DNA of 64,000 nt from Bacteroidota bacterium (GTDB lineage: Bacteria; Bacteroidota; Bacteroidia; Bacteroidales; F082): NCBI GenBank assembly GCA_016845175.1, contig JAERTD010000071.1:1-64000 (forward strand). The letters run 5' to 3'. Position 1 is the first letter of the stretch. Each line of letters starts with the position of its first letter. Shown here one piece after another: positions 1 to 64,000 of this stretch. The position numbers were made by a program, and so were the translations under genes. The notes under the pieces were generated by a model. It was not told where the DNA came from and ran no database searches. It saw only the letters and a program-made list of their open reading frames with translations.

Positions 1-547
1 TGAATATTACAAGAAATTGTAAATTCTTTCATAACCTTAGTGACGTGTTTTTAGTGTATTAACCTTGCTTGAATTGAAATTTTTCACTTTCGGTAATATG
101 CAAATATAATTCAAGTATGCTCATTTGCAAACAAATTAACCATAAATTAACGCTAAGTAGCTAAAAATCATCATTAATGAGTATACCTGTAGCTACCTTG
201 CATCAATCACTCCCTCTTACGGTGGTTTTTTCAAAAGGTTACACAAATTATTATCTTTTTTACACCTATATATTATATAGGCCCTAAAATATGTTTAGAA
301 TCATTCTAAGTAAGCTGAAAAAGAGCAGTTTAAGACCAACATCTGAAAAAAGGTGAAAAAATGATAAAAAACAGTATTATCTTGAAAGATTCAAAATAAG
401 AAAGCCTCAACAGTGGAAATTCAACCTATATTTGTTGATCAGCCTAAATTTTAATCTCGGTACCTGCGCTTTAAGAAAAGTGGACTAGTCTGATAGTGAA
501 TTATAGTTTTTGAGAAACCCACACTGGAAAAATCAGTACAAGGGATT
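1..547. other. AT-rich intergenic region with no gene seen
   Basis: I see no coding frame or RNA gene in this stretch upstream of the first glycosyltransferase. It is strongly AT-rich. It holds a 7-1-7 palindrome at 295-309 and one TATATTTG box at 427-434 that fits the Bacteroidota -7 consensus TAnnTTTG without an evident -33 element. The left part may be the upstream region of a gene lying outside the window. Confidence 0.6.
295..309. promoter_or_regulatory. 7-1-7 palindrome resembling a Fur/PerR-family operator
   Basis: TTAGAAT-C-ATTCTAA is a perfect 7-1-7 inverted repeat. Fur-family boxes have this geometry, and the PerR box TTATAAT-N-ATTATAA differs at one position per arm. It lies about 240 bases before the nearest gene on the right, so the target may be a gene left of the window. 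The assignment rests on pattern only. Confidence 0.3.
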
Positions 548-1282
548 ATGTCAAAAGAAGCAGCAGATATAAAAACCATAGTTATTATTCCTGCTTACAA
601 CGAAGCAGACAATATTGCTGATGTAATTCAGGAGATTCACGAGCGCTTCCCGACCTACTTTATTTTGGTAATTAATGACGGATCCATTGATAATACCCGA
701 GAAATTGCTTTGGCCACAGGGCACGCCAGGGTTGTTGATTTGTCGGTTAATCTAGGGATTGGTGCTGCCGTGCAAACCGGTTTTAAATTCGCCAGAGATC
801 ATGGCTTTGACATGGCCATACAATGTGATGGAGATGGTCAACATATGGTTCCTGAAATACCAAAAATAACTGCTGCTGTAGGGTCTGAAGAAGTCGATTG
901 TATGATTGGTTCCCGGTTTATCCAGGACACAGAGGGGTATAAGGCCAAAGGACTCAGGAGGATAGGCATCCGCCTATTGGAATGGGCAAGTATTATCCTT
1001 ATTCAGCAAAAAATCAAAGATCAAACCTCAGGATTCAGAGCATTCAATAAAAAGTGTATCCACTTTTTGGCGGAACACTATCCCAGTGATTTTCCTGAAC
1101 CTGAGGCCATCATATTGCTTGGGAAAAATGACTTCATTATCAAAGAAGTTTTTACCCAAATGCGTGAACGACAAGGTGGTATTTCTTCCATACCCATCTG
1201 GCGTTCTCCCTTCTATATGACAAAAGTATTGCTGGCCATGTTTATGGCGAGTATTCGTGAAAAAAAGATTGAAAATCCTTAA
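548..1282 (+). CDS. Family 2 glycosyltransferase, DPM1/polyprenol-phosphate type
   Basis: A GT-A fold glycosyltransferase of 244 residues. The N-terminus shows the GT2 pattern IVIIPAYNEADNI, then VINDGSIDNT for nucleotide binding and CDGDGQH, the acidic metal-binding motif near residue 95. Proteins of this size and motif set usually move a sugar from a nucleotide donor to polyprenyl phosphate at the inner face of the membrane. The next gene, 11 bases downstream, encodes a DUF2304 membrane protein, a common partner of such enzymes, so the two are probably co-transcribed. Donor sugar cannot be told from sequence. The ATG at 548 is the first start in frame. Confidence 0.85.
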   Translation: MSKEAADIKTIVIIPAYNEADNIADVIQEIHERFPTYFILVINDGSIDNTREIALATGHARVVDLSVNLGIGAAVQTGFKFARDHGFDMAIQCDGDGQHMVPEIPKITAAVGSEEVDCMIGSRFIQDTEGYKAKGLRRIGIRLLEWASIILIQQKIKDQTSGFRAFNKKCIHFLAEHYPSDFPEPEAIILLGKNDFIIKEVFTQMRERQGGISSIPIWRSPFYMTKVLLAMFMASIREKKIENP

Positions 1283-1293
1283 ACAAAAAGGCC

Positions 1294-1668
1294 ATGTATA
1301 GTATTAGAATCCAATACCTTGCCATCTTTGGAAGCATTGTGCTACTCATCTTTATTTTATTTCTGATCAGGCGGCAGCGACTGAAAGAAGAGTACTCGAT
1401 ACTATGGCTCATTTTTGGCGTCATTTTTTTAGGACTCTCCATATGGAGGGATGGGGTTGATTTCATTGCCGAATTGGTTGGCATTGCTTATCCACCTGCG
1501 GCACTATTCCTGATTTTACTCATGGCCCTGTTCGTGATCATGATTGAATTCTCCACCATCATTTCACGCATCTCTAATATCAATACCCATCTGGCTCAGG
1601 ACGTGGCACTTCTGAAAAGTGAAATCGAGGAATTGAAGAAGGAACTTGAAAGTACAAAGATTTCTTAG
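1294..1668 (+). CDS. DUF2304 family small membrane protein
   Basis: 124 residues. Hydrophobic helices lie at about residues 7-25, 35-50 and 68-88, with a charged coiled-coil tail at about 100-120 (repeated ELKKELE-like heptads). This matches the DUF2304 family, which often sits directly after a GT2 gene, as here. The role is unknown; a likely guess is a membrane partner or anchor for the preceding glycosyltransferase. The stop codon overlaps the stop of the convergent GT4 gene by four bases. Confidence 0.75.
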   Translation: MYSIRIQYLAIFGSIVLLIFILFLIRRQRLKEEYSILWLIFGVIFLGLSIWRDGVDFIAELVGIAYPPAALFLILLMALFVIMIEFSTIISRISNINTHLAQDVALLKSEIEELKKELESTKIS

Positions 1669-2759
1669 CCCTTTAACAAATCTTCATATAGTTTTACGTA
1701 TTTATCCAGACTGTCGCTCAGCTGAAACCGCTTTATTTCTTCTGTAGTCCAATCTCCCTTGTATGCTTGTTTCAATGCCTCAACAAGGGCTTCGGTTGTA
1801 TAGTTGTTCATCGCTATAAAGCGTCCTGAAACAACCTCTTTCAGGGCTCCCCTTTGTGAAGAAATAATGGGAACACCAAGGGCTACTGATTCTGCTGCAG
1901 CAAAGCAAAAGCCTTCGCTGATGGATGGGATGACCACACAGCTGGAGCTTTTAAGCTCAAACTGTAACTCTCTATCCGAAAGCTGGTGAAGCAATTCGAT
2001 TCGGTCATTCAAACCATGGCTATTGATGGAATGCTGAACATAACTAAAAATAGAAGTGGGTTGTTTTCCGATGATTAACTTCATCTGTGAATCCGGCACC
2101 TTATTTAGGAATTCCATCGATGCCTGCATCAACAAATCAATGCCTTTAGAAGGACCTAAGCGCCCGAAGAAAGCAAACGTAAACAGCTCATTATCATCAG
2201 CTTTACTTTCATCTATTTTGCTATATTCCAGTCCATTATAGATCAGGCTAATCCTATTTTTTTCAACTCCTGAATCGCATAAACACTGCTCACTATATTT
2301 CGAAACAGCTACTATTCGATCAAAAGCCAGACGAAGTATCATTTTTTCGTACATATAGTACAAACGACTATTTAACCAACCAATAAAAGGCAGTTGGAAC
2401 CATAATGTATCCCAGACTTCATGAAAAGTGATACTCACTTTCTTTCTCAGCCATTTGGCTCCCAGATAAGCCGGTAAGGCAGCATTGAAGGAGGTGGTAT
2501 GGATCAAATCATAGTTTCGTCCGTAGCGAATAACCCATGGCAAACTAAAAAAAGTAAAGAAAAAACGGTTCCAGAACCTCAGACGTCTGACCACCACACC
2601 ATTGATTACCTCCTGTTTTGGCAGATCCCGTTTATAGCGATTGGTCAGAACCAAGACTTCATGGCCCTGATCAGCCAAATACTCAGTCAGCGCTTTAAAA
2701 AGTCTCTCAACCCCGCCAATATTGGGATGGTAGTATTCCAGAACGAAGAGTATTTTCAT
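1665..2759 (-). CDS. Family 4 (GT-B) glycosyltransferase
   Basis: 364 residues, normal for GT4. The N-terminal half opens with a beta strand and a glycine-rich loop (YHPNIGGVERL) typical of acceptor-side GT-B domains. The C-terminal half has FAFFGRLGPSKGIDLL and the E-x7-E donor-site motif SEGFCFAAAES near residues 280-292. It is the most distal gene of the minus-strand polysaccharide set, 14 bases after the preceding GT4. It probably adds one sugar to a lipid-linked surface glycan in the cytoplasm; donor and linkage are unknown. Confidence 0.88.
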   Translation of the reverse strand: MKILFVLEYYHPNIGGVERLFKALTEYLADQGHEVLVLTNRYKRDLPKQEVINGVVVRRLRFWNRFFFTFFSLPWVIRYGRNYDLIHTTSFNAALPAYLGAKWLRKKVSITFHEVWDTLWFQLPFIGWLNSRLYYMYEKMILRLAFDRIVAVSKYSEQCLCDSGVEKNRISLIYNGLEYSKIDESKADDNELFTFAFFGRLGPSKGIDLLMQASMEFLNKVPDSQMKLIIGKQPTSIFSYVQHSINSHGLNDRIELLHQLSDRELQFELKSSSCVVIPSISEGFCFAAAESVALGVPIISSQRGALKEVVSGRFIAMNNYTTEALVEALKQAYKGDWTTEEIKRFQLSDSLDKYVKLYEDLLKG

Positions 2760-2773
2760 AGGTATGGCAATCG

Positions 2774-3880
2774 TCAGCGATCAAATTTTTCCTCAAGCAA
2801 GTTAATAAATTCCCTGGTGAAGCGCTCCCAGCTAAATTGATTGGCCTGTGCCAATGCTTTTTCCTTCAACTGAGTACGGCAATTATTGTCTTCGTTTATC
2901 AATTGCATTTGTTGTGACAATTCATTTACAGAATTTGGATTGACATAAAGAACAGCATCACCGCCAACTTCAGGGATGCTCGAAGTATTGGAGGTAATCA
3001 CTGCCGCACCACAGGCCATAGCCTCAAGTACAGGCAAACCAAATCCTTCATACAAAGAAGGGTAAATAAAAGCTGTAGCCATTGAATAAAATACTGGCAG
3101 ATCTTCTGCAGGCACATAACCAGGAAGTACAATGTCCTTTCGAAAGGGACTGGCCTGCAACTGTCGATAGAATGATTTTGATTTCCAGCCTTTTGCACCA
3201 ACAATTACTAACTGGTGGGGACTTGAGGTTTTCGTTTTAAAATCCTCGTATGCACTTAAAAGTTTGTTGAGATTTTTCCTTGGCTCAATGGTTCCAACAA
3301 ACAAGAAGAAACTTTCACCAATACCATACTTAAAAAGAACTCCTGGATCAATCTTTGGCTTAAAAGAATCATCCTTTCCTAAATGAACAAATTCAATTTT
3401 CCCTTGGGCCTGAGGGGAGTATTCAAGTACATCGTTTAATGTATTCTTCGAGTTACATACTATCAGATCAGCTCTTTTCAGAATTCCAGGTAAAAACAAG
3501 CGTTGTAACAGCTGGCTGTGAAAGCGGTGAAGTCCAGGAAATTTTATGGGTGTCAGATCATGAATAACCGTAACTCTTTTGATATGTTTTGGTAGGTTAA
3601 AGGGTCCAAAATGAGCTGGTTCGATGACCAAATCAGGGTTCCATTTCTTTATTGCTTGAGGAAGCTTGATAAATATCCTGAGAGGATCCTTATTTAGTAT
3701 ACCTATTGGATTCTTAACTTCCTCCTGATGTACTGACAAACTACTATCAACCTTAAATCGAAAGAAACAAAAATCATGAGTTTTACTTACTTTCGGAAGC
3801 TTTTCCAAAAGGTTTCTGGTGAATTCATAGATGCCGGCAGATTGTTTATCCAAAGGATCGGCAATGATGGCTATGCGCAT
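2774..3880 (-). CDS. Family 4 glycosyltransferase, mannosyltransferase-like
   Basis: 368 residues with the GT-B layout: [17 protein letters not shown] begins the donor domain and [15 protein letters not shown] carries the E-x7-E motif. The sequence style ([19 protein letters not shown]) is that of the WbdA/mannosyltransferase branch often found in O-antigen loci, but sugar specificity cannot be set. It starts 3 bases after the stop of the preceding GT2 gene, so co-translation is likely. Confidence 0.87.
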
Positions 3881-3883
3881 GAT

Positions 3884-4945
3884 TTAATACTTTTCAAAAT
3901 AGGATTTTTCGCCTTTGATGATAAATGTATAAAAGTTTTGGATATCGCGTTTGAGGAAGAATTCCTGCTTTTTAAGTAGTTTCCACCAGGGAATTCTCCG
4001 AAGTCTTTTTGATTCCCTTCTCGCCTGCATCACTGTCTTCCAGTCTCGGAACAAGATGTTAGAAAGCGCATGGTATTGCACTTTCAGGTATTTGGGGCGC
4101 CAGAAAACGATATCTATCACAGTAATTATCAAAAACCTTAACAACCAGGGAATGAAGTGTATGGCCATGACCTGCCAATGAACTAGTTTCAGATAAGTAT
4201 AGAAAATGTTGGTTTGGATCCTGAGTGTATAGTTGTAATTAAAAACTTTTTTGATGGATTGACCCATTTTATGATAGACAACGGCATTGGGTTCATATTG
4301 ACATCGATAACCGGCGACAAAGGCTCTTAAACCCAATTCAGCATCTTCATAACCTGTTTCAAAATACTCATCAAACAGACCAATATCTTTTAGCATGGCT
4401 GAAGAATATAGGGCCGCCCCTGCACAGGCTCCAATATTGTCATTCGGATCATTGTAGTTTTTAATATCATCACCATGACCAACAGGGATGATCTCTCCTG
4501 AAGATAGCATCTTATGGCCGGCATTATCCATCAGGTTTCTATCCCAATAATTAACCATTTTACAACTTAAAATGTCTGGCTTTTGCTCTTGAATTTGGTT
4601 TTCCAGGATTTGTGGTAAGTTCTGCTCAACAATTGTATCATTATTCAAAAGAAAAACGTATTTCTCCCTTTCTAATAGCAGGAGAAGTTTTTTGTTATGG
4701 GCTTTTGTGAACCCAAAATTTTGATCATTGTAAAGAATTTCAATATCCTGATCATCAGAAAAACTATTTTTCAATGACTCAGTGTTTTTACTATTGGAGC
4801 CATTATCGATTAGAATCAAAAATAAATTTGTGCTGGATGCTTGTTTTATTGATCTAATACATTCAATGGTATCAGAAGAATTGTTCCAATTTAATATAAT
4901 CAATACCAGAGTGTGTTTCTTTTCCTCCACTTTATTAGATAACAA
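3884..4945 (-). CDS. Family 2 glycosyltransferase, rhamnosyltransferase-like
   Basis: 353 residues. ILNWNNSSDTIECI and DNGSNSKNTE mark the nucleotide-binding part of GT2, and LLNNDT takes the place of a DxD motif, as in WbbL-like rhamnosyltransferases. GYEDAELGLRAF gives the ED acceptor-side motif. The C-terminal 100 residues are basic and hydrophobic and may contact the membrane. The frame opens at TTG (4945); GTG at 4930 is the other choice, and no ATG is near, so the start is uncertain. Confidence 0.83.
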   Translation of the reverse strand: MLSNKVEEKKHTLVLIILNWNNSSDTIECIRSIKQASSTNLFLILIDNGSNSKNTESLKNSFSDDQDIEILYNDQNFGFTKAHNKKLLLLLEREKYVFLLNNDTIVEQNLPQILENQIQEQKPDILSCKMVNYWDRNLMDNAGHKMLSSGEIIPVGHGDDIKNYNDPNDNIGACAGAALYSSAMLKDIGLFDEYFETGYEDAELGLRAFVAGYRCQYEPNAVVYHKMGQSIKKVFNYNYTLRIQTNIFYTYLKLVHWQVMAIHFIPWLLRFLIITVIDIVFWRPKYLKVQYHALSNILFRDWKTVMQARRESKRLRRIPWWKLLKKQEFFLKRDIQNFYTFIIKGEKSYFEKY

Positions 4946-5023
4946 TAGTAATAAGGATGAATAGTATCAAAGCATTAAGTGCCATTCACAAATTATTGTC
5001 ATTTCGCCATCTTAACTCATCTT

Positions 5024-5779
5024 CTAAAGGTTATTATATGGGGCATGCGCCTCAAGAATAATGTTTGCCTCTGTCATAAATCTTGAGTTTTTAATTCTTT
5101 TTCCTGATATTCCTTTATATGCGTCATTTAGGCAAAAGGTGGTTAAACAGTCGATTGAATCTCCACCACCCCAATCAATGATTTCCTGACAAATAACTTT
5201 GCCTCCATGATCCAAGATAAAATCATAGATATCTTTTGATGAAGTGGTTTGATCACGCATATGCTTGTACCCACCATGGTCTTCCTGAACACCAGTTTGT
5301 TTTAAAACTTCTCCAAAATTCGAATGGTGTATAAAGCAAACTCCATCTGGCTTAAGAAGAGAAAGTATTTGTTGGATGTAATTCTGAAGGACTTCCTGAC
5401 TGACATGAACAAGAGAGTCAAATGAAAAAACAAAATCAAACTTGTTAACCGAAACAGCCGCCAATGACACACCATCATTTCTAAAAAAAGTACACTTCTT
5501 TGCTTTGAAGTTATCTTTACAGTATTGAATGCACTCTTCAGATAGGTCAACCCCACTAAAGATGTTTGCGGTGTATTGCATTAGAAACTTAGTCCATCTT
5601 CCATAACCACATGCAATCTCGAGAACATTATCACATCCAATAAAGCGATGTATTCGTGGATAAATTGAACTAAACCATTGTGCTTCTGAACTACCCCAAA
5701 CCTGAGACCATTCTTCACCTTTCAATTTCCAGTTGTATTCTTTATCCCATGTATTTTTATTCCATTCTAAACTTGGCAT
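5024..5779 (-). CDS. Class I SAM-dependent methyltransferase
   Basis: 251 residues. Motif I is VLEIACGYGRW near residues 50-60, followed by an acidic end of strand 2 (GVDLSEECI) and a motif at KFDFVFSFDSLVHV. These are class I methyltransferase hallmarks. It sits between the giant glycosyltransferase and three smaller ones, so a sugar or glycan O-methylation, perhaps at a chain end, is the simplest inference. Small-molecule or lipid substrates cannot be excluded. Confidence 0.82.
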   Translation of the reverse strand: MPSLEWNKNTWDKEYNWKLKGEEWSQVWGSSEAQWFSSIYPRIHRFIGCDNVLEIACGYGRWTKFLMQYTANIFSGVDLSEECIQYCKDNFKAKKCTFFRNDGVSLAAVSVNKFDFVFSFDSLVHVSQEVLQNYIQQILSLLKPDGVCFIHHSNFGEVLKQTGVQEDHGGYKHMRDQTTSSKDIYDFILDHGGKVICQEIIDWGGGDSIDCLTTFCLNDAYKGISGKRIKNSRFMTEANIILEAHAPYNNL

Positions 5780-5828
5780 CTTTATATTTTTTCTAATACA
5801 ATTATTTCAGTACAACTTCATTAGTGAT

Positions 5829-8800
5829 TTATAACTGTTTTCTCCGTGGATTACCGTATAATTTTAAGTACTTGTCAAGACAATCTTTCATAGAGAATTG
5901 CTTAAACAAGTATTTGCAATTATTCACATGCTCTTTGTACACCTTACTATCATTCAAATATTTTAGAATGCTGGTACTTAAATCATTAATGTTAACTCCT
6001 TTTTCAGATGTTTCGATGATTATTCCTGCAGACTTATTATTTTGTGTTAACATTGATTTGATTTCCCCTATGTCACTAGCAATTGTTGGTTTCTGAGCAG
6101 CCATATACTCAATAACAGAGGTAGGAAGTGATTCAGATATAAAATAACTAGGAAGAAGGCCGACATCGAAAAGCTGAATCCATTCTAGTGGATTTGTTGA
6201 AAAACCGGTGAAATGAACATAATCAAGACTGTATTTATTACTTAATTCATGAGAGAAATCACTTTCACCAACCAAAATCAAATGGACATTCCTTTTTTTA
6301 TTGCCTTCATTAATTCGCTGTACAGCTTTTATCGATTCAATCCACCCTTTTTCAGGTATTGCCCTTGATACGATCCCTACAATAAAAGCATCGTCACTTA
6401 TTCCGAGCTCTTTTCTGCGTCTAGCACGTGGGAAAACAGGAGAATATCCATTATAAATCTGAGTAAGTTTTTTTCTTTCCACCTGATAATCATCAAAAAT
6501 TTTAATGTTTTTATCAGTTAAATAAACGAAATGGTCTACTTTACTTATCAGATCAGGAAATATCTTAGTAAAAGAAAGGTCACTTTCAGGAGAAGAAAGA
6601 AGGAACTCATAACACCCGTGCATTGTTACAACCCAGTTTACCTTCAAATTAGAAATAACCTGATAAACAAATTTATCTGCCCACCATATATGTGAATGTA
6701 CTACACCTATTTGATGTTTACTAATATAGTCTGAAAACCCTTGCTTAGGATCAACCCAATCATCCTTATTCACTACTGTAATTTTGGAGGATATCAGATC
6801 CCTTATTTTAGTATTTGTTGGATGCCTTCCAACATTTAGTAAGTGAACTATTACACCTTTTTGAGTAAGTGAATTTGCAAGCCTAATGGCAACAGTTTGT
6901 CCACCGCCGGTTCCAAGATCACTTAACACTACTAGTACACGTAAATCAGTTTGCTGAGAACTGGATCTTGCTTTAATAAGTTTATTGTCATAGAACTTGT
7001 AAAACTCACCATCAATATTTGTTTGAATTAGTCTCTTCCATTCACTTTTAGCATGCCCAAGCATTTTTACACCGAGGCCGAACTCAGTGATAAAATTGTT
7101 AAGTATATATTGGTGTACCTCCCATGTTTCTCCTAGAAATTCTTTCGAACCCTCATGTTTCATAATTACGCTTTCACTATGTCTGCGATGGTAATTCAAA
7201 GATTGTTTTCTATAAGCAATCTTTCCACCTCTTGCAGCCATCAAATAGAATAACCAGTCACCTGCTGATTTCAATTTTCGAATATCTTTTATCTCATCAG
7301 CCTCAACACGTCTAAACAATACAGCACTTACATTTGGTATAGTATTCATTATACCTAAACCCTCATTAACTTCATTTTGGATAGGATTTACGTAATCCTT
7401 GTCCCATTTTCCTGGGGAAAGCTTATTGAAATAATCATGTTTTCCTAATTCCTCATCACTCTCTCCAACAATTGTTGACTGGCAATAAGCGATATTAACC
7501 TCAAAGTCTATAAAACTAGGTAGCATTTTCTCTAGAAACAGTGGGTTAGAATAATCATCAGCTTCGGCAATCCAAATAATATCACCACTAGAAAGCTTTA
7601 AGCCTTTAATCCATTGAGAAAAGACAGAGCCGCTGTTTTTCTTGTTCGAAAGCACACGTACAAAAGGATGATTTAGATATTTCTCAACTAACTTCATGCT
7701 ATTATCGCTTGAAGCATCATCAAGTATGATTAATTCAAAATCAAGAAATGTTTGATTAAAAATTGTCGTTAAGCGTTTATCCAAATATCTTTCATAATTA
7801 TAATTTGGTAGAATAATTGATACCAGGGGAGGTATTTTGCCAATACGCCTACATACATCTAAAATATAGGGTGCCGTAACATCCGTTGAGTGGTTTAAAT
7901 GCACCTTTCGTTGTGCTTGCGCTCCTAGTTTCTTTCTTAGTTCTTTATCCTTCCATAACAATTGAATCTTTTTCGCCATACCTGATACATCCTCATAAGG
8001 CACAACAAACCCTGCATCAGCTTCCACAAAATCTGGCATGCCCCCTGCATCTTTGAAACATAAAACCGGCAGCTGGCAAGAGGCTGCTTCTAAACAAACT
8101 AATGGGTAGGGATCTTCCCTTGAGGGTAAAATAAATACATCTCCAGTTGAATAATAGTCAAAAACATTATTCTTCCTCCCAAGAAAAGTCACATAGTTAG
8201 ACAAACCATAGGCCTCGATCTTCTTAAGTTGTTGTTTCCAGGTACCATATTTTTCATGACTATAGCCCTCATCAAGTTCTCCAAGCCAATAAAAATGAAA
8301 GTCTTCAACCCCCAGTTTCAAAAGAGATTTTGCTATTTCGATGAATAAATCCGCCCCTTTTCTCCAAAAAAGGCCAAAACCACTACCAAATACAATGAGC
8401 TTATCTGCTTCAATATCTAACGCCTCCCGCAGCTTTTGTTTCTCATGATTTAATTGCGTTTTCTCATGTGTTATGTCAATAAACTCATAGATTGTATTTA
8501 TTTTATCGGATGTAACATTATAGTTGTCAACTAGATTATTGGCTACTGCATTTGAACAGGCGATGAAATGATCAGTGTGTTGTATAATATCCTCGATATA
8601 ATCCGAAGCATATACTTCAATACTGTTTTGTAGTTCATGAACATGGGTAATTATTGGCACATCCATTTCCTTTAAAGAATCTATCATCTTCCCCGATCCA
8701 ACTGAATTTAAATAGATTAGGTCGGGTTTTCCTTCGCAAAAATCGAATAGTCTCTCGGTTAAATGCTTAGTGCTTATTTGACTATCTTTAAGTGTATCAA

Positions 8801-11800
8801 AAATAATTGTATCTCCATATTCTTGAAATCTATTTACCATTTCACCTCCAGATCCACAAATAATCTTAATGGTTATTTGACTATGCTCCTTTATCCATTT
8901 AAGTAAATTGTTCAGTATTAATTGTGCTCCTGAAAAGTTAGCATCGTGGGAGATGAATAAAATTCTTGTTGAACCGACTTTTCTACTCGAGAGAGATTTT
9001 AAGGCACGGGTTGTTGCATTCAGATAGGCATATCCATATTTACGATCGGGCTCAAGATAAGCACCCTCAGCCCATTCGTTCCAAGCATTTATAAACACAA
9101 ATCTCTCATCCTTAGTGAAGGATTTCTGAGTATACTGACATAAATTCTCTAACCATTTTTGATATCTATGGGGTGTTGAACCATAGAAAATTGTTGATTC
9201 TTTTCTCCTTGCGGTATTATCCCAATCAGGAAATATTCCTCTAAACAACTTATATGGTGGTTCTGAGCGTTCTTTTGAACCCGAAACAACTTGATCATAA
9301 TCATAAACCAATCCCTCAAATTGATTCGTAGAATAATTCAATTCCTCTTTGTGTGGTTTCGTTCGTGCATGATGAGGAGGGAACTCAACCGCTGCATCAC
9401 AATTCCATTCCGTTGGTGATTTAACCCTCTCGAAACCAGTCTCTACAATCACCAGGTATAAGCTATTTAAACCAGATTTTACAGCACATTCTTGCCATCT
9501 TTTTACAGTTTTCTTGAAATTTGGAAACAAACTAGGCCTGTAGATGAGTAATAATGGTCTTCCTTTGATTTTGATATATCGAGAATCATGCAAAGCTGGT
9601 TCGATATACTTAAAAAAGGCTATATCATCCTGTGGATTATGATTTTGCTCCAAAAGGACTTCGCCTTTTTCTATTCCACCATCAAATTTAGATGTCCATG
9701 GTTCATTAGCCCAATGAAGACAGAATGGAAAGTCAATATCCTTATTTTCTAACATATGATCTACTGGAATCCTCATAATTGGTTTCCCATCAAAGAAATA
9801 ATGATGAAAACAGAACCCATAGATTCCATGTCTCTTAGCTAATTCTACTTGTCTTTTAAGCACCTCTTTTAACCTGAGGTCATAGAAACCTAATTCACCG
9901 GGTAAACGTGGTTGGTAATGACCTTGGAATACTGGTAGAGCTTTTGTTGTATTCGTCCATTCCGTAAATCCTTTTCCCCAAAATTTGTCATTTTCTTCAA
10001 AAGGATGAAATTGTGGAAGAAAAAAAGCAATTGGTTTCACATCCAGTTCAGGCAACGCAAATAGTTCCTCATCCTCATACTCAGGTTGTAGCGTGATTTT
10101 TTCATAAGGGTTTAGTATGCCCTTATGAGTAGAGTTCCCTGCGATTTGATCTGCTTCCTTCACCAGAGAGATTTCTCGCCCCTCTAGGATCCCTTGAGTG
10201 ATGTAATGAATTAAAGGGTTTATTTTTGCATTCATTACATCGGGGTTTGATGACAAATACGCATCTGTGCAGAACACTCTGCTAGGGTCTCTTCCTTCTT
10301 TCCACCCTTGATGCAAATAATGTTCTACAGGTGAAATATCAGCACTTAAAACATCAGGGTTAAACTCTACATAATAATTCTCATCATAGAAATTACTAAC
10401 CCTCAACAATTCAAGATTTGACTCATCAGATGTGTATTTTGTAGTGTTAGAATCGTTTGAGAGCTCCTCATTTTTACCTACTGGCTGGTCTTTTAATAAG
10501 TTTTTGAAATTTTCAATAATAGTTCTAGGATGCTCGTGCTTCAATGCTAAACCCAAGGTCTTTATATTCCTACGATTCAAATGTTTTAACAATTTGAAAG
10601 GTTTTTGAATTCCAAGAGCTAGTAGACGCAACCAAAACCACCTTCTATTCTCAACATGTGTATTTATACTAAACAAATTGTAAACAGTTCTGAAAGGAAA
10701 GGTAAAAATCCAGCCTAATCTAAAACTAAGAGAACTTTTTAGCTCATGTATATATCTCCTGTTATCTTCCAAATAACCTTGGTATTCAGCTAATTTTTTT
10801 GATTGTGCTTCGTTGTTCTTATGCAGATATTTAATTCGGTTTGTTTGCTCCTCGAGTTGATTCATTCTAAAATTTGCGTCTTCAATTAAAACCTCAGATT
10901 TTTTTAGAAGGCCCTCATATTGATCAAATATTTTTTCACTTTGGTTTTTTAATTTATCATTCTCTTTTGATTTGTCCACTATTTCAATAGACTTTTCTTC
11001 CAATCTACTCAAATATTGTTGTGCTAGTTCATCCTTCTCCTTCAATATCTGTTTGTTAAGGGTTTGAGCTGTCTTCAATTTAGTTATTAAAATCTCATTT
11101 GCCCTTAACTCATTGAATAGGACTTTAACTTCATTCTCCTTTAGACTTACTAAGCCATCCGCTTGTTTAAGTTCCTCAGATTTAATTTCTAATCGTTCTG
11201 TAAGGATAGATACTTCTTTTTCAAGCTTGTGTATGCTTTTAAATCTATGTTCAAGAATATCTTTCAATTCATTTTTATCTTGCTTCAGCTGATTCAATAC
11301 TCTCAGTTGAGAATCTAATTCCTTTTGAAGACTTACATTAGTCAAATCTTTTTCTTCTAAAGAAACTTTTAGATCGTTTAGAACTACATCTTTTTCGTTA
11401 AGATTGAGGTCTTTCTCATTAAGCTTTGCATTTAGGTTATTAATTTGGTTCTGGTTTTGTTCTATTATTTGTTTATACTCATCCTCTACTTTTGTAAAAG
11501 ATAGAATTGTCTTATTCTGATTACTCAGTAACTTACTGATACTCTCATAATTTTTTTCATTATTTGATACTTTTAATAGAATTTCTTTATTTATGGAAGT
11601 TGTTTCTATATTAATGTCTTCTTTTAGAAGTAATTGGTGTGTGCTATTCGCTCCAATTGCCAAGTAATCTAGTTTAAGTTCCAACAATGCAGAGTTAAAT
11701 TGACTTTCAACTTCAAAATAAAACTGTGGGTCTTCGTTATCAAAATAGTACAATTGATTATTCTCATGAAAAGCATTTGAAGATACATTTAATGCCGCCC

Positions 11801-12704
11801 ATACATTCCCAATTTTCAATCGAGCTAAACTGATCTTAATTGCACACTTTTCATCACAAGGGTCAATCCTTAGCCCAACTATATTCCCTAAGTTACTTAA
11901 CTCAAATTGTAGAAATTTACTAGCTCCATGAATTAGTTCAATCACCCGAACAATTTTATTCTTTTCAGTAAATCCACTACCATTATTGTAATAAAGGGAA
12001 ACAACGGGTTTCTGATTGCTATTCTCATTATCTCTATTATCTTGGTTGGCACCTTTTGATAAAGTCAAATCGAGTTCCTCAAGAATATCAGGGTGTTTAT
12101 CTGATACCTGTCTACTCCGAAAGCTAACTCTGTCTTTTTTTTGCACCCAAGCACCAGGATTGAATTTTTTAAAATCCTCATAATTAACTTCTATATAATT
12201 CTTAATAAGGCGCTTCTGATAGGTTTCCCAAAAGTTATATTTTATTTCAGAAATTGATTTTGAAAAATCAACAACCGGATATACGTCAGGTCTTTCTGAA
12301 ACTTTCTTAATTAATTTAAACTTCTCGTAGTCACGTTGTGAATAACTCAGGTTTCTATTAAAATAGCATTGTTTATTCCAGGCTATTCTTTCTTCTGATT
12401 TCTGAATATCAATTAAATCACGCCTACTAAATACCACTATTGTTGATTCTGAGACCACTTCTTCAAGGTAAATAGACTGAGCTGGACATTGAACTACTTT
12501 GTTGTCAGAAGTTTCAAGTATAGCTATTAATTCATCCTTATTATCATAGCTTACCACTTCTTCTGGTATCATTTTGTAACCCAGGTCATCAGCCAGGCAT
12601 TTACTAATAAAAGTTGTGCCACTTCTTTGTGGGCCAGAAACTATAACATTAGTAAATTTTTCAAGCCTTTTTAAAATCTTAGTGTATTGTACACTCCTTT
12701 CCAT
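5829..12704 (-). CDS. Giant multidomain polysaccharide assembly protein (sulfotransferase-like, coiled coil, WbsX, GT4, GT2, GT4)
   Basis: About 2291 residues in one frame. In the numbering of the longest frame (start 12713, TTG): residues 20-200 P-loop domain with SGPQRSGTT, like sulfotransferases; 235-370 beta-rich segment; 405-660 heptad-rich coiled coil; 775-860 two copies of a YY/YL...NPDV...EGR repeat; 893-1240 WbsX/GH99-like domain (FFLPQFHPFEEND, WNEWAEG); 1248-1610 GT4 with SREDPYPLVCLEA; 1630-1850 GT2 with ILPNYNYERYL and AEADD; 1922-2290 GT4 with ISESLPTSVIEYMA. The ATG at 12704 is preferred. Likely role: sequential sugar transfer plus chain modification during O-antigen or capsule synthesis. 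No frameshift is visible. Strongly AT-rich. Confidence 0.85.
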   Translation of the reverse strand: MERSVQYTKILKRLEKFTNVIVSGPQRSGTTFISKCLADDLGYKMIPEEVVSYDNKDELIAILETSDNKVVQCPAQSIYLEEVVSESTIVVFSRRDLIDIQKSEERIAWNKQCYFNRNLSYSQRDYEKFKLIKKVSERPDVYPVVDFSKSISEIKYNFWETYQKRLIKNYIEVNYEDFKKFNPGAWVQKKDRVSFRSRQVSDKHPDILEELDLTLSKGANQDNRDNENSNQKPVVSLYYNNGSGFTEKNKIVRVIELIHGASKFLQFELSNLGNIVGLRIDPCDEKCAIKISLARLKIGNVWAALNVSSNAFHENNQLYYFDNEDPQFYFEVESQFNSALLELKLDYLAIGANSTHQLLLKEDINIETTSINKEILLKVSNNEKNYESISKLLSNQNKTILSFTKVEDEYKQIIEQNQNQINNLNAKLNEKDLNLNEKDVVLNDLKVSLEEKDLTNVSLQKELDSQLRVLNQLKQDKNELKDILEHRFKSIHKLEKEVSILTERLEIKSEELKQADGLVSLKENEVKVLFNELRANEILITKLKTAQTLNKQILKEKDELAQQYLSRLEEKSIEIVDKSKENDKLKNQSEKIFDQYEGLLKKSEVLIEDANFRMNQLEEQTNRIKYLHKNNEAQSKKLAEYQGYLEDNRRYIHELKSSLSFRLGWIFTFPFRTVYNLFSINTHVENRRWFWLRLLALGIQKPFKLLKHLNRRNIKTLGLALKHEHPRTIIENFKNLLKDQPVGKNEELSNDSNTTKYTSDESNLELLRVSNFYDENYYVEFNPDVLSADISPVEHYLHQGWKEGRDPSRVFCTDAYLSSNPDVMNAKINPLIHYITQGILEGREISLVKEADQIAGNSTHKGILNPYEKITLQPEYEDEELFALPELDVKPIAFFLPQFHPFEENDKFWGKGFTEWTNTTKALPVFQGHYQPRLPGELGFYDLRLKEVLKRQVELAKRHGIYGFCFHHYFFDGKPIMRIPVDHMLENKDIDFPFCLHWANEPWTSKFDGGIEKGEVLLEQNHNPQDDIAFFKYIEPALHDSRYIKIKGRPLLLIYRPSLFPNFKKTVKRWQECAVKSGLNSLYLVIVETGFERVKSPTEWNCDAAVEFPPHHARTKPHKEELNYSTNQFEGLVYDYDQVVSGSKERSEPPYKLFRGIFPDWDNTARRKESTIFYGSTPHRYQKWLENLCQYTQKSFTKDERFVFINAWNEWAEGAYLEPDRKYGYAYLNATTRALKSLSSRKVGSTRILFISHDANFSGAQLILNNLLKWIKEHSQITIKIICGSGGEMVNRFQEYGDTIIFDTLKDSQISTKHLTERLFDFCEGKPDLIYLNSVGSGKMIDSLKEMDVPIITHVHELQNSIEVYASDYIEDIIQHTDHFIACSNAVANNLVDNYNVTSDKINTIYEFIDITHEKTQLNHEKQKLREALDIEADKLIVFGSGFGLFWRKGADLFIEIAKSLLKLGVEDFHFYWLGELDEGYSHEKYGTWKQQLKKIEAYGLSNYVTFLGRKNNVFDYYSTGDVFILPSREDPYPLVCLEAASCQLPVLCFKDAGGMPDFVEADAGFVVPYEDVSGMAKKIQLLWKDKELRKKLGAQAQRKVHLNHSTDVTAPYILDVCRRIGKIPPLVSIILPNYNYERYLDKRLTTIFNQTFLDFELIILDDASSDNSMKLVEKYLNHPFVRVLSNKKNSGSVFSQWIKGLKLSSGDIIWIAEADDYSNPLFLEKMLPSFIDFEVNIAYCQSTIVGESDEELGKHDYFNKLSPGKWDKDYVNPIQNEVNEGLGIMNTIPNVSAVLFRRVEADEIKDIRKLKSAGDWLFYLMAARGGKIAYRKQSLNYHRRHSESVIMKHEGSKEFLGETWEVHQYILNNFITEFGLGVKMLGHAKSEWKRLIQTNIDGEFYKFYDNKLIKARSSSQQTDLRVLVVLSDLGTGGGQTVAIRLANSLTQKGVIVHLLNVGRHPTNTKIRDLISSKITVVNKDDWVDPKQGFSDYISKHQIGVVHSHIWWADKFVYQVISNLKVNWVVTMHGCYEFLLSSPESDLSFTKIFPDLISKVDHFVYLTDKNIKIFDDYQVERKKLTQIYNGYSPVFPRARRRKELGISDDAFIVGIVSRAIPEKGWIESIKAVQRINEGNKKRNVHLILVGESDFSHELSNKYSLDYVHFTGFSTNPLEWIQLFDVGLLPSYFISESLPTSVIEYMAAQKPTIASDIGEIKSMLTQNNKSAGIIIETSEKGVNINDLSTSILKYLNDSKVYKEHVNNCKYLFKQFSMKDCLDKYLKLYGNPRRKQL

Positions 12705-12713
12705 ACATGACAA

Positions 12714-12910
12714 TTTTAGGTTTCAATCTATCAAACAATTATGGGTAAAAACTATGCTTTTGAACCCACAATCAATTGACATCAGCTTGAATTAAACAGT
12801 ACCATTCATAAATCGAATGCTTCTAGGCTACAGGTCAATAATTTACCTTTCATATTTAACAGAAAGCATTCTACCAGTTTTTAACTTTTTCTTCAACTCA
12901 ACGAGAAAGC
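12714..12910. other. 197-base spacer inside the polysaccharide gene set
   Basis: The gap between the ATPase gene and the giant glycosyltransferase gene holds no frame, clear hairpin terminator or known RNA. A separate promoter for the giant gene could lie here, but I found no TAnnTTTG box on the minus strand that I trust. Confidence 0.4.
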
Positions 12911-13657
12911 TTATTTAGCATCGTAGCTTTCAATATATCTATCAATTACATGATTGGCTTCCCCCAACATCCGACAATTACCATTTTCTAACCACATCAC
13001 ACGATCACAATTCTGTCTAATAATATCAATTGAATGGCTAACATTTATAATCGTCTTACCTTCAATTACAGACTTGTTAAATACTTTGGCCGACTTCTGT
13101 TGGAAAGAAGCATCCCCAACACCTCCAAAGAACTCGTCCAGTAGGTAAATATCTGCTTCAGTATTGATGGCTATTGCGAAAGCCAAACGGGAAACCATGC
13201 CACTTGAATAAAACTTGAGTTTGGTATCTACAAAATCATGCAATTCTGAAAAATCCAGTATCTTCTCAAACCGCTCCCCAATCTGTCGGAAACTCATGCC
13301 CATTAATGATCCGTTTATGTAAATATTTTGACGGGCTGAGAACTCAAAATTAAAACCTGTGCCAAGTGCCAATCGAACACATTTCCCTTCAATTTTAATA
13401 ACCCCACCTTTATCAGGCTTGTAAACTCCGGCAATTATCTTCAACAGTGTAGACTTTCCACTACCATTCATGCCGATGATGCCTACTTGTTCACCCTTTG
13501 CTACCTCTAAGTTAATGTTGTTTAATCCATGTATGACTTTTACATTGTCTCTTCTAAACATATTAACCAGGGCTCCCCTAATGGTATAATTCTTATTTTC
13601 AACAACCTTAAAAGTTTTTGAAACATCTGTAATTTTGATGACATTTTGTGTATCCAT
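12911..13657 (-). CDS. Polysaccharide ABC exporter, ATP-binding protein (Wzt-like)
   Basis: 248 residues. Walker A is GMNGSGKST, the signature is a degenerate YSSGMVSRLAFA, and Walker B is DIYLLDEFF with the following GGVGDASFQ of the O-antigen/teichoic-acid exporter ATPases. It lacks the extra C-terminal carbohydrate-binding domain (about 150-180 residues) found in Wzt proteins that recognise a chain cap, so recognition must lie elsewhere or be absent. ATG at 13657 is chosen over a TTG at 13666. It follows the permease gene by 12 bases. It should power export of an undecaprenyl-linked glycan across the inner membrane. Confidence 0.9.
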   Translation of the reverse strand: MDTQNVIKITDVSKTFKVVENKNYTIRGALVNMFRRDNVKVIHGLNNINLEVAKGEQVGIIGMNGSGKSTLLKIIAGVYKPDKGGVIKIEGKCVRLALGTGFNFEFSARQNIYINGSLMGMSFRQIGERFEKILDFSELHDFVDTKLKFYSSGMVSRLAFAIAINTEADIYLLDEFFGGVGDASFQQKSAKVFNKSVIEGKTIINVSHSIDIIRQNCDRVMWLENGNCRMLGEANHVIDRYIESYDAK

Positions 13658-13669
13658 AATCGCCAATGT

Positions 13670-14467
13670 CTAGATTATTTCAACCGCTTTTGGGGAGAAT
13701 CGTTTAAAGAGTAGCAAGGCAATAATCAACAAAACTATAGCGGTTATATAGTTTAAAAGAAATAAGTTCCAATCTGGAGGATTGCTATATAATAAAGTTT
13801 CCCTAATATTTATAAAAATACCAGTAAGAGGATTAATATACAATAGAATAGGCAATTTTTCGACTATAACATCCTTACTATAAAAAATCGGTGACCCCCA
13901 AAATAGCAGTAATAACATCATATCCCATAAGTGATTAATATCCCTGAAGAATATATACAAGACACTCAGAATTAGTTGAACCGCAAGAATTATCAAAATG
14001 AAATTTAAGAGAATAAGTGGTGCAAATAATGCGTTGATGTTATAAATTACATCAAAAAAGAAACTCAATAATATATAGACAAACAAATTAAAACCAAAGG
14101 CAATTGATGCACTTATCATGGCTCCATAGAACAGATCAAGCTTATTGATGTTTATATTCTCTAATATTGCTTTATACCTCCCCATGAGGCTCAGACCTTT
14201 AGTGGTTGCCTCTGAGAAGAACATCATTAAAATCAATCCTGAAAATACGTAGAGTGCAAAGTTTGGTATCTCTACAGCAAAAATAACAGAGAAAGCAATG
14301 TAATAAACCACCAACTGAAAAAAGGGATTAATCAGTGCCCAGACGATGCCCAAACGGGTGCCATAATAGCGTTCAATAAAATCGGTTTTCGCCAGTACCC
14401 AGATCCGTTCCAGTTTGTTATTTTCCGGCAGTCGTTTGAGTAAAGGGCCTAGTAATTGATTGATCAT
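13670..14467 (-). CDS. Polysaccharide ABC exporter, ABC-2 type permease (Wzm-like)
   Basis: 265 residues from the ATG at 14467; a TTG start at 14506 would add 13 unlikely residues. About six membrane helices follow an N-terminal amphipathic region (VLAKTDFIERYYGTRLGIVWALINP), the standard pattern of Wzm/KpsM/TagG permeases. A motif near SPIFYSKD precedes the last helices. It pairs with the ATPase 12 bases downstream to form the exporter. It is the first gene of the minus-strand set and diverges from the EF-G-like gene. Confidence 0.9.
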   Translation of the reverse strand: MINQLLGPLLKRLPENNKLERIWVLAKTDFIERYYGTRLGIVWALINPFFQLVVYYIAFSVIFAVEIPNFALYVFSGLILMMFFSEATTKGLSLMGRYKAILENININKLDLFYGAMISASIAFGFNLFVYILLSFFFDVIYNINALFAPLILLNFILIILAVQLILSVLYIFFRDINHLWDMMLLLLFWGSPIFYSKDVIVEKLPILLYINPLTGIFINIRETLLYSNPPDWNLFLLNYITAIVLLIIALLLFKRFSPKAVEII

Positions 14468-14564
14468 CCGGCGGGCATTTTTGCATGGTAAATATAAAAA
14501 AATCAAGCAATATCTATTCTTAGTCTAAATAACTAGGGCTCTTTTTATTATTCGTTTATTTTGC

Positions 14565-14572
14565 TACATTTG
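14565..14572 (+). promoter_or_regulatory. TACATTTG -7 box before the EF-G-like gene
   Basis: Exact match to the Bacteroidota -7 consensus TAnnTTTG, 46 bases before the start codon. A clear -33 TTTG is not seen at the usual distance. Confidence 0.5.
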
Positions 14573-14618
14573 CCGTCCTGAAAAAAATATGTGCTAATCA
14601 TTTAAGAATACGAGTATT

Positions 14619-16754
14619 ATGAAGGTTTATGAAACGAAGGATATCAGAAACATTGCGCTGATAGGAGGAGCTAAGTCAGGAAAAACTACCATGGCCGAGT
14701 CCATGCTGTTTGAAGGCAAAGCCATTAACAGAAAAGGAAGCGTTGAAGACCAGAATACAACCTCTGACTACAGACCCATTGAGCTGGAGCGACAAAATTC
14801 TGTTCATTCCTCACTACTACACACGACCTATAACGACAAAAAAATAAATCTAGTTGACACCCCCGGTTTTGCCGATTTCGTAGGAGAAACCATCGGTGCA
14901 TTGAATGTATGTGACACTGCCCTGATGATGGTTAATGGCCAGTCAGGTGTGGAAGCCACTACCGAAACTGCATGGAGACAAACCCTTGCTGCCAACAGCC
15001 CGGTATTGTTTTCCGTGAACCAACTGGACCATCATGGTGCCAATTTCGACGAAACCATTACTGCGCTCAAAGACTATTTTGGTGATAAAGTAACGGTTGT
15101 TCAATATCCAGTGAATTCCGGCGAAGGTTTCGATACCGTTATCGACCTGATTTTAATGAAGCAATTGAAATTCAAAGAAGGTGGTGGCGAACCAGAAGTA
15201 AGTGACATCCCTGATGATGAAAAAGATAAAGCTGAAGAATTACACCTGGCTCTAGTTGAGAATGCAGCTGAAGGTGATGAGACTTTAATGGAAAAATATT
15301 TTGAGAACGACACACTTACCCTGGACGAAATGCGCGAAGGTGTAAGACTGGGAATGATCACAAGAAGCATTTTCCCTGTGATGTGTTCTTCTGCAAAACA
15401 TGGTATTGGTGTAAGCAGAATTTTGGACTTCATCACCATGTCATGTCCTACTCCGGATGAAATGCCTTCAAGAAAAACAACTGATGGTGCTGAATACTCA
15501 TGTGATGCCAGCCAACCAACAGCATTGTTCGTTTTCAAAACATCCATCGAGCAGCACCTTGGTGAAGTTTCATTCTTCAAAGTATATGGCGGTCAGGTTA
15601 AGGAAGGTCAGGATTTGATCAACCCACGTACTGGCAACAAAGAAAGAATCAGCCAAATGTTTGTATTGAATGGTAAAAACCGTGAAAAAGTGGATACAGT
15701 ATCTGCTGGTGATATTGCGGTAACTATCAAATTAAAAGATATTAAAACAGCCGATTCATTAATGGATCCTAAAAATGGTTCCGATGGTTTCGAAGGTCTT
15801 CAACTGCCTTCAGAACTGTACACTGTAGCCATGAAAGCGGTTAACTCATCTGATGATGAGAAATTGGGCTCCATTTTAAATGAAATGCACAGAACCGACC
15901 CAACATTGGTGGTTGAGTTCTCACGTGAGCTTAAACAAATGCTGTTGAAATGTCAGGGTGAATTTCATCTGAATACCGTTAAATGGTATTTAAACAATGA
16001 GCATAAAATTGAGGTCGAAACTATGGCCCCAAAAATCCCTTATCGTGAAACCATTACCAAACAAGCACGCGCCGACTACCGTCACAAGAAACAATCCGGT
16101 GGATCAGGACAGTTTGGTGAGGTACACCTTGCCATCCAACCTTATGTTGAAGGTTATAAGCATCCGGGTGATTTCCCAGTAAGAGGAACTGATGAGCACG
16201 AAATGCCATGGGGTGGTAAACTGATCTTCCACAACTGTGTGGTGGGTGGTGCCATTGATGCCCGTTTCCTTCCAGCCATCCTCAAAGGATTGATGGAAAG
16301 AATGAATGAAGGTCCATTGACAGGATCCTACGCCCGTGACATTGTTGTATATGTATACGACGGTAAAATGCACCCGGTTGATTCCAATGAGATCTCCTTT
16401 AAACTAGCTGGTCGCCATGCCTTTAGTACTGCATTTAAAAATGCCGGACCAAAGATTATGGAGCCTATTATGGACGTTGTAGTAACCATCCCTGAAGATA
16501 TGATGGGTGCCGCAATGACTGACCTCCAAGGCCGTCGTGCCATCATTATGGGAATGGACGGTGCCGGTAAAAATCAGGTAATTAAAGCTAAAGTACCCTT
16601 AGCCGAAATGAGTAAATATGTTACTTCATTGAGTTCCATTACTTCAGGACGTGGTATTTTCAATATGACATACGATCAGTACCAGCAGGTACCTTCTGAT
16701 GTTCAGGACAAACTTCTCAAAGCCTACGAAGAATCATTGGCCGAAGAAGAATAG
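14619..16754 (+). CDS. Elongation factor G-like protein (EF-G2 paralogue)
   Basis: 711 residues with all EF-G domains. P-loop GGAKSGKTT is at 16-24, G3 is DTPGFADF at 80-87 and G4 is NQLD. Canonical EF-G has DTPGHVDF; the His that promotes GTP hydrolysis is Phe84 here. The switch I RGITI motif reads RQNSV, replacing the G2 threonine by serine. These are traits of the FusA2/EF-G2 branch; a Bacteroides paralogue in that branch has been reported to support translation without GTPase activity. It is monocistronic, with its own -7 box and terminator. It is probably not the housekeeping fusA, because no str-operon genes lie nearby. Confidence 0.88.
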   Translation: MKVYETKDIRNIALIGGAKSGKTTMAESMLFEGKAINRKGSVEDQNTTSDYRPIELERQNSVHSSLLHTTYNDKKINLVDTPGFADFVGETIGALNVCDTALMMVNGQSGVEATTETAWRQTLAANSPVLFSVNQLDHHGANFDETITALKDYFGDKVTVVQYPVNSGEGFDTVIDLILMKQLKFKEGGGEPEVSDIPDDEKDKAEELHLALVENAAEGDETLMEKYFENDTLTLDEMREGVRLGMITRSIFPVMCSSAKHGIGVSRILDFITMSCPTPDEMPSRKTTDGAEYSCDASQPTALFVFKTSIEQHLGEVSFFKVYGGQVKEGQDLINPRTGNKERISQMFVLNGKNREKVDTVSAGDIAVTIKLKDIKTADSLMDPKNGSDGFEGLQLPSELYTVAMKAVNSSDDEKLGSILNEMHRTDPTLVVEFSRELKQMLLKCQGEFHLNTVKWYLNNEHKIEVETMAPKIPYRETITKQARADYRHKKQSGGSGQFGEVHLAIQPYVEGYKHPGDFPVRGTDEHEMPWGGKLIFHNCVVGGAIDARFLPAILKGLMERMNEGPLTGSYARDIVVYVYDGKMHPVDSNEISFKLAGRHAFSTAFKNAGPKIMEPIMDVVVTIPEDMMGAAMTDLQGRRAIIMGMDGAGKNQVIKAKVPLAEMSKYVTSLSSITSGRGIFNMTYDQYQQVPSDVQDKLLKAYEESLAEEE

Positions 16755-16776
16755 ATTGAACTCTAAAAATAATCTG

Positions 16777-16809
16777 GGCTGTCTTTTTCATAAAGGCAGC
16801 CTTTTTTTA
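16777..16809 (+). terminator. Rho-independent terminator after the EF-G-like gene
   Basis: A stem GGCTGTCTT / AAGGCAGCC with one G-U pair and a short loop is followed by seven T residues. It starts 22 bases after the stop codon. Confidence 0.85.
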
Positions 16810-16872
16810 TGCCTTCGCCAATGCTCATAAAAACCAATTAAACGTAATTTAGCCAGTTCAATACAATTTTTT

Positions 16873-19455
16873 ATGTATAAAAAACCAGCTATGAAAACCC
16901 GATTTTTAATCCCGGCTATCCTCATTGTTTTCCTTATCACCATTGCTATTTCTACTCATAAAAATACTTCCATTCAAAAAGAACAAGCGCACTTCAACTA
17001 TCCAAGTGAATGGATGGATTACCAACGCAGCTATCCCAACGATTATGTTAAACCTGAGGCATATCTTCAGGCCATGAAAGAAGCTTCTGAGCTCCATAAA
17101 GAGACTGCCGGTCGTGACATTTACTGGGAATTTGCCGGGCCTACCAATATTGGTGGCCGAATCACCGATCTGGCTTTTAGCCCGGTTGACATCAATACCA
17201 TTTTCGTGGGTGGTGCTTCTGGAGGTATCCTTAAATCGGAAAACGGAGGTCAGTCATGGGAGCAAATCTTTAAGGATGCAGATGTGATATCCATTGGTGA
17301 TCTGGCCATCGATCCCAAGGATGAAAACACCTTGTATGCCGGTACCGGAGAAGCCAATGCCTCCAGTTTTAGTTTTCTGGGAAATGGGATATATAAATCA
17401 ACAGATGCAGGAGATACCTGGAGCCATATGGGACTGGAATCATCAGCCTATATTGGAAGGATACTGGTAGATCATGATAACTCAAACCGTTTGTTTGTGG
17501 CCGCCTGTGGCAATTTATTCTCCCATGGTGGTGAACGTGGCATTTATAGAAGCTTAGATGCTGGCAGCAATTGGCAGCAACTTCTTTTTATAAACGATTC
17601 CACTGCTGGCATCGACCTTGCGCAACATCCAGCTGATCCTGACATACTCTATGCAGCCATGTGGCAGAGAACCAGAGGTCGTGATTATAGAAACTCCTTT
17701 GGTGATGGATCCAGTGTGTGGAAAACAACCGATGGAGGTGATCACTGGGTGGAGTTGACCAATGGTTTGCCCACTGGTGATAATGTGGGACGTATTGGCC
17801 TTGACATTTCACAATCCAACCCTGAGGTGGTTTATGCTTTTATAGATATGCCCAGCCAGGAAGTAAGGGTATACCGCACAGATGATGGCGGCAGCAACTG
17901 GACCAGAACCAATGACAACGCGCTGGATGAAATGAACAGCAGTTTTGGTTGGTATTTTGGACAAGTCAGGGTGGATCCCACGGATGAGAATACTGTATAT
18001 GTGATGGGGGTCGATTTTTACCGTTCCCAGGATGGTGGCAATTCCTGGACACAACTGGCAGGATATTTTAATTCGAATGTGATACATGTAGACCACCATG
18101 CCCTGTATTTTGATCCCAACACAGGAAGGTTGTACAACGGTAATGATGGCGGATTGTATTACAGTGATGATCAGGGTGAAGACTGGACTCAAATCAATAA
18201 TATTCCTCTGATTCAGTTTTATGCGATCGATATAGACAAACAAAACCCAGAACGTATTTATGGAGGCACCCAGGACAACAATACCATACGCACCATGACG
18301 GGCGCCATTGACGACTGGGAAGCCATATTGGGTGGAGATGGTATGTATTGTCTGGTGGATCATCAGGATAATAGTAATGTATTTGCTGAATACCAATGGG
18401 GAGGATTAAACCGGTCCCAGTATGGTGGTGATCCGGGTACATTTGACTATATAGCCTGGGATATGTCGGACGATCGTACCAATTGGTCGGCACCTTTGGC
18501 CATGGATCCTGAAAATCCTCAACGCTTGTATTTTGGCACCTACCGGGTCTGGCGAAGCCTTAATGGGGGTAGCAATTGGTCTTCAGTATCCAACGACCTT
18601 ACACAGGGTGGCAGTAATTATTTCCATAGCCTGACCACCATTGATGTCTCCCCCGTGAATCCAAATATTGTGGTAGCAGGTTCAGGGGATGGGAAAGTTC
18701 ATGTATCAAGCTTTGGCGGCAATGGTTGGACAGATATTTCGGCAGGGCTTCCCAATAGATGGATTACAAGGGTCGCCATGGATCCCTTTGATGAAAATAC
18801 CATTTATGTGACCGTATCTGGTTTCAGATGGGATGAAGCGCAGCCTCACATATTCAAATCCACTGATCTTGGTGAAAACTGGGTATCCATTTCAAGCAAC
18901 TTACCAGAGCTTCCGGTAAATGTAATTGTTCCGGATCCCGAAGTTCCCGATTGGTTGTATGTAGGAACCGATGCCGGCGCCTTTTATTCTGATAACGGGG
19001 GACTATCCTGGAAAAGCCTGATGAAGGACCTTCCCAATGTGGCTATTACTGCCATGAAAATACATCAGGAAACCCGTTCACTTGTCATTGGAACCTACGG
19101 CATCTCTTGTTACAGACTTAACCTTGATTATCTGGTAGGCATGCCCACACATCAGATGGCTGACCTTGAAGAGCTTCAGGCATCATTATATCCCAATCCT
19201 CTGTCAGGTAATTCATGGTTAAACATCAGTATTGAGGAGGCAGGAACAGAAGATATCCAACTGTTTTTGTATGATCAGATGGGTAGGTTACTGGCTCAGG
19301 AAGTCCGACAAGCAAACAGTTCCTCTTCATTGGAAATACAGTGGGATGTGAATGCTGAAACCGATGGAAACTTATCCAACGGACAATACTTTTGCCGCAT
19401 CACCCAGGGCAGGAAATCAATTTCCCTGCCCCTCGTGATCACTGATGCTTTTTAG
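16873..19455 (+). CDS. Secreted BNR/VPS10-like beta-propeller protein with T9SS sorting domain
   Basis: 860 residues. A hydrophobic export segment lies at about 9-27 (ATG at 16873; a second in-frame ATG at 16891 is equally possible). Many BNR/Asp-box-like repeats (S-x-DGG-x-W or S-x-NGG-x-SW) run from about residue 75 to 750, the pattern of sortilin-like beta-propellers seen in Bacteroidota exoproteins. The last 80 residues start at LYPNPLSG and end in a short beta-rich tail, the type A T9SS signal. Exported to the surface or medium. The ligand or activity is unknown. The stop overlaps the convergent M16 gene by four bases. Confidence 0.87.
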   Translation: MYKKPAMKTRFLIPAILIVFLITIAISTHKNTSIQKEQAHFNYPSEWMDYQRSYPNDYVKPEAYLQAMKEASELHKETAGRDIYWEFAGPTNIGGRITDLAFSPVDINTIFVGGASGGILKSENGGQSWEQIFKDADVISIGDLAIDPKDENTLYAGTGEANASSFSFLGNGIYKSTDAGDTWSHMGLESSAYIGRILVDHDNSNRLFVAACGNLFSHGGERGIYRSLDAGSNWQQLLFINDSTAGIDLAQHPADPDILYAAMWQRTRGRDYRNSFGDGSSVWKTTDGGDHWVELTNGLPTGDNVGRIGLDISQSNPEVVYAFIDMPSQEVRVYRTDDGGSNWTRTNDNALDEMNSSFGWYFGQVRVDPTDENTVYVMGVDFYRSQDGGNSWTQLAGYFNSNVIHVDHHALYFDPNTGRLYNGNDGGLYYSDDQGEDWTQINNIPLIQFYAIDIDKQNPERIYGGTQDNNTIRTMTGAIDDWEAILGGDGMYCLVDHQDNSNVFAEYQWGGLNRSQYGGDPGTFDYIAWDMSDDRTNWSAPLAMDPENPQRLYFGTYRVWRSLNGGSNWSSVSNDLTQGGSNYFHSLTTIDVSPVNPNIVVAGSGDGKVHVSSFGGNGWTDISAGLPNRWITRVAMDPFDENTIYVTVSGFRWDEAQPHIFKSTDLGENWVSISSNLPELPVNVIVPDPEVPDWLYVGTDAGAFYSDNGGLSWKSLMKDLPNVAITAMKIHQETRSLVIGTYGISCYRLNLDYLVGMPTHQMADLEELQASLYPNPLSGNSWLNISIEEAGTEDIQLFLYDQMGRLLAQEVRQANSSSSLEIQWDVNAETDGNLSNGQYFCRITQGRKSISLPLVITDAF

Positions 19456-22256
19456 TTTTCAATAAGAATTGGATCTCCAATTCCGATTTCCTTTAACGCT
19501 TCCAACTGTGTTGCAGCGTCACCGGCCACCACATAGTACATTCTGGAAGGGTCAATGTATTTTCTAGCCAGTTCCTGATGTTGCTCCAGGGTTATATTAT
19601 TAACAAGCTCTTCTTCATGCTTTACATAATCTGTAGGAAGGTCGTACATGCTGATGTTGCTCAACACACCAATCAATGACCACAGTGTTTCAAATTCACG
19701 GGCATTGGATTTGATCAATGCATTTTTTGTAAATGTCAGATCCTCCTCACTAATTCCATTTCTGTAGTCCTGCATCAGATCTTTAAAGATCTGCACAGAT
19801 TCCTGAGTTGTTGATGAGCGTACACTTGACGAGGCCTTAAAGGCGCCAGGAATAAAGCTTCCGGAAAAACCGGTTCTTGCACCGTATGTATAGCCCTTTT
19901 CTTCTCTCAACACCATATTGACATTGCCATTGAAGGAACCCCCCAGTTTGTGGTTCATTACTGTTGCAGCATAGAAATCATCATCTGTTCGTTTCATTCC
20001 AAGGTTGCCAATATTAATAACCGACTGTTTGGCTCCCGGCACATCAATGAAATAAATGGCAGAAGTTTCAGGCTGACTGGGCAAGGGGTATTCCGGAAAT
20101 ACAACGTCTTTGTTTTCCCATTTCGTTGAAAGATCCTGCAGTGAGGCTACTACCTTTTCCTGCTTAATGTCTCCAGCAATCAGAAAATTACTGATTGAGG
20201 GCGAGAAGTTCTTTGCATAATAGGTTTTCAAGTCAACCATGGTAATGGATTCCAGAGTTACCAAAGTACCCCTTGAACTGATGGAATAAATATGATCACT
20301 TCCATAAATCAGTTCATTGAATGTATTCCTGGCCAAAGCATTTGGATCTGCCTTCTGACGAATTAAACGGTTTGAAATCCTTGTTTTGGCCATCTCAAAC
20401 TCTTCCTCATCCCATCTGGGTTCAATCAGGATTTCCTCCACCAGAGCCAGTGTTTTGTCATAGTTTCTGGCTAATGTGTTTACCCTGATGGAAATGGCAC
20501 CATTGGAAGCATTCATCCTGATGCTGGCACCTAATTTCTCAATTTCCTCTTCAAGCTCTTGAGGACTTTTGTTTTTTGTTCCTTCCATCATCAACTCCGC
20601 CAACAAATTGGCAACTCCTGATTTCTCAGGAATGTCAAGGTAATGGCCTCCTTTCAACACCAATTGAAATTGTACCAGTGGCAATTCGTTATGTTCAATC
20701 CCATATACTTTTAAACCATTGGCCATTTCAGATTCCCAAACTTGAGGAAGGTTCAATAGGGGCGCAGGGCCGTCTTTGGGTTGCACAGAACGGTCGAAAG
20801 AAGAAGGTGTTTTGGCTATTTCATTGCTGTCACCGGCCTCTTCAATGGCCACTTCGGTAGCTTCTTCCACTTTTTCTTCCTGTATATCAGCTCTAACTGA
20901 ACCTTCTGCTACCAATTCCAACTGACCTTTGGGCACAAAACTGGTGGCGAGGAAGGGCTGATCCTTAATATACTTATGATATACTCTAAGAATATCCTCT
21001 TTTGTTACTGATTTCAATTTTTCGATATCCACCTTATAATATGCAGGATCACCATAATATTCATTGTAATAAGCCAGCTGATAGGCTTTACTTAAGATGC
21101 TGCTGATACCATTATAAAAGTCGGTTTCCTGACTGGCTTTTATTCGTTCCACATCAGCTTCGGTAAATCCCTCTGTTTCGAACAGCTCGAATGACTCATA
21201 GATGGCTGCTTCCACATCTTTCAGACTTACGCCATTATTGGCAGTAACCACAATATTGAAAGCTCCTGCAATCTCCTGACTACCATTATAGGCATATTGA
21301 CTGGAGGTAAGGTTCTTCTCCTTTTCCAGCACCTTATATAAAGGGGCCTTTTTACCCCGACTCATCAATTCAGCCAGATAAGTCAGTGGATAGGCATCAT
21401 CATTCTTTTCATCAACAGTGGGCCAAATCATCCTAAGTTGAGCCGCTCTGGCAAAATTATCTTCATGATACAATTTTTTGGTTTCTTCCAGTTGGGTAGG
21501 TATGGCAACTGGATCCGGGATATCATCACCCTTCTTAATTTCTCCAAAATATTTTTCAATCATTTTTTTGGCAGATTCCCTTTCAAAATCTCCAGCCAAT
21601 ACAATGGTAGCATTGTTGGGCATATAGAATTTTTGATGAAAGTCTTTCACATCATCAACTGTGGCATTCAACAGATCTTCCATCTCGCCAATAACGGTCC
21701 AGCTATAGGGATGACCTTTTGGATAGAGGTTTTTGGCAATTACCGCACGGGTATGTCCATAAGGCCGGTTATCTACCATTTGTCTTTTTTCATTCTGAAC
21801 TACATTCTGTTGTACGTTGAAAGCATGTTGTGTGACGGTATTGATCATATATCCCATACGATCTGACTCCATCCACAATACCATTTCCAAGGCATTTTTT
21901 GGCACAATTTCGAAGTAGGTAGTGGCATCATTTCCGGTACCTCCATTCAAGGTGCCTCCTGCATTTTGTATGAGTTTAAAGAATTCATCCTGACCCACGT
22001 TTTCCGATTCCTGAAACATCATATGTTCGAACAGGTGAGCAAATCCGGTTCGGCCTTCCTCTTCTCTGTTGGAACCAACATGGTATTGCACTGCAAAGGC
22101 AATGATGGGGTCGGATTGATCCACATGAAGAATTACTTCAAGACCGTTGTCTAAGGTGTACTTTTCATAATCTATACTTAGGTCTGTTTTGGGCGGCTGG
22201 CATCCAAAGAAACAGGCTATCAACAAAGCTGATACTAATAATAATGACTTTTTCAT
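19452..22256 (-). CDS. M16 family (insulinase/pitrilysin-like) zinc metallopeptidase, lipoprotein
   Basis: 934 residues from the ATG at 22256; the frame extends 13 codons further to 22295. The signal peptide ends in ACFFGC, so Cys19 is a likely lipidation site. The inverted zinc motif HLFEH is at residues 74-78. The length fits a fused pair of M16 halves, an active N-terminal half and an inactive C-terminal half from about residue 500 that lacks HxxEH. A low-complexity Glu/Ala linker joins the halves near 465-485. It should degrade or process peptides at the outer or inner membrane face in the periplasm. Substrate is unknown. Confidence 0.92.
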   Translation of the reverse strand: MKKSLLLVSALLIACFFGCQPPKTDLSIDYEKYTLDNGLEVILHVDQSDPIIAFAVQYHVGSNREEEGRTGFAHLFEHMMFQESENVGQDEFFKLIQNAGGTLNGGTGNDATTYFEIVPKNALEMVLWMESDRMGYMINTVTQHAFNVQQNVVQNEKRQMVDNRPYGHTRAVIAKNLYPKGHPYSWTVIGEMEDLLNATVDDVKDFHQKFYMPNNATIVLAGDFERESAKKMIEKYFGEIKKGDDIPDPVAIPTQLEETKKLYHEDNFARAAQLRMIWPTVDEKNDDAYPLTYLAELMSRGKKAPLYKVLEKEKNLTSSQYAYNGSQEIAGAFNIVVTANNGVSLKDVEAAIYESFELFETEGFTEADVERIKASQETDFYNGISSILSKAYQLAYYNEYYGDPAYYKVDIEKLKSVTKEDILRVYHKYIKDQPFLATSFVPKGQLELVAEGSVRADIQEEKVEEATEVAIEEAGDSNEIAKTPSSFDRSVQPKDGPAPLLNLPQVWESEMANGLKVYGIEHNELPLVQFQLVLKGGHYLDIPEKSGVANLLAELMMEGTKNKSPQELEEEIEKLGASIRMNASNGAISIRVNTLARNYDKTLALVEEILIEPRWDEEEFEMAKTRISNRLIRQKADPNALARNTFNELIYGSDHIYSISSRGTLVTLESITMVDLKTYYAKNFSPSISNFLIAGDIKQEKVVASLQDLSTKWENKDVVFPEYPLPSQPETSAIYFIDVPGAKQSVINIGNLGMKRTDDDFYAATVMNHKLGGSFNGNVNMVLREEKGYTYGARTGFSGSFIPGAFKASSSVRSSTTQESVQIFKDLMQDYRNGISEEDLTFTKNALIKSNAREFETLWSLIGVLSNISMYDLPTDYVKHEEELVNNITLEQHQELARKYIDPSRMYYVVAGDAATQLEALKEIGIGDPILIEN

Positions 22257-22314
22257 AAGGTTTGATTTATTGGGTTTTGTTTTAAAGCGACTCAAACTAT
22301 ATCGTTAACAATTT

Positions 22315-23049
22315 CTAGATAGGTTTTGAGCTCACTAAAACCTCAATGTATTCTGCTCTAATCCCTAAGTGTAAATTGTCAATATGCTCAATAATGGTTT
22401 CTAAATCACTATTAGACTTTATAAAATCAACAATATCGAACCCCCAATGCATAGTTACAGGTGATCCATTATTATTTATTGGATTTCCGTGCCATTCTGG
22501 TTCCTTAAGAAAAATGGGATCCCCATTTTCGTTCTTCCTCGCCCAGACTTCAGACTTTCTGTGTTTATTAATAATTGGCACAGTAAAAATATGTGCTCCT
22601 CCTGGTTTAAGGGTCCTTGCGATTTCCATAAAAGCATCTTTTGGATTATAAACATGCTCCATTACATCCTGAGAAATAACAATATCAAATGACTCATTTG
22701 GAAATGTTTGCTTTTCTAGATCCTCGTTTCTAAAATCATCAATTGTCTTACCCATTGGGTAGTTTGGATAATAGTGTGTTGCAATATAATTACTTGAGTT
22801 GTTTTTAATCTTAATACTGGCTCCACGCCTCGCAGGTGAACATTCATGAATAACTAATTTCTTCCAATCAGGGTAGTGTTTTTCAATTACGACCATAAGT
22901 GCCCGTTCACGAGGTAGTGAATTGCAATTACTACATATGAAATGATCTCTCAACCAACTATTATTTGATTCAAAAACAACTTCATTCTCACAGCAAGGGC
23001 AATACCCTTTTTGACTAAAGAAAAATTTATCGACGTGGTGATTAATCAT
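22315..23049 (-). CDS. Zinc-ribbon methyltransferase (class I SAM-dependent)
   Basis: 244 residues. The N-terminus has two Cys pairs, CPCC near 18-21 and CSNC near 39-42, spaced like a zinc ribbon. DIVISQDVMEHV and LKPGGAHIFTVP are the later class I methyltransferase motifs (Methyltransf_11 type); the glycine-rich motif I is poor. Such proteins are often found with polysaccharide or glycan genes. The gene is markedly AT-rich next to its neighbours, which may mean a more recent arrival. Substrate unknown. Confidence 0.75.
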   Translation of the reverse strand: MINHHVDKFFFSQKGYCPCCENEVVFESNNSWLRDHFICSNCNSLPRERALMVVIEKHYPDWKKLVIHECSPARRGASIKIKNNSSNYIATHYYPNYPMGKTIDDFRNEDLEKQTFPNESFDIVISQDVMEHVYNPKDAFMEIARTLKPGGAHIFTVPIINKHRKSEVWARKNENGDPIFLKEPEWHGNPINNNGSPVTMHWGFDIVDFIKSNSDLETIIEHIDNLHLGIRAEYIEVLVSSKPI

Positions 23050-23137
23050 TAAACGAAATCATTTAGGTGGACAAACATTTATTCTATTGCTCTATAAGTC
23101 TACCAAGTTATTATAAAGGTCCCTGTTGATCATCTAA

Positions 23138-23929
23138 TCAGACAGTATAATCCATACATAAGTTGTACAAGGATTGTATTTTATAACGATCGTCGGCAAA
23201 CTGGCATTTTTTAGGTAGGCGGTGTTCATAATAATTACCACTTGTACCTTGTAAGCCTGCATTTGTTGCCAACCATAATGGTGTTTCCGCTGCTTGCTCA
23301 GCTGATTCGTGACCCCCAAAGCCAAGGGCATTACTAAGTTTTGAATTGACATCACCAGGATGGCAGGCATTGACGCTTATCTTAAATGCTTTCGATTGTT
23401 TGGAAAAGAATACACTCAGCATGCGGTTGGCTTGTTTGGATTGTCGGTAGGCCGTGTCATTATTGTAGGTCCGCTTGCTAAACTCCACATCATCCAGATC
23501 GAGGCCACCTGCCCAATAGCTAGCCACATTAACAATTCTGCTATCCTTTTGATACTTCAAATGCTCTTTCATATAGTACATCATCCAAAAATATCCCATC
23601 ACATTGGTAGCCCATTGCATTTCAACACCATCTGAGCTGAGGGTTCGTTCTCGGGGAGTGGTAGCAGCATTATTTACGAGAATATGTAAGGGGCCCTGCC
23701 ATCTATTCTTAAGGGAAATAATCTGGTGCTTTGATGAAACATCCACCACTTCTGTTTCAACAGAAGGGTTTCCAGTGTTGTTTTTTATGCTTAAAGAGGC
23801 TTGTTCAAGTTTTTCCTTATCACGGCCCAATAGAACGACTTTCATATCCGGAAGCCTGGCCAAGCCGCAGGCGATGGCATTACCAATACTTCCATAGGCA
23901 CCTGTGACCAAAGCTACCCGCTCTTCCAT
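23138..23929 (-). CDS. Short-chain dehydrogenase/reductase (SDR)
   Basis: 263 residues. The Rossmann nucleotide loop TGAYGSIG is at residues 10-17, NNAA follows in mid-protein, and the catalytic pair is Tyr and Lys in YRQSKQAN with the upstream SYWAGG serine region. The layout resembles retinol dehydrogenase/WWOX-like SDRs (an LxRxxxK segment after strand 2 suggests NADPH). Substrate cannot be predicted. It stands alone, 88 bases from the methyltransferase gene. Confidence 0.87.
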   Translation of the reverse strand: MEERVALVTGAYGSIGNAIACGLARLPDMKVVLLGRDKEKLEQASLSIKNNTGNPSVETEVVDVSSKHQIISLKNRWQGPLHILVNNAATTPRERTLSSDGVEMQWATNVMGYFWMMYYMKEHLKYQKDSRIVNVASYWAGGLDLDDVEFSKRTYNNDTAYRQSKQANRMLSVFFSKQSKAFKISVNACHPGDVNSKLSNALGFGGHESAEQAAETPLWLATNAGLQGTSGNYYEHRLPKKCQFADDRYKIQSLYNLCMDYTV

Positions 23930-24087
23930 ATGTTTGGTTTTAATAACTTACCTATCTGCCAGTATTAATAGATCATTCAAACAACCGACACAACAGAATA
24001 AGCTGAATGTCAACTGTTTTAGCAGAGATAAAAATAGTCAAATCAAATGTATTATTCAACTTTGAAGCAATATCCGCGCGAAAAAAC

Positions 24088-24095
24088 TACTTTTG
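24088..24095 (+). promoter_or_regulatory. TACTTTTG -7 box before the cyclophilin gene
   Basis: Matches TAnnTTTG, 29 bases before the start codon. A TTTG at 24061-24064 could be the -33 element, with a spacer of 23 bases, slightly longer than usual. Confidence 0.5.
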
Positions 24096-24124
24096 CCCTT
24101 TCAAATTCTTAAATATTATTGATC

Positions 24125-24562
24125 ATGAAACATGCTGAAATACACACTGAAAAAGGAGTAATGAAAGTTGATTTTTACGAAAATGATGCTCCCAAAACAG
24201 TGGAAAACTTTACCACGCTTGCCAAAGAAGGTTTCTATGATGGATTAAATTTTCATCGAGTGATTCCTGATTTCGTTATTCAGGGCGGTTGTCCTCAAGG
24301 CACCGGAGTTGGTGGGCCGGGCTATAATATCGACTGCGAACTTGATGGTGATAACCAGTACCATGACCGTGGTGTGCTCTCCATGGCACACGCCGGTAGA
24401 AATACAGGTGGCTCACAATTCTTCATTTGCCATAGCAGAACGAATACCGCTCACCTTGACAGAAACCACACCTGTTTCGGAAAAGTTGTGGAGGGAATCG
24501 AAGTAATCGATGACATTCGTCAAGGAGATACAATCCAAAAAATTGTTGTTACCGAAAGTTAG
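24125..24562 (+). CDS. Cyclophilin-type peptidyl-prolyl cis-trans isomerase
   Basis: 145 residues from ATG at 24125 (the frame opens two codons earlier at TTG). The cyclophilin core is clear: NFHRVIPDFVIQGG holds the catalytic Arg, GSQFFICH the substrate-binding Gln/Phe region, and HLDRNHTCFGKVVEG the conserved C-terminal strand. With no signal peptide it should act in the cytoplasm on protein folding, like PpiB. A hairpin terminator follows. Confidence 0.93.
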   Translation: MKHAEIHTEKGVMKVDFYENDAPKTVENFTTLAKEGFYDGLNFHRVIPDFVIQGGCPQGTGVGGPGYNIDCELDGDNQYHDRGVLSMAHAGRNTGGSQFFICHSRTNTAHLDRNHTCFGKVVEGIEVIDDIRQGDTIQKIVVTES

Positions 24563-24585
24563 AAAACTTAGGCAACAGATCACAT

Positions 24586-24622
24586 AAGGGTGCGATATCA
24601 AGGTATTGCACCCTTTCTTTTA
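24586..24622 (+). terminator. Probable terminator after the cyclophilin gene
   Basis: A 12-bp stem (24586-24597 with 24604-24615, one G-U pair) and a 6-base loop are followed by a T-rich but interrupted tract. Confidence 0.65.
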
Positions 24623-24712
24623 TATTACTTCTTGAAGACTAATGTTAAAAAACTATTTAACTTTATTGAATTATTTTGCAATAGGGCTACCACCACAGCA
24701 GCATTTAAAATA

Positions 24713-26464
24713 ATGAAACGACTTGTTTTTTTAGTAACTGCAATTGTTTTGCTTGTCTCGAGCTTTGCAAATCCATATCAAACAATTGATAGTCTGAAAC
24801 AAGAAATTGAGAATACTCATGAAATAGGTGATAAGATCAGCCTTTACCGACATTTATCTGAGGCTTATAAAACGCTGGATGTGGATACCGCCATACAGAT
24901 TGCTCACCTGGCAGTTAAGTTGGCAGAAAAAACAAACTCCATAAAAGATTTGGGCTTATTGTACTCATCCATTGGCGACTTTGCCCTAATTCAGGACAGC
25001 AGCAGCAAAGCAGAACAAGCTTATCAGCAAGCCCTTTCATACCTCATACAAGTTGAAAAATCAAGGGCGCTTGCCAAAGTATATATGGCCATTGGAAGTC
25101 GAAGTATTGAAAGGGATAACTTTCCTGAGGCCATGGATTACTACCTCAAAGGAGTTCGCATTGCAGAAGAATTGGGCGACTCAACTCAACTACCTTCCTT
25201 TTATAACAACCTGGGTGTGATCTATCTGAACTTAAACAAGCATGAAAAGGCTCTTGAATTATACACTAAGGCTTTAAAGCTGTTTGAGTTGGATCAATCA
25301 TCAATGAATATTGCCGGAACAACCACAAATATTGGATCCATTTATATTAAACTTGGTGATCTGGATATTGCCAGAACCTATTATCAGAAAGGCTATACTT
25401 TATTTGAGACTGCAGCTAATATGGAAGGCATGGCTCATGCGTTGTTGAAGCTGGGACTGCTTGATATTATGCAACAACAATATACAGAGGCAAAGGATCA
25501 TCTGAGGCAGTGTATTGCTATTTTGAAGCAATTGGACATTGTGCGCTCTGGATCCAAGTCCATCTTCATGGCCGAAACCAAAATAAATTTGGGACTGGTA
25601 TATATTGCACTGGACAATTATAACGAAGCTGAAGCACTGTTGAGCGAGGGCTTCGAAGTAGCCTTTAGTGGGGGTCATCTGGGATTGATTGCGCTATCCT
25701 CGGAGGGATTGAGCGATTTATACAAAAAGAAAATGCAAGCTGACAAAGCCTTGCATTATCATGAGTTGTTTAAAATCTATTCCGACAGCATTTATAATGA
25801 AGAGAACATCAGACGCCTGACACAATTGGAGATGCAATACCAGTTTGATACCAAATTAAAGGAAAACGAACTTGAAAGAGAAAGAGCACAACAGGAACAG
25901 GAAAGAAAGAATCTGGTATACATCATACTCTTTGGAGGACTGTTTCTGGTGCTGATCATTCTGGTATTGTTACTCACCCTTGAAAAGAACAAAAAGAAAA
26001 AAGTTGAACTGGAAAGGACCAATTTAAAGAACAAGCTGGAACATACCAATAAGGAGCTGACTACCTATGTGATGTATTTACTTCGTAAAAATGAGTTCAT
26101 TATCAGCATCTCCGAAAAGCTCAAGAAAACCCGTTTGGATGCCAAGCCTGAAAATAAAAAAGTATTGGCCGAACTGATTCATGAACTGGAATCCAATTCA
26201 AGTATGATTTCCTGGGAAGAATTTGAAGTACGTTTCCAACAGGTTTATACCGGTTTTTACAAAAGTCTTAATGACCAGTTTCCAGATTTAACACCCAATG
26301 AATTGCGTCTATGTGCCTTTTTCAGACTCAATATGACAACAAAAGAAATTGCAGCCATTACCTATCAATCCATCAACAGCATTACCGTCGCCCGGTATCG
26401 GTTAAGGAAAAAACTTGGCCTCGAATCTGAAGAGAACCTGGTTTCCTTTTTGATGAAATTGTAG
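24713..26464 (+). CDS. TPR-repeat transmembrane regulator with C-terminal LuxR-type HTH
   Basis: 583 residues from ATG at 24713, which gives a clean signal sequence (MKRLVFLVTAIVLLVSS). TPR repeats fill about residues 30-350, one hydrophobic helix lies near 400-424, then a basic coiled coil, then a helix-turn-helix at about 525-583 (LTPNELRLCAFFRLNMTTKEIA). The expected topology is periplasmic TPRs, one membrane helix and a cytoplasmic HTH, so it could carry a signal directly to DNA. This architecture recurs in Bacteroidota. Neither ligand nor target genes are visible; the T9SS cargo genes just downstream are candidates. Confidence 0.85.
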   Translation: MKRLVFLVTAIVLLVSSFANPYQTIDSLKQEIENTHEIGDKISLYRHLSEAYKTLDVDTAIQIAHLAVKLAEKTNSIKDLGLLYSSIGDFALIQDSSSKAEQAYQQALSYLIQVEKSRALAKVYMAIGSRSIERDNFPEAMDYYLKGVRIAEELGDSTQLPSFYNNLGVIYLNLNKHEKALELYTKALKLFELDQSSMNIAGTTTNIGSIYIKLGDLDIARTYYQKGYTLFETAANMEGMAHALLKLGLLDIMQQQYTEAKDHLRQCIAILKQLDIVRSGSKSIFMAETKINLGLVYIALDNYNEAEALLSEGFEVAFSGGHLGLIALSSEGLSDLYKKKMQADKALHYHELFKIYSDSIYNEENIRRLTQLEMQYQFDTKLKENELERERAQQEQERKNLVYIILFGGLFLVLIILVLLLTLEKNKKKKVELERTNLKNKLEHTNKELTTYVMYLLRKNEFIISISEKLKKTRLDAKPENKKVLAELIHELESNSSMISWEEFEVRFQQVYTGFYKSLNDQFPDLTPNELRLCAFFRLNMTTKEIAAITYQSINSITVARYRLRKKLGLESEENLVSFLMKL

Positions 26465-26721
26465 AAATATCCCTTATCCTGCTGATAAATTTTGAATAAT
26501 TCTCAAGGTTTTCTCTCTTAAAACGTTTTGTTATCCAGTTGTAATGACTGTATACTCATTTTTTTCTGGTTTATTTATTTTGCTCATTATCTATCCTTTA
26601 CGTTATGCTGTATGACAGTTGTAAGACCTCAGTACAGCAATTGTAGTCCCCAGGTATTTTTTAATTGTTTGTATGGGTGATTTATTTGCATTCTCAAATC
26701 ACTAATAAAGCACCTGCTCAG

Positions 26722-26886
26722 ATGAAAGAGGAGAAATCAGTAGAGGAAAGCATTGTCGAGAAATTGGACAAGCTCATAGAAACCAAGAGGGATGAGTCAA
26801 GTGCATTGCAGAAGATATTTAAGTCAATAGATATTGAAAATGAAAGCTTAAATAAAGAAGCTTCAAAAAAACAGAAACGTAAATAA
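26722..26886 (+). CDS. Small charged hypothetical protein
   Basis: 54 residues from ATG at 26722; the open frame reaches back to TTG at 26665 but that part looks non-coding. The peptide is rich in Glu and Lys and likely helical (VEESIVEKLDKLIETKRD), ending in a basic tail. It ends 7 bases before the start of the YCF48-repeat gene, so they may be co-transcribed. I do not recognise a family. It may be a chance frame. Confidence 0.4.
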   Translation: MKEEKSVEESIVEKLDKLIETKRDESSALQKIFKSIDIENESLNKEASKKQKRK

Positions 26887-26893
26887 CAAAACC

Positions 26894-29437
26894 ATGAAAA
26901 AAAACCTACTCTTATTGGCGACGATCATATTAATGGTTGGAAACCTGTACTCCCAAACCTGGAACTATGCTACCAGCACAGGAACCTCTTTTATACTTTA
27001 TGGTATGAGCTTCCCCCCAAACCAAAATGATATTGGATATGCCTGTGGTATGGAATATACCTATAATGCTGATGGTGTGGTTGTCAAAACAACTGATGGT
27101 GGTAACAACTGGACTCAGGTATTGCCTACATCAGGTGATATTGATGGCTTGCAAGGCATTTGGTTTATCAGCGACCTGGTTGGTTTTGCAGGAGGTTGGA
27201 ACAACTACTTTATTAAAACAACCGATGGTGGTAACAACTGGACACCTGTTAGCTGTGGTACTAATGTATGGTACTATGTGGATGTAGAGTTTTGGGATTC
27301 AAACAATGGAATTGCAGCAGCCAGAATGAATGGATCCGAGCAAGCCGTGTTTATTACCAGTGATGGTGGTAACACATGGGTACCTGCTACTTCCGGTATT
27401 TCTACAGGAGGCCTTATGGGTGTTAGCTATGCTGATCAGAACACCATTTTTGCTGTTGGAACAGATGCCAAAGTATATAAATCAACAGATGGTGGTCACA
27501 ACTGGATTACTCAGTACACCCTTCCAGCCATGCTATTCGGTGTCGATTTTGCTGATGCTAACTTCGGTGTTGTGGGCGCAGAAGAAAAAATGTTTGCCAC
27601 CACAGACGGAGGAAGCACCTGGACAACCCATACAACAGGATATGAAAATTTTTACGCCTGTGAAGCTTACACTGACGGTACTGCTTATATAGGTGGTACT
27701 GATGAAAATATCTACTCAACCTCAGATTTTGGTGCCACATGGACTATGCATCACAATGGGGGTGGTACATCACATTTATATAGAATTAGAACAACCGACA
27801 ATGGCAATATGTATGCCTGTGGTTCACAGGGAACTATCCTCATCAATGAAATGCCTTTTGGCGCTGATTTCACTGCTGATGCAACTACCGTTTGTGAGGG
27901 TGATGTGGTGAATTTCACAGACCTGTCAACCGGTACAATTGTTTCATGGAACTGGACATTCGAAGGGGGAACACCGGCTACGTCAACCGACCAAAACCCA
28001 AGTGTTACTTATAACACTGCAGGCGTATACGATGTTACCCTTGAAGTGTCCGATGGAACCAACACCGACACCTATTCTGTAACTGATATGATTACAGTTA
28101 ACCTTCCAGCACCTCCACAACCCAATACACCCAGTGGACCTATTGATGTTTGTGCAGCTGATGAGGTAATTTATACAACCTTTAGCGTAGCCAATGCCAA
28201 TACCTATTACTGGGAAGTAAGTCCATCAGATGCCGGAACCATTGAAAATGGAGATACCTCAGCCTTATTTACCCAATCTGCTACCTGGACGGGAGCCTAT
28301 ACTGTGAAAGTTCAGGCATCCAGCGATTGTGGCTATGGCCCATGGTCATCAGAACTTAGCTGTAATCTTTACTTTACACCTGCACCTTATAATGTATCAC
28401 AAGGTGGCGGATATTGCGAAGGCAGTAATGGTATTGAAGTAATACTCGACGGATCTGAAGTAGATGTTGACTATGAACTGTTTTTGGATGACGTTTCTAC
28501 AGGCACCATACTTGCCGGTACAGGAAGTGCATTAAGCTTTGGATTCCAGACTGACGAAGGGATATACAGTGTTACCGGATATGCTACCATGTGTAATACG
28601 GATATGTATGGAGGCTCATATATTTACCTTCTTAACCTGCCTGCAGCTGCCAGCCAACCCAGTGGTTCGGATATGGTTTGTGCAGGAACAACTACTGATT
28701 ACCAAACCGACGCAGTTGCAGAGGCAGACACCCTGATTTGGGTATTGGATCCTGCTGATGCCGGTATCATCATTGGTGATGGAGAAAACATCTCTGTTCA
28801 ATGGTCTTCCACCTTTAAAGGCATGGCATACCTATCCGTTTACGGATCAAATGATTGTGGTGACGGAACTGTTTCTCCAACCCTAGACATTACTGTTGAC
28901 GAAGCCCCACAACCAGTAGTTAATGGTAAAGACTTGGTTTGTGAAGGTCACACTGAAGATTATTTTACAACAGATAATACCGGTGCAACCTATACCTGGG
29001 AAGTTATTGGTGGAAGCATTTCCAATGGAGCAGGTACAGCTGAAATAAGCATCGACTGGACAAACGTCGGAAGCGGTTATGTGTTGGTAAACGAAATGAG
29101 TGCCAATGGCTGTGAAGCTGTTTCAGACACCCTTTTCGTTACCATAGACGATTGTACCGGATTAGATCCTGTAACCAATTTCGATCAGATTACAGTATAT
29201 CCAAACCCGGCTAAAAATAACCTGAACATCGCCTTTATGGCTGCTTCACAAATGGATTATACCATTAGTATTTACAACCATATGGGTCAGCAAGTGTACA
29301 AGGCAACTTATCAGAGTCAGGGTGGTAAGGAACAAAAACAAATAAATATAGAAACATTGCCTGCTGGTATGTATTTTGTGAAAATGCACAATGCGTCTTC
29401 ATTTTTCTACCAGGGCAAAATCGAGAAATTCAATTAG
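26894..29437 (+). CDS. Secreted YCF48/BNR-repeat and PKD-domain protein with T9SS sorting domain
   Basis: 847 residues. A signal peptide ends near residue 21. Residues about 25-320 are YCF48/BNR-like propeller repeats (TTDGGNNW, TSDGGNTW, STDGGHNW). A PKD domain follows at about 325-405 (VSWNWTFEGGTPATS), then Cys-containing Ig/PKD-like modules, then a type A T9SS domain from VYPNPAKNN at about 770. It should be translocated across the outer membrane and kept at or released from the surface. Function is unknown; adhesion or glycan binding is a guess. Its middle part is closely related to the next gene. A strong terminator follows. Confidence 0.87.
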   Translation: MKKNLLLLATIILMVGNLYSQTWNYATSTGTSFILYGMSFPPNQNDIGYACGMEYTYNADGVVVKTTDGGNNWTQVLPTSGDIDGLQGIWFISDLVGFAGGWNNYFIKTTDGGNNWTPVSCGTNVWYYVDVEFWDSNNGIAAARMNGSEQAVFITSDGGNTWVPATSGISTGGLMGVSYADQNTIFAVGTDAKVYKSTDGGHNWITQYTLPAMLFGVDFADANFGVVGAEEKMFATTDGGSTWTTHTTGYENFYACEAYTDGTAYIGGTDENIYSTSDFGATWTMHHNGGGTSHLYRIRTTDNGNMYACGSQGTILINEMPFGADFTADATTVCEGDVVNFTDLSTGTIVSWNWTFEGGTPATSTDQNPSVTYNTAGVYDVTLEVSDGTNTDTYSVTDMITVNLPAPPQPNTPSGPIDVCAADEVIYTTFSVANANTYYWEVSPSDAGTIENGDTSALFTQSATWTGAYTVKVQASSDCGYGPWSSELSCNLYFTPAPYNVSQGGGYCEGSNGIEVILDGSEVDVDYELFLDDVSTGTILAGTGSALSFGFQTDEGIYSVTGYATMCNTDMYGGSYIYLLNLPAAASQPSGSDMVCAGTTTDYQTDAVAEADTLIWVLDPADAGIIIGDGENISVQWSSTFKGMAYLSVYGSNDCGDGTVSPTLDITVDEAPQPVVNGKDLVCEGHTEDYFTTDNTGATYTWEVIGGSISNGAGTAEISIDWTNVGSGYVLVNEMSANGCEAVSDTLFVTIDDCTGLDPVTNFDQITVYPNPAKNNLNIAFMAASQMDYTISIYNHMGQQVYKATYQSQGGKEQKQINIETLPAGMYFVKMHNASSFFYQGKIEKFN

Positions 29438-29469
29438 TTTTATTGTTAATTGAATGTTGTAGTGGTGAT

Positions 29470-29501
29470 GCAGTCCCGACATAGTCGGGGCTGCTTTTTT
29501 T
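29470..29501 (+). terminator. Rho-independent terminator after the YCF48/PKD protein gene
   Basis: An 11-bp stem (29470-29480 with 29484-29494, one G-U pair) with a 3-base loop is followed by seven T residues. Confidence 0.88.
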
Positions 29502-29663
29502 ATTTCATTTTTTTCCTACGGTTTTATATCCTCAGTTCCTGAGGCTTTCGCTGCAACTTATTTGAGATTGAAGGAGTCATATTATCAAATCATAATTTTT
29601 AGTTAATATTGTTAATGAATTGTTAAGCGTACGAATCCATTCTACAAACTAAATAACACAACA

Positions 29664-31976
29664 ATGAAAAAAGTTTTACTCTTAATCGTGGCGGTTGCCT
29701 TTGGTATATCCACCATGTATTCTCAAGTAAACCGTAATTGGGTTTTGCTTGAAATCGGAACTGGCACATGGTGCGGATATTGTCCGGGAGCAGCCATGGG
29801 AGCTGATGATCTTATTGCAGCCGGAGATCCGGTGGCCGTAATTGAAAACCACAATGGCGATGCATTTGCTCATACAGATTCAGACGCCAGAAACAGTTAT
29901 TATTCCATTTCTGGTTATCCAACAGCTCAGTTTGATGGGTCCTACGATCAGGTAGTGGGTGGTAGTGCCACACAAAGTATGTACAGTACCTATGAGCCTA
30001 TAGTCAGTACAAGGATTACCCAGCAAACAGACTACACCGTTGAAATATATGGAGATAATGTGGGTGACAACTATGATATTCTGGTAAGAATTACTCAGGT
30101 AGGATCATCAGGTGGTAGCGATATGAAGGTTCGCTTTTGCCTGACCGAATCTGAAATCGCCTATAACTGGCAAAACCAAAGTGAATTGAATTTTGTTAAC
30201 CGTTTGATGGCTCCAAACGCTGCAGGAACTTCCGTTACGTTAACCGGTCCTGGTTCTGTTGTGGATGTACCATTAACTTTTACTTTCAACAATTCCTGGA
30301 ATAATGCTCACTGCGAACTGGTTGCCTTTATCCAGGATGACGCCGGTAAAGAAAACCACCATTGTGAAAAAGTTTCCTTACTTAATCTTCAACCTTTAGT
30401 AGCTGAAGCCAGTTTTTCAGCCAGTGGTGATACCATTTGCCAAGGATCAACTGTCAATTACACCGATCTATCAAGTGGTGATATATTGACCTGGAACTGG
30501 ACATTTGAAGGTGGCACACCAGCTACTTCAACTGACCAGAACCCGAGTGTACTTTATAGCTCCACAGGTATTTTTGATGTTACACTGATTGTAGCTGATG
30601 CCAACACATCAGATACTTTAACCACAGAAGATTTAATTGAATCCATTATTGAGCCTGCTCAACCAACCACACCAACTGGTGAGACCACAGCATGTAATGG
30701 CAGCACCATTGAATATACAACTCAGGTTGTTCCTTATGCAGAATCCTATACATGGGAAGTTAACCCAACCGATGCCGGTAGTTTTATAGGTTCAAGCATT
30801 GTTGGAACTTTCGTAGCAGATGATAGCTGGACCGGAGATTATACAATTAGTGTATATGCAACAAACAACTGTGGTGTTGGGCTTTCTTCCAACGATCTCA
30901 GTTGCACACTTTACTATGCTCCACAGCCTTATCAGGTTTCAAACGGTGGTGGATATTGTGAGGGTGATCCTGGTTATGAAGTTACCCTGGATGGTTCAGA
31001 AATTGATGTTGATTATGAACTCTTCCTTGACGATGTTAGTACAGGAACCATTCTGGCAGGAACAGGCGGTGCACTTAGCTTTGGATTCCAAACAGATGAA
31101 GGTATTTATAACGTTGTAGGTTTTACCTCTACATGTGAAACAGATATGTATGGCGGATCTTATATTTACTTACTGGGTATGCCAGGAGATCCAACAACTC
31201 CAACAGGTCCGGACTTGGTGTGTAGTACAGAATCATCAGACTATACCACTGAAGATATCGAAGAAGCCACTGAAATCCTTTGGATACTCACACCTGCTGA
31301 AGCTGGTGAAGTAACATCCAGTGGAACCAGTGCTACCATTGATTGGGCTGCTGATTTTGGTGGTCTTGCCACTTTAAGTGTCCAGGGTTCTAACGATTGT
31401 GGTCTTGGTGCTGAATCAGATGCTTTGGAAATAACAGTAGATGTTGCTCCGGCACCAGTAACTGTTGGTCCTGATGAGGTTTGTAAGAACCACCAGGAAA
31501 TCTATTCTACCGAAGCAACCACAGGTAATATTTATACCTGGGAAGTTGTTGGTGGAGATATAGTTGATGGTACAGGCACCCATGAGATTACGGTTTTGTG
31601 GACCACTGTAGGTGCCGGTAGTGTACTGGTTACTGAATCCACTGCAGATGGCTGTATGGGTGTGGCAGAGATCTTGAATATAACCATTGATGATTGTTCT
31701 GCCATTGAAGACCAGTTTATCAGTGGTTTAATACTCTATCCAAATCCAGTGGGCAGCCAGCTCACACTTAGCTTTAATGCACAGCAGTCTATGTATTACG
31801 AGGTAGATATTTATAACCAAATGGGACAAGTGGTCTTGCATAAAGAAAGTAATGCTGTCACCGGACAACAGAGCAAACAGTTCGATGTAAGCGATTTAGC
31901 GGAAGGCTTGTACATTATTAGTGTTAGAACTAAGAACGCCGAACTATGGCGTGGTAAAATTGAGGTGAACAGATAA
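29664..31976 (+). CDS. Omp28-like thioredoxin-fold protein with PKD modules and T9SS sorting domain
   Basis: 770 residues. After a signal peptide (1-21) comes a thioredoxin-like domain with a CGYC motif at Cys37/Cys40 and a SGYPTAQFDG cis-proline segment, as in the Omp28-related family of Bacteroidota outer-membrane proteins. A PKD domain at about 250-330 and several Cys-paired Ig-like modules follow. The C-terminus (LYPNPVGSQLTLSF to the end) is a type A T9SS signal. A redox or disulfide role at the cell surface is possible from the CxxC, but not proven. The C-terminal two thirds match the preceding gene module by module. A bidirectional terminator follows. Confidence 0.86.
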   Translation: MKKVLLLIVAVAFGISTMYSQVNRNWVLLEIGTGTWCGYCPGAAMGADDLIAAGDPVAVIENHNGDAFAHTDSDARNSYYSISGYPTAQFDGSYDQVVGGSATQSMYSTYEPIVSTRITQQTDYTVEIYGDNVGDNYDILVRITQVGSSGGSDMKVRFCLTESEIAYNWQNQSELNFVNRLMAPNAAGTSVTLTGPGSVVDVPLTFTFNNSWNNAHCELVAFIQDDAGKENHHCEKVSLLNLQPLVAEASFSASGDTICQGSTVNYTDLSSGDILTWNWTFEGGTPATSTDQNPSVLYSSTGIFDVTLIVADANTSDTLTTEDLIESIIEPAQPTTPTGETTACNGSTIEYTTQVVPYAESYTWEVNPTDAGSFIGSSIVGTFVADDSWTGDYTISVYATNNCGVGLSSNDLSCTLYYAPQPYQVSNGGGYCEGDPGYEVTLDGSEIDVDYELFLDDVSTGTILAGTGGALSFGFQTDEGIYNVVGFTSTCETDMYGGSYIYLLGMPGDPTTPTGPDLVCSTESSDYTTEDIEEATEILWILTPAEAGEVTSSGTSATIDWAADFGGLATLSVQGSNDCGLGAESDALEITVDVAPAPVTVGPDEVCKNHQEIYSTEATTGNIYTWEVVGGDIVDGTGTHEITVLWTTVGAGSVLVTESTADGCMGVAEILNITIDDCSAIEDQFISGLILYPNPVGSQLTLSFNAQQSMYYEVDIYNQMGQVVLHKESNAVTGQQSKQFDVSDLAEGLYIISVRTKNAELWRGKIEVNR

Positions 31977-31993
31977 AACTGACTCAATAAATA

Positions 31994-32032
31994 AAAAAAG
32001 CCGGGGCGAATATTCGCCCCGGCTTTTTTTTT
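31994..32032. terminator. Bidirectional terminator between convergent genes
   Basis: A perfect 24-bp GC-rich palindrome at 32000-32023 is flanked by an A tract on the left and a T tract on the right. It can serve both the Omp28-like gene and the opposing RND efflux operon. Confidence 0.93.
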
Positions 32033-32047
32033 GAATATTGGATAGGC

Positions 32048-35000
32048 TTATTTTTTGGAGAATAAACGTCCCATTCCTAACTTGGCTGCATACAGTGCAT
32101 GATACATGGCAGGTACGATAACCAAGGTGAGGAAAGTGGCGAAGCTCAAGCCAAAAATAACTGTCCAACTCATGGCTCCCCAGAATACTGCATTATCACC
32201 CCCAAAGTAAATCCTTGGATCAAAATTATTAAGGAAGGATACGATATCAATATTCAGACCTACTGCCAGTGGCATCAATCCAAGAATGGTAGTTATCGCT
32301 GTTAGCAGTACAGGACGCAAACGGGTTTTTCCTGCTTCTACAATACAATCCCGACCTATATCCAGAGGCAGGTTTTCGTCATCCGGAATGCCCAGTTCTT
32401 TTTTCTTACGGGCTTTGGTCAAACCAATATAATCGATGAGTACAATGGCATTGTTTACCACAACTCCTGCCAAGGACACAATACCAATACCAGTCATAAT
32501 GACCACAAAGTCCATACTGAAAGTGGCCAGGCCACCAAATACACCAATAGTACTCAGTACCACACTAAACATAATGATTGCTGGTTTCACAAAGGAATTA
32601 AACTGAGACACCAGAATTATCATAATCAAAGCAAGCGCAATCATCAGGGCACTGACAAGGAAGGCCATGGATTCATCCTGTTCTTCCTGTTCCCCCGTAA
32701 AACTGTATTTATAACCAACTGGCATATCGAAATTACTCATAATCAATTTCAATTGTGAATTGATTTCATTGGCATTGTATCCGGGTAGAACATTGGAGAA
32801 TATGGTAATCACCCTTTTTCTGTCAATCCTTGAAATGGAACCATAGGTGGTACTGTAGGAAAAATCTGCCACAGCGGAAATCGGCACCTGTACTATTTTT
32901 CCAGTGGATACACTTCTGAAAGTGATGCGCTGATTGATTAGATCCGCAATATTGTGACGGTATGTATCATCCAGCTTCATTCGGATTTTATACTCGTTCT
33001 CCCCGTCTTTAAAATCAGAGATTTCCTTTCCAAATAAAGCCGTACGTATGGCATCACCCACCTGACCAGATGACAAACCATAACGCCTAAGTTTTTCACG
33101 ATCAATATTGATTAAAAGCTCAGGTTTTCCCACATCGAGGTCAATTTGCAACTCTTCAATACCAGCAATTTTTTGGGCATTGATAATGGATCGTATGGTG
33201 TCTGTGAGATGCAGGAGCTCATCGAACTCTTTTCCACTGATCTCAAGGTTAATGGGTTTTCCTGTTGGTGGTCCTTCGTTCTGCATTTCAACCAGTAAGG
33301 TAATACCAGGGTAGAAACCTACCATACTATCTGCCAACTGATCCATAATTGCTAAGGTGCTCTTACCATTTCTGAATTCAAAATCAACAAAGTTGATGGT
33401 AATAATCCCTTTGTTGGGCAAGCCTCCTCTTCCTGTAAATCCATCATCCTGACCAACTGCACCTTTCCCAACCACACTCAATACCGATTTAACCACATCC
33501 ATATTGGGTTCCAGTATTCGGTAAACCTTGGTTTCAAATTCTCGCATAACCGAATCGGTCACCTCAATATCTGTAGAGATGGGCAATTCAGCAATTACAT
33601 TGATCAATTTAGGCTCTGAGGAAGGGAAAAATTCCACCTTCGGATTGCTACCAAAATAAAACATCATGGTCATGATCATCATCAGAAATGAACCTAGAAT
33701 AAACAGGTAAGGGTTTACTCCTCTAAGGGCAAACTGGATAAATCTCAGATAGATATTCTCCAGCCAAACCAGACCTTTCTTCTGGAACCACATGGCCATC
33801 TTCGAAAGGAAGGCCAGGTTTAATAAACCAATAATGGCAAAAATTACCATTAAGGTTCCCAACCAGTTCACTCCTGCGGCATAAAACAAAAAGGCCACCA
33901 ATATCAGGATTACCATAGCAATTAGGCTTCTTCTAGGTTTTGGGAGAACCACATTGGCACCTTTCTTGAAAAAATCTGTAAACACCACCGGTATGATGAC
34001 CAAAGCAACAAATAGCGATGAGGCCAGGACGATGATCAGTGTGATGGGTAGATAGGACATAAATTCACCCATAATTGAATCCCAAAACACCAAAGGGAAA
34101 AAGGCTGCCAGTGTTGTAGCCGTAGATGAAATAATGGGTAAGGCTACCTCTCCGGTTGCCTGTTTGGCTGCCTCCAGCATGGGGTAGCCTTTGTGAACAA
34201 ACCGGAATATGTTTTCAGTAACTACAATGGCATTATCAACCAGCATGCCCAAGGCCAGAATCAAGGAAAACAAAACAATCATATTGATTCTATAGCCCAT
34301 CAATCCCATAATCATAAATGATAACAGCATGGACATGGGTATGGCAAAACCTACAAACAGTGAATTCCGTGTTCCCAGGAAGAGAAAAAGTACCAGAACC
34401 ACAAAAACGACTCCCAGGATAATGCTATTCCATAAATTATCCAGCTGCATATTAACCATATCCGATTGATCATTGGTAATGGTAATGGCCAGGGCCTCCG
34501 GAATAACATTATTGGTAACAGCATCATCCAGAATTTCAAAAACCTGATCAATGGTTGACAGCAGGTTCTCCCCACTTTTCTTTACTACCTGTAAAGAAAC
34601 CACCGGCTGATTACCCAGTCTGGCATAGCTGTCCCTTTCTTTAAATCCATAGATAATTTGTGCAATATCACGCATATATACAATATTGCCACCTTCTCTT
34701 TTGACAATGATATCTTCGATTTCTTTGGGATCTGTAAATTCACCAATCATCCGGATACTTCTTCTGATATTTCCCAGGCGGGCTTCACCACCTGAAATGG
34801 AAACATTCTCGTAAGCAATTGCTTCTTCCACATCCAGATAGCTAATTTCCATAGCCGCCATCTTAAAAGGATTCAGGTTGATGGTTACTTCCTTTTCAGT
34901 AATACCTGTAATATTCACTTTAGAGACTTCTTGAATGACTTCAAACTCATCCTTTAGGTCTTCAGCATAATCTTTCAACTCATTGATGGAAAAATCACCT

Positions 35001-35476
35001 GATAAGTTAACATTAACCACCGGAAACTCAGAAATGTCGATGTCCTCTACCATGGGGTCGTCCAATAAATCTGTGGGCAGGTCACGTTTACCTTTGTCCA
35101 CGGCATCTTTTACTTCCTGCAAGGCTACTTTTAAATCAACATTGGTTTGAAACTCTATGAAGATATTGGAAGCATCCTGACTGGAAAGTGAGGTCATTTT
35201 TTTGATTCCTTTTACCGATTCCAACTCTTTTTCAAGGGGACGGGTAATCAAATTCTCCATATCCACCGGTGGGTTTCCTGGATAAATGGTCTGAACCATC
35301 ACCGTTGGAATTTTTATCTCCGGAAACAATTCCTTGGGCATGGAAACATAGGAGTAGATTCCAAATAATATGGTTACTACGGTGATAAGATAAACCGTGT
35401 TTTTATTGTTCAGTGCCCAGGTGGACAACCAAAAACTCCGATCCACTTTTTTATCATTATTATCTATTGTATTCAT
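32048..35476 (-). CDS. RND-family efflux transporter, inner-membrane subunit
   Basis: 1142 residues, the size of AcrB/MexB-type pumps. The pattern is one N-terminal helix (TVYLITVVTILFGIYSYV), a large periplasmic loop, a helix bundle with GMLVDNAIVVTEN in TM4, a second periplasmic loop from about 600-880, and a second bundle ending near GMGRLF. In TM4 the second of the two acidic proton-relay positions is Asn (VDNA), as in many non-AcrB RND branches. It acts with the adaptor and TolC-like protein encoded upstream to pump compounds or lipids out. Substrate is unknown. Confidence 0.93.
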   Translation of the reverse strand: MNTIDNNDKKVDRSFWLSTWALNNKNTVYLITVVTILFGIYSYVSMPKELFPEIKIPTVMVQTIYPGNPPVDMENLITRPLEKELESVKGIKKMTSLSSQDASNIFIEFQTNVDLKVALQEVKDAVDKGKRDLPTDLLDDPMVEDIDISEFPVVNVNLSGDFSINELKDYAEDLKDEFEVIQEVSKVNITGITEKEVTINLNPFKMAAMEISYLDVEEAIAYENVSISGGEARLGNIRRSIRMIGEFTDPKEIEDIIVKREGGNIVYMRDIAQIIYGFKERDSYARLGNQPVVSLQVVKKSGENLLSTIDQVFEILDDAVTNNVIPEALAITITNDQSDMVNMQLDNLWNSIILGVVFVVLVLFLFLGTRNSLFVGFAIPMSMLLSFMIMGLMGYRINMIVLFSLILALGMLVDNAIVVTENIFRFVHKGYPMLEAAKQATGEVALPIISSTATTLAAFFPLVFWDSIMGEFMSYLPITLIIVLASSLFVALVIIPVVFTDFFKKGANVVLPKPRRSLIAMVILILVAFLFYAAGVNWLGTLMVIFAIIGLLNLAFLSKMAMWFQKKGLVWLENIYLRFIQFALRGVNPYLFILGSFLMMIMTMMFYFGSNPKVEFFPSSEPKLINVIAELPISTDIEVTDSVMREFETKVYRILEPNMDVVKSVLSVVGKGAVGQDDGFTGRGGLPNKGIITINFVDFEFRNGKSTLAIMDQLADSMVGFYPGITLLVEMQNEGPPTGKPINLEISGKEFDELLHLTDTIRSIINAQKIAGIEELQIDLDVGKPELLINIDREKLRRYGLSSGQVGDAIRTALFGKEISDFKDGENEYKIRMKLDDTYRHNIADLINQRITFRSVSTGKIVQVPISAVADFSYSTTYGSISRIDRKRVITIFSNVLPGYNANEINSQLKLIMSNFDMPVGYKYSFTGEQEEQDESMAFLVSALMIALALIMIILVSQFNSFVKPAIIMFSVVLSTIGVFGGLATFSMDFVVIMTGIGIVSLAGVVVNNAIVLIDYIGLTKARKKKELGIPDDENLPLDIGRDCIVEAGKTRLRPVLLTAITTILGLMPLAVGLNIDIVSFLNNFDPRIYFGGDNAVFWGAMSWTVIFGLSFATFLTLVIVPAMYHALYAAKLGMGRLFSKK

Positions 35477-35512
35477 TTTCTAGATCTTAAAGTTAATAGG
35501 TGAAGAAGTCAA

Positions 35513-36649
35513 TTAGCTAATAATCAAAGCCAGACCATCCGACACATTATTATAACCGGTTACGATAACCAAATCACCTTCTTCTAATCCAGAAAGGACT
35601 TCTGTTTTATCCTGGTGTGATATTCCCACCTGAATATACTTCTTCCTGGCGATCCAATCACCCTGATTTTCCACAGCAACATATACATAACTCCCTGTAA
35701 GATCTTCTCTAATCACAATACTAGGAACCACAATGGTGCCCTGTGAGTTGTAATCGTTAATGATGATATTGGCCAGCATATTGGGTTTTAGCTTGGCTTC
35801 CGGATTATCAATTTTCACCTGTAGAATAAATGTTCTGTTCTGCGGGTTAATTACATTACCCACTCTGTAAACAGGTTTATCCATTTTAATTTCAGGATAA
35901 GCAGGAAAATCAAGACTGACCATATCACCTTTACTTACTGAAGACAAATAGCTTTCCGAAAGCTTGGCGTTTACATAAAGGCTATTCAAATTCACCACCT
36001 GGAACAACTGCATGCCCGGCGAGGCCATTTCACCTTCTTTAAAGTATACTTCTTCCACAATACCATCAATTGGAGCTTTGATGATTGACATATCATACTG
36101 CGCCTGAAGGCTGTTTAATTTATTCTTCAGACTGGTGTAATTGGTTTCTGCTTCCAGATATTGTAACTCAGAACCAATGCTCTTAGACCATAAGTCCTTT
36201 TGTTTTTCGTATACCGTTTTTGCAAGTTTTAATTGTGTTTCTACCTCTTCAATATTTTTTTCTATCAAATTGGTATTGAGTTTGGCCATGACCTCGCCCC
36301 TTTTAACAGTCTGACCCTCTTTCGAATAGATGGAGACAATCTGACCATTGGTTTCAGGACTCACAAAGGCTTCATTGATACTTTCCAGTTCTCCTGAAGC
36401 TTTGAAATAATGCGAAAACTCTTGTTTTTGAGCGGCCTTTACCACTACGCGTATGCCATTTTTATTCTTTCCTGCAGTGGTGTCCAATAGCAGTTTTTTA
36501 GCCTCCAGATCTGCTAGTTTTAGCTCAATATCATGAATTTCACTCTTGTGCTCTGCGATTTTCTTATCGATGGCTTCTATGGTTTCCATCTGAGTACATG
36601 ATATCATCAATACACTGATGAATAATGTGATTATACTAATTTTTTTCAT
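35513..36649 (-). CDS. RND efflux periplasmic adaptor (membrane fusion protein), lipoprotein
   Basis: 378 residues. The signal peptide ends in LMISC, a lipobox with Cys18. A short N-terminal coiled coil (KKIAEHKSEIHDIELKLADLEAKK) precedes the lipoyl half-motif VSPETNGQIVSIYSKEGQTVKRGEV, an alpha-hairpin of about 60 residues, the second lipoyl half (IKAPIDGIVEEVY) and a beta-barrel domain, the order expected for HlyD/AcrA adaptors. It bridges the RND pump and the outer-membrane channel. It lies 33 bases after the tetR-type gene and 36 bases before the pump gene. Confidence 0.93.
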   Translation of the reverse strand: MKKISIITLFISVLMISCTQMETIEAIDKKIAEHKSEIHDIELKLADLEAKKLLLDTTAGKNKNGIRVVVKAAQKQEFSHYFKASGELESINEAFVSPETNGQIVSIYSKEGQTVKRGEVMAKLNTNLIEKNIEEVETQLKLAKTVYEKQKDLWSKSIGSELQYLEAETNYTSLKNKLNSLQAQYDMSIIKAPIDGIVEEVYFKEGEMASPGMQLFQVVNLNSLYVNAKLSESYLSSVSKGDMVSLDFPAYPEIKMDKPVYRVGNVINPQNRTFILQVKIDNPEAKLKPNMLANIIINDYNSQGTIVVPSIVIREDLTGSYVYVAVENQGDWIARKKYIQVGISHQDKTEVLSGLEEGDLVIVTGYNNVSDGLALIIS

Positions 36650-36682
36650 GTTGTAATTATTATCAATTGTCTTTGTAATGGT

Positions 36683-37306
36683 CTAGTTATATGCTTCAAA
36701 TAAGCGTTCAAAATTGTCGTTTAAGAACTTTCGGCCCTTCCCACTGACGATACCATACATATGGTATTTAAAGAATTCGGTGAAAAAATCTGCAGAAAGA
36801 ATATCTTCCATGGAGAAAATTCCTGAATCCATTATGCATTCTATCCTCACCAAATGAAGTCGGCTAATAAAATCTTCATTGATGCGGTTGCGGTATAGTC
36901 CTTCTTTCTTGCCTCTTTTGATGTTGTCTAACATCGTTTTTATAATCTTCTCATGTTTCCTTTTACGCAATTCCTCGAATACTGCCTTATAATACTTACG
37001 CAGATCAAACATAAAGGAGGGTTTATGGTCTTTTAGCATGCCCATTTGAATTCTGTAATAGCCAAATACAGCTTCAATGGCATTGCTTTGGTTTTTCATG
37101 GCTTCTTCGATTTCAGCATCTTTCTTGCTGAATTCCATTTCAACAACAGCTTTTACCAAATCCGATTTATCGTTGAAATACTGATAAAGCGTTTTTTTTG
37201 AGAAACCCAGTTCACGAGCAATATCATCCATGGTAATGCTTTTGATACCATAGGTTTGAAACAGCTGGCAGACCTTCTCTGTGATAAACTTAGTCTTTTC
37301 GTCCAT
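36683..37306 (-). CDS. TetR/AcrR-family transcriptional regulator
   Basis: 207 residues from ATG at 37306, one base after the tolC-type stop; the longer frame would overlap that gene and is rejected. The N-terminal HTH is typical (YGIKSITMDDIARELGFSKKTLYQYFNDKSDLV, residues about 20-52). The C-terminal ligand domain is all helical. It probably represses this efflux operon from within it, binding upstream of the tolC-type gene, and would be released by a pump substrate. No operator was identified with confidence. Confidence 0.9.
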   Translation of the reverse strand: MDEKTKFITEKVCQLFQTYGIKSITMDDIARELGFSKKTLYQYFNDKSDLVKAVVEMEFSKKDAEIEEAMKNQSNAIEAVFGYYRIQMGMLKDHKPSFMFDLRKYYKAVFEELRKRKHEKIIKTMLDNIKRGKKEGLYRNRINEDFISRLHLVRIECIMDSGIFSMEDILSADFFTEFFKYHMYGIVSGKGRKFLNDNFERLFEAYN

Positions 37307-37307
37307 T

Positions 37308-38654
37308 TTAGTCCTGTAGTTTGGTGAGTATTTGCTCCAGCTCTTGTCCTGCATAAAGCAGTTGGAGTGAGGCATTTATAAAATCGCTTTCAGCGGTTAG
37401 ATATTGGTTGTGTGTATTCAATATGTCGAGGCTTGAAGCCATACCGAGTACGTATTTTTCGGTTGTTTTCAAATAAATCTTTTCGGCCGTTTTACGGTTT
37501 TTGTCCTTGTTTTCATAAACACTGTAAGCATTGAGGTAATCGCTGCGAATGACACGGTAAGAAATATCCAATTGAGAAATCAGCTGCTGTTCCATTACCT
37601 CAACTTGCTCAAAGGCAATTTTCGCCTGCTTCATTTTTGCAGCACGTTCTCCACTCGACCAAATTGGCACGCTCATGGTAACACCAAATACCGAACTGGG
37701 ATACCATTTGCCTTCTGAGGAAAAGAAGTTCCAGGTTTCCCTTTGGGCCTGAGTTTGAATATTTACCATGGCTGAGAGGGTCGGCAGATATGACGCTTTT
37801 TCAAGCGACCACTGCAAATAGCTTAGTTCCTTTTGTTTAGAAAGTGAAACATAATCCACATGCTGGTTGTACAGGAAGTCTGTAGACATCAAGGGCGATA
37901 AGGAAACTTCCTCGATAAGGCCTTCCATCTTATCAGTTAATACCACACTGTCATTTTCATTCAACCCCAGGTAGAATTTCAAATAAGAATGGCTGATGTT
38001 TCTTTGGTTTTGAAAGTTAATTTTTGAAGCTTGCAGATCAGATACCAATAATTCCAATTGATCCACATCTACGTCTTCGGCAAAACCAGCCTGATAAACC
38101 TCTTTGGTTTCATTATACAGCTTGGTGGTAATAAATAAGGTAGAGTCAATGATCCGTAAACCTTCTTCTGTGGATAATACATTATAATAGGATTCAGCGA
38201 TACGTTGTTTAACTGCCATCTTATTCTTGAAGAAATCAACATTGGTTTTCTCCAGGTATTTTCTGGCAGCCTGAAGACCCACAATGTATTCACCGCTAAA
38301 CAGTAACTGGCTGGCGGATGCTCCCAATGAGGCATCGTATTTAGTTCCAAACTGGATCTCAACTGATTCTCCAGGTGTACCAGCGACTTCTCCCGGTAAG
38401 AGCACTGTTGGTCTGGCGATATTGTCATTATAACCTACCGAAGCGTTTATTTGGGGTAAACCGATGGCAGTGGATTCCTTTACTATTTGTTTGGCTGCTT
38501 CAATATCCTTTTCAGCAAGTATGATGTCATAATTATTTTCCATGGCAAATGTGGTGGCCTGATCCAGCGTCATATACCTTACATTTTGTGAGAAGCTTTG
38601 GAAGAAAGCTCCCAAAAGCAACACCAGGAGTAATGATGTATTCTTGATTTTCAT
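37308..38654 (-). CDS. TolC-family outer-membrane efflux channel protein
   Basis: 448 residues. A signal peptide (MKIKNTSLLLVLLLGAFFQSFSQ) is followed by two TolC/OEP repeats with long helices; YMTLDQATTFAMENNYDI and the repeat-like AESDFINASLQLLYAGQELEQIL are typical. It forms the outer-membrane exit duct for the RND pump. It is the first gene of a four-gene operon, with a TAnnTTTG box on the minus strand at 38692-38699. Confidence 0.92.
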   Translation of the reverse strand: MKIKNTSLLLVLLLGAFFQSFSQNVRYMTLDQATTFAMENNYDIILAEKDIEAAKQIVKESTAIGLPQINASVGYNDNIARPTVLLPGEVAGTPGESVEIQFGTKYDASLGASASQLLFSGEYIVGLQAARKYLEKTNVDFFKNKMAVKQRIAESYYNVLSTEEGLRIIDSTLFITTKLYNETKEVYQAGFAEDVDVDQLELLVSDLQASKINFQNQRNISHSYLKFYLGLNENDSVVLTDKMEGLIEEVSLSPLMSTDFLYNQHVDYVSLSKQKELSYLQWSLEKASYLPTLSAMVNIQTQAQRETWNFFSSEGKWYPSSVFGVTMSVPIWSSGERAAKMKQAKIAFEQVEVMEQQLISQLDISYRVIRSDYLNAYSVYENKDKNRKTAEKIYLKTTEKYVLGMASSLDILNTHNQYLTAESDFINASLQLLYAGQELEQILTKLQD

Positions 38655-38691
38655 TATGTATAGATTGTATGGTGATTAATAATTGTGGCGG

Positions 38692-38699
38692 CAAATATA
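38692..38699 (-). promoter_or_regulatory. TATATTTG -7 box before the efflux operon
   Basis: On the minus strand the sequence reads TATATTTG, 37 bases before the tolC-type start codon. It matches TAnnTTTG; no convincing -33 element was found. Confidence 0.45.
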
Positions 38700-38785
38700 G
38701 AAAAAAGATAAACCATGGAAACTATTTATATGTTAAGAGTTTCCTAATTTTTCTTAAATCCGTAAAGCACTGTTAATCTGCTGGT

Positions 38786-39091
38786 TTATTTGCAATCTTT
38801 TCTAAATAACCGGTCCCACAGGGAGCGTTTCCGGTTTTTATTTGCTTTTTTTTCTCTTTTTTTTGCGTCTTTCATCATCTGCTTGGCCTGATCCGACTGG
38901 CGATCGTTATGGGCTTTTATGGCCGCTTCTTTCTCCTTCTTGGACTCAGTTTCCATTTGTTTTTCCATTTTCTCTGCCTGACGCATGCCTGAACTCGAGC
39001 GCTTACCAAAAATGCATGATCCCATCATCAGGTTTAATGCGATCAGCGCCAGTAGAATGAAAAAATATCTTTTAATTTGCTGCATGAGCAT
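38786..39091 (-). CDS. Small basic lipoprotein, unknown function
   Basis: 101 residues (or 99 from a second ATG). The N-terminus is a lipoprotein signal with LMMGSC as lipobox, Cys26. The mature part is very rich in Lys, Glu and Arg and likely helical (EKQMETESKKEKEAAIK, KKREKKANKNRKR). No family recognised. It diverges from the next lipoprotein gene. Confidence 0.65.
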   Translation of the reverse strand: MLMQQIKRYFFILLALIALNLMMGSCIFGKRSSSGMRQAEKMEKQMETESKKEKEAAIKAHNDRQSDQAKQMMKDAKKREKKANKNRKRSLWDRLFRKDCK

Positions 39092-39167
39092 ACAAAGGTA
39101 ATGGGATTAAAGTTGTTATCATTTAGGATAACAGAATAAAATGAGATAAATTGCGTTAGCAAGCCAT

Positions 39168-39644
39168 ATGAAAAGATTTTTGTCCATAGGAGTTGTGATA
39201 GTATTAGGCATGCTGATGCTGTCGAGTTCTTGTGATAAGACCAATGACAATCCCTACATACCCAATGTAAGGATCAATATCACCATCGATCCCAACTCAA
39301 CCCAGTTTTTGGAACTCAACATTGTGGGAGGCTGGTTGTATTTGGATGAGACTTCGATGGCTACTGCCATTCCTTATCCCAGCCGAGGCATCATAGTATA
39401 CCGTTTCAGCCAGACTGAATTCAGGGCCTTTGAAAGACAACCACCCAACGAACCTAATTTGTGCTGCGACAACAGCTTGTGTACACGACTGATTGTTGAT
39501 GAGCACTATCCTTTTGTGAAGGATACCTGTAACGACAACCTTTATCAAATGATTGATGGTTCACTTTTTGAGGGTGCAGGCAATTATCCACTAATTCAAT
39601 ACAACGCCCTCTTCGACGGTGGCCTATTACATATATTCAACTAG
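39168..39644 (+). CDS. Rieske-like fold lipoprotein lacking clear Fe-S ligands
   Basis: 158 residues. The signal peptide ends in LSSSC, Cys22 as lipid site. The body resembles a Bacteroidota lipoprotein group with a Rieske-type fold: LNIVGGWLYL, GIIVYRFSQTEFRAFER, then a Cys-rich segment and a closing strand with YQMIDGSLFEGAGNYPLIQY. In the places of the Rieske C-x-H and C-x2-H motifs I see ERQPPNEP and DTCNDN, so a normal 2Fe-2S site is unlikely. Function unknown. It ends at a strong terminator. Confidence 0.55.
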   Translation: MKRFLSIGVVIVLGMLMLSSSCDKTNDNPYIPNVRINITIDPNSTQFLELNIVGGWLYLDETSMATAIPYPSRGIIVYRFSQTEFRAFERQPPNEPNLCCDNSLCTRLIVDEHYPFVKDTCNDNLYQMIDGSLFEGAGNYPLIQYNALFDGGLLHIFN

Positions 39645-39656
39645 AATAAAAAAAGA

Positions 39657-39695
39657 AACAAAAAAGGCCTTGTGAGTTCACAAGGCCTTTTTTTA
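39657..39695. terminator. Bidirectional terminator between the lipoprotein gene and ahcY
   Basis: A 12-bp stem beginning AAGGCCTTGTGA with a 2-base loop, A tract on the left and T tract on the right, lies between two convergent genes. Confidence 0.92.
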
Positions 39696-39712
39696 TATAT
39701 CTCATGTGGCTC

Positions 39713-41140
39713 TTAATACCTGTAATGCTCAGGTTTGTAAGGACCACCTTTTTTAACGCCAATATAATCAGCTTGCTCATCGGTAAGTTCAGTTAGGGTT
39801 ACACCTATACGCTCAAGATGCAAACGTGCTACTTCCTCATCAAGATGTTTGGGTAATCTGTAAACACCTACCTCATAGCTATCCCTATTTGCCCAAAGAT
39901 CTAATTGAGCTAAGGTCTGGTTGGTGAAAGAGTTACTCATAACAAATGAAGGGTGTCCTGTAGCACAACCCAGATTCACCAGACGGCCTTCAGCCAACAA
40001 ATAAATGGAATGGCCATCAGGGAAAGTATATTTATCAACTTGAGGTTTGATGTTGGTTTTAACCACACCTGGCATATTTTCCATTTGAACCACCTGGATT
40101 TCATTATCAAAGTGACCAATATTGCAAACAATGGCTTCTTCTCCCATACTGGCCATATGCTCAGCAGTAATGACATCTTTGTTTCCGGTTGTGGTTACAA
40201 AAATATTTCCTTCCTTAACTGCTTCTTCCATGGTACTTACTTCAAAACCTTCCATGGCAGCCTGTAGAGCACAAATGGGGTCGATCTCAGTAACGATTAC
40301 TCGGGCACCGTATGATTGCATGGATTTGGCAGAACCTTTACCCACATCTCCATAACCTGCAACAACCACCACTTTTCCGGCAATCATTACATCTGTTGCT
40401 CTTTTGATACCATCAGCCAATGATTCACGACATCCGTAAAGGTTATCAAATTTTGACTTGGTTACTGAATCGTTCACGTTGATGGCAGGAACCAACAATT
40501 CACCAGCTTCAAACATTTGGTATAAACGGTGGACTCCGGTAGTGGTTTCTTCAGAAACACCTTTCCATTCTTCCACTGTTCTGTGCCATTTGGTTGAATC
40601 TTCCTCTAAAGTAGCTTTTAAGAGCTTCAGGATTTCAGCTTCTTCCTCACTGGAGGCTTCCACGTCCAATACGCTGGCATCTTTTTCCGCAGCGAAACCT
40701 TTATGTATCAGCAAAGTGGCATCACCACCATCATCAACTATAAGCTCAGGGCCTTTGCCACCTGCAAACGAGAGTGCTTGTTTGGTACACCACCAGTACT
40801 CTTCCAGGGTTTCACCTTTCCAGGCAAAAACAGCAATATCACGAGCCGCGATGGCAGCTGCTGCATGATCCTGTGTGGAGAAAATATTACAGCTTGCCCA
40901 ACGGACTTCTGCTCCCAATGCATCCAGGGTCTCAATTAAAACCGCAGTTTGAATGGTCATATGCAGGGATCCCATAATTCGCACATCTGCCAAAGGTTTG
41001 GAGGCGGCATATTTTTCTCTGATAGACATCAGGCCGGGCATTTCTTTCTCGGCTATTTCGATTTCTTTACGTCCCCAATCTGCCAGCGACAAGTCTGCCA
41101 CTTTATAGGGAAGTTGTTTTTCGGTAAGTACTTCTGACAT
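39713..41140 (-). CDS. ahcY: Adenosylhomocysteinase
   Basis: 475 residues, normal length for the bacterial type with an insert. NAD is held by [14 protein letters not shown]; the substrate domain shows [16 protein letters not shown] and [13 protein letters not shown]; the C-terminus ends in [12 protein letters not shown]. It splits S-adenosylhomocysteine into adenosine and homocysteine, relieving methyltransferase inhibition and supplying homocysteine for the MetH encoded divergently. Cytoplasmic homotetramer in the family. A TATCTTTG -7 box lies at 41221-41228 on the minus strand. Confidence 0.97.
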
Positions 41141-41220
41141 AACTTTATTGAGTTTTTCTGTTTGAATCTGTGTTAAATTGTTGCTCCTTTAATGTAAATT
41201 CAGGAGTTGAAAACGGGCTG

Positions 41221-41228
41221 CAAAGATA
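41221..41228 (-). promoter_or_regulatory. TATCTTTG -7 box before ahcY
   Basis: Minus-strand match to TAnnTTTG, 80 bases before the ahcY start codon, leaving a leader of about 70 bases. Confidence 0.5.
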
Positions 41229-41323
41229 ATTATTATTCCGGAAGAACTGGTTTTTAACACTTTCTTTAGGATTTTCTTCCTGTTTCGTTAATTGATATTA
41301 ATTAGAATGATTAAAAATTGTTC

Positions 41324-41331
41324 TATATTTG
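41324..41331 (+). promoter_or_regulatory. TATATTTG -7 box before the SAM riboswitch and metH
   Basis: Plus-strand match to TAnnTTTG, about 54 bases before the start of riboswitch stem P1. It is the best promoter candidate for the riboswitch-metH-metF unit. Confidence 0.5.
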
Positions 41332-41384
41332 TGGCATAATTCAAAACCTCTTTTCGATACATATCGATACCCTGAGGGCAATTG

Positions 41385-41490
41385 ATTTATAAAGAAGGGT
41401 GGAGAGATTAGGCTCTGCGAAGCCCTGACAACCGTCCCACTTGGGAAAAGGTGCCAATACCTAACCCCGTTTTACGGGGAAATGATAAAT
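41385..41490 (+). ncRNA. SAM-I (S-box) riboswitch
   Basis: P1 is closed by ATTTAT (41385-41390) with ATAAAT (41485-41490). The core has the S-box landmarks in order: GGTGGAGAGATTAGGC, then GAAGCCCTGACAACC, then P3 (CCCACTTGGG), then AAAGGTGCCAATACCTAA, then P4 (CCCCGT/ACGGGG at 41465-41479). It lies about 170 bases before metH, a methionine-synthesis gene, so binding of SAM should lower metH-metF expression. No classic intrinsic terminator directly follows P1, so control could act through the downstream leader. Confidence 0.93.
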
Positions 41491-41508
41491 TAAATTAGTA
41501 GTAATGAA

Positions 41509-41648
41509 GCACATATTGGGAAGTGATTGCAGCAGTATAATCTGTTAGGCCAAATGGCATGAACATGAAAATGGTATTGCATATGCCAAGTATCGGTTAA
41601 CAGAAGATCAACCGGTGTTTGCACATCCAAGACCATCAGTATATGTGC
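41509..41648 (+). ncRNA. Foldable leader segment between the SAM riboswitch and metH
   Basis: GCACATAT (41509-41516) can pair perfectly with ATATGTGC (41641-41648), closing a domain of 140 bases that ends 14 bases before the metH start. Inside, CTGTTA can pair with TAACAG around an inner TGGCAT/ATGCCA hairpin, or the CGGTT/AACCG hairpin can form instead by using some of the same bases. It may be the expression platform of the riboswitch or a separate structured element. No known family recognised. Confidence 0.45.
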
Positions 41649-41662
41649 TAAAAAAATGAAAA

Positions 41663-44600
41663 ATGAATCCATCATTACAAAACGAACTTAAGAAACGAAT
41701 CCTGGTGCTGGATGGTGCCATGGGTACAATGATTCAACAGTATAAGCTTGAGGAAGAAGATTACCGGGGCAAACGTTTTGAGGATGCCAGTATACTCCAG
41801 AAAGGTAACAACGACTTACTCAATCTTACCCAATCCCATATCATAGAAGAGATACACAAAGCCTATCTGGAAGCGGGTGCTGATATCATTGAGACCAACA
41901 CATTTAATGGAACCCGTATTTCTCAAAGCGATTATGGTTTAGAAGAGGAAGTTTATGAGATTAACCTAAAGGCAGCTCAGATCGCAAGAAGGGCTGCAGA
42001 TTATTATACCCAACAAACCCCTGAAAAACCTCGTTTTGTAGCAGGTGCCATGGGTCCTACCAATAAAACAGCTTCTATGTCTCCGGAGGTGAATGATCCC
42101 GGCTTCAGAAACATCAGTTTTGATGAACTTTTGGATGATTATTTTGAACAAGCCAAAGCCCTTTGGGAAGGAGGTTCAGATGCTTTACTCGTGGAGACCA
42201 TCTTTGATACCCTGAATGCAAAAGCAGCCCTTTTTGCTATCCAGAAATTAATGGATACAATCGGAGAAAAAATCCCGGTAATGGTATCAGGAACCATAGC
42301 GGATGCCAGTGGACGGACCTTATCTGGTCAAACACTGGATGCTTTCTTTAACTCGGTTTCCCATATGGATTTGCTTAGTGTAGGCTTGAACTGTTCCTTA
42401 GGTGCGGAGCAAATACGTCCGCATTTGGAAGAGCTTTCCCGTATCGCTCCATTTAATGTAAGTGTATACCCCAACGCCGGGCTACCCAATCAATTTGGAG
42501 AATATGATGAAAGTCCTGAGGAGATGGGTTTGCATATAAAGGACTTTACAAACAACCACTTCCTGAATATTGTTGGAGGCTGTTGCGGTACAACACCTGG
42601 ACATATCAGAGAAATTGCAAGGATTGCTGCAAAAGCCAATGCCCGAAAACTTGCTGAGAAAGATCTTAATACATCCATTAGTGGTCTGGAAGCTCTACAT
42701 ATCAATCCAAGTATAAATTTTGTCAATATTGGAGAAAGAACCAATGTCAGCGGCTCACGAAAATTTGCACGCCTGATCCGTGAAAAACAATATGAAGAGG
42801 CTTTAAGCATTGCTCGCCATCAGGTTGAAGGGGGTGCACAAATACTTGATGTAAACCTGGATGATGGCATGCTGGATGCCGAAAAGGAAATGACGAAATT
42901 CCTGAATATGCTGGCTTCAGATCCGGAGATTTCCAGGTTACCTATCATGATAGATTCTTCCAAATGGGAAGTTATCGAAGCAGGACTGAAATGCGCTCAG
43001 GGGAAGTGTATTGTGAATTCCATCAGCCTTAAAAATGGTGAAACAGAGTTTTTGGAGCAAGCTAAAAAAATCAGAGCCTATGGGGCAGCTGTTGTGGTAA
43101 TGGCCTTCGATGAAGAAGGACAAGCGGCATCTTTCGAACGCAAAATTGAGATCTGTGAAAGAGCCTATCAATTGCTTACGCAACACATCGGTTTCCCTGC
43201 CCAGGATATCATCTTTGATCCTAATATACTGGCTATAGCCACTGGTATGGATGAGCACAACAACTATGCGGTGGATTATATTAAAGCCACCCAATGGATA
43301 AAAGAAAACCTTCCCCATGCAAAAGTAAGTGGGGGTGTCAGTAATTTATCCTTCTCATTCCGAGGAAATAATCTGGTAAGAGAAGCCATTCATTCGGTGT
43401 TTCTGTTTCATGCCATTAAAGCAGGAATGGATATGGGCATTGTAAATCCGGGCATGCTCCAGATTTATGACGAAATAAAGCCTGATTTGAAAACGTTGGT
43501 GGAGGATGTGGTGCTTAACAAAAGAAAGGATGCCACAGAGCGTCTCATTATTTATGCCGACAAAATCAAAGATAGCCAAGGACCTCAAAATCAAAAAACT
43601 GTGGCCTGGCGTAAGCTGGATGTGGTTGAACGTCTGAAACATGCCCTGATTAAAGGAAATGCCGAATACATAGAGGCTGATGTGGAAGAAGCCCGATTGG
43701 AATTCCCTCGTGCTCTCGATGTAATTGAGCAACCCTTAATGGATGGTATGAATGTGGTGGGTGATTTATTTGGCGCCGGGAAAATGTTCCTGCCCCAGGT
43801 TGTTAAAAGTGCCCGGGTGATGAAGAAAGCGGTGGCAGTATTACTTCCCTATATTGAAGCTGAGAAAATTGAAGGCGAACATACTGCTGGTAAGGTCATT
43901 ATGGCCACTGTGAAGGGAGATGTTCATGACATTGGGAAGAACATTGTCGGTGTTATACTTTCTTGCAACAATTATGAGGTTATTGATTTGGGTGTGATGG
44001 TTCCCGCAGAAAAAATTCTGGAAGCCATTGAACAAGAAAATGCACAGGTGGTGGGTTTGAGTGGCTTGATTACCCCTTCCCTAGAAGAAATGGTGCATAT
44101 GGCCCATGAACTCCAAAGGAAAGGGCTGAAGATTCCTCTCCTCATAGGTGGAGCCACTACTTCTGCCATTCATACTGCTGTTAAAATTGAGCCCAATTAC
44201 GAGCAGCCAGTTATTCATGTGAGAGATGCATCAAAGGTAATTGGGGTGGTTAACAAACTACTATCACCTGATGAAAAAGAAAACTATACTAAGTCAGTGG
44301 CTGATGAATACCAGGAACTGCGTCAAAAACACTTAGATAATCAACAGGAAAAAAAATATATCAGTTTATCGGATGCAAGAGCCAATGCTTTTCAGGCAGA
44401 TTGGGATAATCTAACTGTTGAGAAGCCAAGGTTTTTGGGAACCAAACATTTTACCAATTATTCCTTGTCCGAGGTTAGAGACTATATCGACTGGACCTTC
44501 TTCTTTCATGCCTGGAAATTAAATGGGAAATATCCAGATATCCTAAAAGATCCCATCAAGGGAGAAGAAGCCCATCAACTGATGGCTGATGCCAATCAGA

Positions 44601-45319
44601 TGCTTGACAAGATTATTGAAGAGCAATGGCTCAAATCCAATGCTGTTTTTGGCATTTTTGAAGCCAATAGCAAGGCCGATTCTATTCATTTGAAAGAGGA
44701 TGGGAAGCACATTGACAGCTTTCATTTTCTGAGAAACCAGGAAGAAAAGAAAGGCGGATTACCAAATCTCTGCCTTTCAGATTTTGTGGCGCCACTACAA
44801 TCAGGATCAACAGATTATATGGGGGCTTTTGTGGTTACTGCAGGGCAGGGCATAGAAAAACAACTGGAGATTTTTGCTGCAGATGACGATGATTACAATG
44901 CCATCATGCTGAAAGTACTGGCAGACAGACTGGCGGAAGCTTTTGCCGAATTGCTACATCTTAAGGTAAGAAAAGAATATTGGGCGTATGCAAGCAGTGA
45001 AGTCTTACCCATGGAAGATGTCCTTCGCGAAAAATACCAGGGCATCCGACCAGCTCCAGGCTACCCTGCCTGCCCGGAACATTCTGAAAAAGAAACTCTC
45101 TTCCGCATCCTAGAGGCCGAAAAACATACCGGAGTTGAATTAACAGAAAGTTATTCAATGTATCCAGCAGCATCTGTCAGCGGGTATTATTTTGCACATC
45201 CTGATGCCCAATATTTCAATGTTGGAAAAATACTTGAGGATCAGCTGGATGATTATGCCACAAGAAAACAACTGGATACCGAAGAAATAAGAAGATTACT
45301 ACCCATGAATCTGGCGTAG
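41663..45319 (+). CDS. metH: Cobalamin-dependent methionine synthase
   Basis: 1218 residues, full length. Order: homocysteine domain (zinc ligands Cys244, Cys307, Cys308 in GLNCS and GGCCGT), methyltetrahydrofolate domain ([13 protein letters not shown], from about 355), cap, B12 domain with DVHDIGKN, where His755 is the lower cobalt ligand, and the C-terminal AdoMet reactivation domain with [12 protein letters not shown]. It moves the methyl group from methyl-THF to homocysteine, giving methionine. It heads a unit with metF 22 bases downstream, under the SAM riboswitch. ATG at 41663 is supported by the alignment of the zinc and B12 ligands to E. coli numbering, offset by three to four. Confidence 0.97.
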
Positions 45320-45341
45320 CAAATTATAACAAACATATACC

Positions 45342-46301
45342 ATGGATAAAACAGTAGTACAACATATTGAACTCTCAAAGGATACGCTTTTTTCATTTGA
45401 GTTATTGCCTCCCCTAAAAGGACAGGATTTTGGTTCCATCCAGAAGTCTATAGATCCATTAATTGATTTCAAGCCCTCCTTTATCAACATTACTTACCAT
45501 CAGGAAGAAATTGAATATGACACCCTTCCCAACGGGCTCATAAAAAAGAAAGTGGTCAGAAAACGACCCGGCACGGTAGGTATAACTGCAGCCATTAAAT
45601 ACCGCTATGGTGTAAACGTTGTTCCCCATATTATTTGTGGAGGTTTTACAAAAGAGGAAACGGAAAACGCCCTCATCGACCTTAATTTTCTTGGTGTAAA
45701 AAACCTACTTATCGTGCGTGGCGATCCGCAACCCGGCCTAAAATCATTTAAACCCGAACCGGAGGGCAATGCATATTCCCTTGAGTTGGTGGAACAGGTG
45801 GCCGACTTGAACAGAGGAAATTATATTGATCCCAATATACGCAATTCACGATCCACCAACTTCTGTATTGGCGTGGCCGGTTATCCTGAAAAACACGGGG
45901 AGTCACCCAATCTGGATAGTGATTTGTATTTTTTAAAGAAAAAGGTAGAAGCAGGTGCCGAGTATATTGTGACTCAGATGTTTTTCGACAACCAAAAATA
46001 CTTTGATTTTGTAGATCGCTGCAGGAAAGAAGGCATTACCATTCCCATTATTCCAGGTCTAAAACCCATCTCTACAAGAAATCAGATAGTTAATATTCCC
46101 AAAGCTTTTAATGTGGATATCCCTGCTGAGTTGGTAAAACAGGTTGTCAAGTGTAAAGACAATCAAGAAGTGAGGGAATTGGGTGTTGAATGGTGTATTG
46201 AACAGTCCAAAGAACTTAAGGCTGCAGGAGCTCCGGTATTACATTATTATACCATGGGCAAATCTGATAATATCCAGAAAATTGCACAGGCTATCTTTTA
46301 A
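45342..46301 (+). CDS. metF: Methylenetetrahydrofolate reductase
   Basis: 319 residues, a TIM barrel with FAD. FSFELLPPLKGQ gives the catalytic Glu near residue 20; FINITYHQEE, NLLIVRGDPQPG and EYIVTQMFFDNQKYF are family signatures. It reduces methylene-THF to methyl-THF, the donor used by MetH encoded just upstream, so the pair shares the SAM riboswitch. Slightly longer than E. coli MetF, as is common in Bacteroidota. Confidence 0.96.
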   Translation: MDKTVVQHIELSKDTLFSFELLPPLKGQDFGSIQKSIDPLIDFKPSFINITYHQEEIEYDTLPNGLIKKKVVRKRPGTVGITAAIKYRYGVNVVPHIICGGFTKEETENALIDLNFLGVKNLLIVRGDPQPGLKSFKPEPEGNAYSLELVEQVADLNRGNYIDPNIRNSRSTNFCIGVAGYPEKHGESPNLDSDLYFLKKKVEAGAEYIVTQMFFDNQKYFDFVDRCRKEGITIPIIPGLKPISTRNQIVNIPKAFNVDIPAELVKQVVKCKDNQEVRELGVEWCIEQSKELKAAGAPVLHYYTMGKSDNIQKIAQAIF

Positions 46302-46376
46302 AACAAATGCACAATTCATTTCTTAAAAATTATTAATCCAACACTTTTGCTCGCACAAGTCTCCTGTTTTTTTCCC

Positions 46377-46384
46377 TACCTTTG
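46377..46384 (+). promoter_or_regulatory. TACCTTTG -7 box before the GGGP synthase gene
   Basis: Exact TAnnTTTG match, 14 bases before the start codon, implying a very short leader. Confidence 0.45.
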
Positions 46385-46398
46385 AACAAAGCACTTTC

Positions 46399-47133
46399 AT
46401 GAATACAATCGATCTATTCTATAAGCCAAAAAAACAGTTGGCTGTCCTCATCGACCCTGATAAATTAAGTCCGGATCAATTAATAAAAACCTCAGCGATT
46501 GCTGAAAAGGCTGGCGTTGACTTCCTGTTTGTTGGTGGCAGCTTGCTAACCAGTGATATGCTGTTCCATAGTGTGAGAACCTTAAAGGAAAACAGCAATA
46601 TACCCGTGGTTCTTTTCCCCGGAAATTCATACCAGATCAGCCGGAATGCCGATGCCATGCTGTTCTTATCACTCATATCCGGCAGGAATCCTGATATGCT
46701 TATTGGCATGCACGTGCTTGCAGCTCCCTATATAAAACTCAGTGGTTTGGAAACCATTCCAACAGGCTATATGCTGATCGATAGTGGCAAACCTACATCG
46801 GTGAGCTATATGAGTAATTCATTTCCCATCCCAAATGACAAAAATGATATTGCCGGCTGTACCGCTATGGCAGGTGAAATGCTCGGTCTTAAACTTATCT
46901 TTATGGATGCCGGCAGTGGAGCCAAACATTCCGTTCCTGAATCTATGATCCGGTTTGTAAAAGACTCCATCGAAATACCGGTGGTTATCGGAGGTGGTAT
47001 TCGCGAAGCGTCACAATTAAAAAAAGTCCTGGAGGCCGGTGCCGATGTGGCTGTGGTTGGAAATACCTTTGAAGAAAATCCTCAGCTCATTTCTGATTTC
47101 GCACAGGTGGTTCATGAGTTGAACAATGCCTGA
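46399..47133 (+). CDS. Geranylgeranylglyceryl phosphate synthase family protein (PcrB/GGGPS)
   Basis: 244 residues, a TIM barrel. AVLIDPDKL at 14-22, FVGGSLLTSD, LFPGNSYQIS, TGYMLIDSGKPTSVSYMS and VVIGGGIREASQLKKVLEAGADVAVVGNT match the GGGPS family. These enzymes join a polyprenyl chain to glycerol-1-phosphate, the first ether-lipid step in archaea; Bacteroidota have a distinct group with this activity shown in vitro for some members. The in vivo product is not known. Monocistronic here. Confidence 0.88.
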   Translation: MNTIDLFYKPKKQLAVLIDPDKLSPDQLIKTSAIAEKAGVDFLFVGGSLLTSDMLFHSVRTLKENSNIPVVLFPGNSYQISRNADAMLFLSLISGRNPDMLIGMHVLAAPYIKLSGLETIPTGYMLIDSGKPTSVSYMSNSFPIPNDKNDIAGCTAMAGEMLGLKLIFMDAGSGAKHSVPESMIRFVKDSIEIPVVIGGGIREASQLKKVLEAGADVAVVGNTFEENPQLISDFAQVVHELNNA

Positions 47134-47152
47134 TAATTCCTGAGATTTGACT

Positions 47153-47160
47153 TATCTTTG
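47153..47160 (+). promoter_or_regulatory. TATCTTTG -7 box before the DPP4 gene
   Basis: Exact TAnnTTTG match 49 bases before the start codon. Confidence 0.45.
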
Positions 47161-47209
47161 CCCTCAATTGAATAAATAATTGTAGATCGCAACCTCTAAT
47201 CTAAAATTT

Positions 47210-49357
47210 ATGAAAATCTTATTGAATAGATGCATGCTTGCATTTGTGCTCTTTTTGTCAATTACCGCATCAGCACAGGATAAACTGCTCACACTTGAAG
47301 ATATCACCTACCAAAATCCGGCCTTATTTCCGGCCAGAGTGAGTCAGTTACAATGGATAGGTGACACCGATTCCTATGCCTATGCAAAAAAGGATGCCAT
47401 CTATAAAGTGCATGCCAAAAGAGGATCTGAAAGTTTACTCCTGGATCTGGATATGCTCAACTCACAAATGCATCACCATGGTTTTGATTCATTGAAACGA
47501 TTGCCACGCCTGAGCTTTAAAGATGGGAGTAGTTGTAACTTCAGTGCAAAAGGCAATTATTATTCATATAATTTTAAAAGTAACCAGCTAAAGAAATACA
47601 ACAGCCTGCCCAAAGAAGCTGGTACGATAGAACTCAATGAAAAAACAGGATGGGCTGCCTATACCCAGGATAATAACATATACATTTCCGAATCAGGAGA
47701 GCCCATAGCCATCACCTCAGATGGAAGTGATACCATCGTTAATGGTCAAACCGTTCATAGAAATGAATTTGGCATTCACAAAGGATTATTCTGGTCACCT
47801 GCAGGAAGCAAACTGGCCTTTTACCGCAAAGATGAATCCAAGGTGTCTGACTACCCTTTGGTAAATGTTGATGCCAGAGTGGCCAGCGTTGAAAACACGA
47901 AATATGCCATGGCTGGTATGAGCAGCGAAGAAGTTACACTGGGCGTCTATGATCTACATAGTGGCAACACTGTTTTCATGAAAACTGGTGAGCCAAAAGA
48001 ACAGTATCTGACTTCTGTGACCTGGGGCCCGAAAGGTCAGTTCATTTATATCGCCTTGCTTAACCGCGATCAGAATCATTTAAAATTGAATCAATATAAC
48101 GCCAATACCGGTGCTTATGTTAAAACCTTATTTGAAGAAAAACATCCCAAGTATGTGGAACCTGAAAATCATCTATACTTTCTTCCGAACAATGATGACC
48201 AGTTTGTGTGGATAAGTGAGAGGGATGGTTACAATCATCTCTACCTGCACAGTGTAAGTGATGGTGCGCAAATCAAACAACTCACCTCCGGCGATTGGGT
48301 GGTAACTGATATGATGGGTTTCTATGGAAAGAAGGATAATCTCATTTATTTCAGGGCTACCAAAGAAAGCCCACTACAAAAAAACATTTATTATATAAAC
48401 CTCGACAAAGAAGGTATACATAGAGTAAGCCCTGAAGAGGGAACACATAGTGGCAGGGTTAGTAAAAGTGGAGAATTCATTATTGATATCTACAGTAATT
48501 TTGAAACCAGTCGTGTGTATCAGTTGGTCAACAACAAAGCCGAGCAAATCCGTGTGATTAAGAAAGATACCCAGCCTTTGAAGGACTATCAGTTGGGAGA
48601 CATGCAGATGATCGACTTGAAAGCTGAGGATGGCACTGTCTTAAAAGCCAGAATGCTTTTACCCATTAACTTCGATAAAACCAAAAAGTATCCTGCCATT
48701 ATTTACGTGTATGGAGGACCGCATGCACAGTTGATTACCAATTCATGGTTGGGTGGTGCCGGGCTCTTTCTAAACTATCTGGCACAACAAGGTTATGTGG
48801 TTTTCACCCTCGACAACAGAGGCTCTGCAAACAGAGGCCGGGATTTTGAACAGGCCATTTTCAGAGACCTGGGTCATTATGAAGTGGACGACCAAATGGT
48901 GGGTGTGAATTATTTAAAAAGCCTTGAGTTTGTAGATCCCGAAAGGATTGGTGTTGACGGCTGGAGTTATGGTGGCTTTATGACCATTTCCATGTTACTC
49001 AAAAATCCTGGAGTCTTTAAAGTGGGTGTTGCAGGAGGCCCTGTCATTGACTGGCAGTATTACGAAATTATGTACGGAGAGCGCTATATGGACAAACCTC
49101 AGGATAACCCCGAAGGCTATAAGAGCGCCAATTTGCTCAACTATGTAGATCAGCTCGATAGTAAACTTATGATCATCCATGGAACCATGGACCCAGTGGT
49201 TGTGTGGCAACACAGTCTGGTTTTTCTGAAAGAAGCTGTGGCCAAAGACAAACTTATCGACTATATTGTGTATCCGGGACATGAGCACAATGTCAGGGGT
49301 AAAGACCGTGCACATCTCTATCGGAAAATTGTGGATTACTTCAACTCCAATCTATAG
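47210..49357 (+). CDS. Dipeptidyl peptidase IV family serine peptidase (S9B)
   Basis: 715 residues. A signal peptide ends near residue 23 (ASAQ). An N-terminal beta-propeller (DPPIV_N) runs to about 460 and an alpha/beta-hydrolase domain follows. The nucleophile is Ser586 in GWSYGG, the acid Asp661 in HGTMDPVV and the His probably His693 in GHEHNV. A paired Glu motif is not obvious. It should cut dipeptides from the N-terminus of peptides in the periplasm, often after Pro or Ala in the family. It belongs with other peptidases in the window. Confidence 0.94.
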   Translation: MKILLNRCMLAFVLFLSITASAQDKLLTLEDITYQNPALFPARVSQLQWIGDTDSYAYAKKDAIYKVHAKRGSESLLLDLDMLNSQMHHHGFDSLKRLPRLSFKDGSSCNFSAKGNYYSYNFKSNQLKKYNSLPKEAGTIELNEKTGWAAYTQDNNIYISESGEPIAITSDGSDTIVNGQTVHRNEFGIHKGLFWSPAGSKLAFYRKDESKVSDYPLVNVDARVASVENTKYAMAGMSSEEVTLGVYDLHSGNTVFMKTGEPKEQYLTSVTWGPKGQFIYIALLNRDQNHLKLNQYNANTGAYVKTLFEEKHPKYVEPENHLYFLPNNDDQFVWISERDGYNHLYLHSVSDGAQIKQLTSGDWVVTDMMGFYGKKDNLIYFRATKESPLQKNIYYINLDKEGIHRVSPEEGTHSGRVSKSGEFIIDIYSNFETSRVYQLVNNKAEQIRVIKKDTQPLKDYQLGDMQMIDLKAEDGTVLKARMLLPINFDKTKKYPAIIYVYGGPHAQLITNSWLGGAGLFLNYLAQQGYVVFTLDNRGSANRGRDFEQAIFRDLGHYEVDDQMVGVNYLKSLEFVDPERIGVDGWSYGGFMTISMLLKNPGVFKVGVAGGPVIDWQYYEIMYGERYMDKPQDNPEGYKSANLLNYVDQLDSKLMIIHGTMDPVVVWQHSLVFLKEAVAKDKLIDYIVYPGHEHNVRGKDRAHLYRKIVDYFNSNL

Positions 49358-49580
49358 AATTTGGGGCTCCTGGCCACAATTTCACAGAAATAGCTTATAG
49401 CCCCACTGCAATATTCAAGTGGCTCTGCAGGCTGAATATGCTAGTACTTTAGGATTATACCCCCTATAATCTTTCCCATCTGTGGAATTATTTTCCATCT
49501 CCAGACTGTTTTATTTGCGCGAATCTGCTATACTGCTTTGATATTTAGCATTTTACATATATGGCATCAATTTGGAGCAT

Positions 49581-50000
49581 ATGCCTACAGTAAAATATGG
49601 GACTATGAAGACTAAAAATTTACAGCAAGCAGATTACAAAGGCAAAGTCATTCTTGTGGTGGATGACATTAAACTCAATTATGTACTCGTAAAAGCTATT
49701 CTAAAAAATACAGGTGCGGAGATTCTCTGGGCAGAAAATGGATATAAGGCCATTGATCTGGTAGACTCCAAACAGCATCTTGATCTGATACTGATGGACT
49801 ACAATATGCCTGGGATCAATGGATCCGAAACCGCACGAATTATCCGTAAGATGAATGATCAACTGCCCATCATATCGCAGACGGCTCAAAAATCCGGCGA
49901 GCAATTCCTGAATATTGTCCGGGATTATGATGATATTATCTTTAAACCTCTCACACCAGAAAAGTTAATTACCAAGATCGACCTGCATATGCCTCATTAA
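49581..50000 (+). CDS. Stand-alone response regulator receiver domain
   Basis: 139 residues from ATG at 49581; ATG at 49605 (131 residues) is as likely. VVDD gives the acidic pair, LILMDYNMPG the phosphoacceptor Asp, and FKPLTPEKL the conserved Lys. ISQTAQKSGE replaces the usual T/S-A switch region but keeps the order. There is no output domain, so it may act as a phosphate relay or bind a partner, as CheY-like proteins do. No histidine kinase is next to it. Confidence 0.88.
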   Translation: MPTVKYGTMKTKNLQQADYKGKVILVVDDIKLNYVLVKAILKNTGAEILWAENGYKAIDLVDSKQHLDLILMDYNMPGINGSETARIIRKMNDQLPIISQTAQKSGEQFLNIVRDYDDIIFKPLTPEKLITKIDLHMPH

Positions 50001-50097
50001 GAAAAGCAGGTAATCCCCTGGAGTAAAGATGAGACCAAAGGCCCTCATTTCAATAATTGTTACTATTTTTAGTGCTTCATGTAAAAATTTACTCTCC

Positions 50098-51600
50098 ATG
50101 AGAAAAGCCTTTGTAAGTTCGATTTTGATTCTATTCGCTATTGTAGCTGCCCATGCACAGGTTTTTGAAGAGATAAGAACCGACTTAAGGGGTGTTATGC
50201 AACCTGTGAGTACCTGGATTGATGCGGCTCACAATGGCAAACTGGATGCGGTTGTCAATGGTGATTACTACGTGGGCAACAACCACCACATCATTTCACA
50301 ACTATCCAAATACAAAGAATCTGAGCGATATATTACCATGAAATCCATTTTTCCTGCTTTGTACCGTGGTGCGGTGGCAGTGGCTGACTATGATGGTGAT
50401 GGCGATGATGATATTATCATGACCGGTATCAATACCAACAACCAACTCATGATAAAGCTTTTCCGAAGCAATGGTCCTTTTAATTATACTACTATCAATG
50501 AGATGATGACGCCTGTTACCGATGGTAGCATCGAATGGGGCGATTATGATAATGACGAAGACCTGGATCTGTTAATTACCGGAAGAGAGTTTAACAACAA
50601 ACTATCCACCAGAATCTACCGGAATGACGGTGGATTTTTCAGTGAAACTGAAGTTGGACTTCCGGGTGTGTACAATGGCGTGGCCCGCTGGGGTGATTTT
50701 GACAATGACAAGGATCTGGACATCCTGATAACCGGAGATGTGGGAGAAAAACCTTTTACTGCCGTTTATAAAAACAACAATGGCTCCTATGAAAAACTGA
50801 TACAAACTTTCATTCCGTTGCGACGAAGTGATGCTGCCTGGGGTGACCTGGATACCGATGGCGATCTTGATTTTATTATCAGCGGTGAGGATGCCGAGGG
50901 CTACCCCATTTGTGTGGCCTATAACAATGAGTCAAAAACCTTTTTCAGGCAAATTGCCTTAAATGTAAGACCTCTGAAGGGTTGTACCATCGACCTGGGT
51001 GACTTTGATGCAGATGATGATCTGGACCTGCTGATGACAGGAGAGTCACTCGAGCGTCCCTATACTTTAGTATACCGTAACAATTTAAGCTACGACTTTG
51101 AAGATATGGTTGCCGGTTTGCCTGGTGTTAATTCAGGTGATGCCCTGTGGGGTGATTATGATCAGGATGGTGATTTGGATATCCTGTTGACAGGACTTAC
51201 CATTTGCTATGAGTTTATTGGCACCATTTACAGAAATACCATTGATCCTCCTCAACAAACCGATGATGAGGATATCTTCATCAATGCACCCATGCCACAA
51301 ACTGATTATGGCCCGTTTTACTATTATGTATGGTCCAGTTGCTATTGCGATCCATCAGGAGGTGACAATATTGGCTACCATCTGTACATCAGCAATATCC
51401 ACTTGCAAAACCGTCGTTATGAGCTTAATTATAAGTTCAACGATCTCTTGCTGAAGGCAGTACCCAACTGGGGGGATACCGATCGTGGTTTCAGAACCAA
51501 TAACGGACATGAAACCAAGGCTCAGGCGGCTGTTTCACGTGAAGAGCTCATTGAATCCTATAAACACACAGGCTTTAAAGTTCATTATCTGAACTGGTAA
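50098..51600 (+). CDS. Secreted FG-GAP/VCBS-repeat protein
   Basis: 500 residues from ATG at 50098, which gives a signal peptide (MRKAFVSSILILFAIVAAHAQ); the frame could begin at 50029. Six or more repeats of about 55 residues each carry a calcium-type loop such as GDYDNDEDLDLLITG, GDFDNDKDLDILITG and GDLDTDGDLDFIISG, as in FG-GAP/VCBS propellers. No T9SS type A domain is evident at the C-terminus; the last 90 residues after the repeats have CYC and no recognised family. A surface or periplasmic binding role is likely. Confidence 0.8.
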   Translation: MRKAFVSSILILFAIVAAHAQVFEEIRTDLRGVMQPVSTWIDAAHNGKLDAVVNGDYYVGNNHHIISQLSKYKESERYITMKSIFPALYRGAVAVADYDGDGDDDIIMTGINTNNQLMIKLFRSNGPFNYTTINEMMTPVTDGSIEWGDYDNDEDLDLLITGREFNNKLSTRIYRNDGGFFSETEVGLPGVYNGVARWGDFDNDKDLDILITGDVGEKPFTAVYKNNNGSYEKLIQTFIPLRRSDAAWGDLDTDGDLDFIISGEDAEGYPICVAYNNESKTFFRQIALNVRPLKGCTIDLGDFDADDDLDLLMTGESLERPYTLVYRNNLSYDFEDMVAGLPGVNSGDALWGDYDQDGDLDILLTGLTICYEFIGTIYRNTIDPPQQTDDEDIFINAPMPQTDYGPFYYYVWSSCYCDPSGGDNIGYHLYISNIHLQNRRYELNYKFNDLLLKAVPNWGDTDRGFRTNNGHETKAQAAVSREELIESYKHTGFKVHYLNW

Positions 51601-51676
51601 GTATATCTACCCAAAAAAAGCAGTCATTTCACCATTAATTCATACTCATTCTGTTCAAAGATGCTTTGATTATTAG

Positions 51677-51684
51677 TAAGTTTG
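51677..51684 (+). promoter_or_regulatory. TAAGTTTG -7 box before the glutamine synthetase gene
   Basis: Exact TAnnTTTG match 21 bases before the start codon. Confidence 0.45.
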
Positions 51685-51705
51685 CCATCCAAAAAAATTG
51701 AAAGC

Positions 51706-53208
51706 ATGGATAATCTAGTATCAATGAACCCAAATCCGGTTGTTCAATATCTGAACAAGGCTGCCGATCAGTTAACAAAGAATGATCTGATTCGCTTTAT
51801 CGAGGATAATGATATTGAAATGATTAATCTCAGATATGCCGGTTGGGATGGACGACTCAAGACATTGAATTTCATCATAGGCAGTCGAAACCATTTGGAA
51901 AACATCCTCACTGCAGGAGAACGAGTGGATGGTTCAAGTTTATTTCCATTTATTGAGGCCGGAAGCAGTGATTTATATGTCATACCTCGTTATAAAACAG
52001 CCTTTGTAGATCCTTTTTCGGAAATACCAACCCTGGATATCCTCTGCTCCTTTTTTGACCGTTACGGTAATGCTTTGGATGGTGCTCCTGAAAATATCCT
52101 CAAGAAAGCCCATCAAAGCTTTAAAGATGTAAGTGGCTATGAGTTTGAAACCATGGGTGAACTTGAATATTATATCATCAGCGAAGATGATGGTATGTTC
52201 AAGGCTGATGACCAAAAGGGTTATCATGAATCCACCCCTTACTCCAAATGGAATGGTTTCAGAAGAGAAGCCATGAAATTGATCGCCGAATCGGGTGGGA
52301 TGATAAAATATGGCCATTCAGAAGTAGGTAATTTCACCAAAGATGGCTTTGTATATGAGCAAAACGAAATCGAGTTTCTTCCAACTCAAGTAGAGGATGC
52401 TGCCGATCAATTGCTCATCGCCAAGTGGATCATCCGTACCCTGGCCTCTCAATATGGGGTTACGGTAACCTTTGCTCCTAAAATTACCGTTGGAAAAGCA
52501 GGTAGCGGCATGCATGTTCACACACGCATCATGAAAGACGGTAAAAACATGATGATCGACAAAGGTGATCTGAGTGCCATCGCTAAAACTGCCATTGCTG
52601 GTTATATGGATCTGGCTCCATCCTTAACTGCCTTTGGAAATATGAGCCCAACCTCCTATTTTCGTTTGGTACCCCATCAGGAGGCACCCACCAATATTTG
52701 CTGGGGCGACAGAAACCGTTCCGTATTGGTTCGTGTACCTTTGGGTTGGCGTGCTCCTGTTGATATGGTTAGCAAAGCCAATCCAACAGAGAAGGCATTA
52801 CTTATCGACCATTCTGACAAACAAACCGTAGAGTTCAGAAGCCCAGATGGCTCTGCTGATATTTACCTTTTGATGGCAGGTCTTACCGTAGCAGCCAGAC
52901 ATGGTTTTGAAATTGACAACCCACTGGAATTGGCTGAAAAAACCTATGTGGACATCAACATTTTTGATGAAGAGCATAAGGAAAAACAAAGTCAACTGGC
53001 TCATTTACCAGCATCCTGTGTGGAATCAGCCGATCATCTGGAGGATCAAAAAACGGCCTATATGAAATACGATGTTTTCCCTGAAGGTGTATTGGATTTC
53101 ATTGCTAAAAACCTCAGAAAACACAATGACAAAGGACTGATTGCCAAGATTCAGCATGACGACGACAAGGTGATGGAATTGGTTACCAAGTTCTTCCATT
53201 GCGGCTAG
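51706..53208 (+). CDS. glnA: Glutamine synthetase, GSI-like
   Basis: 500 residues from ATG at 51706 (the frame opens at TTG 51682). Beta-grasp N-terminus (RYAGWDGRLKTLNF), GERVDGSS, then the catalytic barrel with MGELEYYI (metal ligands), ENEIEF-like QNEIEFLP, GSGMHVHTRI and the ATP-site loop FRLVPHQEAP. It makes glutamine from glutamate and ammonia in the cytoplasm. The adenylylation Tyr motif of enteric GSI is not evident. About 30 residues longer than E. coli GlnA, matching the Bacteroidota form. Monocistronic. Confidence 0.93.
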   Translation: MDNLVSMNPNPVVQYLNKAADQLTKNDLIRFIEDNDIEMINLRYAGWDGRLKTLNFIIGSRNHLENILTAGERVDGSSLFPFIEAGSSDLYVIPRYKTAFVDPFSEIPTLDILCSFFDRYGNALDGAPENILKKAHQSFKDVSGYEFETMGELEYYIISEDDGMFKADDQKGYHESTPYSKWNGFRREAMKLIAESGGMIKYGHSEVGNFTKDGFVYEQNEIEFLPTQVEDAADQLLIAKWIIRTLASQYGVTVTFAPKITVGKAGSGMHVHTRIMKDGKNMMIDKGDLSAIAKTAIAGYMDLAPSLTAFGNMSPTSYFRLVPHQEAPTNICWGDRNRSVLVRVPLGWRAPVDMVSKANPTEKALLIDHSDKQTVEFRSPDGSADIYLLMAGLTVAARHGFEIDNPLELAEKTYVDINIFDEEHKEKQSQLAHLPASCVESADHLEDQKTAYMKYDVFPEGVLDFIAKNLRKHNDKGLIAKIQHDDDKVMELVTKFFHCG

Positions 53209-53233
53209 TCGTATCTATAAAGGAATCTGAGCA

Positions 53234-54289
53234 TCAATCGATTACCTTATACTTCCTGTCTTTTCTAAACACCTTCTGTAACCAGATGGGTAGAATGATT
53301 ATTCCAATAATCAGATAGGGGTAATAAGATATCAGGCGCCAGAATAAAGCTAAGGGTGCGAACCAGGCATCATTGGCAATGAAGTCACCCAGAAAATCTG
53401 AGAAGACATATTCGGCAACTCCGCTACCACCTGGTGTCGGACTAACCAGCAGAATAATCCACATGCTCAACTGTCGGCCGTAGATAAGAAAATGATCACT
53501 TAATGAGTAGCGTTCATGGAAAAAGGACATGAGCATAAAGTTCACCACCCAATACCTTCCTGTCCATGCAAAAATGGTAGCCCACATGCTTTTTAGCCAA
53601 TAACCAAAAGATTTCCCTTTGAGCTCCCTGGAGGTTTGTATCAATTGGTTGGCCGATTTCCTTGCCCGCATCCGCCATCTCACCAGGATAGGAAACAGAA
53701 ATATCCAGGAAACAAAAGATTTAAACATTTGAGGATTGATGAACAAGGCATAGGCAAGAAACAAAGTATATATGAATATGACGATATACCCAAAATAAAA
53801 TGCAAAGATGATTTCGTCAATCTTTACCGAGTCAGGTGGAAAGATATCATTCCCATAGATAAAATACATAATGGGAACCGTGAGAATAAAGAAAACTTCA
53901 TCAAGGAAAATGGCGGTGAGTACCACAGCAGTACTCCTTCCTCCACTGAGACCTTCCTTATAAAGGAAAAAGATAGCAGGACCCGTACCACCAACCACTG
54001 ATGGTGATACTGCTGAACTGAATTCCCAAAGCATAATGACATTAAAAGCCTGCTTCCAACTTAGTTGATAATCTGTCAATACTATGATTCGATAGATATA
54101 GGCCAAATCGCGTACACCCATCATTAGTATGGCCAACATTATATAATAGACCGTTTGCCAACTAAAATCAACGAATGAAAAGGTTTCTGCATTGAAGTTC
54201 CTGGTCAACATATACCCACTAACCCCAAGACCTATGAGAATAGGCCACAGAATTCGTCTGGGTTTAAGGCTGTTGACTACTTTATCCAA
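53234..54289 (-). CDS. Flippase-like/LPG synthase transmembrane-region family protein
   Basis: 351 residues with about eight membrane helices. The pattern EFSSAVSPSVVGGTGPAIFFLYKEG and, near the end, VSPTPGGSGVAEYVF is characteristic of the lysylphosphatidylglycerol synthase transmembrane family (UPF0104/AglD-like). The soluble synthase half is absent, so lipid or glycolipid movement is more likely than aminoacylation. TTG at 54289 is the only good start; a stop lies two codons upstream. A TATCTTTG box at 54306-54313 (minus strand) lies 16 bases before it. Confidence 0.85.
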   Translation of the reverse strand: MDKVVNSLKPRRILWPILIGLGVSGYMLTRNFNAETFSFVDFSWQTVYYIMLAILMMGVRDLAYIYRIIVLTDYQLSWKQAFNVIMLWEFSSAVSPSVVGGTGPAIFFLYKEGLSGGRSTAVVLTAIFLDEVFFILTVPIMYFIYGNDIFPPDSVKIDEIIFAFYFGYIVIFIYTLFLAYALFINPQMFKSFVSWIFLFPILVRWRMRARKSANQLIQTSRELKGKSFGYWLKSMWATIFAWTGRYWVVNFMLMSFFHERYSLSDHFLIYGRQLSMWIILLVSPTPGGSGVAEYVFSDFLGDFIANDAWFAPLALFWRLISYYPYLIIGIIILPIWLQKVFRKDRKYKVID

Positions 54290-54305
54290 ATCCTAGGCTT
54301 TTATG

Positions 54306-54313
54306 CAAAGATA
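54306..54313 (-). promoter_or_regulatory. TATCTTTG -7 box before the flippase-like gene
   Basis: Minus-strand TAnnTTTG match. It lies so close to the TTG start that the leader would be only about 10 bases. Confidence 0.4.
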
Positions 54314-54385
54314 ATAAAACAAGAGGCCTTGGGTGACGCTTATTAAGGAATTAATATGCCTTTTTGGCAGTTTCATTTATTTAAA

Positions 54386-54402
54386 ACTGTCGTTATGGCA
54401 GT
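54386..54402. promoter_or_regulatory. Inverted repeat before hsp20, candidate heat-shock operator
   Basis: ACTGTC-N5-GGCAGT is an imperfect inverted repeat about 100 bases before the Hsp20 start. A further half-like TTGGCAGT is at 54364-54371. Similar CTGTC/TGGCAG pairs upstream of a small heat-shock gene suggest a regulator site; the regulator is unknown. Confidence 0.4.
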
Positions 54403-54503
54403 TTATTATGACAAAATGATTGGAATTTGGCTTTGGAATACGTTTTGACTTAAGCGAAATCAGTTAACAATTAGTAATAACAAAATTAATAGGAGATTAT
54501 ATC

Positions 54504-54923
54504 ATGAACTTAGTAAGACTCAATCAGTACCCAAGATTTTCAAATTTCTTTAACACATACGAAAGAGAACTATTGAACCAAAGCTGTGAGGACCACACTG
54601 CCCAACCAGCTGTAAACATCAAAGAAGATGACAAACAGTTTGTCATGGAAATGGCCATCCCAGGCTACAGCAAAAAAGACTTCAAAATTAATCTTGAAGA
54701 TCAGTTGCTAAACATCTCATCTGAAAAGGAAAATAAATCAGCTGAAGACAAAAAAAACTATACCCGTAAAGAGTTTTCATACCAGGGATTTAGTCGTTCA
54801 TTCAGACTGCCCAAGACCATTATTTCCGATGACATCAAAGCTGAATACAAGAATGGCATGCTCACCCTTGTATTACCTAAAAAAGAAGAAGTGAAATTGC
54901 AACGCGAAATAAGCATTGCGTAA
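54504..54923 (+). CDS. Small heat-shock protein, Hsp20/alpha-crystallin family
   Basis: 139 residues. The alpha-crystallin domain spans about 35-130: AVNIKEDDKQFVMEMAIPGYSKKDFKI, then the signature end AEYKNGMLTLVLPKK with the G-x-L motif, and a C-terminal tail. It holds unfolding proteins in the cytoplasm for refolding by other chaperones. Unusually for this window a clear Shine-Dalgarno (AGGAG at 54491-54495) precedes the ATG. A strong terminator follows. Confidence 0.94.
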   Translation: MNLVRLNQYPRFSNFFNTYERELLNQSCEDHTAQPAVNIKEDDKQFVMEMAIPGYSKKDFKINLEDQLLNISSEKENKSAEDKKNYTRKEFSYQGFSRSFRLPKTIISDDIKAEYKNGMLTLVLPKKEEVKLQREISIA

Positions 54924-54944
54924 CTATTAGTGAATTGTGAATAG

Positions 54945-54969
54945 AGCCCGGTTTTTCCGGGCTTTTTTT
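54945..54969 (+). terminator. Rho-independent terminator after hsp20
   Basis: Stem AGCCCGG / CCGGGCT with a 5-base T loop and a 7-base T tail, between hsp20 and the convergent ZIP gene. Confidence 0.92.
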
Positions 54970-54971
54970 GT

Positions 54972-55781
54972 TTATATAAACAGCAAAAGGCTAATGGCCA
55001 TTACTGCCATTCCTGCAATCAAACCATAAATCGACAGGTGGTGCTCACCATACTCTTTTGCTGCCGGCAACAATTCATCCAATGAGATAAACACCATAAT
55101 TCCTGCCACTGCAGCGAATAAAATACCGAATACGGCAGGGCTTAAAAAGGGCATTAAAATCAGATAACCTATTAGGGCACCTACCGGTTCAGCCAGTCCT
55201 GAGGCAAAAGAGAGCCAGAAGGCTTTCTTTTTATTTCCGGTGGCATAATATACAGGGATGGAAACTGCTATTCCTTCCGGAATATTGTGAATGGCTATGG
55301 CCACAGCAATGGCAATCCCCAAACCTGGATCAGTAATAGCCGCTGTAAAAGTGGCAAGACCTTCAGGGAAATTGTGAATGGCAATGGCTAAGGCAGTAAA
55401 CAAACCCATGCGCATCAATTTGGAGGATTTCTGTTTTTCAGCGTCTTCCATATCCTCCACCTTGTGCATTTCATGCGGATTTTCCACTGAAGGGATTAAC
55501 TTATCAATAAGCGCAATAAACAAAACCCCTCCAAAAAAAGCAGCTGCTGTTGCCCAATATCCAGGTCGTTCTCCCAGGGCACCCACCAACTCAACACGTG
55601 CTTTTACAAGAATCTCCACAAAGGATACGTAGATCATAACCCCGGCAGAGAAACCAAGCGCTAAGGATAAAAAGCTTGTATTGGTCTTCTTCGCAAAAAA
55701 GGCAATGGCGCTACCCACACCTGTTGAAAGTCCTGCAAACAAAGTTAATCCGAAGGCAAAAGCTATATTCGACCATTCCAT
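54972..55781 (-). CDS. ZIP-family divalent metal transporter
   Basis: 269 residues, about eight helices. Metal-binding motifs HNFPEG (helix 4) and HNIPEG (helix 5) are clear. A charged loop rich in Glu, His and Asp ([21 protein letters not shown]) lies between helices 3 and 4. It imports zinc or other divalent metals through the inner membrane, like ZupT. No metal-responsive operator was identified. Convergent with hsp20. Confidence 0.93.
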
Positions 55782-55877
55782 AAAACTGACAGATTAATTG
55801 GGTTTTCTTTTCCTAAAACAAACTTAATGAAAATCCACTCAACAAAACAAAGGCTTCATATTAAGCTGAAAACACTT

Positions 55878-56177
55878 CTACTCTAAGCTCTTCTTCTTTT
55901 CTTTTTGATAGGCCTTGCGGCTGGCTACTTTCTGAAGTTCTCTTTCTATCACCAGATCGGCTATGGCAGCAGACTGTTTTTCTATAGCCGGCTCCTGCAT
56001 GGCCAGGTGAAACTTTGATTCCTCCACATCATGGCGGTATATCATATGGCATAATTTCTCAAAATTATGCTCCAACAAATCACCAATGAACAACTGCAAG
56101 CGCTGTTTGAGTTCATCTCGACTCAAAGTCTCATATTCCCTGGCCAATGGCTCCTGGTATTTTGCAAGTTCATCCAT
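55878..56177 (-). CDS. Small helical hypothetical protein
   Basis: 99 residues from ATG at 56177. Predicted to be all helical, with a Leu- and Glu-rich middle (ELKQRLQLFIGDLLEHNFEKLCHMIYRHDVEE) and a Lys-rich tail. Bacteroidota often have one such protein of unknown function; I recognise no named family. No signal peptide. It stands alone and diverges from the thioredoxin-like gene. Confidence 0.7.
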   Translation of the reverse strand: MDELAKYQEPLAREYETLSRDELKQRLQLFIGDLLEHNFEKLCHMIYRHDVEESKFHLAMQEPAIEKQSAAIADLVIERELQKVASRKAYQKEKKKSLE

Positions 56178-56320
56178 AAACAATACTAAAGAAGACAGAC
56201 ATACGTTTTCAACTAAACAAATGTAGGGGATTATACCAAATCCTATACTAACGAAATCAACTGATTTATTTTTGGCATTGTTTATAGACTCACCGCTTGA
56301 AATTGTTGGATGAATAGTTA

Positions 56321-56328
56321 TACTTTTG
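56321..56328 (+). promoter_or_regulatory. Candidate promoter before the thioredoxin-like gene
   Basis: TACTTTTG matches the -7 consensus TAnnTTTG, and a TTG at 56297-56299 sits 21 bases upstream, near the expected -33 spacing. The start codon is 29 bases downstream of the -7 box. Confidence 0.55.
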
Positions 56329-56356
56329 CTTTACAATCAATTGAAAATATTTAGCT

Positions 56357-56875
56357 ATGAAATTGCATGCATTCTTACTCGCCTTTTTGATCCTGACATC
56401 TGCTGTAGTATTGGGTCAGACCAGAAACACAAGAATAACAGACGAAAAATTGAAAAAGGGCGTCCTGGTTGGATTTTGTGACAAACAGGGACTAAAGAAA
56501 GATGAGTACGGCACCTATTTCAATAGTCAGTACGAATTATATGAGCCTGCTGATAAATATGTAAAAAAGATCAGTGAAAAACTGGAAAGAGTTGAGGTGA
56601 AAATTGTTTTTGGTTCCTGGTGCCATGATAGTAAAATTCAGCTGCCTCGTTTTATAAAAGTGCTGGATTTGGCAGGTTACGATGAACGCGATTTAATGAT
56701 TATTGGGGTTGACAGCAATAAAAATGCACTCTTGATGAATATAGAAGACCTCGACATCAAGAGGGTGCCTACTTTTATTATTATGCAGAATGGGGTTGAA
56801 CTGGGGCGCATTATTGAAAGCCCTGTAAAAAGCCTTGAAAGGGATCTTTGGAAGATTGTTAGAAAAGCCAAATAA
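56357..56875 (+). CDS. Secreted thioredoxin-like protein with single active-site Cys
   Basis: 172 residues. A signal peptide covers about 1-20. The thioredoxin fold is seen in VKIVFGSWCHDSKIQLPRF and the cis-Pro segment KRVPTFIIMQNGVELGRI. The motif is W-C-H-D-S, so the second Cys of C-x2-C is Ser: thiol-disulfide exchange of the normal type is not expected. Related proteins with WC-x-DS motifs are frequent in Bacteroidota. Function unknown. Confidence 0.8.
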   Translation: MKLHAFLLAFLILTSAVVLGQTRNTRITDEKLKKGVLVGFCDKQGLKKDEYGTYFNSQYELYEPADKYVKKISEKLERVEVKIVFGSWCHDSKIQLPRFIKVLDLAGYDERDLMIIGVDSNKNALLMNIEDLDIKRVPTFIIMQNGVELGRIIESPVKSLERDLWKIVRKAK

Positions 56876-56950
56876 GCAGCAGGACCATTATTTTCGACTG
56901 GGTGGAAACCATTTCCCTGACTTGGCATACCCCATCACAAACCATAAGAA

Positions 56951-57793
56951 ATGCTACATTATTCTCATATCGTAGAAACCATGGATTATCTTCAACAGGC
57001 AAAATCTGAAGGTAAAACCATTGGATTTGTACCTACCATGGGCGCCTTACATGAAGGCCATCTGGAGTTGATGAGAAGGGCCAAAAGAGAAAATGACTTA
57101 CTCTGTGTGAGTATATTTGTCAACCCCATTCAGTTCAATAATCTTGCTGATCTTGAAAAATACCCAAGAAACCTTTCAGCGGATATTCAATTACTCCATA
57201 CGGTTTCCTGTGATGTTCTTTTCGCCCCCAACGCCAAAGAAATGTATCCGGAGGCTATCACAGAAACATTTGATTTTGGCGCATTGGAAAAGGTCATGGA
57301 AGGAGCTTTCAGACCCGGTCATTTCAATGGTGTGGGCGTTGTAGTCAAAAAGCTCTTCGAGATTACGATGCCTCATAAGGCTTATTTTGGCGAAAAAGAT
57401 TATCAGCAGTTGGCCATTATTCAAAAGCTTGTTGATATGGAATCCATGCCACTAGAAGTTATACCCTGTCCCATTGTAAGGGAGGCAGATGGACTGGCCA
57501 TGAGTTCCAGAAATGCAAGATTAAGTGAGCGTGAGAGAGAGATTGCACCCCGAATTTTTCAAATCCTCCAACAGGCCCAAGGCTTGGTTTCACAGTATAG
57601 TCCTGGGCAATTGAAACAATGGGTAATTAATGAAATAGGAAAAACCAAAGCCTTCACACTGGAATACTTTGAAATAGCTGAAGATAAGGGTTTACAGCTC
57701 ATCAACCATTGGGATACAAGCATCGGCAGCCTTGGATTTATCGCCCTAAACCTAGGAAATGTCAGACTTATAGACAATATTAGATTTATTTAA
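56951..57793 (+). CDS. panC: Pantothenate synthetase
   Basis: 280 residues. The adenylate-forming motifs are clear: [16 protein letters not shown] (HIGH-type), [25 protein letters not shown] and [10 protein letters not shown] (KMSKS-type). It joins pantoate to beta-alanine using ATP, in the cytoplasm. panD, which makes beta-alanine, follows 44 bases downstream, giving a pathway pair. Full length. Confidence 0.97.
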
Positions 57794-57837
57794 TAATTTT
57801 ACCGCGAATTATAACATGGGTTCAACTCAACATAAGG

Positions 57838-58188
57838 ATGATGAACATTGAAGTCCTCAAATCTAAAATCCACCGCGCTACCATCACTCAGGCCGACCTA
57901 AACTACATTGGCAGTATTGCCATTGATGAAGACATAATGGATGCGGTGAATCTCATTGAAAACGAAAAAGTTAGCATCTTCAATATTAATAATGGTGAGC
58001 GTTTATCCACTTATGTCATTAAAGGCAAAAGAGGCTCAGGGGTGATTTCCTTAAACGGAGCCGCTGCAAGAAAAGTTGCCGTAGGTGATTTGGTAATTAT
58101 CGTTTCTTATGCCAGCATGCCATTTGAAGAAGCTAAAAGCTTTAAACCAGCCATTCTTTTTCCCGGAGAAAACAACAGTTTAAAATAA
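57838..58188 (+). CDS. panD: Aspartate 1-decarboxylase proenzyme
   Basis: 116 residues. The self-cleavage site is Gly-Ser in YIGSIAID; starting at the second ATG (57841) it is the canonical Gly24-Ser25, which becomes the pyruvoyl cofactor. Arg/Lys and Tyr of the active site are in [12 protein letters not shown] and [10 protein letters not shown]. It makes beta-alanine for PanC. The next gene begins 4 bases after the stop. Confidence 0.97.
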
Positions 58189-58192
58189 TACT

Positions 58193-59221
58193 TTGGCCAG
58201 CCTGCTCAGAAAAAGGATTGTATCCATATTGGAATACCTGTTTTTTTTAGGTCTGGGCTTGCTTTTATTATGGTTAAGTTTCAGAAACCTTGACCTGAAT
58301 GAAGTATGGGTCGATGTTGTTGAAGCGGAATACTCCTGGCTGTTTATTGCTTTAATTTTTGCCATCCTATCACATATTGCCAGAGCATTGCGTTGGAACT
58401 TGCTGATCAATGCCATGGGCTATAAGACCAAAGTTTCTACTACTTTTTTTGCCGTAATGGTAGGCTATATGGCCAATACAGCTGTTCCACGGATGGGTGA
58501 GTTTATGCGTTGCGGAGTACTATCAAAAAAAGAAAAAATACCCTTCAATGCTTTGTTCGGTACGGTGATCTCAGAGCGACTGTTTGATCTGGTGATTCTA
58601 TTTATCATCATTTTTCTAATGATCGCCTTTCAACTGGAACTACTGGGAGGCTTTTTGAGTGATGTGTTCGGGCCATTAATCGAAAGCACCTTTAACAATG
58701 CAGGTACCATTGCAATCCTGATACTTTCATTTGTGGCCATCCTCATTCTTGCTGCCTTTATCATCCAAAAAAACAAAGAATATATTCTCAAGAGACCCTT
58801 TTATTTAAAGGTCTTAGGGTTTTTAAGGGGTTTATGGGAAGGCATCTTAACCATTCACAAACTCAAAAGTAAATCACTGTTCCTGTTCTATTCAGCTCTC
58901 ATCTGGCTTTGTTATGCCTTTATGGTTTACATACCTGTGATGATGCTACCTGAGACCGCCTCTTTACTATTTATAGATGGATTAACCATATTGGCTATCG
59001 GTAGCCTGGGCATTGTAGCACCGGTGCCAGGTGGGATCGGAGCCTACCATTTTATCGTTAAAGCTATATTAGTTGAACTCTACCATATAGAGGGTAATGC
59101 AGCCGGATCATTTGCAGCCATTACCCATGCAGGACAAACCATATTAAACGTGGGTTTGGGCGCACTTTCTTACTTCTTTCTTATCTTTTTAGCAAAAAAA
59201 CAACCTCCACTCAATGAATAA
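58193..59221 (+). CDS. Flippase-like/LPG synthase transmembrane-region family protein
   Basis: 342 residues, about eight helices. LRWNLLINAMGYK, MVGYMANTAVPRMGEFMRC and GIVAPVPGGIGAYHFI are the markers of the UPF0104/LPG-synthase transmembrane family. No synthase domain. It starts at TTG, 4 bases after panD, and overlaps the next gene by 8 bases, so it is translated in an operon. A relative of the protein encoded at 53234-54289, with low similarity. Possible lipid-linked substrate transport. Confidence 0.86.
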   Translation: MASLLRKRIVSILEYLFFLGLGLLLLWLSFRNLDLNEVWVDVVEAEYSWLFIALIFAILSHIARALRWNLLINAMGYKTKVSTTFFAVMVGYMANTAVPRMGEFMRCGVLSKKEKIPFNALFGTVISERLFDLVILFIIIFLMIAFQLELLGGFLSDVFGPLIESTFNNAGTIAILILSFVAILILAAFIIQKNKEYILKRPFYLKVLGFLRGLWEGILTIHKLKSKSLFLFYSALIWLCYAFMVYIPVMMLPETASLLFIDGLTILAIGSLGIVAPVPGGIGAYHFIVKAILVELYHIEGNAAGSFAAITHAGQTILNVGLGALSYFFLIFLAKKQPPLNE

Positions 59222-59711
59222 ACTGGACTTTATCAACGGACGCATTCTGGATGATGCAACATTGGACCATCAACTGGCCATTTGGCGTTTTAAGAGTAAA
59301 TCAATCGTGTTTACCAATGGCTGTTTCGATCTGCTCCATTTGGGTCATATAGATTATCTGAGTAAGGCAAAAGATAAAGGAGACATCCTTATTATAGGAA
59401 TTAATACCGATGACTCCGTACGCCGCTTAAACAAAGGTAGTTCCCGACCCATAACTGATGAAAAAGCCAGGGCCACCATAATGGCTGCACTTGGCTTTGT
59501 GGATGCCATTGTGCTATTTGATGAGGATACACCCTATGAATTGATCAAAAAAGTTCAACCGGATGTTTTGGTGAAAGGAGAAGACTACAAAGTTGAAGAT
59601 ATTGTAGGTTATGATATTGTCTCCGCCAAAGGTGGAAGGGTCGAAACCATTGCCTTTCTTGAAGGTTATTCAACGACTGCTATCGAGAGAAGAATTATCG
59701 CTGCTGTATAA
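59214..59711 (+). CDS. Heptose 1-phosphate adenylyltransferase-like protein (RfaE2/HldE C-domain)
   Basis: 165 residues. The nucleotidyltransferase motif is FTNGCFDLLHLGHIDYL (HxGH) and the later DVLVKGEDYKVEDIVG and GYSTTAIERRI segments match RfaE domain II. It should load ADP onto a heptose or related sugar 1-phosphate for lipopolysaccharide or S-layer-type glycans. The kinase half (RfaE1) is not in this window. It overlaps the preceding flippase-like gene by 8 bases. Confidence 0.9.
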   Translation: MNKLDFINGRILDDATLDHQLAIWRFKSKSIVFTNGCFDLLHLGHIDYLSKAKDKGDILIIGINTDDSVRRLNKGSSRPITDEKARATIMAALGFVDAIVLFDEDTPYELIKKVQPDVLVKGEDYKVEDIVGYDIVSAKGGRVETIAFLEGYSTTAIERRIIAAV

Positions 59712-59867
59712 AACATCAAAAATCAGAAGTTTCAAGACATATTAGTAAAGAAAGTGAGCCGTTCTTCTTCCTTTTCTTTCCTCTTGGTTTTATATTGATG
59801 GGCTAGGCTGTTAGCTAAAGAAAGTGTACTTTTATTTTTAAAACAGCTAGCTTAAAAAAAACCATTT

Positions 59868-61232
59868 ATGGCCAAGTCTAAATCCGTTTATTTCTGTCAG
59901 AATTGTGGCAATCAATCCAGCAAATGGCTGGGCAAATGTCCTGCTTGTGGTGAGTGGAATACTTTTGTAGAAGAGGTGGTTAGCAAGGCTGATGACAGAA
60001 AAACAGGACTAAAGGAAGACCATAAAAAGGCAAAACCTCTTGCTATCCGCGAGATAAGTTTTGAGAAAGAGGAGCGCATGGACACCCACAATAAGGAGTT
60101 GAATCGGGTATTGGGAGGCGGCCTGGTTCCTGGATCTATTGTTTTACTCGGCGGAGAGCCAGGTATTGGAAAGTCTACTTTGTTGCTGCAGATGGCTCTT
60201 CATATGAAGGGAAGTAAAATCCTTTATGTGTCAGGGGAAGAGAGCGGAAGACAATTAAAAATGCGGGCTGACCGCTTAGGGATTCAAAATGATGATTGCC
60301 TGATTCTCAATGAAACTTTCACTGGAGAAATATTCAGACATATAGGTGATATATCGCCGGATCTTGTGGTGATCGACTCCATCCAAACCCTATATACTGA
60401 TATGCTGGAGTCCTCAGCAGGTAGTATCTCACAAATTCGGGAAACTGCGGCTGAACTGCAGCGTTTTGCCAAATCTTCCAATATTCCGGTGATGCTCATC
60501 GGTCATATCACCAAGGATGGCAACCTGGCTGGACCAAAGTTATTGGAACATATGGTGGATACGGTTTTGCATTTTGAAGGAGATCGTCATTATGGCTTCC
60601 GGATTATCCGATCTGTTAAAAACCGTTTCGGATCCACTTCGGAGTTGGGTATTTTTGAGATGCAATCGGGTGGTCTTCGGGAAGTTAACAATCCCAGTGA
60701 AATCTTACTTTCCCACCGTAAAGAGGCGGTGAGTGGTGTGGCCATCGCGGCCATGATTGAGGGCCAACGACCCATGCTCATAGAAACTCAGGCATTGGTG
60801 GGACAATCGGCTTACGGAACACCCCAACGCTCCTCCACGGGTTTCGATTTGAGACGAATGAATATGTTGCTGGCCGTGCTCGAAAAACGCAGTGGTTTAA
60901 AGGTAAGTGCCAAAGATGTGTTTTTAAATATTGCCGGTGGCATTCGAGTTGATGATCCTGCCATTGATCTTGCTGTGGCAGCTGCTGTACTATCCTCCAC
61001 TACTGATAACCCCATTAGCAATAATATGTGTTTTGCCGGAGAATTAGGATTGTCCGGTGAGATTCGTGCGGTAAGTCGCGTAGAAAGTCGGATTTCTGAA
61101 GCAGAAAAATTGGGTTTCGAAAAAATTATGATACCCAAATTTAACCTCAAAGGTCTCAATTCAAAACAATTCAATATTGAAATGGTTCCAGTATCCAGTA
61201 TAGGTGAGGTGATTGCTTTGCTCATCAACTAG
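59868..61232 (+). CDS. radA: DNA repair protein RadA
   Basis: 454 residues. A four-Cys zinc finger (CQNCG...CPACGEW, residues 9-30), Walker A GGEPGIGKST, KNRFGS motif at mid-protein (the RadA signature), and a C-terminal Lon-like domain (GGIRVDDPAIDLAVAAA). It is a RecA-like motor that extends recombination branches. Full length. The promoter region is not obvious. Confidence 0.97.
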   Translation: MAKSKSVYFCQNCGNQSSKWLGKCPACGEWNTFVEEVVSKADDRKTGLKEDHKKAKPLAIREISFEKEERMDTHNKELNRVLGGGLVPGSIVLLGGEPGIGKSTLLLQMALHMKGSKILYVSGEESGRQLKMRADRLGIQNDDCLILNETFTGEIFRHIGDISPDLVVIDSIQTLYTDMLESSAGSISQIRETAAELQRFAKSSNIPVMLIGHITKDGNLAGPKLLEHMVDTVLHFEGDRHYGFRIIRSVKNRFGSTSELGIFEMQSGGLREVNNPSEILLSHRKEAVSGVAIAAMIEGQRPMLIETQALVGQSAYGTPQRSSTGFDLRRMNMLLAVLEKRSGLKVSAKDVFLNIAGGIRVDDPAIDLAVAAAVLSSTTDNPISNNMCFAGELGLSGEIRAVSRVESRISEAEKLGFEKIMIPKFNLKGLNSKQFNIEMVPVSSIGEVIALLIN

Positions 61233-61304
61233 ACAATTATCCAAGTCAGTTTCTGTGGTGAATTACGAGGGTTATCTGAGCAAATTTAATTGATTGTTCA
61301 GGTC

Positions 61305-61724
61305 TCAGATCATGAATATGGACAGTGTTCTTTTTCGGATAAAGAAGAATCTTTCCAGAGCAATCAGGGCAACAATTACGGCACCTACTTCCACCAACAA
61401 CCAATTGATTTGCACATCAGATATTGGCAGTGAAAAAGAACCAAAAATGGAGGATAGTTGTGAGGTCAATATCAACGCATAACCTGAAAGGGATAGATAT
61501 AGGCGACTGTAGAATTCAGGGGTAACAAAATAAATGATGGCAAAGAAAAGCAGTATAGATCCAATAATCATGGAAGGAACCTGCAATTTGTTCCAATTGA
61601 AAGCATTTTGTTTTTCCGCTTCAGCAGCTGCAATGGTCTGCATCACCTGATCGGTAAAACCTTGAGGGGCCTTTTCAACCCCTTCCAGTAATAGTTCCTT
61701 TATCAACTTATCTTCATTCTCCAT
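61305..61724 (-). CDS. Membrane protein, probable anti-sigma partner
   Basis: 139 residues from ATG at 61724. A soluble helical N-terminus of about 55 residues (ENEDKLIKELLLEGVEKAPQGFTDQVMQTI) precedes two or three membrane helices. It follows the sigma-factor stop by 10 bases in the same operon. This layout, a short cytoplasmic helical part before helices, is that of anti-sigma factors, but no named family (zinc-binding or FecR) is recognised. Confidence 0.65.
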   Translation of the reverse strand: MENEDKLIKELLLEGVEKAPQGFTDQVMQTIAAAEAEKQNAFNWNKLQVPSMIIGSILLFFAIIYFVTPEFYSRLYLSLSGYALILTSQLSSIFGSFSLPISDVQINWLLVEVGAVIVALIALERFFFIRKRTLSIFMI

Positions 61725-61734
61725 GGCCGTAAAT

Positions 61735-62301
61735 TTAGTAAAAAGCAAGTGCTCCCTGCCTCGACTTGCTCACAATATCTTGTAGTTTCTTACGAATCCG
61801 AAATAATTTCACCTTCACATTTGACAAACTGATGCCCATAATCTTGCTGATCTCTTCCACTGATTTCTCATCCAGATAAAATAGGGTAACCAGCATATGA
61901 TCATCCGGCTTAAGTGTATTCATGGCTTGCTTCAACAAACCGAATTTTTCTTCAATGGCTTCAGCCGGAACTTCATTTTCTGTTTTTTGCTGTTGCCTGT
62001 TCTCCTGAACCACATCAAAAGCCACACTCTGGATTTTCTTTTTTCTGGTCTCAGAAATGGCAGTATTATAGGCAATGCGATAAATCCAGGTGGAGAAAGT
62101 CGCTTCTTTTCTGAACTTATTTAATGAAGTATAGGCCTTTACAAATACATCCTGTGCCAACTCCTCCGCCAGTTCTTTATTCCTTACTACTTTCAGCACC
62201 AATGAATATACCCTGTCCTTATAGCGATCCACCAACACTGCAAATGCATGTTGATCGCCCTCCAATACCTTCCCGATGACTATTTCGTCGGTTTCCTTCA
62301 T
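61735..62301 (-). CDS. ECF-type RNA polymerase sigma factor
   Basis: 188 residues with the two sigma-70 regions. Region 2: ELAQDVFVKAYTSLNKFRKEATFSTWIYRIAYN. Region 4: TLFYLDEKSVEEISKIMGISLSNVKVKLFRIRKKL. The linker between is acidic and glutamine-rich. No region 1 or 3, so an ECF factor. The downstream membrane protein may hold it inactive. Targets are not visible here. Confidence 0.93.
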   Translation of the reverse strand: MKETDEIVIGKVLEGDQHAFAVLVDRYKDRVYSLVLKVVRNKELAEELAQDVFVKAYTSLNKFRKEATFSTWIYRIAYNTAISETRKKKIQSVAFDVVQENRQQQKTENEVPAEAIEEKFGLLKQAMNTLKPDDHMLVTLFYLDEKSVEEISKIMGISLSNVKVKLFRIRKKLQDIVSKSRQGALAFY

Positions 62302-62395
62302 CCTTTACATTTGACGCAAGCCTTTGCCTCAGGTTACACAATCAGACTGAATTCTCATTGAGATGCCAATCACACCAAAGATACCCATCATTTAT

Positions 62396-62403
62396 TACTT
62401 TTG
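62396..62403 (+). promoter_or_regulatory. TACTTTTG -7 box before the M64 peptidase gene
   Basis: Matches TAnnTTTG, 55 bases before the chosen start codon. No good -33 element. Confidence 0.45.
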
Positions 62404-62458
62404 TCAATTCAACCATATAAGCACGAAGTTTACTGAAATTGAACCCAATCTAAATCCC

Positions 62459-63727
62459 ATGAAATATCTGACATTAACTATTCTTCTGTGTATTGGCTTT
62501 ACAACCCAGGCACAATTTGACAATTACTTTGAAAATAAAAGTTTGCGTATGGATTATTACCACAGTGGTAATGATAAAGAAGAAGTTTTCTCCTTTGACG
62601 GACTATTGGAGGAGCCCTACTGGGGCGGATCAAAAACCAATTTGGTTGATGAAATGGGTTATGGCAATTATTTTGTAAAGGTGTTCGACCTTGAAAGCAA
62701 TACGCTCATTTATTCAAGGGGATTTAACAGCCTGTTTGGGGAATGGCAAACCACCAATGAAGCCAAAGAAACCTGGAGAAGTCTTTCCGAATCTGTGGTG
62801 ATCCCTTATCCCAAATCAAGTGTAAAAATCGTATTGTACAGTCGAAGCTGGGAAGGTGTTTTTGAAGAAAAATTTGCTTATGTGGCTGATCCTGAAAACT
62901 ATTTTATCAAACAGGATCAACGGATGAAATATCCTTCATTTGACGTTCATATTAGTGGAGATCCTGCACAAAAGGTAGATGTGGTTATATTACCCGAAGG
63001 CTATACTGCTGATGAGATGGGTCTGTTTGTGAGTGATTGTAGGCAATTTGCAAAAGACCTTTTCACCTTCTCTCCCTTCAGCAACAATACCGACAAGTTT
63101 AACATTCGTGGTATTTTAGCTCCTTCTGAAGAGTCAGGTGTTGATATCCCGGCTCAGGATATCTGGAAACGTACCCTGATGAATGCCAGTTTTTACACCT
63201 TCGACAGTGAGCGCTATTTAATGAGCTTTGACAATATGAGCGTGAGAGACCTGGCGGCCAATGCGGCTTACGACCAGATTTATATTTTGGTTAACAGTAC
63301 AAAATATGGTGGTGGAGCCATTTTGAACTATTATAATGTGAGCGTGAACAGCAATGAGCAGTCTGCAAAAATTATTGTCCATGAATTCGGTCATGGATTT
63401 GCAGGCCTGGCCGATGAATATTTTGATTCTTCCACTTCATACAATGATTTCTACAATCTTGATATTGAGCCCTACGAACCCAATATCTCAACCATGGTGG
63501 CCTTCGAAGACAAATGGCAACATATGATCAAAAAGCGAACACCCGTACCCACACCTGACACCAGCATATATTATGATCGTGTGGGTGCTTTTGAAGGCGG
63601 AGGCTATGTGGCCAAAGGCATGTTTCGTCCCATGCATGATTGCCTGATGCATACTTTTAAGGGTGACCAGTTTTGTCCGGTTTGTGAGGAAGCCATTCAG
63701 AAAATGATAGATTTTTATACAGAATAA
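62459..63727 (+). CDS. Secreted M64-family zinc metallopeptidase
   Basis: 422 residues from ATG at 62459, which yields a signal peptide (MKYLTLTILLCIGFTTQAQ). Catalytic motif HEFGHGFAGLADEYF: two His, the Glu base and the DEY end, the mark of IgA-protease-like M64 peptidases. An N-terminal beta-rich domain of about 130 residues precedes it. The protease should act in the periplasm or outside; no T9SS sorting domain is evident. Substrate unknown. Confidence 0.93.
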   Translation: MKYLTLTILLCIGFTTQAQFDNYFENKSLRMDYYHSGNDKEEVFSFDGLLEEPYWGGSKTNLVDEMGYGNYFVKVFDLESNTLIYSRGFNSLFGEWQTTNEAKETWRSLSESVVIPYPKSSVKIVLYSRSWEGVFEEKFAYVADPENYFIKQDQRMKYPSFDVHISGDPAQKVDVVILPEGYTADEMGLFVSDCRQFAKDLFTFSPFSNNTDKFNIRGILAPSEESGVDIPAQDIWKRTLMNASFYTFDSERYLMSFDNMSVRDLAANAAYDQIYILVNSTKYGGGAILNYYNVSVNSNEQSAKIIVHEFGHGFAGLADEYFDSSTSYNDFYNLDIEPYEPNISTMVAFEDKWQHMIKKRTPVPTPDTSIYYDRVGAFEGGGYVAKGMFRPMHDCLMHTFKGDQFCPVCEEAIQKMIDFYTE

Positions 63728-63756
63728 TGCTGCAAAGGAAGATGATCTGGCTCCAA

Positions 63757-64000
63757 TTATTGGTCGATAATCTCAGACCCACTGCCAAAATTGAAGGTGG
63801 CTCCCAGAAAAAGACTTAGCCCATGGTACATGACCTTCATATTGTTTTGCCTTACCCCTTGTAAAGGTGCATTTTCGATGGTATTAAACTCCACTGGATC
63901 CTGAAAATTAACGATCTGCTCCTGCCCTTTTCGTTGACCATGAGTATATTTTAATCCTGCAAACAACTCATGTCTGAATAAATTAAAACGAGCACCTATA
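63757..64000 (-). CDS. Outer-membrane beta-barrel protein, C-terminal part
   Basis: The frame remains open to the window edge, so the gene is partial and its 5' end lies beyond 64000. The visible 81 residues show alternating hydrophobic strands (RFNLFRHELFAGLKYTHG, MYHGLSLFLGATFNFGSG), as in the last strands of an outer-membrane barrel. No named family can be set. Located convergent to the M64 peptidase gene. Confidence 0.6.
   Translation of the reverse strand, partial: IGARFNLFRHELFAGLKYTHGQRKGQEQIVNFQDPVEFNTIENAPLQGVRQNNMKVMYHGLSLFLGATFNFGSGSEIIDQ

Follow-up and report, generated by a model that had tools for sequence, protein, structure and literature searches.

The groups added by terminators known to control the length of a glycan are methyl, methyl-phosphate and Kdo. 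Among ABC-exported O antigens, methyl, pyruvyl and Kdo have been described as end groups (PMC11231755). In the closest described systems, WbbB of Klebsiella pneumoniae O12 and ORF6 of K. pneumoniae O7, GTs close to the membrane make the chains, and a terminator held at the distal end of a coiled coil caps them (PMC11231755); a single protein combining terminator, ruler and polymerase is therefore already known, and an 'all-in-one' protein is not new in itself. WbbB has a β-Kdo GT (GT99) as terminator and two polymerase GTs, and its Wzt carries a CBM. ORF6 joins a cap enzyme (a methyltransferase-kinase giving a methyl-phosphate cap) to an Ig-like CBM, a coiled coil and two GT2 modules; the ribofuranosyltransferase is a protein of its own. 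In E. coli O9a two proteins are involved: WbdD has a methyltransferase-kinase cap domain, a coiled coil and a membrane region, and recruits the polymerase WbdA at its base. The catalytic sites of WbdD lie about 200 Å from the polymerase, and changes in its coiled coil alter chain length (PMC5082667). In Klebsiella O1/O2, a CBM-less transporter exports capped and uncapped chains, and length follows from transporter-polymerase stoichiometry; the terminating pyruvyltransferase of O1 only diversifies the chains, its cap exerting no control over length (PMC11231755).

The window, a 64,000-nt stretch of Bacteroidota DNA, encodes a protein of similar layout. Its features and neighbours are given below; L numbers denote related loci, and A2 is a 21-row alignment of the window head family.

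5829–12704, minus strand: whole multidomain protein, 2291 aa, ORF from the ATG at 12704
12075–12704, minus strand: P-loop sulfotransferase-like head, residues 1–210 (viral homologues at E 1e-30 to 1e-11, Sulfotransfer_3 matches in A2, AlphaFold2 model, fold matches)
12612–12635, minus strand: GPQRSGTT, residues 24–31, PAPS-type loop without the Walker lysine (G24 to T30 invariant in A2)
12396–12422, minus strand: R-x7-S, residues 95–103, with the spacing of a sulfotransferase 3′-phosphate site (R95 and S103 invariant in A2)
11589–12011, minus strand: β-type domain, possible carbohydrate-binding module, residues 232–372 (homologues in L088, L041, L038, L040, L094 and, weakly, L056)
10764–11501, minus strand: coiled coil, residues 402–647 (246 residues), about 36 nm if continuous (COILS-type calculation)
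10470–10763, minus strand: hydrophobic/basic segment SFRLGWIFTFPFR, possible membrane contact, residues 648–745 (from the sequence)
10125–10403, minus strand: two NPDV repeats, residues 768–860 (motif copies at 782 and 820)
9012–10031, minus strand: WbsX (GH99-like), residues 892–1231 (PF14307, E 3e-129)
7845–8972, minus strand: GT4, residues 1245–1620 (PF00534/PF13439)
7005–7829, minus strand: GT2, residues 1626–1900, Pfam match at 1629–1758 (PF00535, E 2e-23)
5832–6947, minus strand: second GT4, residues 1920–2291, matches from about 1946 (PF13579 and two-stretch GT4 matches; NCBIfam GT4 models at 2078–2284)
13670–14506, minus strand: Wzm-type permease (PF01061, E 1e-6; NF050109 galactan permease, E 4e-13)
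12911–13666, minus strand: Wzt-type ATPase, 251 aa (ABC_tran alone above the Pfam cut-off; Wzt_C absent)
5024–5779, minus strand: class I methyltransferase, encoded after the giant gene in the run (PF13649, E 5e-17)
1665–4945, minus strand: two GT4 genes and one GT2 gene of the same cluster (domain matches)

The giant gene is a single frame from its ATG to a stop at 5829–5831, with no internal stops. It is third in a minus-strand run of Wzm, Wzt, giant protein, methyltransferase, GT2, GT4 and GT4; two plus-strand genes, GT2 and then DUF2304 (548–1668), adjoin the cluster end. From N- to C-terminus the order is P-loop domain, β-type domain, coiled coil, possible membrane segment, two NPDV copies, WbsX, GT4, GT2 and GT4. 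The first-pass annotation had read an uninterrupted frame of about 2290 codons, its strand unstated, with a two-copy NPDV repeat, WbsX, GT4, GT2 and a second GT4 in this order, beside Wzm/Wzt genes of which the Wzt lacked a C-terminal cap-recognition domain. These claims were borne out, the polymerase order by Pfam matches.

The β-rich segment noted earlier proved to be a recurring domain, with six diverse homologous rows and 11 invariant columns in its alignment; its profile gave no matches to PDB sequences. A joint alignment of head and β domain was misaligned and was dropped. The heptad coiled coil, put at about 250 residues in the first reading, is called at 402–647 by the COILS-type calculation (p ≥ 0.5, coil table entered by hand): the fraction over threshold is 0.84, which 0 of 200 same-composition shuffles reach (mean 0.37). 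A motif related to the hydrophobic/basic segment, S-W-[KR]-[IL]-T-x-P-[LI]-R, is found in some relatives, in their N-terminal portion.

Set against the known single-protein type, the window has a cap-type head and GTs in one chain, a coiled coil between them, and Wzm/Wzt in the locus (12911–14506). The protein shares with WbbB a (here putative) N-terminal terminator, a coiled-coil ruler (likewise putative), C-terminal GT modules and ABC export, and with ORF6 the overall order. Unlike WbbB, it carries a sulfotransferase-type head, a β domain, and WbsX plus three GTs, and its Wzt has no CBM. The earlier comparison with WbdD was right; WbbB and ORF6 are closer, since their cap enzyme, coiled coil and polymerase share one protein (PMC11231755), as in the window. 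The WbdD ruler is about 200 Å long, the 246-residue window coil about 360 Å if continuous. O3/O5/O12-type CBM-dependent export involves a Wzt with a C-terminal CBM; the window Wzt has none, so a cap cannot serve as export signal in the O3/O5/O12 manner. Klebsiella O1/O2a (WbbM, pyruvyltransferase) likewise has a CBM-less Wzt, and there an end-modifying enzyme is possible without export control; the part of the O1/O2a account drawn on here describes no comparable head-coiled coil-polymerase fusion. What sets the window protein apart is its combination of a divergent, virus-related sulfotransferase-like head, a β domain, a long coil and four polymerase-side modules with a Wzt that does not read caps.

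The reading we favour, with confidence a little short of even, is a glycan polymerase of the terminator-ruler type, complete in one protein and headed by a sulfotransferase. At the membrane, WbsX, GT4, GT2 and GT4 would build the chain, and the coiled coil would keep the head about 36 nm off. Once the chain's free end could reach the head, the head would pass sulfate to it from PAPS, which would block or slow further growth. Wzm/Wzt would export the chain without cap reading, because the window Wzt lacks a domain for it. A ruler function is a plausible prediction for the coiled coil; head activity, sulfate position and length control are what we infer here. By analogy, the order shared with WbbB and O7 ORF6 (PMC11231755) speaks for this reading. 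So do the sulfotransferase motifs of the head family and a P-loop model that matches TPST1, and, among relatives, sulfotransferase heads, heads swapped in one slot, heads and coiled coils together, split forms, varied coil lengths and an E. coli plasmid locus (L113) with cysD, cysN and cysC. Against it stand the CBM-less Wzt, an APS kinase not found, a head below Pfam thresholds, and kinase folds that match the head equally.

The NPDV-WbsX-GT4-GT2 fusion is widespread, occurring on plasmids and in 80 loci from many phyla. Among 84 WbsX proteins examined, the heads are sulfotransferases (14), methyltransferases (8) and a pyruvyltransferase (1). Coiled coils occur in 21 of 23 headed but 13 of 61 headless proteins (p 5e-9), and in 8 of the 28 headless proteins with more than 250 residues in front (p 1e-5 against the headed set); these p values are optimistic, because sampling went through WbsX and the loci share descent, and the coil table behind the calls was entered by hand. 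Such co-occurrence is as expected if head and rod form one unit. Among head-bearing relatives the coiled coil ranges in length between 0 or 28 and 370 aa. Sulfotransferase-headed fusions include L088, L113, L105, L093, L102 and L039; L088, for example, has the order sulfotransferase-β-coiled coil-NPDV-WbsX-GT2-GT4. In split forms, a separate gene with a coiled coil lies just upstream of the WbsX-GT protein and encodes a sulfotransferase (L041, L099), a methyltransferase (L094, L057) or a Capsule_synth-domain protein (L038, L040). The β domain stands behind differing heads in the window and in the six loci listed with it above. The head-coiled coil-polymerase order thus recurs elsewhere, as the first-pass annotation had suggested checking, and the comparative data favour a head-rod-polymerase logic in which different heads occupy one slot and the coiled coil accompanies them. 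The association of heads with a long Wzt (13:3 against 10:9, p 0.15) is not significant; fused methyltransferase heads have a long Wzt in 6 of 6 cases. L056 (7802–13066), whose neighbouring Wzt is 246 aa long, has a pyruvyltransferase head, a weak β-domain match, a coiled coil and WbsX-GT4-GT2. In a Methanoperedenaceae archaeon (L035, 7475–14317), an N-terminal sulfatase is fused to WbsX-GT4-GT2-GT4, the C-terminal order of the window.

A serious competitor, possible though on balance doubtful, is that the head sulfates the glycan, at the end or within the chain, without setting length. The transporter:polymerase ratio would then set length, and the coiled coil would oligomerize or dock cluster enzymes. 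The CBM-less window Wzt is consistent with this, as are the Klebsiella O1 pyruvyltransferase, which merely diversifies chains handled by a transporter without a CBM (PMC11231755), and the short Wzt adjacent to the pyruvyltransferase head of L056 and to the sulfotransferase head of L106. However, head, 246-aa coiled coil and polymerase in one chain make a ruler layout, and across relatives coiled coils accompany heads; both argue for a terminator with a ruler rather than decoration.

For the head, the first-pass annotation had proposed a P-loop sulfotransferase-like domain: the P-loop fold (by AlphaFold2) and the family placement (by viral homologues) held up, whereas a single-sequence match did not, the window head alone falling below every Pfam sulfotransferase threshold (Sulfotransfer_3, E 0.21). 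Its nSTAND3 match (E 0.006) was set aside as a P-loop match of no weight. A profile built from the relatives' Sulfotransfer_3 heads fails to recognise it (E about 1), so it is not simply of the Sulfotransfer_3 family. No convincing relatives of the N-terminal domain turned up in 100 genomes of the family or order, in 395 genomes of the phylum, in phages, in plasmids or in a first scan of viral sequences, and residues 1–893 as query found nothing in a first scan of genome contigs. Relatives were found by scanning viral contigs with a DNA pattern, GPQRSGT plus a glycine-aromatic pair further on. This gave 27 stretches, among them 20 distinct proteins related to the window head (phmmer E between 5e-31 and 4e-11, searched against the pattern-derived stretches only, a small set). 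GPQRSGT, R95, S103 and W109 are invariant in the 21 sequences of A2, and 13 of the 21 rows match Sulfotransfer_3 (E ≤ 0.01, best 1.7e-11). In sulfotransferases, the residues holding the PAPS 3′-phosphate are spaced as R-x7-S, and from established family knowledge we take R95 and S103 to form this site. By its viral homologues the head belongs, at the sequence level, to a sulfotransferase-type family with a correspondingly predicted activity, and motifs and family membership together point to a probable sulfotransferase. The viral proteins (L164–L190) form an unnamed family of single-domain sulfotransferase-like proteins with GPQRSGT, R-x7-S and R-I-x-W; members tested against PHROGs gave no match better than about 0.006. 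In at least one viral locus (L168) the head relative sits, by eye from the sequences, among glycosyltransferase-like genes.

A kinase-like head, capping by P-loop phosphotransfer, is an unlikely alternative, as is a remnant that has lost its activity. The fold check suggested earlier gave, with A2 as input to AlphaFold2, a P-loop kinase/sulfotransferase fold (pLDDT 83, pTM 0.81; pLDDT 30 without an alignment). In VIA-align, gluconate kinases (Z 9.8) and the tyrosylprotein sulfotransferase TPST1 (Z 9.2 over 150 residues) are tied; Foldseek ranks shikimate kinases first, and the best PDB-sequence match of the A2 profile is a cytidylate kinase, over the P-loop only. Fold alone is indecisive, because kinases and sulfotransferases match the model equally. 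Kinase caps are already known (WbdD, O7 ORF6), and the missing APS kinase also suits a kinase head. Against it, the Walker lysine, a kinase feature absent from the sulfotransferase-type loop GPQRSGT, is lacking in 21 of 21 sequences, R-x7-S is invariant, and beside the 13 Sulfotransfer_3 matches, P-loop Pfam matches in A2 at E 0.01 are limited to AAA_18 and nSTAND3, with one member each.

That the frame at 5829–12704 is an assembly chimera or chance fusion is very improbable: its N-terminal 460 residues have no relative in the 100 family and order genomes and the assembly is a draft of 114 contigs, but a similar kind of domain order occurs in L088, from an independent Bacteroidales MAG, the frame is single and stop-free, and composition changes rather little from one end of the gene to the other (GC3 0.25–0.34). 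GC3 is lower than in other genes measured (0.30–0.43), a hint of foreign origin.

A second doubt about termination by a sulfotransferase head concerns the donor. APS kinase was not found in the 91.7%-complete assembly, which leaves the sulfate donor of the head unproven in the source genome; 34 of 36 same-family genomes have an APS kinase match, some weak, and the source assembly contains other sulfotransferase genes.

Donor supply is linked to a sulfotransferase-headed polymerase in L113, where both are encoded in one locus. L113 (4543–20299) lies on the conjugative IncF plasmid pKTa005_1 of E. coli (NZ_CP147085.1) and comprises dTDP-rhamnose genes, Wzm, Wzt with Wzt_C (E 1e-21), a Sulfotransfer_2-headed polymerase (head match 1.5e-23), cysD, cysN and cysC. 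Such a locus was seen in only 1 of 5426 E. coli genomes. Like the window, L113 has a sulfotransferase head, heptad-length repeats, NPDV, WbsX, GT2 and GT4, with Wzm/Wzt beside them. Unlike the window, it has Wzt_C, PAPS genes in the locus, a Sulfotransfer_2 head and a tandem-repeat spacer that the COILS-type calculation does not call as coiled coil. This spacer holds 13.8 copies of a 42-bp repeat (91% matches), each 14 aa or two heptads, so its length could change in phase. With its in-phase 14-residue repeats, L113 would offer a naturally occurring ruler open to stepwise shortening.

Our literature search found no sulfotransferase described as terminator of an ABC-exported glycan, an absence that is weak evidence. 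We tentatively propose, as a possibility we would not yet call probable, that sulfate may be an unrecognised terminating group of ABC-exported bacterial polysaccharides and that sulfotransferase-headed ruler-polymerases may be widespread. In the same proposal, the window ruler would work without a cap-reading transporter, with termination apart from export recognition, and its head would belong to a virus-associated sulfotransferase-like family. If true, such a class would add a charged, widely distributed cap to the known terminators, would suggest that many uncharacterised surface glycans carry sulfated ends and would show the ruler head to be a free slot. Where a head stands beside a short Wzt, chain termination and export recognition, usually studied together, would come apart, and this separation would offer a clean test of a ruler acting without a cap-reading transporter.
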